NCBI RefSeq assembly: GCF_018607965.1
Contig: NZ_JABBAM010000125.1
Location: forward strand, 1-40,655
From: Planktotalea sp.
Lineage (GTDB): Bacteria; Pseudomonadota; Alphaproteobacteria; Rhodobacterales; Rhodobacteraceae
DNA: 40,655 nt
Direction: 5' to 3'
Shown here one piece after another: positions 1 through 40,655 of this stretch. Under the pieces are notes generated by a model, which worked only from the letters and a program-made list of their open reading frames with translations, was not told where the DNA came from and searched no databases. The position numbers and the translations under genes are program-made. Position 1 is the stretch's first letter. Each line of letters starts with the position of its first letter.

Positions 1-63
1 CCTGTTATCACGCTTGATCCTGTTGTGATCCGTCATCGCTTCATGGAAGCGGTCAAAGCCTAA
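1..63 (+). CDS. 3' end of an unidentified gene
   Basis: An open frame enters from the left edge and ends in TAA at 61-63. The last 20 residues end in HRFMEAVKA. The stop overlaps the ATG of the next gene as TAATG, so the two are probably translationally coupled and in one operon with the 2-hydroxy-acid dehydrogenase. Too little is present to name the product. Confidence 0.6.
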   Translation, partial: PVITLDPVVIRHRFMEAVKA

Positions 64-1157
64 TGACTTGGGCCGCCGCGCATATCCACTCTGCGAGTGA
101 TGCGCGGCGGCTTGCGAAACGCCGCCTGCCGTGGATGATTTTTGACTATATCGATGGGGCTGCTGGCGAAGAAACTGGTGCGAAACGCAATCGCGCGGCG
201 ATGGATGCGGCGACCTTGCGCCCGCGCATTCTGCGCGATGTGAGCGATCGCTCTCTTTCAACATCTTTATTCGGCAAATCGTCGCTGCGCCCCTTTGGCA
301 TTGCGCCGATGGGCATGTGTAATTTGTCTGGCCCCGGCGCTGACCTAATGTTGGCGCGGTTGGCGGCAAAGTTTCAGGTGCCCCATGGGGTATCGACTGT
401 GGCCTCTACACCGATGGAAAAGATCATCGAAGTTGCCGAGGGTCATGCGTGGTTTCAGCTATATTTTAGCGGCGATGGCGTTGGGACATTCAAACTGGCC
501 GAACGTGCGAAAGCGGCGGGATATGAGACGCTTGTTCTGACGGCTGACGTGCCAGAAGTCGGACGCCGTCCGCGTGAATTGCGTCATGGGTTCAAGATGC
601 CGTTTCGCATTGGTCCCAAGCAGTTCATTGACTTTGCGTTGCACCCCCATTGGTCGCTGACGTCGCTGTTTGCGGGCAAACCGCAGATGGCGAATTTTGA
701 GATGGATGGATATGAGTTTGATCGCACCGAAAGCCGTGCGGCTGCTGATTGGGATACGCTGAAACGTCTGCGCGATGCGTGGGACGGCAACCTTGTGGTG
801 AAGGGCGTTCTGGATGTTGAGGACGCGGTTGCGCTGAAAGCGGCTGGTGTGGATGCTGTTCAAGTGTCGAGCCATGGTGCGCGCCAGTTAGAGAGCGCGC
901 CATCGCCGTTCAGTTCGCTTCCTGCCATGCGCGCGGCCCTAGGGCCAGAATATCCGATCTTTTATGACAGTGGATTACGCTCTGGCGAAGACGTGCTGAA
1001 AGCGATGCACGCGGGGGCCAGCTATTCGTTCTTCGGGCGCTCCCTACAGTTTGCGATTGCGGCTGGGGGTGAAGCGGGACTTGCCAAAATGTGGGACGTT
1101 TGGAGCGATGAGCTAAGCATCGCGATGGCCCAAACGGGTATCGCAGAACTGGGCTAA
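63..1157 (+). CDS. FMN-dependent alpha-hydroxy-acid dehydrogenase (L-lactate dehydrogenase / glycolate oxidase family)
   Basis: Predicted to oxidise a 2-hydroxy acid such as L-lactate to the 2-oxo acid using FMN, passing electrons to the respiratory chain or oxygen. The 364 residues are close to the usual length for this TIM-barrel family. Visible family landmarks are YIDGAAGEE near the N-terminus (family YxxxGAxxE), QLYF in the middle, the catalytic His-Arg segment SSHGARQLE, and the phosphate-binding DSGLRSGEDVLKAMHAGA followed by GRS. The catalytic segment differs from the common SNHGGRQ form at two places, so the substrate may not be lactate. The ATG overlaps the previous stop (TAATG), which fixes the start and suggests an operon continuing to the left. 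Family assignment is firm; substrate is inferred and open. Confidence 0.9.
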   Translation: MTWAAAHIHSASDARRLAKRRLPWMIFDYIDGAAGEETGAKRNRAAMDAATLRPRILRDVSDRSLSTSLFGKSSLRPFGIAPMGMCNLSGPGADLMLARLAAKFQVPHGVSTVASTPMEKIIEVAEGHAWFQLYFSGDGVGTFKLAERAKAAGYETLVLTADVPEVGRRPRELRHGFKMPFRIGPKQFIDFALHPHWSLTSLFAGKPQMANFEMDGYEFDRTESRAAADWDTLKRLRDAWDGNLVVKGVLDVEDAVALKAAGVDAVQVSSHGARQLESAPSPFSSLPAMRAALGPEYPIFYDSGLRSGEDVLKAMHAGASYSFFGRSLQFAIAAGGEAGLAKMWDVWSDELSIAMAQTGIAELG

Positions 1158-1196
1158 ACAAGTTGAGTTTCGGCCCTCTCGTGAAACCGTTGCTTT

Positions 1197-1212
1197 GGGA
1201 GTCACGCTCCCA
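1197..1212 (+). terminator. weak hairpin after the hydroxy-acid dehydrogenase gene
   Basis: The inverted repeat TGGGAG / CTCCCA with a 5-base loop lies 40 bases after the stop codon. It has no following T run, so it is at best a weak or factor-assisted terminator. Confidence 0.3.
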
Positions 1213-1245
1213 TAGGATTACCTAAAATCAATAGCGGAGCATTCA

Positions 1246-1773
1246 TTGAAAATCGCATATATCCTTCTTTCTGGCATGGCACTTTCGGCTTGTGTGTCAT
1301 CTGGTGGCCCACGCCAAGCTGTGACTGAAGTGACATTTTCTTCACAAAGTTCGAATGCTCTGTTCGGCTATGACGAAATGCTTGTTCAAGTCGTTGCACC
1401 ACGCGATATGTCAAAAATCGTCTCGATCATTGAACCGCAAAGCGGTGCTGCGTGCCAGCTACAGGGCGAAAATTTCTCGGCAAGTTTTAGAACGCCGGGT
1501 AAAGTTTTGTTGCCTGACTATGGCAACCTGTCCAAGCCTGTGAAAGTGACCTGCACGTACCAAGGTATAGCACGTAGTGTTACAGCCAGCGCGTTTGATG
1601 CGACTGAGGTCCAAGCGGGACGTGATGTGGCTGGCGACAACCCTGGTTTGGGTGGCATGATCTTTGGCGCGCTCGCGGAACGAAGTGCGGCCAAGGATCG
1701 CAGAGGTCAGAACGATTGGACCTACCCAACGATTACAATCAACTACCAATTCATGGAAACGAGAGAGCGTTAA
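1246..1773 (+). CDS. putative outer-membrane or periplasmic lipoprotein, unknown function
   Basis: This 175-residue protein starts with a short lipoprotein signal: a charged MK start, a hydrophobic stretch, and the lipobox LSAC with Cys16 as the lipidation site. The start is TTG at 1246, supported by GCGGAG six bases upstream and by the lipobox falling at the right distance. The mature part has two further cysteines and a Gly-rich segment around residues 130-145 (GDNPGLGGMIFG). I do not recognise the family. It is convergent with the next gene, and the two stop codons overlap by a few bases. Confidence 0.7.
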   Translation: MKIAYILLSGMALSACVSSGGPRQAVTEVTFSSQSSNALFGYDEMLVQVVAPRDMSKIVSIIEPQSGAACQLQGENFSASFRTPGKVLLPDYGNLSKPVKVTCTYQGIARSVTASAFDATEVQAGRDVAGDNPGLGGMIFGALAERSAAKDRRGQNDWTYPTITINYQFMETRER

Positions 1774-2381
1774 ACTGACTTAACAGGTTGGCGCAGAACG
1801 GTTTTCAGCTTTTCAGGGGCGGTCCGGCGGGGATCGCTTAGGTAGATTTCGTGGTGATTGCTGTTCCAATCCAAACCCTGCGCGGGCATGTATTCGTTGT
1901 GTAAACGCGCGAGTGTTGGCCCTTCCTCGCTGAAGGGACCGATGTGTAAGATTTGAACGCTTTTGCCTTCTGTGAAAGCCTCAAGCCGCAATGTGGCTGG
2001 AGGTGAACCCAGCTTCGTTGCTGCCGTCTCAAGCGCCTGAGCATACATGTCGTTCGTGATCCAATCGGGCACCATTATCATCAAGGTCCAAAGCCATTCG
2101 TCCCTACGATCGTCGGTGTAGGCCGTCATGTCGTTTGCCCACCAAAGCCCCTCCAAAGGTGGCACAACATAGTCCTGTTCTAGCGTAATTTTTGACATGA
2201 ATTTCAAGCCATAGCTGATGGGATATAGCCAACCACAGGCGTCGGTATAGGCTTGGTTACCGGGCGGCCCTGCACCGTCGACTTTGATGAAATTTATCGT
2301 GGGAACGTTCACCACGACAAAATCCTTGGCGGATGGAGCGTAAAGCGGTTTGAGCGTTTTCTTGAAATCGATTTTGGTCAT
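1770..2381 (-). CDS. GyrI-like small-molecule-binding domain protein
   Basis: A 203-residue cytoplasmic protein resembling the stand-alone GyrI-like / AraC-effector-binding (SOUL-type) proteins. It opens with a basic segment and contains FIKVDGAGPPGNQAYTDA, the ligand-domain start seen in this family, a middle segment rich in Trp (EGLWWANDM), and a C-terminal strand-turn VQILHIGPFSEEGPT typical of the second half of the domain. There is no DNA-binding domain. Family members bind small molecules, but no ligand can be read from the sequence. GGAG seven bases before the ATG supports the start. The gene lies downstream of ccrM on the same strand, separated by a good terminator, so it probably has its own promoter. 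Confidence 0.8.
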   Translation of the reverse strand: MTKIDFKKTLKPLYAPSAKDFVVVNVPTINFIKVDGAGPPGNQAYTDACGWLYPISYGLKFMSKITLEQDYVVPPLEGLWWANDMTAYTDDRRDEWLWTLMIMVPDWITNDMYAQALETAATKLGSPPATLRLEAFTEGKSVQILHIGPFSEEGPTLARLHNEYMPAQGLDWNSNHHEIYLSDPRRTAPEKLKTVLRQPVKSV

Positions 2382-2445
2382 TTGTTTTCTCCGCTGGCCC
2401 TTGGATTAGACGGCCAAAGCGACGGATCAGTCAATGCAGACAACC

Positions 2446-2476
2446 AAAAAGCCCTCGCCCTGTAAACAAGGCGAGG
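2446..2476 (-). terminator. rho-independent terminator of ccrM
   Basis: On the minus strand the perfect 7-bp stem CCTCGCC / GGCGAGG with a 10-base loop is followed by GCTTTTTGG. It lies about 65 bases after the ccrM stop, between ccrM and the GyrI-like gene. Confidence 0.8.
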
Positions 2477-2541
2477 TTAGTAGGTGCTGTGAAGTCAGGA
2501 CACAGGCACCGGCGGTGTTCTTTGAAACTTGGGGGTCGCGT

Positions 2542-3732
<1,191 letters not shown>

Positions 3733-3757
3733 TTTCTTTTTTTAAACAATAGGTTAG

Positions 3758-4384
3758 TTATTTTTCTTGATACAACATGTTGTGTACGGGTTTGAACGAA
3801 CGTCTATGGTGTGGGGTTACCCCCAGTTTTTGCAGTGCGGCTTTGTGGCTTTTGGACGGATAACCTGCGTTCGTCTCCCAGCCATATCCGGGGTAGTGTT
3901 GCGCCAAATCCCACATGACATAATCTCGACAGATTTTGGCCACAATTGAGGCAGCCGAAATCGAAACAGAACGTGCGTCCCCCTTCACAATTGCCTCGGA
4001 TGAGCCCGTCAAACCGCGTGGAATCATATTTCCATCTATCAACAGGTGATCGGGGCGCTGTTTTAGACCAGCCACCGCGCGCTCCATCGCCAAATGCGAG
4101 GCGCGCAGGATGTTTATCTCGTCAATTTCTTCGACAGTGGCATGCGCAATGCAGACATCTGCACAGAGCAGCAGTTCGTCGTGCAAGGCTTGGCGCTTTT
4201 TCGCAGTCAGTTTTTTACTATCATTCAGCCCCTCGGGGATGTGCGCCGGATCAAGGATAACTGCGGCAGCGGTTACAGGTCCCGCTAGGGGGCCGCGTCC
4301 TACCTCATCGACGCCTGCAACCAAATGCAGCCCGCGCATCTGTGCGGCATGTTCAAAGGAATAATCGGGGCCAAGCAAAGTCAT
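3758..4384 (-). CDS. rnhB: ribonuclease HII
   Basis: Removes ribonucleotides and RNA primers from RNA-DNA hybrids. The 208-residue product has the RNase HII signatures: GVDEVGRGPLAGPV with the first catalytic Asp and Glu, LNDSKKLT, then HLLIDGN and GDARSVSISAASIVAKICRD, and the C-terminal GYPSKSHKAAL segment. The frame is open up to 4423, but the ATG at 4384 gives the usual family start, and the longer form would begin inside the terminator of the upstream gene. The neighbour order rnhB-ccrM on one strand is one I associate with this bacterial group. Confidence 0.93.
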   Translation of the reverse strand: MTLLGPDYSFEHAAQMRGLHLVAGVDEVGRGPLAGPVTAAAVILDPAHIPEGLNDSKKLTAKKRQALHDELLLCADVCIAHATVEEIDEINILRASHLAMERAVAGLKQRPDHLLIDGNMIPRGLTGSSEAIVKGDARSVSISAASIVAKICRDYVMWDLAQHYPGYGWETNAGYPSKSHKAALQKLGVTPHHRRSFKPVHNMLYQEK

Positions 4385-4427
4385 CGCGTTTTGTTCCCTA
4401 TAGGAGACGTGTTGCCCCTCCATAGAA

Positions 4428-4459
4428 AAAGCGCGCAGTCATGTCCAACTGCGCGCTTT
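4428..4459 (-). terminator. rho-independent terminator after the His-rich gene
   Basis: A perfect 12-bp inverted repeat (AAAGCGCGCAGT / ACTGCGCGCTTT, 8-base loop) is followed on the minus strand by a T run (CTTTTTCT). It ends transcription of the histidine-rich gene just before rnhB. Confidence 0.88.
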
Positions 4460-4470
4460 CCCGTATGTGC

Positions 4471-4490
4471 GATGCCCGGAGTGGGGCATC
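4471..4490 (-). other. second hairpin behind the His-rich gene
   Basis: A perfect 7-bp stem GATGCCC / GGGCATC with a 6-base loop lies between the His-rich gene stop and the main terminator. It has no T run. It may protect the transcript 3' end or be an auxiliary terminator. Confidence 0.4.
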
Positions 4491-4508
4491 GCGGCTGCTC
4501 AAGCTTGG

Positions 4509-4919
4509 TTAGTGACGGCCGCGGTGGTGACGTCGGCCATGTGGGTGCTTGTGACCGTGGCCATTACCGTGACGGTGCCATTCGTTTGCGCGACGATTGT
4601 TATGACCGTTATTGCTGAACTGGCGGTGGGTGTTGTGCCCGCGATGCGCACGCTGTTGTTTGTGACTGCGCTGGGGTTGCACATATTTCTTTTGTGGATG
4701 TGAGTTCTTTTTGAAGCCGCCATTGTTGTCAATCGCTTTACCAATGATCGCGAGGGCAACGACGCCGGCAATGGCCGCAGCAAGGGGATCAACGGTGTTC
4801 TGGTTGCGGTGATGAACCTGTGGCGCGCGGCGGTATTCACCGGCTTGAGCCATAGTGGAAGAGATGCCTGTAATTGTGAGAGCGGCAGCAATGATAGTTG
4901 AGATAAACGTGCGGTGCAT
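4509..4919 (-). CDS. exported histidine-rich protein, possibly metal-binding
   Basis: A 136-residue protein with an N-terminal signal peptide (about 1-26, ending TMAQA), a second hydrophobic Ala/Ile/Gly segment at about 45-62 that could sit in a membrane, and a tail from 74 to the end that is almost all His, Asn, Gly, Arg and Gln, with 15 His in 63 residues and runs such as HGNGHGHKHPHGRRHH. Such tails commonly bind Zn, Ni or Cu, but no enzymatic motif is present and the metal role is inference. The ATG at 4919 is chosen because AGGA sits just upstream and the signal peptide starts there; an open extension to 4976 adds no signal-like sequence. The gene is divergent from the small exported protein and membrane winged-helix pair. 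Confidence 0.7.
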   Translation of the reverse strand: MHRTFISTIIAAALTITGISSTMAQAGEYRRAPQVHHRNQNTVDPLAAAIAGVVALAIIGKAIDNNGGFKKNSHPQKKYVQPQRSHKQQRAHRGHNTHRQFSNNGHNNRRANEWHRHGNGHGHKHPHGRRHHRGRH

Positions 4920-5088
4920 GTTTTGATCCTGACTTGGTTGGTGTCCCCCAGTGATTGGCGAACTTGATGGGATCAATCTGGGGTCACCCCCTGTTGGCAG
5001 GCAATATCAACGCGTTGTTATCCAATAACGCTGGCGCACATGACCATTGTTATTGAAAAACATCGCGCTTGAGGGCATCTAGAGTGGC

Positions 5089-5328
5089 ATGAAACATCAC
5101 ATTACATATCTCGCCGCTGCCGCGTTTCTGGTTGTCTTTTCTAGTGCCGCCGCTGCCGATTGTACTGCGGTCTATAAGGCCAAGCAGGACAACCCTTTGC
5201 GTCTTGAGCACAGTTCGATGACGGTCTCTGGACCGTGTTCTGTATCTGCTGCGACGTCCAAGGTTCAAGCTGCGCTTGCCTCAAGGGGCTGGACTTTGCT
5301 TAAGGTTTTGTCAGTCTCTGAAAATTAA
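5089..5328 (+). CDS. small exported protein with two cysteines, unknown function
   Basis: A 79-residue protein with a clear signal peptide (residues 1-23, cleavage expected after SSAAAA) leaving a mature peptide of about 56 residues. The mature part starts DC and has two cysteines (25 and 50) that could form a disulfide in the periplasm. I do not recognise the family. The stop is 8 bases before the next ATG, so it is almost certainly co-transcribed with the membrane winged-helix protein, perhaps as its periplasmic partner (inference). Confidence 0.65.
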   Translation: MKHHITYLAAAAFLVVFSSAAAADCTAVYKAKQDNPLRLEHSSMTVSGPCSVSAATSKVQAALASRGWTLLKVLSVSEN

Positions 5329-5336
5329 GTGGGAAA

Positions 5337-6047
5337 ATGACAGTGCAAGACGAGACAGCCACAGCAGCGGACGCGCGCAGAACAGGTAACAGGATCGTCG
5401 TCATTGGGTTGGCGGCGATTGTTGGCATTCTATTTGTAGCGGCTGTTATTCTGTTCGCGAACCTACCTGATGCGAACGCGTTTAACTTGCGGGTTGAGCA
5501 GATATTCATCGAGAATGATGATCTGACGAGCCAGTCCGAGATCAAACTGCTTGAGATCCTTGCACAGTCCGGGACGTCGTTTTCTGAAACCTTGGCATCC
5601 TATCGCTTTGTGATTTTCGTGTTGCTGATCTTTGCAACTTCCTTGCTGATTGCTGCGGTCGTATTCCTTGTCATGTTGATCGTGTTGAACCGCCGTATGG
5701 CGCAGATCGAGCGGTCGGGGATTCAAGTGTCTTCGCTGTTGATCTCGCGCGAAGAGAAGACGGTTTATTTGAATAACATGGGGTTCAAATTGACCGATGC
5801 GGCGATGGAGACATTGTCGGTTTTGGCAGAGGCCCGCATGGATGATGATGTGATGACGGGTGCCGAGATTGAGGGCGTGATTTCTGGACGCAGTTCTGTG
5901 GATTGCGAAGAGGCCGCGGGGGCCACGCGGATCAAGCGTTTACGTGATGGTTTGGGCAATCAGATGGTCAGTGAGTTGTTGGTGAAGAATATCGCCCGCA
6001 AGGGGTATATGCTGGCGATTGATAAAGATGTGATCAAGGTTCTTTAG
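5337..6047 (+). CDS. membrane-anchored protein with a C-terminal winged-helix domain
   Basis: The 236 residues read as a short cytoplasmic start, transmembrane helix 1 (about 19-41), a periplasmic loop of about 48 residues rich in acidic residues, transmembrane helix 2 (about 90-118), and a cytoplasmic C-terminal domain. Residues 142-228 resemble an OmpR/PhoB-type winged helix: a short strand, FKLTDAAMETLSVLAEA (first helix), ATRIKRLRDGLG (recognition helix, like the family ISRLRKKLG), and IARKGYMLAI (like the family wing RGxGYxL). ToxR/CadC-type membrane regulators have this domain at the N-terminus, so the order here is reversed. The small exported gene immediately upstream may encode the signal partner. 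Regulator function is inferred from the fold resemblance only. Confidence 0.65.
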   Translation: MTVQDETATAADARRTGNRIVVIGLAAIVGILFVAAVILFANLPDANAFNLRVEQIFIENDDLTSQSEIKLLEILAQSGTSFSETLASYRFVIFVLLIFATSLLIAAVVFLVMLIVLNRRMAQIERSGIQVSSLLISREEKTVYLNNMGFKLTDAAMETLSVLAEARMDDDVMTGAEIEGVISGRSSVDCEEAAGATRIKRLRDGLGNQMVSELLVKNIARKGYMLAIDKDVIKVL

Positions 6048-6078
6048 TGTTTTCGAATCGCTTGCGCGATCCGATCGG

Positions 6079-6130
6079 CTGGGGGTTTCACCCCCAGACC
6101 CCCGAGGATATTTTTAAAAGGTGAAGAGGT
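6079..6130. repeat. hairpin-associated intergenic repeat, copy 1
   Basis: The 7-bp inverted repeat CTGGGGG / CCCCCAG is followed by CCCCCGAGGATATTTTTAA and then AAGGTGAAGAGG. The same arrangement (C/G-rich hairpin, then CCCCGGGATATTT, then AAAGGTGAA) recurs at 20472-20528 and 25131-25183. It lies after the winged-helix gene and may work as its terminator. Confidence 0.6.
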
Positions 6131-6191
6131 AATCTGGGTTTTTAGTTGCGAATGACTCGCAATTTTAGTGGAGCGATCCCATATAGTGCGT

Positions 6192-6635
6192 ATGGATAGA
6201 CGAACCTTTAATACTAGCCTCATCGGTGGCGCATTTGCTGCTGCCCTTCCTTTACCTAGCATTGCGGCGGCTGTGAAGCCTGCGACGGGTCCGTTATACG
6301 CGTGGGCCGTGGCGATTGCGCGTGCGCAGAACCGTGCGTCGCCTGCTTTGTTGGCGCAGCAACTTCACATATCCCAGGCGGCGGCCTCAGAGCTGTATGC
6401 GAGTATGATTGCCAATGGTGTTATTCGTGCGCCCTTGTTTGGGGGAATGGCGCGGGCTGCGCAGCCATTGTTCAAAAGTGGTCAGTTGGCGGGTGTTGAG
6501 GCCAAACTGGGAAAATCTGCGAGTTCCAAGCTAAAGGACATGAAGCGCGCGTTTGATAAGGTGGTTGAAGAGGATGCGCCCAAAATGTGGACGCATCCGA
6601 GGATCAAGCGACCTGATCTAGGTTTCGCGCGATGA
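6192..6635 (+). CDS. Tat-signal protein with an HTH-like segment, unknown function
   Basis: A 147-residue protein starting [13 protein letters not shown], a twin-arginine-like signal (RR then F, hydrophobic stretch to about residue 27, ending SIAAA). The mature part has a helix-turn-helix-like stretch at about 51-79 ([20 protein letters not shown] then NGVI), which looks like the LAxxLxISxxxxSxxLxxLxxxGLI pattern of DNA-binding proteins. A DNA-binding domain behind an export signal is odd: the signal may act as a membrane anchor, or the helices may have another role. An in-frame GTG at 6168 would add eight residues, but the ATG gives a normal signal. The 3' end overlaps the end of the convergent acyl-CoA dehydrogenase gene by about 30 bases. 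Confidence 0.55.
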
Positions 6636-7743
6636 CGAGGCGTTGCACATCGCTGGTGCCCTCGTAGATTTGGCAGATGCGCACGTCGCGGTAGATGCGT
6701 TCGACGGGGTAATCCGAGAGGTAGCCATAGCCGCCGTGGGTTTGGATTGCGTCGGAGCAGACTTTTTCGGCAATTTCAGAGGCGAAGAGTTTGGCCATGG
6801 ATGCCTCATTCAGGCACGGGATGCCTGCTTCTTTTAGGGACGCCGCGTGCAGCACCATTTGGCGGGCGGCTTCGACTTGGGTCGCCATATCCGCAAGACG
6901 GAAACCGACGGCTTGGTGATTGGTGATTGGGGTGCCGAATGCTGTGCGCTCAGCTGCGTAATCGCGAGCGACTTTCAAAGCGGAACGCGCCATGCCGACG
7001 GCTTGGGCTGCGATGCCGATGCGTCCACCCTCCAAGTTGGCGAGCGCGATTTTATATCCCTGACCCTCTTCGCCGAGCAGGTTTTCGGCGGGTACGCGCA
7101 TGTCTGTGAAAGCAAGTTGGCATGTGTCGGTGCAGTTCAAACCTAGCTTGTCTTCAACGCGTACGACTTCGTAGCCGGGCGTGTCCGTTTCGACGATGAA
7201 GGCGCTGATGCCACGTTTGCCAGCGGCTTTGTCGGTGACCGCGAAGATGATGATCATTTGGCCGTTCTTGCCGGAGGTGATGAACTGCTTTGCGCCGCTT
7301 AGGACATAGTGATTGCCGTCGCGCACTGCGGTGGTTTTCAGGTTGGATGCGTCTGAACCTGCTTGGGGTTCGGTCAACGCGAAACCGCCGATCCATTCGC
7401 CGCTTGCCAGTTTGGGAAGGTATTTCTGTTTCTGCGCTTCGGTTCCGTATTTCAGGATCGGCACACAGCCGACCGAACTATGCACAGAGAGGATCGTCGA
7501 GACAGGTCCGTCGCCGGCTGCGATTTCCTCTAGCGCCAATGCGTAAGCGATGGCACCCGTGTCAGAGCCGCCGTATTCATTAGGGACCAGCATACCCATA
7601 AGGCCGAGTTCGCCCATTTGGTTCAGTTCGGCGCGTGGGAATTCGCAGGATTTGTCGCGCTCGGCGGCTTTGGGCCAAAGCACCTCTTGGGCAAACTGGC
7701 GGGTCATGTCGCGGATGGCTTCTTGGGTTTCGTCTAAGATCAT
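6604..7743 (-). CDS. acyl-CoA dehydrogenase
   Basis: FAD enzyme introducing the alpha-beta double bond into an acyl-CoA and passing electrons to ETF. The 379-residue length is typical of short-chain members. Visible landmarks are [12 protein letters not shown] and the following FITSG of the FAD/substrate loop, [20 protein letters not shown] in the C-terminal helical domain, QTHGGYGY, and the catalytic Glu at about 361 in [10 protein letters not shown], the position used by short-chain butyryl-type enzymes. The start overlaps the stop of the thiolase gene by 4 bases (ATGA), so the two form one operon. The acyl chain specificity (fatty acid or branched-chain) cannot be decided from sequence alone. 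Confidence 0.93.
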
Positions 7744-8930
7744 TGCATCATCTCCAATGCGACTGCTGTTGCTTCGCCGCCGCCTATACAGACCGAGGCG
7801 ATGCCGCGTTTCATATCACGTGCTTGTAGTGCGCCTATGAGGGTTACCATTATGCGTGCGGCTGAAGCGCCAATGGGGTGGCCTAGGGCGCATGCGCCGC
7901 CGTGGACGTTCACCTTGTCGTGGGGCAGGCCGAGCGCGTGCATTGCGGCCATGGGAACGACGGCGAAGGCTTCGTTAATTTCGAACAGGTCCACGTCTTT
8001 GAGCGCCCAGCCCGTTTTCTCGGATAGCTTGTTCAGCGATCCGATGGGGGCCGTGGGGAACAGGCCCGGTTTGTCGCCGTAACTTGTGTGCGCGACCATG
8101 CGGGCGAGGGGGGTTAACCCGCGTTTTTCCGCCTCAGAAGCGCGCATCATTACCATTGCGGCGGCGCCATCAGAGATAGAGGACGAGTTGGCCGCCGTCA
8201 CCGTGCCGTCCTTACGAAACGCGGGACGTAGGTTGCGAATCTTGTCGCGCTTGGCCTTGGCGGGCTGTTCGTCGGTTGTGACTAGACTGTCTTCGCGACG
8301 GTTCTGCACGGTGACGGGCGTGACCTCACCGTTAAAGTGACCGCCGTCAATTGCCGCGACTGCGCGGTCCAAAGAGGCGATGGCGTAGTCGTCCTGTGCC
8401 TCGCGCGTGAACTGATATGTTTCGGCGCAATCCTCAGCAAAAGTGCCCATCAGGCGACCCTTGTCGTAGGCGTCCTCTAGCCCGTCAAAGAACATGTGGT
8501 CCTTCATTTCCGCGTGGCCCATGCGCAGACCTGCGCGCGCTTTGGGAAGCAGGTAGGGTGCGTTGGACATGCTTTCCATGCCGCCCGCGACGACCACGTT
8601 AGCAGAGCCTGCGTAGAGCATATCGTGCGCATACATCGTGGCCTTCATGCCAGAGCCACACATCTTGTTCAGCGTTGTGCAGGTCGCGCTAAGGGGGAGG
8701 CCCGCGCCCAAGGCGGCTTGGCGTGCGGGAGCTTGGCCTTGGCCAGCGCTGAGCACGTTGCCGAATGCGACTTCCTCGATAGCGTCGGGTGCAAGGCCCG
8801 CACGTTCGACAGCAGCCTTGATCGCGGCTGCGCCGAGCGTGGCGGCGGATGTGTTCGCGAAATCGCCCTCGAACCCGCCCATGGGGGTGCGTGCGATGGA
8901 AACGATAACGATGGGGTCAGTGGTGGACAT
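7740..8930 (-). CDS. acetyl-CoA acetyltransferase (thiolase)
   Basis: Catalyses reversible cleavage of a 3-ketoacyl-CoA to acetyl-CoA plus a shortened acyl-CoA. The 396-residue product has all three catalytic elements: Cys91 in [10 protein letters not shown], the His in [17 protein letters not shown], and the second Cys in [15 protein letters not shown] is also present. First gene of a two-gene operon with the acyl-CoA dehydrogenase. The start is 75-90 bases from the divergent AraC-type regulator, which may control it. Both degradative beta-oxidation and ketone-body or amino-acid catabolism are possible. Confidence 0.93.
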
Positions 8931-9020
8931 GAGTATGCTCCCTTGTGTTGATCTTAGGCTAGACCAAAGGTGACTGGCAAACTATGCTGAAAGCCGTCAA
9001 CTATTGTGATCTATTTTACC

Positions 9021-10001
9021 ATGTCTGAAACATTTATCTCGAATGCCTTTGTCAGCGAAGCGCTGGATTGTGCGCGTCGTGGGGGCGTTGATATTTCGCG
9101 CCTACTGGAGACAGCGCAGATTGATGCGCCTGGGGGTGGGCAGGTTGCTGGCGATGCATTTGGTCGGCTGTGGCTGGGAATTGCAGAGGCGATGAACGAC
9201 GAGTTTTTTGGCAATGCAGCGCGGCCTATGCGACCGGGTAGTTTCGCGCTGATGGGTCACGCAGTGCGTAGCGCGCCGACGGTTGAGGTCGCTTTGCGCC
9301 GTGCCTTGCGGTTTCTGAGGGTGGCGATTGATGAGCCGTATGGGACGCTAAGTGTGAGTGCTGGCAAAGCGCAGATTACGTTGCATGATACCCAAACGGA
9401 TCGCAGCGCGTTTGCGTATCGCACGTTCTGGGTGATCTTGCATGGGCTGACCTGTTGGTTGGCGCGCGCGCGTATCCCTTTGCATGCGCTGGATTTTACC
9501 TGCCAAGAACCACGTCATGTGGGCGACTATCACCAGTTCTTTGGTGCGCCTGTGACGTTTAAAGCAAAGCAAGGCGCGCTGTCATTTGATGCGCGCTATT
9601 TGCGCCGTCCTGTGGATCGAAGTGAAGCGGCGCTGAAGCGGTTTTTGCGTGCCTCGCCGGGTATTTTTCTGACGGGGTATAAGTATGATGAGGGGGCGTT
9701 GGGTGCAGTTATGGACCTGCTGAAAGCGCGTGATCCTTTGGAGTGGCCAGCGTTCCCCGCGCTTGCGAAAGAGCTGGGAATGAGCACGCCGACTTTGCGA
9801 CGACAGCTTGCGCAGCAAGGGCATAGCTATCGCGGTTTGAAATCTGATTTGCGGCGGGACCGTGCGCAAGGTTTGTTGCGGGACACTAGGTTATCTGTTG
9901 CGGACATTTCGCATTACCTTGGGTACGCTGAACCCAGTGCCTTTTTCCGTGCGTTCAAAGGATGGACGGATCAAACGCCAGATGCGTGGAGGCAGATTTA
10001 G
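9021..10001 (+). CDS. AraC-family transcriptional regulator
   Basis: A 326-residue regulator with a long N-terminal ligand domain of the type found in OruR/ArgR-like AraC proteins (residues about 15-200) and a C-terminal AraC DNA-binding domain (about 235-325). The latter contains LAKELGMSTPTLRRQLAQQG (first HTH) and LSVADISHYLGYAEPSAFFR (second HTH), followed by FKGWTDQTPDAWR. An in-frame GTG at 9006 would add five residues; the ATG at 9021 is the more usual start, with no strong ribosome site for either. It faces away from the thiolase/acyl-CoA dehydrogenase operon and probably regulates it and itself (inference from orientation). Confidence 0.88.
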   Translation: MSETFISNAFVSEALDCARRGGVDISRLLETAQIDAPGGGQVAGDAFGRLWLGIAEAMNDEFFGNAARPMRPGSFALMGHAVRSAPTVEVALRRALRFLRVAIDEPYGTLSVSAGKAQITLHDTQTDRSAFAYRTFWVILHGLTCWLARARIPLHALDFTCQEPRHVGDYHQFFGAPVTFKAKQGALSFDARYLRRPVDRSEAALKRFLRASPGIFLTGYKYDEGALGAVMDLLKARDPLEWPAFPALAKELGMSTPTLRRQLAQQGHSYRGLKSDLRRDRAQGLLRDTRLSVADISHYLGYAEPSAFFRAFKGWTDQTPDAWRQI

Positions 10002-10022
10002 CGACACATCTTGTCGCTTTTA
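10000..10022 (+). terminator. terminator of the AraC-family gene
   Basis: The perfect 7-bp stem AGCGACA / TGTCGCT with a 5-base loop overlaps the stop codon and is followed by TTT, giving a compact intrinsic terminator. Confidence 0.65.
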
Positions 10023-10080
10023 GACCAGAGCATCGCGGCATGGCCTTAGAACCTGTTCCGCAGCGCGTGGGAGAATTGCT

Positions 10081-12486
10081 ATGAAATTGCATTACAGAGT
10101 GGTCGTTATTGGTGGGGGCGTTGTTGGCACCTCGGTTCTATATCACTTGGCCAAAATGGGTTGGTCGGATGTGTGTTTGATCGAACGCTCTGTTCTGACG
10201 GCGGGGTCTTCGTGGCATGCGGCGGGCGGTATTCATGCGCTGAATGCAGACCCTAACATTGCGCAATTGCAGGCCTACACGATTGATCTTTTGAGTGAGA
10301 TTGAAGAGGAAAGTGGGCAGAACATTGGGCTGCACATGACGGGTGGTCTGACGATGGCGGGTACGCCAGATCGTTGGGAATGGCTGCAATCAGCGTATCG
10401 TACGTTCCAATCTATCGGGATTGAAGATTGTCGTTTGGTCAGCGTGGAAGAGGCGGTCGAATTGAATCCGATCATGTCGGGTGAGGGATTGCTTGGCGGC
10501 ATGTGGGCGGATCGTGAGGGGTATGTTGATACCACGGGCACGGTTCACGCCTATGCGGGCGCGGCCAAGAAACGCGGGGCTGAGGTGATTGAGCATAACC
10601 GTGTTCTAGAGTTGAACCAAACGTTAGAAGGCTGGGAGGTTGTGACCGAGAAGGGTACGATTTCTTGCGAGCATGTGGTCAACGCTGCGGGTCTTTGGGC
10701 CAAGCAAGTAGGGCGAATGGCGGGCATTGAATTGCCTGTGTCGCCATTGAACCATCACTACCTTGTGTCTGACACGATCCCGAAATTGGCAGAGCTTGAT
10801 TTCGAAGTACCTATGACGGTGGATCTCGAGGGCTTTACCTACATGCGCCAAGATCAGAAGGGTTTGTTGTTGGGGATTTACGAGGTCGATCACCAACATT
10901 GGATGATGGACGGCGCGCCTTGGGAGTACGGGTTCGAGCTGCAAAAGGAAGACACGGATCGCATTGAAAAAGAGCTGATCATGGGGTTTGAACGCTATCC
11001 TGATTTGCAGAATGTGGGTGTGAAGACGTGGGTGAACGGTGCGTTCACGTTCTCGCCCGATGGGAACCCTTTGGTGGGGCCTGTTCCGGGGAAACGCGGA
11101 TATTGGACGGCTTGCGCTGTCATGGCGGGTTTCTTGCAAGGTGGCGGTGTGGGCAAATCGCTTGCCGAATGGATCATCAACGGTGAACCAGAAGCGGACG
11201 TTTACGGCATGGACGTCTCGCGTTATGGCGTTTGGGCAGAGAACAAACAGTACATCAAGGAAACGACGGGTCAGTTCTATACGCGCCGTTTCGTGATGAC
11301 CTATCCGAACGAGCAATTGCCAGCGGGTCGCCCTTTGAAAATGGCACCTGCCTATAGTGATATGACCGAGGCGGGATGCCAGTGGGGGCAAAGCTGGGAC
11401 CTTGAGGTGCCGCTGTATTTCGGTGGCAAAGGGTTCGAGGAAACGCCATCGCTGAAGCGGTCGAACGCGTTTGGTATCGTCGCAGCAGAGTGCAAAGCGG
11501 TGCGTGAAAACGTGGGTCTGCTCGATATCTCGGGCTTTTCGCGGTTCGAGGTGTCGGGCGAGGGGACAGAGGCGTGGTTGAACACGATTTTTGCGACGAA
11601 ACTGCCCAAAGTGGGTCGTTCGCGTCTGGCTGTTGCGCTGGGCGAGGATGGTCGTTTGAAGGGTGATTTGACGTTGTTCAACTGGGGCGATGGGACGTAT
11701 TGGATCATGGGTAGCTATTATCTGCGCCGTTGGCACATGCGTTGGTTTGATGACCACATGGGCGCGGATGTGCAGGTGCGTGATTTGGGCGATGAGATGT
11801 GTGGTTTTTCGCTGTCAGGTCCGAACGCACGTAGAGTGATTGAAAAGCTGTCTGATGGTCCTGTGGGTGAACTCTCCTTCATGGGTTGTGGCGAATTCGA
11901 TATCGGGATGCTGCGCTGTAAGGTTGGGCGCATGTCGGTGACGGGTGAGTTGGGATATGAAATCCATTGCTGCATGGGTGATCACATTACACTGCGCAAA
12001 ACGCTGCTGGAGGCGGGTGCTGATATCGGGATCAAAGAGATCGGTTTCAACGCGATGATGAGTTTGCGGTTGGAGAAATCTTATGGGGTTTGGTCTGCTG
12101 AGTTTACCCAAGGCTATACGCCCGCGATGACGGCGATGGACCGTTGGATTGATTTCGACAAGCAGGATTTCGTGGGTCGTGATGCAGCGATTGCAGAGCG
12201 TGATGGCAATGGGCCTGCGCAGGTTCAGGTGACGCTGGCCGTGGACGCACAGGGTGCCGATGCAAGCGGATACGAACCGATCTGGCAGAACGGTAAGAAG
12301 GTCGGTTTCGTGACCTCTGGCGGATACGGCCACACGTTGGGCAAATCCTATGCAATGGGTTTGGTTGATGTTGGGAGTGCGTCTGAGGGAACGGATTTAA
12401 GTGTGCATATCGTCAGTGTTGAACGGGCTGCAAAAGTCATTGCGCCCTCGCCCTACGATCCAAAAGGCAAAGCGATGCGTATGTGA
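10081..12486 (+). CDS. FAD-dependent oxidoreductase fused to a GcvT-like domain (dimethylglycine/sarcosine dehydrogenase family)
   Basis: Two-part enzyme of 801 residues. The N-terminal half (about 1-390) is a DAO-type flavoprotein with the dinucleotide motif VVIGGGVVGTSVLYHLA, and WHAAGG with His46, the position that carries covalent FAD in dimethylglycine/sarcosine dehydrogenases. The C-terminal half (about 430-790) is a GcvT-like folate-binding domain, recognisable by VRENVGLLDISGFSRFEV, FSLSGPNAR, TGELGYEIH and GFVTSGGYG. Family members demethylate N-methylated glycines or betaine-derived amines and pass the one-carbon unit to tetrahydrofolate. The exact substrate is not determinable. It stands alone on its strand, 4 bases from the convergent IclR gene, near an uptake system that could supply its substrate. 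Confidence 0.88.
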   Translation: MKLHYRVVVIGGGVVGTSVLYHLAKMGWSDVCLIERSVLTAGSSWHAAGGIHALNADPNIAQLQAYTIDLLSEIEEESGQNIGLHMTGGLTMAGTPDRWEWLQSAYRTFQSIGIEDCRLVSVEEAVELNPIMSGEGLLGGMWADREGYVDTTGTVHAYAGAAKKRGAEVIEHNRVLELNQTLEGWEVVTEKGTISCEHVVNAAGLWAKQVGRMAGIELPVSPLNHHYLVSDTIPKLAELDFEVPMTVDLEGFTYMRQDQKGLLLGIYEVDHQHWMMDGAPWEYGFELQKEDTDRIEKELIMGFERYPDLQNVGVKTWVNGAFTFSPDGNPLVGPVPGKRGYWTACAVMAGFLQGGGVGKSLAEWIINGEPEADVYGMDVSRYGVWAENKQYIKETTGQFYTRRFVMTYPNEQLPAGRPLKMAPAYSDMTEAGCQWGQSWDLEVPLYFGGKGFEETPSLKRSNAFGIVAAECKAVRENVGLLDISGFSRFEVSGEGTEAWLNTIFATKLPKVGRSRLAVALGEDGRLKGDLTLFNWGDGTYWIMGSYYLRRWHMRWFDDHMGADVQVRDLGDEMCGFSLSGPNARRVIEKLSDGPVGELSFMGCGEFDIGMLRCKVGRMSVTGELGYEIHCCMGDHITLRKTLLEAGADIGIKEIGFNAMMSLRLEKSYGVWSAEFTQGYTPAMTAMDRWIDFDKQDFVGRDAAIAERDGNGPAQVQVTLAVDAQGADASGYEPIWQNGKKVGFVTSGGYGHTLGKSYAMGLVDVGSASEGTDLSVHIVSVERAAKVIAPSPYDPKGKAMRM

Positions 12487-12490
12487 CGCT

Positions 12491-13270
12491 TTAGCTTCCG
12501 TGCAGCTCTGACAGTCTTTCAGCGGCGGCTTTAAGAACAGGCAAAAATTGCAGTAGATCAGGGACGGAATGGCGTTGATCGGGTGCATGAACAGAAAGTG
12601 TAGCGATCAAGCGGCCTGTACTGTCGTTCACGGGAACGGCCAAGGCGGTCATGCCAGACATGAATTCCTGATCGTCTTGGGAATAGCCGCGTTCGCGCGT
12701 GTCAGAGAGTTCTTTGCGAAGGGCAGTTGGCGTGGTGATCGTTTGTTCAGTGAGGGGGTTCAAGGGCATGGAACTAAGAACCGCCTCTAACGTGCGTTCG
12801 CGCAGCGTGGAGAGGTACATCTTGCCGCTGGCTGTGCAGTGGAACGGTACTTGTGTGCCGATGGGCAGCTGAATGCGTAGGGGCCATTTGGTTTCGACGC
12901 GATCCAGATAGGTCATGCCTTCGCGATCTGGCGTGGCAAGATTGCAGGTTTCACCGATCTCTTCTGCGACGGCCTTAAGGATCGCAAGACGACCCGTGCG
13001 CAGGCGCTCGGAGGACATTGTGTGTACCGCAATTTGGCGCAGGCGTGGACCGGGGCCGTAGGAACGACCGTCCAGATCACGCTGTAAAAACCCCTTCGCC
13101 TCTGCAGTTTGCAAAAGGCGATGGATTGTTGGTTTGGGAAGTCCCAAAGCGTCTGCAAGCTGCATCGGCTTGAGGGGGATTCCGGCCTTTGCGATCTCTT
13201 CGACCAATAGCAAGAGGCGCAGGTTCGTGGGAATCTGCGTCTCTTGTTCGGATTTGAGGTCGTCGGGCAT
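12491..13270 (-). CDS. IclR-family transcriptional regulator
   Basis: A 259-residue regulator with an N-terminal winged helix (about 15-80; MQLADALGLPKPTIHRLLQT is the recognition part) and a C-terminal IclR effector domain (about 90-255) containing the usual TCNLATPDREGMTYLDRVE and PFHCTASGKMYLS and, further on, GYSQDDQEFMSGMTALAVPV. Such proteins sense aromatic or short organic acids. It lies 6 bases after the TRAP large permease on the same strand and is probably the last gene of the dctQM-iclR transcript, so it likely controls the transporter and perhaps the neighbouring oxidoreductases. Confidence 0.93.
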   Translation of the reverse strand: MPDDLKSEQETQIPTNLRLLLLVEEIAKAGIPLKPMQLADALGLPKPTIHRLLQTAEAKGFLQRDLDGRSYGPGPRLRQIAVHTMSSERLRTGRLAILKAVAEEIGETCNLATPDREGMTYLDRVETKWPLRIQLPIGTQVPFHCTASGKMYLSTLRERTLEAVLSSMPLNPLTEQTITTPTALRKELSDTRERGYSQDDQEFMSGMTALAVPVNDSTGRLIATLSVHAPDQRHSVPDLLQFLPVLKAAAERLSELHGS

Positions 13271-13276
13271 TAACGG

Positions 13277-14635
13277 TTACCTGTTTGGCACGAGGAAGAG
13301 CGCTAGTTCTGGGATCAAAGCGACCATGATCCAAACAGTGATCAGCGCCACTAGGTACATCGTTGAATACCGCAGAAGCCTGAAATACGGAACCCCCGTC
13401 ACACCAGATGCGACATAGAGGTTCAAACCGTAGGGGGGCGTAATAAAGCCAATGGAGGCACCCACAAGGAAGATCACCGCGAAGTGGACGGGATCAACCC
13501 CAACACTTGCCGCGATAGGCGCCAAGATTGGTGCCAGAATGATCGTCACAGGCAGGGATTCCAGAACCATGCCAGCCACGAAAACAATCGCCATCGCTGT
13601 GAACAGAATGGGATAGTATCCACCCATACTGGTGACGAAACCACCGATGACTTCTTGGGCGCCAAGCAGCGATAGAATTTGTTGCATCACAACAGAAACT
13701 GCAATTAGCGGTGCCAAGATACCCGAGATCTGTGCAGAGCGCACAACAACCGATGGGATGTCTTTGAGGCGGAAGCCCTCGACAACGAACATCGAACTGA
13801 TAGAGCGATCCGCGATCGGTGTGTCGGCATCTGTGCCCATCAGTTTGTTCAACGGATAGCTGGTCAAAGCAACGATGATACCAAAGCCAACTGTCACACC
13901 AGCCGCTTCTGTGGGTGAGAATTTACCTGTGTAAATCCCCCACAGAACCAGACCAATCGCGAAGAAGCCGAGCCATGCGCCAATTGCTGTTTTCAAAACA
14001 CGCTTGAACGACAGAGCGATCAAGATGCCCCAGCCGTTGATAGAGCAAACGATGAAGCACGTTGCCATCATGGCGAAGACCATCAACGAACCGGGGACGA
14101 TACCCGCGATGAAGAGTTCCGAGATCGGAAGGTTCATCAAGAAGCCATAAACGATGAAGATGATCGACGGTGGGATAATGATACCCACGGTTCCGCCCGC
14201 CGCAGCAGTCGCTGCCGAGAAGCGTTCGTCATATCCGCCTTTGACCATTTCAGGGTGAAGCATCGAACCGATGGTGGCCGTTGTTGCAGAGTTCGATCCA
14301 GAGATCGCCGCGAACAATCCGCATGCGCCGATGGCTGCCATTGCCAAACCACCACGGATCCAGCCAAGGCAGGAATACGCAAAGTCTGACAATCGTTTGG
14401 CGATCCCTGATTTGTTGATCAGGTCACCCGTCAGAATGAACAGTGGCATGGCAAGCAATGCAAACCCGTCTTTGAAGACGTTCAGCAGTTCGCCGCCCGT
14501 GTTGTCGAGTGTCAAATCGATGACGAAACTACAGCCGACGACCCAATAGAAGATCACCAGCAAAACAGGTGTTCCCATCATGAACAGGAACGTGCAGGCC
14601 AGCGAAATAATCGTAATCCAAGTTGAATCAACCAT
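13277..14635 (-). CDS. dctM: TRAP transporter large permease (DctM family)
   Basis: Membrane subunit that couples sodium-driven uptake to the periplasmic binding protein. The 452-residue protein has many hydrophobic helices and the DctM landmarks MPLFILTGDLINKSG, the AAISGSNSATTATIGSMLHPEM segment, GGTVGIIIPPSIIFIVYG, and the repeat-related FITPPYGLNLYVASG near the end. The ATG overlaps the stop of dctQ as TAATG, indicating coupled translation. Transported substrate is unknown; family members carry organic acids, taurine-like compounds and sugar acids. Confidence 0.94.
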   Translation of the reverse strand: MVDSTWITIISLACTFLFMMGTPVLLVIFYWVVGCSFVIDLTLDNTGGELLNVFKDGFALLAMPLFILTGDLINKSGIAKRLSDFAYSCLGWIRGGLAMAAIGACGLFAAISGSNSATTATIGSMLHPEMVKGGYDERFSAATAAAGGTVGIIIPPSIIFIVYGFLMNLPISELFIAGIVPGSLMVFAMMATCFIVCSINGWGILIALSFKRVLKTAIGAWLGFFAIGLVLWGIYTGKFSPTEAAGVTVGFGIIVALTSYPLNKLMGTDADTPIADRSISSMFVVEGFRLKDIPSVVVRSAQISGILAPLIAVSVVMQQILSLLGAQEVIGGFVTSMGGYYPILFTAMAIVFVAGMVLESLPVTIILAPILAPIAASVGVDPVHFAVIFLVGASIGFITPPYGLNLYVASGVTGVPYFRLLRYSTMYLVALITVWIMVALIPELALFLVPNR

Positions 14636-15480
14636 TATACATCCCCTCCGATAACAGCTTGTTTGATCAGGGGTTCGCCTGATTTGTGTTTGGCGAAGTC
14701 TTCAACCACGTTTTCAAGGGCGCGCGTGGCGAGCAACATGAAACATACGGGCATGGTCACGACGAACCACCAGCGCATGATGTCATCTGTGCCAAGCACG
14801 ATGGCGAAGTTGTCATAGGTGTTGACCGTGCCGCGCGACATGGTTGTCACGAGAATGATGCAGAAGATCAGCCACAGAACGTTGTCGAACGTCAGCCAGA
14901 AGAGCTGGCCTTTAGGGCCGAGCTTGGTGCGGAATTCAGAAAAGCCAAGGTGCGTGCGCAGGCGAATGTTAAACGTTGCGCCGAACCAAGCCATGATCAT
15001 AAAGAGCAGGGGTGGAATGGTCGTTGACCACGGCACCTGCACGGAAAAGACAAAGCGCTGGATCACGCCAATAAAGATGATCGCGGCCATGATGATGTAG
15101 CAATAAATCACGATCGTGCGTTCGGGTGTGCGTTCGAACAGGATCAGGATGATCGGGCCAAAGACGACAAGAAGGGCCAGTGTGCCCGCAGTCAATGTAA
15201 GAAGAAGGTCGTTTATGCCCGGTAAGAATGCAGCAAGCATTCCAAGCAGCAACAAAACAGAGATGATCGGGTGCGTGATCTTTGTGACTGAATACCCAAG
15301 GCGTTCCTCAAGGCGTTCAGCAAAGCGTTCGCGATAATAGAACAAGATCGCACCGATGAGTGTCAGGGGTCCGAAAACGAACCAAGCGGCTTCGGAACGA
15401 TAGGCCTGAACAACTTTGAAATTGATATCGCCACTCAGCGTCGCGCTGACGATTGTGACCATGTCTGACCAGATAGACAT
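14635..15480 (-). CDS. dctQ: TRAP transporter small permease (DctQ family) with an N-terminal extension
   Basis: The DctQ core, an RFVFSVQVPWS segment followed by WFGATFNIRLRTHLGF and two further helices, occupies the second half of this 281-residue protein. DctQ proteins are normally around 160-200 residues, so about the first 120 residues, containing two to three extra hydrophobic helices (for example FVFGPLTLIGAILFYY and ISVLLLLGMLAAFLPGI), are an addition. It is encoded between dctP and dctM, overlapping dctM by one base, so it is the small permease by position as well. The role of the extra helices is unknown. Confidence 0.85.
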   Translation of the reverse strand: MSIWSDMVTIVSATLSGDINFKVVQAYRSEAAWFVFGPLTLIGAILFYYRERFAERLEERLGYSVTKITHPIISVLLLLGMLAAFLPGINDLLLTLTAGTLALLVVFGPIILILFERTPERTIVIYCYIIMAAIIFIGVIQRFVFSVQVPWSTTIPPLLFMIMAWFGATFNIRLRTHLGFSEFRTKLGPKGQLFWLTFDNVLWLIFCIILVTTMSRGTVNTYDNFAIVLGTDDIMRWWFVVTMPVCFMLLATRALENVVEDFAKHKSGEPLIKQAVIGGDV

Positions 15481-15540
15481 CTGGCACCCTCCCCTATGAA
15501 TTACGTGATCCCACTATGCCGCATTTATGCGGTCTGGGAA

Positions 15541-15580
15541 TAAAAAAGCCGGCCCAAAACTCTTTGGACCGGCTCGTTTT
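15541..15580 (-). terminator. intrinsic terminator between dctP and dctQ
   Basis: On the minus strand the stem AGCCGGTCCA / GGGCCGGCT (one G-U pair) with a short loop is followed by TTTTTTA, a textbook intrinsic terminator. It lies directly after dctP. It would allow the binding protein to be made in excess over the permeases, with readthrough supplying dctQM and iclR. Confidence 0.85.
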
Positions 15581-15600
15581 TACTTAAAGCCAGTAAAGAC

Positions 15601-16833
15601 TTATGCTTTCCACCAGCGACGTGGCTCAACGTTCTCAGGAAGCGTATCTTCGTCAATCTCACGAGAGATGTTGTAGATATCCTGGTACGTGTCCTGACCG
15701 CCGGACCATCCGTTAAGACGCTCGCGCCACTCTTCCCACAGCTGTGGTTGGAACTCAGGTGAGCACATCTCTTCCGCTTTACGCTTCTCTTCCTTGGAGA
15801 GGAACGCGTTACGCACGTTGTTCTTCGCGAAGATTGTGTCTGGAAGGATTGGGTCAGAAACACCAACTGTTTTAACCAGCGCAGCTTCGTTCGCTGCCTG
15901 AACGTGTGTCTGTGCCCAGTAAGAGCTTTCCATGACAACGTCCTGCAACTCGCCGGACAGACCGTCAAAGACGCCTGCGTTCATCGCTGTGTGCTCTGTA
16001 CCGCAGAAGAAGTCGAGATATACAGACTGAGACACAACAGGTGCCATGTTCGCGTAAGCAACCGCTGAAGACCATGTCTCCGCACCGTCGATAAGGCCAG
16101 TCTTAAGCGCGTCGAGTGTTTCTTCCCACGCAACTGGAACTGGGTTCAGGTTCATCGCAGTCATGGCGATACGGCCAAGCTGTGTACCTGTTACACGGTT
16201 CTTTGTGCCAGCAAGCTGCTCAACAGATGTGACTGTCTCTTTGTCTTCCCACTTCAAACCCAACTGGATGCCGCGAAGTTCAGCATGTGAGAACAAGAAT
16301 TTCAGACCATGACGCTTTTCATATGGATCACGCAGAAGGCGTTGTGAATCTGGGTGATAAAGGAAGTGATACTGGTCTGCGCGATTACGGAACTGGTATG
16401 CATAGTCCAAAACGTTGAGGTATGGCGCACCACCCGCAGAGTTCTGTGTAGACGCCGCGTAGATATCTACGATGCCCTGCTGACATTTCTCAACGCAAGA
16501 AACCTGACCACAGATCTGGTTGTCGCCGATGAACTCAACACGAATCTCACCGTCGGAGCGTGATTCGAGGTCACGAGCGAATTCCAAAGCGCCAGCGCGC
16601 TCGATCAGAAGGTTGCGTGCGTTAAAGCCAGCCGCACCAAACTTAAGCGTGTGCTTAGGCTCTTTTGCGAAGCGCTTTTCATATGTGGATTCTGCTGCGG
16701 AAGCCAAGTTTGCAAGGCTCATCGCGCCGCCGAAGGCACCTGCAGCCATAAGCGTCGAGCTCATGCCGTACTGACCGGCGACCTTAAACAGGTCCCGACG
16801 TGTTAGGTGATTGATTTTGTTACTTGTGCTCAT
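15601..16833 (-). CDS. dctP: TRAP transporter solute-binding protein (DctP family), Tat-exported
   Basis: Periplasmic binding protein of the TRAP system, 410 residues. The N-terminus carries a twin-arginine signal (LTRRDLFKVAG at about 10-20, hydrophobic stretch, cleavage near NLASAAE at about 47). The mature part follows the DctP fold, with GEIRVEFIGDNQICGQ, ELRGIQLGLKW, the conserved Arg-containing segment GTKNRVTGTQLG, and VAWEETLDALKTGLIDGAE, the usual family core for ligand and hinge. GGGAG seven bases before the ATG fixes the start. First gene of the dctP-(terminator)-dctQ-dctM-iclR unit and divergent from the GMC oxidoreductase, with about 110 bases of shared control region. Confidence 0.94.
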   Translation of the reverse strand: MSTSNKINHLTRRDLFKVAGQYGMSSTLMAAGAFGGAMSLANLASAAESTYEKRFAKEPKHTLKFGAAGFNARNLLIERAGALEFARDLESRSDGEIRVEFIGDNQICGQVSCVEKCQQGIVDIYAASTQNSAGGAPYLNVLDYAYQFRNRADQYHFLYHPDSQRLLRDPYEKRHGLKFLFSHAELRGIQLGLKWEDKETVTSVEQLAGTKNRVTGTQLGRIAMTAMNLNPVPVAWEETLDALKTGLIDGAETWSSAVAYANMAPVVSQSVYLDFFCGTEHTAMNAGVFDGLSGELQDVVMESSYWAQTHVQAANEAALVKTVGVSDPILPDTIFAKNNVRNAFLSKEEKRKAEEMCSPEFQPQLWEEWRERLNGWSGGQDTYQDIYNISREIDEDTLPENVEPRRWWKA

Positions 16834-16945
16834 AGCTATCTCCCGGTTTGCTAATTAATGAGACGTTTTGTTTCAAAAAAAGGCTAGCTTACAAATTGTA
16901 TTCTGCATAGAGTTTTTTTTGACATTGGACGAAAAGGGGCACGTC

Positions 16946-18538
16946 GTGGAGGCAGATTATATCATTGTGGGGGCTGGTTCTGCTGGCTGTGTTCTCGCAA
17001 ACCGCCTTAGTGCAGACCCAAAGAATCGTGTCATTTTGCTGGAAGCGGGGGGCAAGGATAGTAATCCGTGGATTCACATTCCGGTTGGATATTTCAAAAC
17101 GATTCATAATCCGAAAGTGGACTGGTGCTATAAAACTGAACCAGAAGCTGGCTTGAACGGGCGCTCTATTGAATGGCCGCGCGGCAAGGTGTTGGGGGGC
17201 TCTTCTTCGCTGAACGGCCTTCTCTATGTGCGTGGACAGCCGCAAGATTATGATCGTTGGCGCCAAATGGGCAATGTGGGCTGGGCATGGGAAGATGTGC
17301 TGCCGCTCTTTAAGCGCTCAGAGAATAATGAACGCGGCGCGAATGAGTTTCACAATGACAGTGGCGAGTTGTCGGTGTCCAACATGCGGATTCAACGCCC
17401 TATTACAGATGCATGGATCGAGGCCGCGGAGGCCGCTGGTTACACGTTTAACCCGGATTACAACGGTGCAGATCAAGAGGGCGTCAGTTTCTTCCAACTG
17501 ACGGCTAAGAACGGTTTGCGCTGTTCTTCTGCCGCTGCGTTCCTGCGCCCTGCGAAATCGCGTGCGAACCTGACAATCATCACACACGCCCAAGCGCAAA
17601 ACATTGTGATCGAGGGCAAGCGCGCGACGGGCGTGCGTTACAAGGACCGCGCTGGGACTATCCAAACTGTCAACGCGGCCAAAGAGATTGTGATCTCGGG
17701 GGGCGCGATCAATTCGCCTCAACTGTTGATGCTGTCTGGCATTGGTGATCCTGAGCAACTGGCAGAGCATGGCATCGAAGTCGTTGCCGATCTCAAAGGT
17801 GTTGGCAAAAATATGCAGGACCATCTGCAAGCGCGCCTTGTCTATAAATGCAACGAACCGACGTTGAACAATGAGGTGGGTTCGCTCTTTGGTCAGGCTA
17901 AGATCGGTCTGAAATATATTACAACGCGCTCTGGCCCGATGGCTATGGCAGCCAGTCTTGCGACGGGATTCTTGAAAACGCGCGATGATCTGGAAACACC
18001 CGACATTCAGTTCCACGTACAACCCTTGTCAGCCGAAAACCCCGGCAAAGGTGCAGATAAATTCGCGGCATTCACTATGTCCGTTTGCCAGTTGCGCCCC
18101 GAATCCAAGGGTGAAATCAAACTTGCTAGCGCTGATCCAATGGCCTACCCCAAGATCCACGCCAACTACCTTGCGACTGAGACCGATTGCAGAACTGCTG
18201 TCGCAGGTGTGAACATCGCGCGCACGATTGCGCGTCAAGAACCCTTGGCTGCGAAAATCTCCGAAGAATTCCGGCCCCATGCGTCGCTTGATATCGATAA
18301 CTATGACGAAACGCTGGATTGGGTGCGGGGCAACACCGCCTCTATTTATCACCCGACGGGCACCTGCAAAATGGGCCACGATGCGATGTCTGTCGTTGAT
18401 GACAAGCTGCGTGTGCATGGCATCGCGGGACTGCGGGTTGCGGATTGTTCGATCATGCCAGAGATCGTCAGTGGCAACACCAATGCCCCAGCGATCATGA
18501 TCGGCGAAAAAGCAAGTGATCTGATCCTCAACGGCTAA
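16946..18538 (+). CDS. GMC-family oxidoreductase (choline-dehydrogenase-like alcohol dehydrogenase)
   Basis: FAD-dependent oxidation of an alcohol to an aldehyde, most like choline and alkanol dehydrogenases. Landmarks are the dinucleotide motif DYIIVGAGSAGCVLANRLS at the N-terminus, the GMC signature WPRGKVLGGSSSLNGLLYVRG, the second signature SGGAINSPQLLMLSGIG, and near the C-terminus YHPTGTCKMG (active-site His) and SGNTNAPAIMIGEKAS (Asn of the active pair). The frame is open from 16868, but the GTG at 16946, seven bases after AGGGG, puts the Rossmann motif right at the N-terminus as in the family (530 residues). Divergent from dctP, so uptake of its substrate through the TRAP system is plausible but unproven. 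The substrate could also be a different alcohol. Confidence 0.92.
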   Translation: MEADYIIVGAGSAGCVLANRLSADPKNRVILLEAGGKDSNPWIHIPVGYFKTIHNPKVDWCYKTEPEAGLNGRSIEWPRGKVLGGSSSLNGLLYVRGQPQDYDRWRQMGNVGWAWEDVLPLFKRSENNERGANEFHNDSGELSVSNMRIQRPITDAWIEAAEAAGYTFNPDYNGADQEGVSFFQLTAKNGLRCSSAAAFLRPAKSRANLTIITHAQAQNIVIEGKRATGVRYKDRAGTIQTVNAAKEIVISGGAINSPQLLMLSGIGDPEQLAEHGIEVVADLKGVGKNMQDHLQARLVYKCNEPTLNNEVGSLFGQAKIGLKYITTRSGPMAMAASLATGFLKTRDDLETPDIQFHVQPLSAENPGKGADKFAAFTMSVCQLRPESKGEIKLASADPMAYPKIHANYLATETDCRTAVAGVNIARTIARQEPLAAKISEEFRPHASLDIDNYDETLDWVRGNTASIYHPTGTCKMGHDAMSVVDDKLRVHGIAGLRVADCSIMPEIVSGNTNAPAIMIGEKASDLILNG

Positions 18539-18606
18539 CCCTTGCGTGTGACTGTTGCTTGGCTCAAGTAACGCGCAAATCCAATGCCGTGTGAGAGAGC
18601 CGTAGT

Positions 18607-19380
18607 ATGATTGCCAGCCTAATGATGTACGCCCGTCCTGAACTTGCGGGCGCGAATGCACGCTTTTGGGCGCTGATCCGTGAAGAATTGCGCGTAGTTG
18701 GTATCGACAGCCCTGAACACCTGTCCAACGACGCGAATGCGTTCGATGTTTGGGAAAGCCCCAATCTGGTCGTCAGCCAAACCTGTGGGATGCCGTACCG
18801 TATTTGGCTAAAGGACAAGGTTAATTTGGTCGGCACCCCTGACTACGGCATGCAAGATTGTCCCGCTGGTTACTTTCGTAGCCCTTTGGTCGTGCGCGTC
18901 GATTATCCGTGCGTCGCTTTGGATGATTTCAAAGATGCACGCCTGGCTTACAATTCAACACATTCACAGTCTGGCTTTGCTTCTGTTCATGCGCATTCTG
19001 CCGCAAAGGGCTTTTGATTCGAAAACCTGCTCGCAACAGGTTCTCACAATATCTCTGCCGCCGCTGTCGCGGATGGGCGCGCTGACATTGCCGCATTGGA
19101 TGGAGTCACTTGGGGCCTGATCCAACGGTTTGAACCCTTCGCTGACAAACTTCGTGTTTTAGAGTGGACCACACCGACACCCGCACTGCCCCTGATAACA
19201 TCGAAATCTCAGGACCCAGATCCGATCTTCATAGCTGTCTCAAAGGCAATCGATGCGCTGGCACCTGATGATAAAACGGCCATCGGCATCAAATCCCTTA
19301 TCAAGATACCAAAAGACGCCTACCTTGGCGTTCCCAATCCACCGCTAACCTATTTGCGCCACCCCAATGAAAGAGCCTGA
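18607..19380 (+). pseudogene. PhnD-like phosphate/phosphonate-type substrate-binding protein, interrupted by an in-frame TGA
   Basis: Residues 1-136 (MIASLMMYARPELAGANARF to AAKGF) and the continuation FENLLATGSHNISAAAVADG to the natural stop at 19378-19380 lie in one and the same frame, separated only by TGA at 19015-19017. Together they make a 258-codon frame with the PhnD-like layout: DYGMQDCPAGYFRS in lobe 1 and GRADIAALDGVTWGLI in lobe 2. As I remember homologs, this site is usually G-L-R-F, so a CGA-to-TGA change is the likely lesion. No signal peptide is present, as in other stand-alone cytosolic-looking members. The following dehydrogenase starts 3 bases after the stop. A real nonsense mutation, readthrough, or an assembly/sequence error are all possible. 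Confidence 0.75.
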
Positions 19381-19383
19381 ATC

Positions 19384-20466
19384 ATGACCCACCCTAAAAC
19401 AATGCGCGCAATGGTAACGATGGGGCATGGCGGTCTTGATCAAATCGAGTTGCATGAAAACTGGCAGACGCCGGAACCACGAGCGGACGAAGTCTTGGTC
19501 AAAGTGGGTGCATGCGGGCTGAACAACACAGACGTAAACACGCGCGTTGGCTGGTATTCAAAAGCGGTGACTGCAGCGACCTCTGACGAGGGCTATGAAA
19601 CAGTTAATGAGGATGACCCGTCGTGGGGCGGCGCGCCGATCACCTTCCCCCGCATACAAGGCGCGGATGCATGTGGCACGATCATCGCAGTTGGCAAAGG
19701 CGTTGATCCCAAGCGCATTGGTGAACGCGTGATCAAGGACAACTGGCTGCGTGATCCTAGCGATCTGACAGACATCAATAAAACAGGTTACTTCGGGTCC
19801 GAACGCAATGGCGGCTTTGCTGAATACACCACCATGCCTTCGCGCAACGCACTTGCCGTCAATTCTAAACTTACAGATGTGGAACTCGCGACCTTCTCAT
19901 GCTCTTATTCTACGGCAGAGGGCATGCTCACACGTGCCAATGTTACGGATAAAGACACAGTTCTCGTTCCAGGTGCATCTGGTGGCGTTGGCGGTGCTCT
20001 CGTGCAACTCGCCAAAGGTCGCGGCGCACATGTCATCGCGATGGCGTCCGAGGCGAAACACAAAGACGTGGCAGCGCTTGGCCCTGACCTTATCATCGCG
20101 CGTGCGCCAACCAATCTTCGTAAAACGCTTGGCACAGAGAAAATCACAGTTGTTGCAGATATCGTTGGTGGCCCGTACTGGCCCACGCTCATCGACATCA
20201 TCGAACGCGGTGGTCGTTATACATGTTCAGGCGCAATTGCGGGTCCTATGGTCGAGCTCGACCTGCGCACATTCTACCTGCGCGATCTAACGTTCACGGG
20301 TTCAACGGTCATCGCCCCCGAAGTCATGCCAAACCTGATCCAATACATCGAAAAGGGTGCGATTAAACCAGCCCTTGCAGCGACCTATCCACTTGCTCAA
20401 CTCCGCGAGGCCCAAACGGCCTTCGTTGAAAAGAAGCACACAGGAAATATTGTCGTCACGCCTTGA
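19384..20466 (+). CDS. zinc-type/quinone-oxidoreductase-like medium-chain dehydrogenase
   Basis: A 360-residue MDR-superfamily NAD(P)-dependent dehydrogenase/reductase. It has the N-terminal GroES-like half (VLVKVGACGLNNTDVNTRVG; IQGADACGTIIAVGKGVD) and the coenzyme domain with GASGGVGGALVQLAKGRGA. The C-terminal half includes GGRYTCSGAIAGPMVELDL and ends TGNIVVTP. The usual GHE zinc-ligand pattern of classic alcohol dehydrogenases is not seen at the expected place (IQGADACG instead), so it is nearer the zinc-free quinone-oxidoreductase branch. It begins 3 bases after the end of the PhnD-like pseudogene and follows the GMC oxidoreductase on the same strand, so it may act on the same pathway's carbonyl product (inference). 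Confidence 0.88.
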   Translation: MTHPKTMRAMVTMGHGGLDQIELHENWQTPEPRADEVLVKVGACGLNNTDVNTRVGWYSKAVTAATSDEGYETVNEDDPSWGGAPITFPRIQGADACGTIIAVGKGVDPKRIGERVIKDNWLRDPSDLTDINKTGYFGSERNGGFAEYTTMPSRNALAVNSKLTDVELATFSCSYSTAEGMLTRANVTDKDTVLVPGASGGVGGALVQLAKGRGAHVIAMASEAKHKDVAALGPDLIIARAPTNLRKTLGTEKITVVADIVGGPYWPTLIDIIERGGRYTCSGAIAGPMVELDLRTFYLRDLTFTGSTVIAPEVMPNLIQYIEKGAIKPALAATYPLAQLREAQTAFVEKKHTGNIVVTP

Positions 20467-20471
20467 TCTCT

Positions 20472-20528
20472 TCTCCTTTGCGAAAATATCCCGGGGAATT
20501 GGCCAAAGGCCAAGGGGGCAGCGCCCCC
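20472..20528. repeat. hairpin-associated intergenic repeat, copy 2 (inverted)
   Basis: On the minus strand the sequence reads CCCCGGGATATTTTCGC then AAAGGAGAAGAG, preceded by the perfect hairpin GGGGGC / GCCCCC (20514-20519 and 20523-20528). It lies between two convergent genes, so it may terminate both. It is in opposite orientation to the copies at 6079 and 25131. Confidence 0.6.
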
Positions 20529-20588
20529 GCTACAGCGACGCGCAAGCGGCGCAAAACCCTAACGTGGTAACGGATTGCTAGCCTTATT

Positions 20589-21692
20589 TTACGCGCGCCA
20601 ATCGGTGATTTCGGGGTAATACATATCACGCCAACGCGGCACACGTGGATTCATGATGCGCTTCCAAAGACGCGGGTACAGTGCGGCCATAGTTATGGCA
20701 GGATACCCACAAGGAAGCTGCGGCGCGTCTGCTTCAGCATAATTCTGTAACAACGCAAATCGACGGTCAGGCTTGTAGTGATGATCCGAATAACGCTGCA
20801 AATTGATCAATACCCAATTTGAGGCTTTTTGCGCTGCATTCCATGAATGGCGCGGCTGCACATGCTCGTACTTCCCATCGCCAAGATGCTTGCGCGTTAG
20901 ACCATAGTGCTCAACGTAATTGACCAATTCTAATTGCCATATCGCGACAAAGGATTGGAACATAAACAAGGCAAGACCAGACCACCCGCCTAAGACCAAG
21001 GCGAGTATCAAAAATGCCGCCTGTAGTCCTCAATATTGAAAGAAAGGATTGGAAAGATCGGTCCAGGGCAAATCCTTGCGCGCAAGCATTGCTTTTTCTG
21101 CACTGAATGCGGAATGCCAGCTTTCGCGCAAAACACGGGGAAAGAATCGATGGAAACCTTCGTTATAGCGCGCTGTAACAGTGTCACGTGGCGTCGCAAC
21201 ATAGCGGTGATGCACCAACAAATGTTCTGAGCGAAAATGTGAATACAAAACCATGGCAAGCAGAATATCACCCAACTGTCGTTCGTGTTTGTTCTTTTGA
21301 TGCATTAACTCGTGTGAATAATTGATCCCAATCGTTCCGGTCGCAGTACCGACACTGAAGAACAGGCCGATCTTTTCCCACGTTCCAAGATGTTCGGCTT
21401 GGCCGACGTAATAAATCAGTCCAAAGACTGTTAGAAATTGAACGGGGACCCAAAGGTTGGTGACAAGCGTGTACCAAGTGAGTTGAGCATTGTCCGTCTC
21501 GACATCGACGTTCTCAAGATTAAGCCCGGTCACAAGGTCGAGCGCCGTGAACAAATACCACGTCAGTACGGGGATGATCAGAACCCACCATCCACCCGCG
21601 AACGCAGCGAGCCAGATTGCAGGGATCAGTAAGAAAGACACCCAGAATGGCAAGGCTGCTTGAAATTTTGCGGCAGTCTCGGACGATATCAT
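20589..21692 (-). pseudogene. alkB: alkane 1-monooxygenase (AlkB), interrupted by an in-frame TGA
   Basis: Membrane di-iron alkane hydroxylase. The reading frame from 21692 gives the N-terminal helices, His box 1 (NYSHELMH, about 124-131), and His box 2 (SEHLLVHHRYVATP, about 155-168), then hits TGA at 21032-21030. The same frame continues with GLQAAFLILALVLGGW, NYVEHYGLTR and the third box LQRYSDHH. Families have QYWG at the interruption, so TGG has become TGA. The third box usually reads LQRHSDHH; here the first His is Tyr. All three boxes are needed for iron binding, so the product is likely inactive even if the stop is read through. The start overlaps the stop of mutY by 4 bases. Confidence 0.85.
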
Positions 21693-22780
21693 TTGGGTTT
21701 ACTCCTCGCGGATATCTTTGATATTATTTTAGAGCCGCCAGTCGATAAATCAAAGACTTTGCGCATCACGGTAGGCAGATCGGATGGGCGAAAGTCTTCC
21801 AATTCCACGAAATCACCAACTTTTGAGGCACGATCCATTGGAACAAGAGCGGTCTTCACAACCAAACGCAAATGAAAATGCGTGAACGTGTGGCGCGCTT
21901 CTTCGTTCAGGGTTTTCCACTCGGCCTTGATCGGTTCGGCTTGGCTTGGATCACCCCCTATCCATTCACTGTTAGGCCACCCGAGCATCCCGCCAAGTAG
22001 TCCTTTTTCAGGACGGGTTTCCAAAAGATACGCGCCATCCACGCGGCGCGCGACATAGGCAATTCCGCGACGAACGGGTTTGGGTTTCTTTGGCGTCTTT
22101 TTGGGAAGTTCAAGATGCGTTCCTGCCTGTCGTGCCAAGCAAGGCGCGCGCCACGGGCAAATCCCACACGCGGGGTTCTTGGGCGTGCAGATCGTTGCAC
22201 CAAGGTCCATTACAGCTTGCGCGTAATCACCAGGGCGCGCGATTGGTGTCAAAGCCTCGGCAACCGTCATCAATTCAGGTTTAGCCGCAGGCAGTGGCGT
22301 GTGGATATCATAGAGCCGCGACATCACGCGTTCGACGTTTCCATCCAGAACTGTCTCTGGCAGATCATAGGCAATCGAAGAAATTGCGGCGGCGGTGTAG
22401 GGGCCGATGCCGGGTAGTTCCAAAAGACCGTCGCGCGTTGTCGGGAAGATGCCGTCGTGTTCATCCGCAACCGCGCGTGCACATTTCAGCAGGTTGCGCG
22501 CACGGGCATAATACCCAAGGCCAGCCCATTCGCCCATGACATCTGCGTCTTTGGCAGCAGCCAGATCAGTGACAGTGGGCCAGCGCGCCGTGAAGCGTAG
22601 GAAGTATTCTTTAACCGCTGCGACAGTGGTTTGTTGCAACATCACTTCGCTCATCCAGATGCGATAAGGATCAGGCAGCACGCCAGCGCGACGATCCGCA
22701 GGACTGACGCGCCACGGCATGGGGCGCGCGTTGCGATCATACCACTCCAGAATAGCTAAGGGATCGACGGCATCACGCAA
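21689..22780 (-). CDS. mutY: A/G-specific adenine glycosylase
   Basis: Removes adenine mispaired with 8-oxoguanine. The 363-residue protein has PMPWR, SEVMLQQTTV with the catalytic Glu, helix-hairpin-helix LPGIGPYTAAAISSIAYD followed by the catalytic Asp in VLDGNVERV, and the iron-sulfur cluster Cys pattern C-x6-C-x2-C-x5-C (CTPKNPACGICPWRAPC). The C-terminal third is the NUDIX-like 8-oxoguanine recognition domain (about 240-345). The start must be TTG at 22780: an in-frame TAA sits only one codon upstream, and the next Met (residue 21) falls too close to the PMPWR motif. The gene leads into alkB with a 4-base overlap. It is divergent from the DUF721 gene. Confidence 0.95.
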   Translation of the reverse strand: MRDAVDPLAILEWYDRNARPMPWRVSPADRRAGVLPDPYRIWMSEVMLQQTTVAAVKEYFLRFTARWPTVTDLAAAKDADVMGEWAGLGYYARARNLLKCARAVADEHDGIFPTTRDGLLELPGIGPYTAAAISSIAYDLPETVLDGNVERVMSRLYDIHTPLPAAKPELMTVAEALTPIARPGDYAQAVMDLGATICTPKNPACGICPWRAPCLARQAGTHLELPKKTPKKPKPVRRGIAYVARRVDGAYLLETRPEKGLLGGMLGWPNSEWIGGDPSQAEPIKAEWKTLNEEARHTFTHFHLRLVVKTALVPMDRASKVGDFVELEDFRPSDLPTVMRKVFDLSTGGSKIISKISARSKPK

Positions 22781-22874
22781 TGTTTATACATCCATTTGTT
22801 CGGTTTTGCTGGCACGCAGCGCTTGGCACTCTAAGATAGCGGGAGCACACAAAATGCAAGGCAGGACAGATTCT

Positions 22875-23381
22875 ATGGCACCACGCCGCCCCCCTTCCAA
22901 AGGTTTCGCTTTGACGTCTAGCCTTTTGACCCAGCGCATTCGCAAGGCGTCGGAATCGCGTGGCTTTGCGCAATCGCGTTTGTTGACACATTGGGAAGAA
23001 GTGGTTGGGGACGATATTGCCAAAATCGCGCGCCCCGTGAATGTCAGCTACGGTCGCCAAGGGTTTGGCGCATCGTTGACCATTCTTACCACTGGTTCGA
23101 ATGCGCCGATGGTCGAAATGCAAAAGGAACAGATCCGTGCCAAAGTGAACGCCGTTTATGGCTACAACGCGATCAGCCGCGTGCGCATCACACAGACAGC
23201 CCCCACAGGTTTCGCAGAAGGGCGCGCTGTGTTTGAACGCGCAGTGACACCCAAAAAAGCAGAACCCACACCCGAAATCAAAGCAGCTGCCGCGCAATCT
23301 GCGGGCGGTGTAAAAAGTGATGACTTGCGCGTTGCCCTTGAACGGCTTGCGCAAAATGTATTAACAAAATCCCAAAATTAA
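22875..23381 (+). CDS. DUF721 (DciA-like) protein
   Basis: A 168-residue protein with the DUF721 core at about 10-110: FAQSRLLTHWEEVVGDDIAKIARPVNVSYG, then a strand-rich part with GFGASLTILTTGSNAPMVEMQKEQIRAKVNAVYG, characteristic of DciA-like and KH-fold proteins. DciA homologs load the replicative helicase in bacteria lacking DnaC, but the function of alphaproteobacterial members is not established. The ATG at 22875 has AGGA eight bases upstream; another ATG at 22854 also has a ribosome-like site. It precedes the DsbA-like gene by 11 bases, so they are likely co-transcribed. Confidence 0.8.
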   Translation: MAPRRPPSKGFALTSSLLTQRIRKASESRGFAQSRLLTHWEEVVGDDIAKIARPVNVSYGRQGFGASLTILTTGSNAPMVEMQKEQIRAKVNAVYGYNAISRVRITQTAPTGFAEGRAVFERAVTPKKAEPTPEIKAAAAQSAGGVKSDDLRVALERLAQNVLTKSQN

Positions 23382-23392
23382 GGAGAAGCCGA

Positions 23393-23989
23393 ATGCTTCG
23401 CACCCTCGTCACTACCGCAGCAGCGGTTCTATTTAGCCTGAGCATGGCAACCGCGCAGGAAAGCGAAATCCAAGACATGGTTCTCGGCGACGCTGATGCG
23501 ACCGTCGAAATTATCGAATATGCATCGTTCACTTGCCCCCATTGTGCGTCATTCCACGCGGGTCCGTTTAAGGATCTCAAGAAGGATTACATCGATACAA
23601 ATAAGGTGAAGTTCGTTTATCGCGAAGTTTACTTTGATCGCTTTGGTCTGTGGGGATCCATGATCGCACGTTGCGCTGGGCCTGATCGCTTTTTCGGCAT
23701 GACGGATTTGCTTTATAAAGAGCAGTCGCTTTGGTCGCGTGCGGGCGATCCTGCGGCAATCGTTGCTGAATTGCGCAAGCTGGGTCTTAAGGGTGGCATG
23801 AACGATGAAATGCTGGATGCATGCCTTGCGGACGCAGATAAAGCACAGGCCATGGTTGCTTGGTATCAAGAGAACGCCGAGCGTGATAATGTCCGTTCGA
23901 CCCCGTCTTTCTTGATCAATGGTGAGCCGTATTCCAACATGAATTATGCGGATTTCTCTGCGATCATCGACGAAAAATTGGCTGAATGA
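23393..23989 (+). CDS. DsbA-family thiol:disulfide oxidoreductase
   Basis: A periplasmic thioredoxin-fold protein. The 198 residues begin with a signal peptide (1-22, ending ATAQ), then VEIIEYASFTCPHC with the active site C48-P-H-C51, an inserted helical domain, and STPSFLINGEPY with the cis-Pro loop opposite the active site. It may form or isomerise disulfides in exported proteins. AAGGAG eight bases before the ATG fixes the start. The stop overlaps the ATG of the CoA-transferase gene (ATGA). CPHC is the DsbA-type motif, although many homologs in this subgroup are of unknown partner. Confidence 0.93.
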   Translation: MLRTLVTTAAAVLFSLSMATAQESEIQDMVLGDADATVEIIEYASFTCPHCASFHAGPFKDLKKDYIDTNKVKFVYREVYFDRFGLWGSMIARCAGPDRFFGMTDLLYKEQSLWSRAGDPAAIVAELRKLGLKGGMNDEMLDACLADADKAQAMVAWYQENAERDNVRSTPSFLINGEPYSNMNYADFSAIIDEKLAE

Positions 23990-25101
23990 GCGCACCGCTC
24001 ACAGGCCTAAAAGTCGTCGAATTGGCGCGCATACTGGCTGGCCCTTGGGCTGGCCAGACTTTGTCTGATCTAGGCGCAGATGTGACGAAGGTCGAAGCGC
24101 CTGAGGGGGATGATACACGCCGTTGGGGCCCACCGTTCATTGAACGTGAGGGCGATACATCAGCGGCATATTTTCATTCCTGCAATCGCGGTAAGAAGTC
24201 CGTCACAATTGATTTTCGCACGTCTGAGGGTCAAGCGCAGCTAAAGGCGCTTTTGGCGGATGCGGATATTCTGATTGAGAACTTCAAGGTTGGTGGTTTG
24301 GCGAAATACGGCCTTGACTACGCGACTTTGAAACAAGAATTTCCGACGCTGATTTATTGCTCTGTGACGGGCTTTGGTCAGACGGGTCCTTACGCGCATC
24401 GCGCGGGGTATGATTTTATTATCCAAGGGATGTCTGGCTTGATGTCCATCACGGGTGAACCCGGTGGTCAGCCGCAGAAATCAGGCGTAGCGATCACGGA
24501 TATTTTTACCGGTGTTTATGCTGTGTCTGGTATTTTGGCGGCAGTGTTTCAGCGTCATACGACGGGCAAAGGTCAGCATCTTGATATGTCCTTGCTGGAT
24601 GTTGCGGCCTCTGTGACGGCCAATCAAGCGATGAACTATCTTGCGACGGGTGACGCACCCGGCATGATGGGCAACGCGCATATGAACCTGACGCCGTATC
24701 AAGTGTTTGATTGTAGCGATGGGCATATCATTATCGCGACAGGTAATGACTCGCAGTACCAGAGATTGTGTTTGTTGTTGGGGGTTGAGGCGATGGGTGT
24801 TGAAGCACGTTTTGCAACCAACGCAGATCGCATTGCCAATCGTGATGAGATGACACGTTTGTTGACGGAACGTACGTCATTAATGTCGAAGGTTGAGTTG
24901 CTTGCGGCTTGTGAGGCACATGGTGTGCCTGCTGGTCCGATCAATGACATGGGTGAAATGTTGAACGATCCACAGATCAAGGCGCGTGGGATGCAGATTG
25001 AGTTGGACGGTATCCCGTCGATGCGGTCGCCGTTCGTGTTTTCGGACGCTGAATTAGACCTGGATCGTCCTTCGCCGAAGTTGGGTGAAGATAACGTTTG
25101 A
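23986..25101 (+). CDS. class III CoA-transferase (CaiB/BaiF family)
   Basis: Transfers CoA between carboxylic acids. The 371-residue protein starts with GLKVVELARILAGPWAGQTLSDLGADVTKVE and contains NRGKKSVTIDF and VTGFGQTGPYAHRAGYDF, strong family signatures. Asp172 in AITDIFTG is the likely catalytic carboxylate (it corresponds to Asp169 in formyl-CoA transferase). A substrate cannot be assigned (candidates include oxalate/formyl, succinyl, crotonobetaine or alpha-methylacyl-CoA substrates). It overlaps the DsbA-like gene by 4 bases, which points to co-transcription without a clear functional link. Confidence 0.92.
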   Translation: MSAPLTGLKVVELARILAGPWAGQTLSDLGADVTKVEAPEGDDTRRWGPPFIEREGDTSAAYFHSCNRGKKSVTIDFRTSEGQAQLKALLADADILIENFKVGGLAKYGLDYATLKQEFPTLIYCSVTGFGQTGPYAHRAGYDFIIQGMSGLMSITGEPGGQPQKSGVAITDIFTGVYAVSGILAAVFQRHTTGKGQHLDMSLLDVAASVTANQAMNYLATGDAPGMMGNAHMNLTPYQVFDCSDGHIIIATGNDSQYQRLCLLLGVEAMGVEARFATNADRIANRDEMTRLLTERTSLMSKVELLAACEAHGVPAGPINDMGEMLNDPQIKARGMQIELDGIPSMRSPFVFSDAELDLDRPSPKLGEDNV

Positions 25102-25130
25102 TTTCGAATTGCATTTGCAATCCGACGTAG

Positions 25131-25183
25131 GCGAGGGGCCAGCCCCTCGCGCTCCCCGGGATATTTGGAAAAGGTGAATTGGG
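25131..25183. repeat. hairpin-associated intergenic repeat, copy 3
   Basis: The inverted repeat GCGAGGGG / CCCCTCGC (4-base loop) is followed by CCCCGGGATATTTGG and then AAAAGGTGAA. It is in the same orientation as the copy at 6079 and lies just after the CoA-transferase gene, where it may act as a terminator. Confidence 0.6.
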
Positions 25184-25250
25184 CGTAGGCTTGTCGATGC
25201 ACGGCTTATCTGCCACTCAGGTCGAGTTGGCTGATGAAAGGGTCTAAGAA

Positions 25251-26420
25251 ATGAATTTGGGTCTTTTCCTGTTGTGTCTGGCATATATTCTTAGCCAATT
25301 TTATCGCGCGTTTCTTGCGGTTCTCACGGATGTACTTGGCGCAGATTTAGGCGCGACGCCTGATATGTTGGCGACGGCGTCCGGACTTTGGTTTCTGTCT
25401 TTTGCGGCGATGCAAATACCTGTCGGTTGGGCGCTGGATACGCATGGGCCGCGTCGCACCACGGCACTTCTTTTGTTGCTGGGTGGGGCAGGTGGTGCGG
25501 CGGTCTTTGCCATGGCAACGACACCCCAGCATATCAATATTGCGATGCTTTTGATCGGTATTGGTTGCGCGCCTGTCTTGATGGCGAGCTTTTTTGTGTT
25601 TGCGCGCATGTATCCCGCAAAAATGTTCGCCACGCTTGGGGCGATTATGATCGGGGTTGGATCGCTTGGGAACCTTGCGGGATCTGTTCCTTTGACATGG
25701 GCCGTGGACGTGTTCGGGTGGCGTGAGACGTTATGGGTGTTGGCAGGTGTCACCGTGCTGATTGCGGTTGGTTTGTGGATCGTGATCAAAGATCCGCCTG
25801 CGGTTGGGGGGGATCTTAAGGGGTCGGTGCTGGATCTGTTCAAGATCCGTGCGCTTTGGTTCATCTTCCCTTTGATGTTGGTTTATTACGCACCTGCGGG
25901 TGCGATGCGCGGGCTGTGGATTGGGCCATACGTGACGGATGTATTCGGTGGGAATGCTGGAATTGCGAGCCTGTGGATGGGCTGTGCGATGATCGTGGGC
26001 ACATTTGCATACGGGCCTTTGGATCGCATCTTTGGCACGCGCAAATGGGTGGCATTGGTCGGCAACGCGATGGCTTGTCTGTTTGTATTGTTGCTGGGTC
26101 TTGGCATTGCGCAAGGGTATTGGAGCGCGGTTGCGTTGTTCGCGGCGGCCGGTTTCTTTGGCGTGTCTTTTCCGTTGCTCATGGCGCATGGGCGCGCGTT
26201 TGTCCCTGCGCATTTGGCGGGGCGCGGGGTGACCTTGATGAACCTGTTTGGTATTGGCGGTGTGGGCATCTGGCAGGTCATATCGGGGCGTATGCATGCC
26301 TCGCTTTCGCCGACTGCAGCGAACGTCGCTGATCCCTATCAGACGATCTTTCTGTTTTTTGCTGCCATGTTGGCGATAGGCATCTTGATCTATGCCTTCA
26401 GCGAAGATCGCATCGATTAA
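25251..26420 (+). CDS. major facilitator superfamily transporter
   Basis: A 389-residue membrane protein with about 12 predicted helices. The MFS features are visible: the N-terminal helix followed by FYRAFLAVLTDVLGADLG, the motif-A-like loop PVGWALDTHGPRRTTALLLLLGG after helix 2, and a central hydrophilic loop around residues 180-205. The second half repeats a shorter pattern (FAYGPLDRIFGTRKWVALVG). It is preceded by the hairpin repeat, so it is probably a single-gene unit. The substrate is unknown. Confidence 0.85.
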   Translation: MNLGLFLLCLAYILSQFYRAFLAVLTDVLGADLGATPDMLATASGLWFLSFAAMQIPVGWALDTHGPRRTTALLLLLGGAGGAAVFAMATTPQHINIAMLLIGIGCAPVLMASFFVFARMYPAKMFATLGAIMIGVGSLGNLAGSVPLTWAVDVFGWRETLWVLAGVTVLIAVGLWIVIKDPPAVGGDLKGSVLDLFKIRALWFIFPLMLVYYAPAGAMRGLWIGPYVTDVFGGNAGIASLWMGCAMIVGTFAYGPLDRIFGTRKWVALVGNAMACLFVLLLGLGIAQGYWSAVALFAAAGFFGVSFPLLMAHGRAFVPAHLAGRGVTLMNLFGIGGVGIWQVISGRMHASLSPTAANVADPYQTIFLFFAAMLAIGILIYAFSEDRID

Positions 26421-26546
26421 AGTCACACATACTTCATCGTTGCCGCAGCGCAGCGCTTCGCCCCTTTTCCAATGGGTGCGATAGGCGTATAGCGGCCCCG
26501 TTGGTGCGCACATGCGCGTCATCACAACCCGTAGAGGAGAGACCCC

Positions 26547-27569
26547 ATGGGGTATAAAGTCGTCGTCGTTGGCGCCACAGGCAATGTGGGCCGTGAAATG
26601 TTGAACATCCTGGATGAACGCAAGTTCCCAGTGGATGAGCTTGCCGTTTTGGCAAGCCGTAAATCCATGGGCACGGAAGTCAGCTTTGGTGATAAAACGT
26701 TGAAGACGAAAGACTTGGACACGTTTGATTTCACGGGATGGGACATCGCTTTGTTCGCGGTTGGCTCTGACGCCACCAAGAAATACGCGCCTGTTGCTGC
26801 GAAGTCTGGCTGCGTTGTGATCGATAACTCGTCGCTTTATCGTTACGATCCGGACGTTCCGTTGATCGTTCCAGAAGTGAACCCAGAGGCGATCCACGGC
26901 TATTCCAAGAAGAACATCATCGCGAATCCTAACTGTTCTACTGCGCAGATGGTTGTCGCGCTAAAGCCCTTGCATGACCGCGCGCGCATCAAGCGTGTTG
27001 TCGTAAGCACGTACCAATCGGTTTCTGGTGCTGGCAAAGGCGGCGCTGACGAGCTGTGGGATCAGACCAAGTCGATCTACAATCCGACAGATGACAAGCC
27101 ACCAAAGCAGTTCACTAAGCAGATTGCGTTTAACGTGATCCCGCATATCGACGTATTCCTTGATAGCGGTGAGACCAAAGAAGAATGGAAGATGGTCGCG
27201 GAAACCAAGAAGATCATTGATCCAAATATCAAGGTTACTGCAACCTGTGTGCGTGTGCCTGTTTTCGTGGGTCACTCTGAATCGATTAACATCGAATTCG
27301 AAGACTTTTTGGACGAAGATGAAGCCCGTGACATCCTGCGTGAAGCACCCGGCATCATGGTCATCGACAAGCGCGAAGACGGCGGCTACGTCACACCCGT
27401 TGAGTGCGTTGGCGACTACGCAACGTTCATTTCGCGCATCCGTCAGGACAGCACGATTGATAATGGCCTGAACCTATGGTGCGTGTCTGACAACCTGCGC
27501 AAAGGTGCGGCGTTGAACGCTGTGCAGATCGCAGAGACGCTGGGGAATAGGGTCCTTAAGAAGGGCTAA
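26547..27569 (+). CDS. asd: aspartate-semialdehyde dehydrogenase
   Basis: Second step of the aspartate pathway (lysine, threonine and methionine synthesis): reduces aspartyl phosphate to the semialdehyde using NADPH. The 340-residue protein has VVVGATGNVGREMLNIL at the N-terminus, the catalytic Cys130 in NPNCSTAQMV, SVSGAGKGGADEL, and the C-terminal RVPVFVGHSESINIEF. GAGGAG six bases before the ATG. It ends at a strong terminator. In the same window dapD uses a downstream intermediate of this pathway. Confidence 0.96.
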   Translation: MGYKVVVVGATGNVGREMLNILDERKFPVDELAVLASRKSMGTEVSFGDKTLKTKDLDTFDFTGWDIALFAVGSDATKKYAPVAAKSGCVVIDNSSLYRYDPDVPLIVPEVNPEAIHGYSKKNIIANPNCSTAQMVVALKPLHDRARIKRVVVSTYQSVSGAGKGGADELWDQTKSIYNPTDDKPPKQFTKQIAFNVIPHIDVFLDSGETKEEWKMVAETKKIIDPNIKVTATCVRVPVFVGHSESINIEFEDFLDEDEARDILREAPGIMVIDKREDGGYVTPVECVGDYATFISRIRQDSTIDNGLNLWCVSDNLRKGAALNAVQIAETLGNRVLKKG

Positions 27570-27588
27570 GCCCACGTTCAGAGAATTA

Positions 27589-27622
27589 GGAAAACCCCGT
27601 CTTTTGCAAGGTGGGGTTTTTC
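27589..27622 (+). terminator. intrinsic terminator of asd
   Basis: AAAACCCC / GGGGTTTT with an inner CTT/AAG pairing, followed by TTTTTC, lies about 20 bases after the asd stop codon. Confidence 0.85.
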
Positions 27623-27710
27623 TTTGGGCGCATGTGAAACTGATTGATATTGCACAACACTCTTCATATTGCGCTTATCAGCAGCACACAATTCTCTGCA
27701 AGGACTTCAC

Positions 27711-28226
27711 ATGCGTATCATTTTAGCTTTCGGTTTGGCCTTCGCATTAGCGGGCTGCGCGTCGTTATCCAAAGATGAATGCTTAAGTGGAAACTGGGAT
27801 GAGATTGGGTTTAGGGACGGCACTAACGGGAAGACCAGTGCGTTCCTGCAACGCCATGTTAAGGCCTGCGAGAAAACAGGTGTAGTGCCAGTTCAAAGCG
27901 TTTCGGAACAGGGTCGACAGCGTGGCTTGCCAGCCTATTGCGTTCCCTCAAAGGCGTATTCTGAGGGCCGTAACGGTCGGGCGCTTAGTGCAGTTTGTCC
28001 CGCTGCCCAAATACCGGCGCTACAAGCGGCACATTCCGTTGGCGTTCAATATCATGAGTACACCGAAGAAATTAACGAACTCAAATCGCGTATTCAAGAC
28101 ATTGGAAGCGAGATTATCGCTGAACAAGATGTATGTCAGCGCACACTTTTGGTTTTAGAAAGCCAATCGTTGACCCATCAGATTTCTATATTAGAGCGGC
28201 GTCGCGCGAAAGTTTCTGCGTTTTAG
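27711..28226 (+). CDS. DUF2799-type lipoprotein
   Basis: A 171-residue exported lipoprotein: lipobox ALAGC with Cys at about residue 16, then repeated Cys, Trp, Gly and aromatic positions of the DUF2799 type (NWDEIGFRDGTNG; EQGRQRGLPAYC; YSEGRNGRALSAVCP). The last third is a helical, coiled-coil-like segment (ELKSRIQDIGSEIIAEQ). AAGGA six bases before the ATG at 27711 gives the start; 14 extra residues upstream are unsupported. Function is unknown. Its end overlaps the stop of the convergent SbtB-like gene by four bases. Confidence 0.82.
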   Translation: MRIILAFGLAFALAGCASLSKDECLSGNWDEIGFRDGTNGKTSAFLQRHVKACEKTGVVPVQSVSEQGRQRGLPAYCVPSKAYSEGRNGRALSAVCPAAQIPALQAAHSVGVQYHEYTEEINELKSRIQDIGSEIIAEQDVCQRTLLVLESQSLTHQISILERRRAKVSAF

Positions 28227-28534
28227 AACAATTCTGCGCGCAGCACTTCACAATCAACAATTGACACAACCCCGATGTGGCGTTCGACCACTGCGAATGC
28301 GGCGTCTAAAAGCGTGTCCAGACGGTCGGGGCGGATGATGCAGATGACTTGGACCATGCCGTCGCCGCGTCCGATGCTGCCTTCGCGTGTCCATGCGCCG
28401 GATTTACCGGAACCGCCGAACACAGGCAGGACGGAATAGCCGGTCACGTCCGCCTTTTCGATGGCCGCGGTCAGGCGGGATAGCATGATCTTTTCAATCG
28501 TAATTTCGACGCGTTTTGCTTTGTGGGTTTGCAT
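28223..28534 (-). CDS. PII-like signalling protein (SbtB type)
   Basis: A 103-residue member of the PII superfamily: an EITIEKIMLSRLTAAIEKADVTGYSVLPV beta-alpha start, an exposed middle loop rich in Gly/Ser/Trp (GGSGKSGAWTREGSIGRGDG), and a VQVICIIRPDRLDTLLDAAF second half. Cyanobacterial SbtB binds adenine nucleotides (cAMP/ADP/ATP) and controls SbtA. The gene starts 4 bases after sbtA ends, with its GGAGG ribosome site inside the end of sbtA, so the two are coupled and SbtB regulation of this permease is likely. It lacks the C-terminal CGPEGC-like extension of some cyanobacterial SbtB, and classic GlnB/GlnK uridylylation is not suggested. Confidence 0.85.
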   Translation of the reverse strand: MQTHKAKRVEITIEKIMLSRLTAAIEKADVTGYSVLPVFGGSGKSGAWTREGSIGRGDGMVQVICIIRPDRLDTLLDAAFAVVERHIGVVSIVDCEVLRAELF

Positions 28535-28538
28535 CAGG

Positions 28539-29513
28539 TCAGCCTCCGATCACGGCAGTGGCAAGCGCGAGGTAGAGCGGGATGCCTAGGACTAGGTTGA
28601 AGGGGAACGTCACGCCAAGGGACAGCGTGAGGTAGATGGATGGGTTCGCCTCTGGCAAGGCCACGCGCATGGCAGCGGGGACGGCGATATAGGAGGCGGA
28701 GGCGCTGAGCACCATGAGGAGCAACGCAGAGCCAAGGGGGAGGCCGATTAGGACGGCGGTTCCTAGACCGATCAGGCTGCCCAAGATGGGCATGATGATG
28801 CCAAAGGCCAGCGCGCCTGCGTCGAGCACGCCGCGTCCTTTGCGCAGGCCACGACCCGCGATGATACCCATATCGAGAAGGAACAGGCAGAGCACGCCTT
28901 TGAACGGTGCGATGACCAGTGGTGCGATTTCTTTCAAGCCTTCTTCGCCTGTAATCATGCCGATCAAGAATGCGCCGATCAGCAGTACAATTGAGCCGTT
29001 CAGCATGATTTCACGCCATAGTCCGGGTTCCATCGTTCCGCCGCCCTTGGAGCGCGTAACGAGCCAAAGTGCGGAGAGGATAGCAGGCGCTTCCATCGCG
29101 GCGGCAACGGCAACCATGTAGCCGTCATATGCGATGCCTTGGCTTTCAAGGACCGAAGTGGCGGCGACGAAGGTCACGATGGAGATTGATCCGTAGTGCC
29201 CCGCGACTGCCGCTGCATCAAGTGCGCTGAGGCCGCTTAAGACGCGCAGGATTGCGTATGCGATGAGGGGGATGAGGGCGGAGAGGATGACGCCAGCCAG
29301 TAGTGTTAGGCCGAGCGTTAGGTCGATGCCATGATCGGCTAGGCTAACGCCACCTTTGAAACCAATCGCGAACAACAGATACAGCGACATGCCTTTGGCG
29401 ATGGCTTCTGGGATGCTAAGATCGGATCGCACGAGCGCTGCAAACAGACCCAGAACGAACGACAAAACGATCGGCGTTACCAGTGTTTCAGCAGTAAGCG
29501 AGAAGATATCCAT
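28539..29513 (-). CDS. sodium-dependent bicarbonate transporter family (SbtA-like)
   Basis: A 324-residue, mostly hydrophobic protein with about 10 helices. It contains the SbtA family start ETLVTPIVLSFVLGLFAALVRSDLSIPEAIAKGMSLYLLFAIGFKGGVSL, the central HYGSISIVTFVAA (an SbtA hallmark), and a second, inverted-repeat-like half with FKGVLCLFLLDMGIIAGRGL. SbtA is a Na+-coupled HCO3- importer of cyanobacteria; homologs in heterotrophs are less studied. The ATG at 29513 is chosen over an upstream frame start at 29537 because GAGGGA lies just upstream. Probably co-transcribed with the carbonic anhydrase upstream and sbtB downstream. Confidence 0.9.
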   Translation of the reverse strand: MDIFSLTAETLVTPIVLSFVLGLFAALVRSDLSIPEAIAKGMSLYLLFAIGFKGGVSLADHGIDLTLGLTLLAGVILSALIPLIAYAILRVLSGLSALDAAAVAGHYGSISIVTFVAATSVLESQGIAYDGYMVAVAAAMEAPAILSALWLVTRSKGGGTMEPGLWREIMLNGSIVLLIGAFLIGMITGEEGLKEIAPLVIAPFKGVLCLFLLDMGIIAGRGLRKGRGVLDAGALAFGIIMPILGSLIGLGTAVLIGLPLGSALLLMVLSASASYIAVPAAMRVALPEANPSIYLTLSLGVTFPFNLVLGIPLYLALATAVIGG

Positions 29514-29591
29514 GAGCAGTGTCCCTCTTTGCGGCACTTAAAATGCCGTTCAACTTTTAGCGATATGGGGGGCGTCTAGTGGATTGAAAGA

Positions 29592-30242
29592 TCAGAGAGT
29601 AGAAAATTCCCGAGTATTTGAGTCAAGACATTCCAAAGTGCCTTCACCGATCTCAGTCCAGAGGCCATGCAGGGTCAGCATATCGTTTTCGACAGCTTCT
29701 TTGATGAACGGAAAGGTCATGAGATTTTCAAGGGACACTGCGACGGCTTCCTTTTCCAAAGCAGTCTGCATCGCGTCGCCCTCATGTGTCTTGCTGACAC
29801 GCTCGTAGCCGGGACGCAGAATGTCCATCCAGCGACCTACAAAACTGGTGGATTTTTCAAGCTCTGGGGCTTTGCCTGTACACATGTCCAGACAGCCTTG
29901 GATGCCACCGCAATTTGAATGGCCCAGCACGATAACATGCGCGACTTTTAGGGCCGTTACAGCATATTCAACAGCAGCTGAGGTGCCGTGATGATCGCCG
30001 TCAGGGGCGTACGCAGGGACGAGATTTGCGATATTGCGATGGATGAAAAATTCACCCTGATCCGCGCCAAAGATAGACGTCACATGTACGCGACTGTCAC
30101 AGCATGAAATCACCATAGCGCGTGGGCGCTGACCTTCGGTTGCGAGGCGCTTGTACCACGCGCGGTTCTCCGAGTGGGTCGTCGCTTTCCAGCCATGATA
30201 GCGTTGAACAAGATAGCTTGGCAGCGGTTTTGCGTGGCTCAT
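29592..30242 (-). CDS. beta-type carbonic anhydrase
   Basis: Interconverts CO2 and HCO3-. The 216-residue protein has the zinc and dyad residues of the beta class: SCCDSR (Cys47, Asp49, Arg51), and HSNCGG (the His/Cys zinc pair). The interior RNIANLVP and VEYAVTALKVAHVIVLG are typical. No signal peptide, so it is cytoplasmic. It is the first gene of the minus-strand set with sbtA and sbtB, a combination that would hydrate CO2 and import bicarbonate to supply carboxylases. The neighbours are separated by about 80 bases, so cotranscription with sbtA is likely but not proven. Confidence 0.94.
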   Translation of the reverse strand: MSHAKPLPSYLVQRYHGWKATTHSENRAWYKRLATEGQRPRAMVISCCDSRVHVTSIFGADQGEFFIHRNIANLVPAYAPDGDHHGTSAAVEYAVTALKVAHVIVLGHSNCGGIQGCLDMCTGKAPELEKSTSFVGRWMDILRPGYERVSKTHEGDAMQTALEKEAVAVSLENLMTFPFIKEAVENDMLTLHGLWTEIGEGTLECLDSNTREFSTL

Positions 30243-30385
30243 GTTTTGGTCCCATTCGTTCTTTGTTTGGGTGCGATACGCTGAATTTGAACGAATTTCG
30301 AGAGAAAAGAGTGTCGCGCATCAACCTTTTAGGAAGACCCAAGGCGCATACAACTTATGCCGAGGGGGCGAATTGGGGTGAAACC

Positions 30386-30766
30386 ATGCAATCAATTACA
30401 ACTTTAGCACCGATGGAACGTGTCCGGCTTGATCCGGACCGTCTGGAAGTTCTGTACACGAGACTTGGTGAGGACGGTGCTGACAATGTGCTTTGCCGCG
30501 CGATGGAAGAAATGGCGATCCGGTTAAAGCAAAGTGAAAAAATTTATAGTGCGGGCGCTTCTGGCGAATTAAGGAAGACAGTTCATTCACTGATCCCAAT
30601 CTCGGATCAAATCGGCTTGGATACTCTTGCCCGTGTTGCCCAAGATGTTGTCATATGCATTGATTCTGGAAATTTGACTGCGCTTGGTGCGACGTTTGCC
30701 AGATTGATACGGACATCAGATCAATCCCTGACAGCAATCTGGGACCTACAAGATGTTACGAATTGA
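30386..30766 (+). CDS. HPt-like histidine-phosphotransfer-type protein (tentative)
   Basis: A 126-residue, all-helical-looking protein. Residues 60-75 (GELRKTVHSLIPISDQIG) resemble the phosphorylatable His segment of HPt domains (HxLKGxxxxxG), with His67 as candidate; the surrounding helices (RAMEEMAIRLKQ, LDTLARVAQDVVICIDS) fit a four-helix bundle. The Lys and Gly normally right after the His are not matched, so it may be a degenerate or non-catalytic relative. No histidine kinase or receiver gene is near. GGGGTG six bases before the ATG at 30386. Divergent from the carbonic anhydrase with 143 bases between. Confidence 0.55.
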   Translation: MQSITTLAPMERVRLDPDRLEVLYTRLGEDGADNVLCRAMEEMAIRLKQSEKIYSAGASGELRKTVHSLIPISDQIGLDTLARVAQDVVICIDSGNLTALGATFARLIRTSDQSLTAIWDLQDVTN

Positions 30767-30868
30767 AGGTTGGGGTTGGGCGAGAGTTAGCGCGCACTGA
30801 ATTCTACGCTTGCGGGGCAAGGTGAAGCAGATAGCTTAGTGGCAATCGTAATTTGTGAGAGCGCACCT

Positions 30869-32254
30869 ATGTCCCTAACTTTTGCTTTGCAGACCGCCCC
30901 GAGCATTCCTTTAACATTGCTCTCTTGTGATGACTTAGGCCCTTGGTTGAGCAAGCAATCCGAGAGACTTCAAAATTGGGTCAACGCATCTGGGTTTACG
31001 GGTGCATTCGGCACATCATTGGTCTTGCCGAATGAAACAGGTGGAATTGAAGGTGCGCTGGTTGGATTTGGGACTGCGTCTGCGCGTGTGCGAACCCGAT
31101 TTGCGTTGGGTGCTGCGCGGGCTTCGTTACCTGCGCAGACTTTCCATTTAGTTGATGAACTTGATGATGATGTCTTGAAGTGCGAACTGCTCGGGTGGCT
31201 TTTGTCAGGGTACACGTTTGATCGATATCGCGAACAGAAGGCCCCCCAGGCGCAGTTGAAGTGCCCTGAAAATGCGGACGCGAGGACGCTTGAAGCAATT
31301 GTTGCTGGCGAAGTCCTGACCCGCAATCTGATCAATACGCCTGCATCTGATATGGGGCCACCTGATCTTGAAAATGCGGCACGGGACCTAGCGATGGCGC
31401 ATGGTGCTGAAATTAAGGTGGTCGAAGGCCAAGCGCTACTGGATCAGAATTTCCCAATGATCCATGCTGTCGGACGGGCTGCATCACGCGCGCCGCGTTT
31501 GATTGATTTGCATTGGGGCAAAGCCGGCCCCACTCTCACGCTTGTTGGAAAAGGGGTTTGTTTTGATACGGGCGGTCTAAATATCAAACCCGGCGGTTCA
31601 ATGGGTTTGATGAAGAAAGATATGGGTGGTGCGGCGGCTGTTCTGGGTCTTGCGAAAATGATCATGTCGCAAGGTTTGCCAATTCGATTGCGCGTTCTTG
31701 TGCCTGCCGTTGAAAATTCAATCAGCGCGGATGCGTTCCGTCCTCAAGATATTTTGAATTCCCGCAAAGGGCTGACCGTTGAGATCAATAACACGGATGC
31801 TGAGGGGCGTTTGGTTTTGGCTGATGCGTTGGCGTTTGCGGATGAAGAAACGCCCGATTTAATCATCTCAATGGCGACTTTGACAGGGGCAGCGCGTGTT
31901 GCTGTTGGTCCCGACCTTGCCCCCTATTTTGCACAAAGCGACGCGAGTGCACAGGCTTTGGAGGCGGCGGCAAAAACGGTTCAGGATCCAGTGTGGCGTA
32001 TGCCGTTCTGGGATCCTTACGAAGGCATGATCGAACCGGGCATTGCCGATTTGGACAACGCACCCAAAGGTGGCTTTGCTGGCTGTATAACGGCCGCCCT
32101 TTTCTTGCGCCGGTTTGTGACAGAAACCCCGAACTACATGCATTTCGATATCTATGGATGGCAACCAAGTGCTGCCCCCGCACGCCCTAAAGGGGGCGCA
32201 GGTCAGGCGGCGCGCGCCTTGTTTGAAGCGCTTCCTAAACTGCTGAACCTATGA
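30869..32254 (+). CDS. M17-family leucyl aminopeptidase
   Basis: Cytosolic aminopeptidase that clips N-terminal residues in protein turnover. The 461-residue protein has the M17 catalytic part: VGKGVCFDTGGLNIKPGGSMGLMKKDMGGAA (metal ligands Asp and catalytic Lys) and NTDAEGRLVLADAL (the family signature). An in-frame GTG at 30839 would add ten residues; the ATG at 30869 is a plausible start. The last bases overlap the next gene as ATGA, so it is translated with the NlpC/P60 gene. The N-terminal domain is less conserved, as usual for this family. Confidence 0.93.
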   Translation: MSLTFALQTAPSIPLTLLSCDDLGPWLSKQSERLQNWVNASGFTGAFGTSLVLPNETGGIEGALVGFGTASARVRTRFALGAARASLPAQTFHLVDELDDDVLKCELLGWLLSGYTFDRYREQKAPQAQLKCPENADARTLEAIVAGEVLTRNLINTPASDMGPPDLENAARDLAMAHGAEIKVVEGQALLDQNFPMIHAVGRAASRAPRLIDLHWGKAGPTLTLVGKGVCFDTGGLNIKPGGSMGLMKKDMGGAAAVLGLAKMIMSQGLPIRLRVLVPAVENSISADAFRPQDILNSRKGLTVEINNTDAEGRLVLADALAFADEETPDLIISMATLTGAARVAVGPDLAPYFAQSDASAQALEAAAKTVQDPVWRMPFWDPYEGMIEPGIADLDNAPKGGFAGCITAALFLRRFVTETPNYMHFDIYGWQPSAAPARPKGGAGQAARALFEALPKLLNL

Positions 32255-33069
32255 GCGATCCACGTCTGACCCCTGCCAATGGTCGCGTCGCGTGCGAAAC
32301 CCTGCGTGGAACGGTCGCGGCGGATACTTATGTCAACGGGGCGGCGCGTCAGGTGTCGGTTCCTGTAGCCGATCTCTTGCGCGCACCGAATGGCCCACGG
32401 GATCGCCAGTTGTTGTTGGGGGAAGGTGTCCGTTTGCTTGAAGAGCATTCAGGTTGGGCCTTTGTTCAAGCCAGTAAAGATGGATATTGTGGCTATGTCC
32501 ACGGCTCACAAATTGAGCCCCCGAGCGCACCGACCCATTGGATCAACGCGCCCTCCAGCCAAGCGTATGAGGCCGCCAATTTCAAATCGCGTGATTTGAT
32601 GCCGCTTAGCTTTGGCAGCAACATCACTGTTCTTGAAATGCACGCACGGTTTGCTGAAACCGCCCACGGTTTTGTACCACGTCAGCATATCTGTGGGGTC
32701 GGGGACGTGGAGCGCGGCCCCTCTCAAGTGGCGCGTTTGTTTCTGGGGACGCCTTATCTTTGGGGTGGCAACAGCCGCTTTGGGATCGATTGTTCTGGGC
32801 TTGTGCAAGCGGCTTTGCTGGCCTGTGGCATGGATTGCGCTGGGGATAGTGATCAGCAGGAAAGCAGCTTGGGCCGTGATGCGACGGGCAATCCCAAAGC
32901 GGGTGATTTACTGTTCTGGAAGGGCCATGTTGCAATGCTTGCGGACAACAAAACATTGATCCACGCCAACGCGCATCATATGGCGGTTGTGCTAGAGGGT
33001 TTGGACGTCGCGGTGGCCCGCATTGCGGCGCAAGGGGACGGCGAAATCACACGCCACGTGCGGTTTTAA
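32251..33069 (+). CDS. NlpC/P60 peptidase with SH3-like N-terminal region
   Basis: A peptidoglycan-type cysteine peptidase of 272 residues. Residues about 30-130 look like SH3b repeats (ending with the GFVPRQHICGVGD segment). From about 155, LFLGTPYLWGGNSRFGIDCSGLVQAALLACG carries the catalytic Cys of NlpC/P60, and KAGDLLFWKGHVAMLADNKTLIHANAHH the catalytic His and following polar residue. No obvious signal peptide is seen at the N-terminus, so it is possibly cytoplasmic or exported by another way. It overlaps the aminopeptidase by four bases, a pairing I recall being common in Rhodobacterales. Its stop overlaps that of the convergent DUF2794 gene. Confidence 0.92.
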   Translation: MSDPRLTPANGRVACETLRGTVAADTYVNGAARQVSVPVADLLRAPNGPRDRQLLLGEGVRLLEEHSGWAFVQASKDGYCGYVHGSQIEPPSAPTHWINAPSSQAYEAANFKSRDLMPLSFGSNITVLEMHARFAETAHGFVPRQHICGVGDVERGPSQVARLFLGTPYLWGGNSRFGIDCSGLVQAALLACGMDCAGDSDQQESSLGRDATGNPKAGDLLFWKGHVAMLADNKTLIHANAHHMAVVLEGLDVAVARIAAQGDGEITRHVRF

Positions 33070-33410
33070 TCGACAGCGCGGATGAGTTTACGTTCCAAAA
33101 CACGTAGCACTGCTTTCAAATCATTGCCGCGTTTTAAGATCTGACCATTCATGCCGACGACCGAATACTGCCCTTGTTTGTTACGTAGCTTAGGGCGCTT
33201 TTCGATCCGGTAGAGCGGGTTTTCAGCGGTGCGTTTGAACACGGAAAAAACGGCAAGCTCACGCAAGCACGAAATCCCGTAATCGCGCCATTCGCCGGCT
33301 GCAACCATTTGCCCATAGAGCGACATGATGGGGCCGAGTTCGGTGCGATGAAACGCGACTTGCATTTGGGCGGGCTGCGGATGTAGAGGAATGGGCGATT
33401 GATCTGTCAT
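33066..33410 (-). CDS. DUF2794 protein
   Basis: A small 114-residue protein with the DUF2794 core: QVAFHRTELGPIMSLYGQMVAAGEWRDYGIS, AVFSVFKRTAENPLYRIEKRPKLRNKQGQYSVVGMNG and LKAVLRVLERK. Found in alphaproteobacteria and of unknown function. The ATG at 33410 is preferred; the open frame extends 24 codons further up to 33482, overlapping the divergent GNAT gene, with no ribosome site. Confidence 0.88.
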   Translation of the reverse strand: MTDQSPIPLHPQPAQMQVAFHRTELGPIMSLYGQMVAAGEWRDYGISCLRELAVFSVFKRTAENPLYRIEKRPKLRNKQGQYSVVGMNGQILKRGNDLKAVLRVLERKLIRAVD

Positions 33411-33463
33411 ATCAATATACTTGCGTTCTTTAAAGCGCAAATCAAGCACTAGGGGACATGGTG

Positions 33464-33946
33464 ATGAAAATTCGGCCCACAACAGAGGCGGATCACGAAG
33501 GACTTTGGCAAATGCTAAAGCAGGTATTTCACGCGGGTGATACCTATGCGATTGATCCAGACATTGGCCAAGATGACGCGCTTGCCTATTGGACGGGCGC
33601 AGATGCGGGAAGCTATGTTATTGAGGTCGATGGCCGCTTGCTTGGTACCTACTATATAAAGACCAACACCCAAGGGGGCGGCGCACACGTGTGTAATTGC
33701 GGGTTTATCACGGCACCGAATTCAGGTGGGCAAGGCATCGCGCGTAAGATGTTGGAGGACGCTTTGATCCGTGCAAAAGCGGCGACGTACAAGGCGATGC
33801 AATTCAATTTCGTGCTCGCCAATAATGTGCGGGCAATCGACATCTGGAATCGCGCTGGCTTTGAAACGGTTGGGCGTCTTCCTAACGCGTTTGATCACCC
33901 CAAAGATGGGATGATCGATGCGCTGGTTATGTTTAGGGCGCTTTAG
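33464..33946 (+). CDS. GNAT-family N-acetyltransferase
   Basis: A 160-residue acetyltransferase that transfers an acetyl group from acetyl-CoA to an amine. The family elements are the N-terminal IRPTTEADHEGLWQML, the beta-bulge strand CNCGFITAPNSGGQGIARKMLEDALIRAK (Q/R-x-x-G-x-G/A acetyl-CoA loop), and NNVRAIDIWNRAGFETVGRLP. AGGGGA seven bases before the ATG at 33464 supports that start over the ATG at 33458. The substrate is unknown. The 3' end overlaps the convergent agmatinase-family gene by 14 bases. Confidence 0.9.
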   Translation: MKIRPTTEADHEGLWQMLKQVFHAGDTYAIDPDIGQDDALAYWTGADAGSYVIEVDGRLLGTYYIKTNTQGGGAHVCNCGFITAPNSGGQGIARKMLEDALIRAKAATYKAMQFNFVLANNVRAIDIWNRAGFETVGRLPNAFDHPKDGMIDALVMFRAL

Positions 33947-34907
33947 ACTTGGCGTGAAAGATAAAGCCAAGGAAGTTTAGCAGGATTTGAGCTGCCAAAA
34001 CTTGCGTGCTTTCAGTTGGATCATAGGCGGGTGCGACTTCGACTAGATCAATGCCCACGACGCTATTGCGCTCTGCCAAACCTTGCAAGATTTCAAGGAC
34101 ATCATAGTACAGGAATCCCCCATGGCTGGGCGTGCCGGTCCCTGCGGCGATAGAGGGGCAGAATGCGTCGATATCGATCGTCACATAAATGCGCGCGCCT
34201 TTGGGGATGCGGTCCAAAACAGCCTTGGTTCCCAGTTTGCGTACTTGGCGCACAGACAGGATATCAGAGCCGCGCGCGCGGGCATCGGCGTAGCCCTCCC
34301 GCGCAGTCGAGGACACATTGCGGATGCCAAGTTGGGTCATTCCGCTGACGTAGGGCTTTTCAATCGCGCGGCGCATGGGGTTGCCGTGGCCTTCTGAAAC
34401 GCCGTGACGGACATCTACGAAATCAAGATGCGCATCGATCTGAACCACATGGACTGGACCATCGCGGTCGCACACATCCGAGAACGCGTTGATACAGGGG
34501 ATGTTGATCGAATGGTCGCCGCCAATCGTGACCGGCAGCGCGCCTGCGTCCAAGATCTTGCGCACGCCATATTCGATGTTGGCGTGGCTTTCGGTGGTTT
34601 TAGTGTGGATGATGTCAGCGTCGCCGATGTCCACGATCCGCACGTCGCCGCCAAGATATGTGGCGTCATCCTCGTGGTCGTAGGCACCGGCATGTCCAAA
34701 GCTGAACAGGGTGGAGGCTTCGCGAACGGCGCGCGGGCCAAAGCGCGCACCGGGACGCCACTGTGTTCCGAAATCAAAGGGTGCACCAAGGACCGCGACG
34801 TCCGCATCAATCGCGTCCCAATCGCCGACGTAGGGCTTTTTGGCAAAGGTAGAGATGCCCACGAAGGGCAGGTTCAAGCGCCCTGATTCATAGCTATTTT
34901 CAGACAT
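33933..34907 (-). CDS. speB: agmatinase/arginase-family ureohydrolase
   Basis: Binuclear-manganese enzyme of the ureohydrolase family, probably hydrolysing agmatine or a related guanidino compound to an amine and urea. The 324-residue protein has the metal motifs in order: GGDHSI, VVQIDAHLDF and TIDIDAFCPSIAAGTGTPSHGG. GARFGPRAVREAS is the family substrate-loop segment. AAAGGA eight bases before the ATG. Guanidinobutyrase, guanidinopropionase or other activities cannot be excluded, so the symbol is tentative. Followed upstream on the same strand by the LOG-family gene, 12 bases away, so probably one operon. Confidence 0.88.
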   Translation of the reverse strand: MSENSYESGRLNLPFVGISTFAKKPYVGDWDAIDADVAVLGAPFDFGTQWRPGARFGPRAVREASTLFSFGHAGAYDHEDDATYLGGDVRIVDIGDADIIHTKTTESHANIEYGVRKILDAGALPVTIGGDHSINIPCINAFSDVCDRDGPVHVVQIDAHLDFVDVRHGVSEGHGNPMRRAIEKPYVSGMTQLGIRNVSSTAREGYADARARGSDILSVRQVRKLGTKAVLDRIPKGARIYVTIDIDAFCPSIAAGTGTPSHGGFLYYDVLEILQGLAERNSVVGIDLVEVAPAYDPTESTQVLAAQILLNFLGFIFHAKSKAP

Positions 34908-34919
34908 CTTTTAATCCTT

Positions 34920-35765
34920 TTAACGGCCTGGAATTTCGCCGCGACGTTCGCCCGCGCCATCCCAATTTTCAATCGCATCGATCGCTTCTTCTGCGGTCTC
35001 GACAAAGCGGAACAAATCTAGATCCTCGGCTGAAATCGTTCCCGCCTCGGACAATGCATCCCAATTGATGATGCTTTCCCAGAACTTGCGACCGAACAGT
35101 AAAACTGGAATGCGCTGCATGCGGCCTGTTTGGATAAGGGTCAACGCCTCGAATGTTTCGTCAAGCGTTCCAAAGCCGCCGGGAAACACGCAGATTGCTT
35201 TTGCGCGCATCAGGAAGTGGATTTTGCGGATCGCGAAGTAGTGGAAGTTGAAGCACAAATCAGGCGTCACATATTCATTCGGCGCTTGTTCATGCGGCAG
35301 CACGATATTCAGCCCGATTGAGGCACCACCCGCATCCATTGCGCCGCGGTTGCCCGCCTCCATCACGCCGGGTCCGCCGCCTGTGACGATCACGTCTTCT
35401 TTGCCGTAAGACTTCATCGATTTTTCGGTCATCAGACGTGCGAATTCGCGGGCTTGGTCGTAGTATTTGGACAGATCAGCCAGCGTTTTGGTGCGTGCTG
35501 TATCTTTCTTTGTGGGCTCTGGAATACGCGCGCCACCGAAAAGAACGATTGTGCTTTCGATACCGCGTTCGTCCATGATCAATTCAGGCTTGAGCAATTC
35601 GAGCTGCAAACGCACGGAACGCAATTCGTCGCGGCACAAGAAATCTTCGTCTGCAAAAGCAAGTTTGTAAGCGGGTGCGCGCGTTTGGGGCGTGTCTGGC
35701 ATTTGCTCTTGCGCATCCAGATCAGTTTCCGCATCGCGAAATGGCTTATTCTTGTTATCTTTCAT
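34920..35765 (-). CDS. LOG-family protein (nucleoside 5'-monophosphate phosphoribohydrolase type)
   Basis: A 281-residue member of the LOG/"lysine decarboxylase-like" family. The signatures are GGGPGVMEAGNRGA and VFPGGFGTLDETFE (the PGGxGTxxE motif). Plant LOG enzymes release cytokinins from nucleotides; bacterial homologs probably hydrolyse AMP-like nucleotides, but the role is unclear. AGAGGA lies eight bases before the ATG at 35765 and a GTG sits one codon earlier. Likely transcribed with the agmatinase-family gene and divergent from dapD. Confidence 0.9.
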   Translation of the reverse strand: MKDNKNKPFRDAETDLDAQEQMPDTPQTRAPAYKLAFADEDFLCRDELRSVRLQLELLKPELIMDERGIESTIVLFGGARIPEPTKKDTARTKTLADLSKYYDQAREFARLMTEKSMKSYGKEDVIVTGGGPGVMEAGNRGAMDAGGASIGLNIVLPHEQAPNEYVTPDLCFNFHYFAIRKIHFLMRAKAICVFPGGFGTLDETFEALTLIQTGRMQRIPVLLFGRKFWESIINWDALSEAGTISAEDLDLFRFVETAEEAIDAIENWDGAGERRGEIPGR

Positions 35766-35897
35766 CACTCAAATCCTCTTAGCCCTGTTTGGACTATGTC
35801 TAACGAGACAGAGCCAAGCTTGCCAGTCACGATCATGATTGCACCAAGAGGGAGTTTGTTGTCTAAAGCCGCCAATTCATTTTAGCGAGGGAATCCC

Positions 35898-36725
35898 ATG
35901 TCAAATGCACAGTTAGAGACAGCGATCGAAGCAACTTGGGAGGCGCGTGACACGATTTCACCGTCCACCACAGGTGAGCAACGCGACGCAATCGAAGATA
36001 CATTGAACGCGCTTGATAGCGGCAAATTGCGCGTTGCTGAAAAGCAGACTGATGGAAATTGGCATGTGAACCAGTGGGCGAAGAAGGCTGTTCTGCTAGG
36101 CTTCCGCATCAAGGATATGGAACAGCACGCGGGTGGCCCACAGGGTGCCGGCTGGTGGGACAAGGTCGACAGCAAGTTCAAAGGCTGGGGCGATGACGAG
36201 TGGAAAGAGGCCGGTTTCCGCGCCGTTCCAAACTGTATCGTTCGCAAGTCCGCGTTTATTGCGCCTGGCGCGGTTTTGATGCCATCTTTCGTGAACCTTG
36301 GCGCATATGTCGGTGAAGGCACGATGGTCGACACATGGGCCACGGTTGGATCCTGCGCACAGATCGGCAAGAACGTTCACTTGTCTGGCGGCGTTGGCAT
36401 CGGCGGTGTTCTAGAGCCAATGCAGGCGGGTCCGACAATTATTGAAGACAACTGCTTTATTGGCGCGCGGTCTGAGGTTGTTGAAGGCTGCATCGTTCGT
36501 GAAGGGTCTGTTTTGGGCATGGGCGTGTTTATTGGTCAGTCCACAAAGATCGTTGATCGCGAAACAGGTGAATTCACATACGGCGAAGTGCCTTCAGGTT
36601 CTGTGGTTGTCGCGGGTTCCATGCCATCCAAGAATGGCGTGAACCTGTATTGCGCTGTGATCGTGAAGCGCGTTGATGCGCAAACGCGTTCAAAGACAAG
36701 CATCAATGAGTTGCTACGCGACTAA
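35898..36725 (+). CDS. dapD: 2,3,4,5-tetrahydropyridine-2,6-dicarboxylate N-succinyltransferase
   Basis: Succinyl-CoA-dependent step of the lysine/diaminopimelate pathway. The 275-residue protein has the N-terminal helical part and the left-handed beta-helix with hexapeptide-type repeats ([78 protein letters not shown]). GAGGGA sits just before the ATG. It shares the pathway with asd in this window. Divergent from the LOG gene; ends shortly before a hairpin facing a broken channel-like gene. Confidence 0.95.
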
Positions 36726-36736
36726 TTTGAGAAACT

Positions 36737-36766
36737 GGCAAGAGCGTCCAATGCGGTGCTCTTGCC
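36737..36766. terminator. hairpin between dapD and the channel-like pseudogene
   Basis: The perfect 9-bp inverted repeat GGCAAGAGC / GCTCTTGCC with a 12-base loop lies in the short gap between the two convergent genes. There is no T run on the plus strand, so it may serve as a bidirectional stop or protect a transcript end. Confidence 0.5.
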
Positions 36767-36782
36767 GATCTACATCTGCCTT

Positions 36783-37497
36783 TTACTGAGGCGTGTAGAT
36801 ATTGCTGAACCACTTGTTCAGAAGATCATCGTAGGTTCCGTCAACACGGAATTTCAGCAGAACTTGGTCTATCTCTTCCTTAAGTTCGCTACCGCTGCTG
36901 AGCACAATTCCATAGTTTTCGGGACGATACGTGCGCTCAAGAACGCGCGCTTTTCCTTGTGCGAAGGTCTGTTGGTAATAGGCTAGGATCGGGCCGTCGA
37001 AGACGACAGCGTTGGCGATACCTGCCTCAAACGCTTCAAACATTTCGTCAGGTGAGGCGAAGTCAGCAAAAACCAACCCATTCGCCTGAAGGAACGCGGC
37101 ACTTGTTGAGCCTGTCACCGTCGCAACACGGCGGTTTTCCAAATCGCGCAAACCTTGGACGTTCGAGGTAAGTGCATTGACCGTCATTGCTGCGGTGATG
37201 GACGCCACAAAAATGGAAACGACAAACAGGCTGGAAACCACCAAAAGCACCGCGAAGATACGGCCAAACGTGGAACGTGGAACGCGCTCTTCAAAGCCGC
37301 CGTTTACCACCAAGTTCATCCGCGATGGCGCGCATAAGATCGATGCTGAACCCTTTGATCTGGTCACCCTCGGTGTCCACGAAAGGTGGGCGATGGACGG
37401 TGGCAAATACCAAAGTATCATCTGATTGGGCGCTTGCGGGCACGGCAAATGACAACACCGTTAGAAAAGTCAGCGCGATACGTTTCAAAAAGGCCAT
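36783..37497 (-). pseudogene. glutamate-receptor-like ligand-gated channel/binding protein with an internal deletion
   Basis: The N-terminal part (from ATG 37497) encodes a signal peptide (MAFLKRIALTF to PASAQ) and the start of a periplasmic binding lobe (TLVFATVHRPPFVDTEGDQIKGFSIDLMRAIADELGG), then stops in frame. In the next frame the sequence goes on as NLVVNGGFEERVPRSTFGRI, a hydrophobic helix, and the second half of a binding lobe (RRVATVTGSTSAAFLQANGL to WFSNIYTPQ). Intact relatives have the rest of lobe 1, a first helix and a pore loop between these parts. The join lies at 37308-37318, where GAACTTGG can belong to either side, so an out-of-frame deletion through a short repeat is likely. 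No full product can be made. Confidence 0.8.
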
Positions 37498-37557
37498 AGG
37501 TGCAAGTTCCATCGGTTCAGGAAAGCTGGTGGAACTTTGGTCTTTTTCGCGTCGCTT

Positions 37558-37582
37558 CGTCAAGCGAGCCAGACGCTTGACG
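37558..37582. promoter_or_regulatory. perfect inverted repeat in the divergent region (possible operator)
   Basis: CGTCAAGCG / CGCTTGACG with a 7-base spacer, 30 bases before the ATG of the 116-residue gene and 60 bases before the channel-like pseudogene. Its symmetry and place suit a regulator-binding site or a small hairpin; no binding protein is identified. Confidence 0.35.
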
Positions 37583-37612
37583 CTAGGGAGTGCAGCAGTT
37601 AGGTCGCAACTT

Positions 37613-37963
37613 ATGACAGAAAAGCCCAAAAAAATCCGTAAAAAGCAGCTTGTCTTCACATTGTTGGTGCAAGCAGGTCGATCCGAAGGTGATGGTTTCC
37701 CTAAAGGATCAAGCGGCGCTGCGTTAATGGTTTATGCATCTGGTGTTGATGAAGCCGAAGCCGTGCGCGAAACAGTTGCTATTCTAAAGCAGGCCGATGT
37801 CGCGCCTTTGGACGTGACGGGATACGGCACATTAGAGGAACGTTTGGCAGAGGGCCATGACATCGCTGATGACGAACGCGAGCTGATGCAGCGAGCACTG
37901 GATGAAAATTCAGTTATTATTGCACAAATGACGCCACTGTTCGACGACAAGCCCGTAAATTAG
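37613..37963 (+). CDS. small conserved-looking protein, unknown function
   Basis: A 116-residue cytoplasmic protein. It starts with a basic segment (MTEKPKKIRKKQ), then a beta strand LVFTLLVQAGRSEGDGFPKGSSGAALMVYASG, an acidic helical stretch (DEAEAVRETVAILKQAD), GYGTLEERLAEGHDIADDERELMQRALDENSVI, and ends IAQMTPLFDD. The alternating strand-helix order suggests a small alpha-beta fold. I do not recognise it. Divergent from the channel-like pseudogene; an AGG lies about 10 bases before the ATG. Another start farther up (open to 37277) is not supported. Confidence 0.65.
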   Translation: MTEKPKKIRKKQLVFTLLVQAGRSEGDGFPKGSSGAALMVYASGVDEAEAVRETVAILKQADVAPLDVTGYGTLEERLAEGHDIADDERELMQRALDENSVIIAQMTPLFDDKPVN

Positions 37964-37970
37964 CCATACT

Positions 37971-39028
37971 TTAGGCTGCTCGCATTGCGGCAAGTGTAAT
38001 TGCTTCATAGGGACGCAATATCTTGTTAAGTGTGGCGGCATGTTCGGGAAGCAAGTTGCGGGGAAATGCGGCCAGTGATGTATTGCGAAAGATATCTTTG
38101 CGACGGCGTAGGCGTCCAATAAACAGACTTTCTAAGCAAAGTTCAGATGCGACAAACGCTTCGTTTTCAGGAAGCAGCAACTGGTAATACGTCATCGTTC
38201 CTTTTGAGGGTTGGGCAATCGCCGCTGTACCATTGATCAAGTGATGCGCTGGAATAAGGACTTCGTCTTGTCCGAACGTGTATTCAACGTCAGACCCACC
38301 AACGATCAAACGTTGTGTGCCGGCCATAACCAGATCGGATTGCAATCCAAAATAAGGCGCACGCAAACGGACAGGGGCAAAGCTGCCAAAGGCTGGTGTG
38401 ACTTTTTTAAAAACACCAAGCACGGGAACAATATCGCCTGACGTGCTGACAACCGTGTCACCGGGCTGCATGACCCCGATCTTGCGATACCCTTGAGGCG
38501 TTAAAACTGGGGTGTGGTAATCTAGCGTAGGAGTCGGCCCGACGGATAACGCACCTTTATGAAAGCCAATGTAGGAAATATTCTGCGAAACATCTGCGCT
38601 GTGCATTGGGACAGTGCGCCTAAAATAAGGGCACCGGGCAAGGGAATGCAGCCAGCAAGTTCACGGGTGAAAAGAGCATCGTCACCAGGGTGTTCAATCG
38701 ATAAGAACCCATTTTCTGTCGTCGCATCCCAATTCAAGGTGAGCCAAAAGTTGTCAGTCCGCGCTTGAAGGGTGTGGGAAATAAGTGCGTGGAACACGGA
38801 TTTTCCCGAACTTATGAGTACGGAAAAACCCGCGCCGGGAATCGATTGAATGCGTAGCAAGCTCCGTTCGGGGTGAACGCTTGTGACTTCCAATAGTGTG
38901 GCTGCACGCTTTTCCGAGGGCAAAGGTGCCTCAATGAAAAGCGCGCCTGTGTCGATCATACTTTCTTGGGTGATCGTAGCGTGCGCCGCACCCGTGTCGC
39001 CGCCTCCGCTCCATGCAAGCCAACCCAT
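37971..39028 (-). pseudogene. Hint-domain protein split by a frameshift
   Basis: Residues 1 to about 145 (MGWLAWSGGGDTGAAHATI to LSQCTAQMFRR) and a Hint-like part (ISYIGFHKGALSVGPTPTLDYHTPVLTPQGYRKIG to the stop at 37971) are in different frames. Roseobacter proteins I know of this kind join both parts in one chain, so a one-base deletion near 38576-38606 is likely. The second part has an own ATG at 38606, so a separately translated domain is the alternative. The Hint part keeps GDTVVSTSGDIVPVLGVFKK and FAPVRLRAPYFGL but has Leu-Asp where the autoprocessing Cys usually stands, so self-cleavage is doubtful. The first ATG overlaps the previous stop as TAATG, so both Hint genes are one operon. 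Confidence 0.72.
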
Positions 39029-40444
39029 TAGGCAGCACTCCCTAGTAGAAGTTCGTTTTCTAGGCCGTTGGAAATCACGATCTGATGGCGGTCAAATAGC
39101 AGGTGAACATAGGTCACCGAACCGCCTTCGCGCACACGAACGCTATGGTCATTGACCAGTTCCTTGGCGGCAACCAAAATTTCGGGTTCCCCAAACAGCA
39201 GTTTGGCCATTTCGTTTTGAATCAAGATGCGGTGCAAAGGCGAGACGCGAAGAATGCCGTGTTCGCCAAAGGTATTTTCTGCAATTTCGATTGGGGCCAT
39301 TTTGCCGGTTGCATCGACATCGCGCTGCCCAATCCAACGCAGCGGCTGATAGCCTTGATCACGAGTCAAAATAAGATCGCCAGATTCCAGAACTTCGACA
39401 GGCATTTTGCCCTCTGCTGTTTCGATCAATGTCCCTGCAACAAAGCAAGGCACCATGTTGAAATTGACAAAGGCCGTATCAGATTCACCCGTTGAACTTT
39501 CGATTGTATAGGCAAAGTTTACGTCATCTGTGTCGCCATCGCCCACAACGGTGAAAGAACCATCTGCGTTCTGCTCAACAGTTTGACCAGAGCCAAGCGT
39601 GACGATGCTGCCAACGATCACGGCTTGGCCGTTGATGTGAGTGACAGTTAGCGAGCCGCCTGTGCTGTTGACGTCATTGGCAAGGACATCAATCGTTTTG
39701 GATCCGTTAGGATTGATATTGGCGCTGTCATCATTCGCAACAACAACGGTTTGAAGCGAGTCAGCCGCGATGAGCAAATTGGAATCGTAACTGTTGTCCC
39801 CAACGTCGGCGACACCGATCTTGATCGAGTTCGTTCCCGCAACGATTGGAATTTTCAGCGACAAGGTGATGGTAAAACCGCCCATCTCGGTGTTGTAGTC
39901 ATCGTTGGTATTGTTGATGAACAGATTGCCGTTGTCAGACGCGTTGATATTACCGAGGTCTGCATCCCCGTTGCCAATCGTCATGTCGACTTGCGCGCCA
40001 TTGATCCAGACACCGACCATATCATGGTAGAGCGAATTGACGTATCCGGGATACTCTTCCGAGGCAAAGACAAACTGCATGGTCATGAACCCGGCAGTGG
40101 CTGAGGTAAAATCAACCTCTAGGAACGACGCATCATAAGTATTCGCACCAGCAGCGGCATTGAAATCGGAATCGTTGTTTGGTCCGCTGGTATTCGTTGA
40201 GGTATTTGTTGAACCCATTGCTTTGGGTGAAACGATCAGCGCGGCCAGTGGACAGAATAACACCTGTATCACCCAGTGTTGCATCTGGGGACAGTGCATC
40301 ACCATTGGAATAGATCGCAGAACTGCGATTGTCGCCTGTATAGCTTGCACTTGGTACGGTAACACCAGCGCCAAAGATAGCGTTCGCCATCGCCATCGCG
40401 GATGCACTTGTATTATAACCTAGCCCTGCGCCGGTTGCTGGCAT
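39028..40444 (-). pseudogene. choice-of-anchor L / Hint secreted protein with a frameshift
   Basis: N-terminal part (MPATGAGLGYNTSASAMAMA to GRADRFTQSNG) and continuation (STNTSTNTSGPNNDSDFNAA onward, with FLEVDFTSATAGFMTMQFVFASEEYPGYV) together match the choice-of-anchor L domain, but the frame changes at about 40211-40217, where one extra base in GGGTTCA explains the shift. After that come a cadherin/VCBS-like repeat (ANDDSANINPNGSKTIDVLANDV) and a Hint domain starting PCFVAGTLIETAEGKM with the nucleophilic Cys. No signal peptide is present, as in proteins secreted by type I systems. The last residue codons overlap the next gene. Without the shift it would be a protein of about 470 residues. 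Confidence 0.75.
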
Positions 40445-40469
40445 GTCTCAATACCTTTCGGATTGAGAC
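40445..40469 (-). promoter_or_regulatory. start-codon hairpin presenting the ribosome site of the Hint operon
   Basis: On the minus strand GTCTCAAT, loop CCGAAAGGT, ATTGAGAC forms a perfect 8-bp stem directly before the ATG at 40444. The Shine-Dalgarno-like AAAGG lies in the loop, nine bases from the ATG. Formation would bring the start codon next to a stem while leaving the ribosome site open in the loop. This may be an RNA switch or a regulator site; the region upstream to the window end (40470-40655) shows no gene. Confidence 0.5.
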
Positions 40470-40655
40470 AGTTCAAACTGCTCTACGCCCACATTTTTAT
40501 GGGTCTCATTTTATTTTGGCCTCGTTGGACCTGATAGACCACGTTGGGTCCGTACTGCTGTTTGCCCTGCCTCGGGTCAATTTATTAACGTCAGCTTAAA
40601 ACTAGCCTGTGTCAGATCGAAACTGTTTTGATAGCAATCTGCGGATGTACCTTAG

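Follow-up and report, generated by a model that had tools for sequence, protein, structure and literature searches.

A membrane-anchored OmpR-type protein and its exported two-cysteine partner as a probable envelope regulator of Rhodobacteraceae

Three neighbouring genes on a contig of a draft Planktotalea genome (3.0 Mb in 178 contigs) raise the question of what a unit comprising two exported proteins and a membrane protein with a winged-helix domain senses, and which genes it controls. The genes lie in a stretch of 40,655 nucleotides (NZ_JABBAM010000125.1), here termed the window, for which a preliminary description had proposed a single sensing unit at 4509-6047 with metal as the simplest guess for its signal. 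All three genes were found at those positions (Table 1). The fold of the regulator, the linkage of its gene to the adjacent small gene (hereafter the pair), the operator, its helical phasing and its distinction from Zur boxes, the envelope-type targets, and the dependence of the DUF5333 site on the pair were all obtained by computation.

Table 1. Positions in the window of the three genes, the operator sites, and the parts of the regulator.
Feature	Position	Strand	Basis or remark
Exported His-rich protein, 136 aa	4509..4919	-	ORF reading; family link by hhalign
Predicted operator site 1, half-conserved copy, GGCAGGCAATATC	4996..5008	+	CAATAWC in 70/75 loci
Predicted operator site 2, GTTATCCAATAAC	5017..5029	+	
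Predicted operator site 3, GTTATTGAAAAAC	5049..5061	+	begins 40 bp before the ATG of the small gene
Small exported protein, 79 aa, two invariant Cys, proposed periplasmic partner	5089..5328	+	
Membrane-anchored regulator, 236 aa	5337..6047	+	
Regulator, first membrane helix, ~residues 22-42	5400..5462	+	hydrophobicity
Regulator, second membrane helix, ~residues 91-114	5607..5678	+	hydrophobicity
Regulator, OmpR-type winged helix, model residues 12-110 = protein residues 131-229	5727..6023	+	predicted fold
Regulator, putative recognition helix, model residues 73-87, nearly invariant TRIKRLRD	5910..5954	+	role suggested by the fold

The minus-strand gene ends with a stop codon at 4509, and the ATG at 4919, which yields 136 residues, is a likelier start than the TTG at 4976. 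On the plus strand, 8 bp separate the small gene from the regulator gene. A sigma-70 scan of 4400-6300 revealed no promoter-like site. In 54 of 74 other loci (L081-L160), the small gene overlapped the longest ORF of the regulator, a crude count because start codons are unsettled, and the overlapping small genes often had a longer C-terminal tail (..SAG..YLRF). Judged from these reading frames, the overlap suggests translational coupling. The next gene downstream, at 6168-6635 on the plus strand, encodes a protein with a twin-arginine-like start and weak helix-turn-helix matches (MarR_2, E 0.035; FtsK_gamma, E 0.0067), all below the cut-off and odd for an exported protein.

Of 101 relatives, 50 were found to carry the regulator; the small gene was found in exactly these genomes, with both genes on one contig in 48. 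Across the order, which was represented by 390 genomes in 140 genera, the regulator turned up in 343 genomes and 127 genera, as a single match in every row among those listed; a profile search of the class retrieved it from 5 of 385 genomes, all five within Rhodobacteraceae. Gene clustering in 80 named loci revealed the small gene in 74 and the divergent gene in 67, along with two further neighbours, which we take from the ORFs of the window to be an rnhB-like gene (69 loci) and a ccrM-like methyltransferase gene (67 loci). The pairing in the 50 relatives and in the 74 loci is of the kind expected of a co-component system, in which a partner gene lies next to that of its regulator. The co-occurrence of all three genes, on which the preliminary description had staked its reading, held for the small gene and the regulator and, at the level of the family, for the divergent gene; it failed for the His-rich form of the divergent protein, which was found in 7 of the 101 genomes, six of them of the window's genus.

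In the alignment of the regulators, hydrophobic 19-residue windows covered columns 16-51 and 83-124. On average, 2.7 K/R residues stood against 1.8 D/E before the first segment, 3.5 against 7.2 between the segments, and 3.2 against 1.4 after the second. Because of this charge balance around the two segments, both ends of the regulator are predicted to lie inside, in the cytoplasm, by the positive-inside rule, which is a rule of thumb. Profile searches for the winged helix were equivocal for the window protein, which matched Pfam Trans_reg_C weakly (E 0.0077, 16.7 bits, cut-off 26.2), and whose 117-residue domain gave no Pfam match at E<=0.01. The relatives were clearer: all 29 full-length regulators matched Trans_reg_C at E<=0.1 (best 2.9e-6); of the isolated domains, 55 of 62 matched it at E<=0.01, a group that does not include the domain of the window protein. 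The whole regulator retrieved nothing from the PDB by sequence at E<=1; the best PDB match of the domain was RstA (E 0.06). Single-sequence hhalign of the domain against one response regulator from locus L259 gave no match.

Structure prediction, which the preliminary description had named as a check, returned an OmpR-type fold. The AlphaFold model of the whole regulator was poor (pLDDT 57.6) and unusable; the model of the domain alone, constructed from 62 sequences, reached a pLDDT of 89.5 and a pTM of 0.82 and contained strands, three helices, and a final C-terminal hairpin in the OmpR order. With this model, the first Foldseek matches were OmpR-type domains (best E 1e-3). VIA-align yielded Z scores of 11.9 for VanR (rmsd 2.4 over 91), 11.7 for CovR, 11.5 for PhoB, 10.0 for CadC, and 9.6-9.7 for ToxR. 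Together with the Pfam matches of the relatives, the model supports the earlier claim that an OmpR-type winged helix follows two membrane helices at the C-terminus. On the modelled fold, a DNA-binding domain and two hydrophobic segments in one chain would make the protein a transmembrane transcription regulator. Pfam detected no receiver domain in the 29 regulators, and the absence of this N-terminal domain removes two-component response regulators as a class. C190 was invariant in the 29 full-length proteins and nearly so in the 62 domains.

ToxR-like receptors have an N-terminal winged helix, one membrane helix, and a C-terminal periplasmic domain, and CadC has an N-terminal winged helix and a large periplasmic sensor. 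The regulator does not have the ToxR-like layout, the order being reversed, with two helices first. CadC is likewise a membrane-bound one-component regulator with an OmpR-type winged helix, but its domain order is also reversed relative to that found here. In ToxR/ToxS, VtrA/VtrC, and similar co-component transmembrane regulators (PMC10269533), an OmpR-type winged helix held at the inner membrane is likewise combined with a small co-encoded partner on the periplasmic side. In those systems, the DNA-binding domain is N-terminal and precedes one helix, whereas here it is C-terminal behind two; the predicted periplasmic part is here a loop of ~45 residues, and the partner is a two-cysteine protein without a Pfam family.

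That partner agrees with its preliminary description: 79 residues, two cysteines, and a signal-peptide-like start. Both cysteines, C25 and C50, were invariant in 43 sequences. Pfam offered no convincing family for the protein (best PepSY_2, in 4 of 43 members, E 0.0043), and a PDB search with it returned nothing. By analogy with ToxS for ToxR, the small protein is the regulator's likely periplasmic partner.

The divergent protein of the window contains no cysteine and 18 histidines, and the count of 15 histidines in its last 63 residues given in the preliminary description was confirmed. Its first 73 residues matched the divergent family of the other loci (hhalign probability 98.6, E 8.7e-16). 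Common to thirty family members selected for their C-terminal repeat are a signal peptide, a hydrophobic segment rich in Gly and Ala, a basic linker that varies, and four invariant cysteines; in the whole set, 64 of 71 proteins have at least four cysteines and 4 have none. Outside the window, family members contain 1-17 histidines (median 7, counted on whole ORFs). Pfam suggested no convincing family (matches in 2 of 30 members), and PDB searches retrieved huntingtin fusions only. On these sequences, the divergent gene appears to encode a basic exported family, mostly with a four-cysteine repeat, of which the His-rich protein would be the form of the window's genus; the histidine tail is read as local variation because the family elsewhere carries the repeat and the His-rich form is limited to the few genomes given above. 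In four Roseovarius loci (L093, L112, L123, and L124, at ~8600-9600), the divergent exported gene was observed in two tandem copies, one with the four-cysteine repeat and the other without cysteine, like the His-rich gene of the window.

The region between the divergent genes, 4920-5088, had been nominated for DNA-binding tests, and a conserved predicted operator of three sites was found in it, at 4996-5061. The operator was defined on the region upstream of the small gene in the window and in 74 named loci, 75 in all. The conserved block begins with CAATAWC, followed after 7 bp by GTTAT-N3-ATAAC and then by a second site of the GTTAT-N3-ATAAC type; a strict pattern allowing a spacer of 3-12 bp after the CAATAWC part matched 48 of the 75 loci, all at 7 bp. 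At least two sites exceeded the threshold in 69 of 75 pair loci, compared with one site in 17 and two sites in none of 1500 shuffled control sequences. The last two sites were 22 bp apart in 5 loci, 31-33 bp in 47, and 42-43 bp in 17, and these spacings therefore correspond to helical-turn steps (periodicity R 0.958 at 10.5 bp, 0.946 at 10, and 0.945 at 11). The distance from the start of the last site to the ATG is usually 39-40 bp.

The exact composite pattern occurred in 8 of 61 relatives. When at most one mismatch was permitted, 79 of the 149 genomes searched in the order had it, compared with one match of the reversed control. In the window's own genome, TGTTAT-N3-ATAAC with one mismatch gave 13 matches, fewer than the 19 of the reversed control, which counts against the reading, and the regulon of this genome is therefore unreadable from that motif alone. 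We read 18 stretches around composite sites across genomes, three of which were the pair locus and 15 extra; the extra sites are those separable from the pair locus by coordinates, more may exist, and the zur match of the window's genome was excluded. By eye, 11 of the 15 precede a gene for an exported protein, with L253 counted among them for its likeness to L254. Their products include DUF5333, BA14K, and peptidoglycan-binding (PG_binding_1) proteins, one protein that matches a glycine zipper weakly, and lipoproteins that belong to no Pfam family; no clear exported gene was seen at L250, L255, L258, and L183. The site in L183 (L183:5008; G008:C1:2642507) is a second exact composite operator in genome G008, near a gene that we take to encode a meaB-like GTPase. 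In four genomes of genus g98 (L262-L265), a composite operator-like site was observed before a lipoprotein gene near ribosomal protein genes; this lipoprotein, tested in L262, has no Pfam family.

The single site GWTATYSVATAWC yielded 113 forward matches and 7 reversed control matches in 40 genomes with the pair. In 30 pairless genomes, it yielded 29 forward matches and 6 control matches, which counts against the regulator as its reader. Among the matches listed and outside the pair and DUF5333 loci, 44 single sites in pair genomes and 20 in pairless genomes were examined; one of the 44, L420, turned out to be the pair locus and was excluded, leaving 43. A gene with a signal-peptide-like start at most 260 bp after the site was scored as a target. 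By this rule, an exported gene followed 15 of the 43 sites in pair genomes, compared with 3 of 264 control positions, and 1 of the 20 sites in pairless genomes, compared with 1 of 120; the 28 of 43 sites in pair genomes that lacked such a gene count against the reading. The rule admitted L362, which looks like a membrane transporter, and passed over L382, where an OmpA-like lipoprotein gene follows at 57 bp. Targets recurring from one genus to another were OmpA-like glycine-zipper lipoproteins (G110 and G140 by Pfam; G122, G150, and G154 by likeness), LolA (G119 and G140 by Pfam), a transglycosylase (G153 by Pfam), and cytochrome c (by Pfam in G156 and by likeness in G122). OmpA, LolA, SLT_2, BA14K, PG_binding_1, and DUF5333 are among the Pfam families of the targets, and 44-170 bp lie between the end of the site and the gene start in the 15 targets measured.

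The exported protein DUF5333 (PF17267) allowed a comparison of genomes with and without the pair. A DUF5333 site was counted if it scored 15 or more on a matrix for which only the pair locus had served as training data. Such a site was present in 52 of 70 pair genomes and in none of the 19 pairless genomes that are 97% complete or more (p 1.6e-9). Because 12 of the 19 pairless genomes belong to one genus (g24), they do not represent 19 independent events of co-loss, and the figure by genus is the fairer one: 46 of 63 with the pair and 0 of 8 without (p 1e-4). Among genomes with a GC content below 0.63, the site was found in 35 of 43 with the pair and 0 of 6 without (p 2e-4). The results for G013, for G289, and for 18 of the pair genomes count against this dependence. 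Two incomplete pairless genomes, G013 (82%) and G033 (86%), had been set aside; G033 has no site but G013, whose contig ends near DUF5333, has a full one, so that inclusion of both gives 1 of 21. In pairless G289, the site scored 14.0, near the threshold, and 18 of the 70 pair genomes have no site over it, including G130, a sister of site-bearing pair genomes. In genus g115, two of three pair genomes carry the site, and pairless G170 has GACATTGCATGTC in about its place, as if a DUF5333 site had decayed there. The DUF5333 gene of the window's own genome (L184:2059-2562; G000:C19) carries an operator-like site and lies behind an ORF that is presumably nuoF; that of G218 lies before an ORF that we take to be nuoG. 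On these readings, a respiratory-complex operon would carry the gene.

The operator shares its GTTAT/ATAAC half-sites and their 3-bp separation with the Zur boxes of Rhodobacteraceae, the published comparison being the Paracoccus Zur boxes of PMC5387054. The comparison concerns the DNA sites alone and claims no kinship between proteins. The zur promoter of the window's genome (L187:383-920; G000:C140) carries GTTATATCATAAC, whose half-sites are those of the operator, and the only two exact TGTTAT-N3-ATAAC matches in this genome are at that promoter and at the present locus. Zur or another Fur-family regulator might consequently be proposed as the reader and the unit as a zinc response. The centres of the sites are, however, of opposite type, being Y.R in 122 and R.Y in 1 of 136 pair-locus sites, and Y.R in none and R.Y in 26 of 34 sites at 30 zur loci, which sets the pair promoter outside the Zur regulon. 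A Zur homologue also occurs in pairless genomes (e.g. G006, G020, and G028), and the targets of the operator are not zinc genes, so that we consider this explanation very improbable. A metal-sensing unit, in which the His-rich protein binds periplasmic metal and the membrane regulator responds, draws on the 15 clustered histidines and on the heavy-metal response regulator model TIGR01387, which 11 of the 29 regulators matched at E<=0.001, but the regulator domain also resembles the VanR, RppA, and PhoB models. The His-rich form is nevertheless confined to a few genomes, whereas the pair and the operator are family-wide, and the promoters that were read serve envelope genes. With an operator centre unlike that of Zur and with motif-bearing promoters mostly of exported-protein and lipoprotein genes, metal sensing retains hardly any credibility, even less than a zinc response through Zur, and the proposal of the preliminary description is abandoned.

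A more serious alternative, although still an unlikely one, is that another transcription factor, lost together with the pair, reads the operator, the membrane winged-helix protein being only one of its targets or acting through protein contacts. Co-lost genes are indistinguishable in the phyletic comparison. The operator is also nearly palindromic, which is more usual for other families and counts against an OmpR-type reader; OmpR-type proteins usually bind direct repeats, as CenR does (PMC9275681). Against this alternative, the richest operator array is found at the pair operon itself, the regulator is the only DNA-binding protein of the unit and has a nearly invariant putative recognition helix, and the DUF5333 site follows the presence of the pair. 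CenR itself was ruled out as the reader on its published motif.

We therefore consider it likely that the locus encodes a co-component regulator for envelope genes, similar to ToxR/ToxS but inverted, which also controls its own operon and is typical of Rhodobacteraceae. Two N-terminal helices, with the conserved periplasmic loop between them, would anchor the regulator in the inner membrane, and its C-terminal winged helix, on the fold model, would read DNA at GTTAT-N3-ATAAC sites. The helically phased sites that separate its own operon from the divergent exported gene may serve autoregulation; an envelope regulon would be formed by the genes for exported proteins and lipoproteins that have such a site in front of them, among them DUF5333, OmpA-like lipoproteins, and LolA. 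The periplasm would be sensed through the loop and the exported partner, and the response would be a small envelope regulon including the operon itself and the divergent gene. We infer that the regulator binds the operator and that the small protein relays the signal. Thiol redox or the folding state is a possible signal, given the invariant cysteines of the small protein and of the divergent family. More generally, the signal may be the state of the envelope, of lipoproteins, or of thiol redox, and the regulation may be positive or negative.

The family has published relatives in several respects. Membrane-bound transcription regulators are common, some with associated proteins; the membrane part comes first and the DNA-binding part last in Rsp of Neisseria, and LytTR domains occur with transmembrane regions in Caulobacter (PMC10269533). 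LytTR regulators use another DNA-binding fold, and Rsp is a PilS/PilR chimera. To our knowledge, no phased GTTAT-N3-ATAAC operator is known for either. Because Rsp and the Caulobacter LytTR proteins precede it, the reversed order as such is not new. CenKR of Rhodobacter sphaeroides, in the same bacterial family, also has an OmpR-type domain and controls mostly envelope genes, but it is a two-component system with a cytoplasmic response regulator and the motif TGA-N8-TGA (PMC9275681). The literature searched, mostly without subscription papers, yielded no description of this regulator type, its operator or regulon, or DUF5333. The earlier view of a less described layout thus stands for the family, which is undescribed in that literature, and falls for the membrane-first order, which has precedents; what is new is the regulator family with its predicted regulon, membrane-bound regulators being already known.

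Rhodobacteraceae are abundant in the sea, and the proposal is directly testable, since the regulator occurs in 343 of the 390 genomes covered in the order and both its operator and an initial set of targets have been predicted. In its fullest form, which we hold to be evenly poised between true and false, the unit would be a nearly universal envelope-homeostasis system of Rhodobacteraceae, in which an inverted, membrane-held OmpR-type regulator with an exported two-cysteine partner and phased, near-palindromic operators adjusts, without a kinase, the supply of lipoproteins and outer-membrane components (LolA, OmpA-like lipoproteins, and DUF5333) in response to periplasmic signals, possibly of thiol redox. 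If the proposal is true, Rhodobacteraceae would possess a kinase-free envelope response beside CenKR, and the OmpR-type winged helix would be workable C-terminal to membrane helices and on near-palindromic sites.
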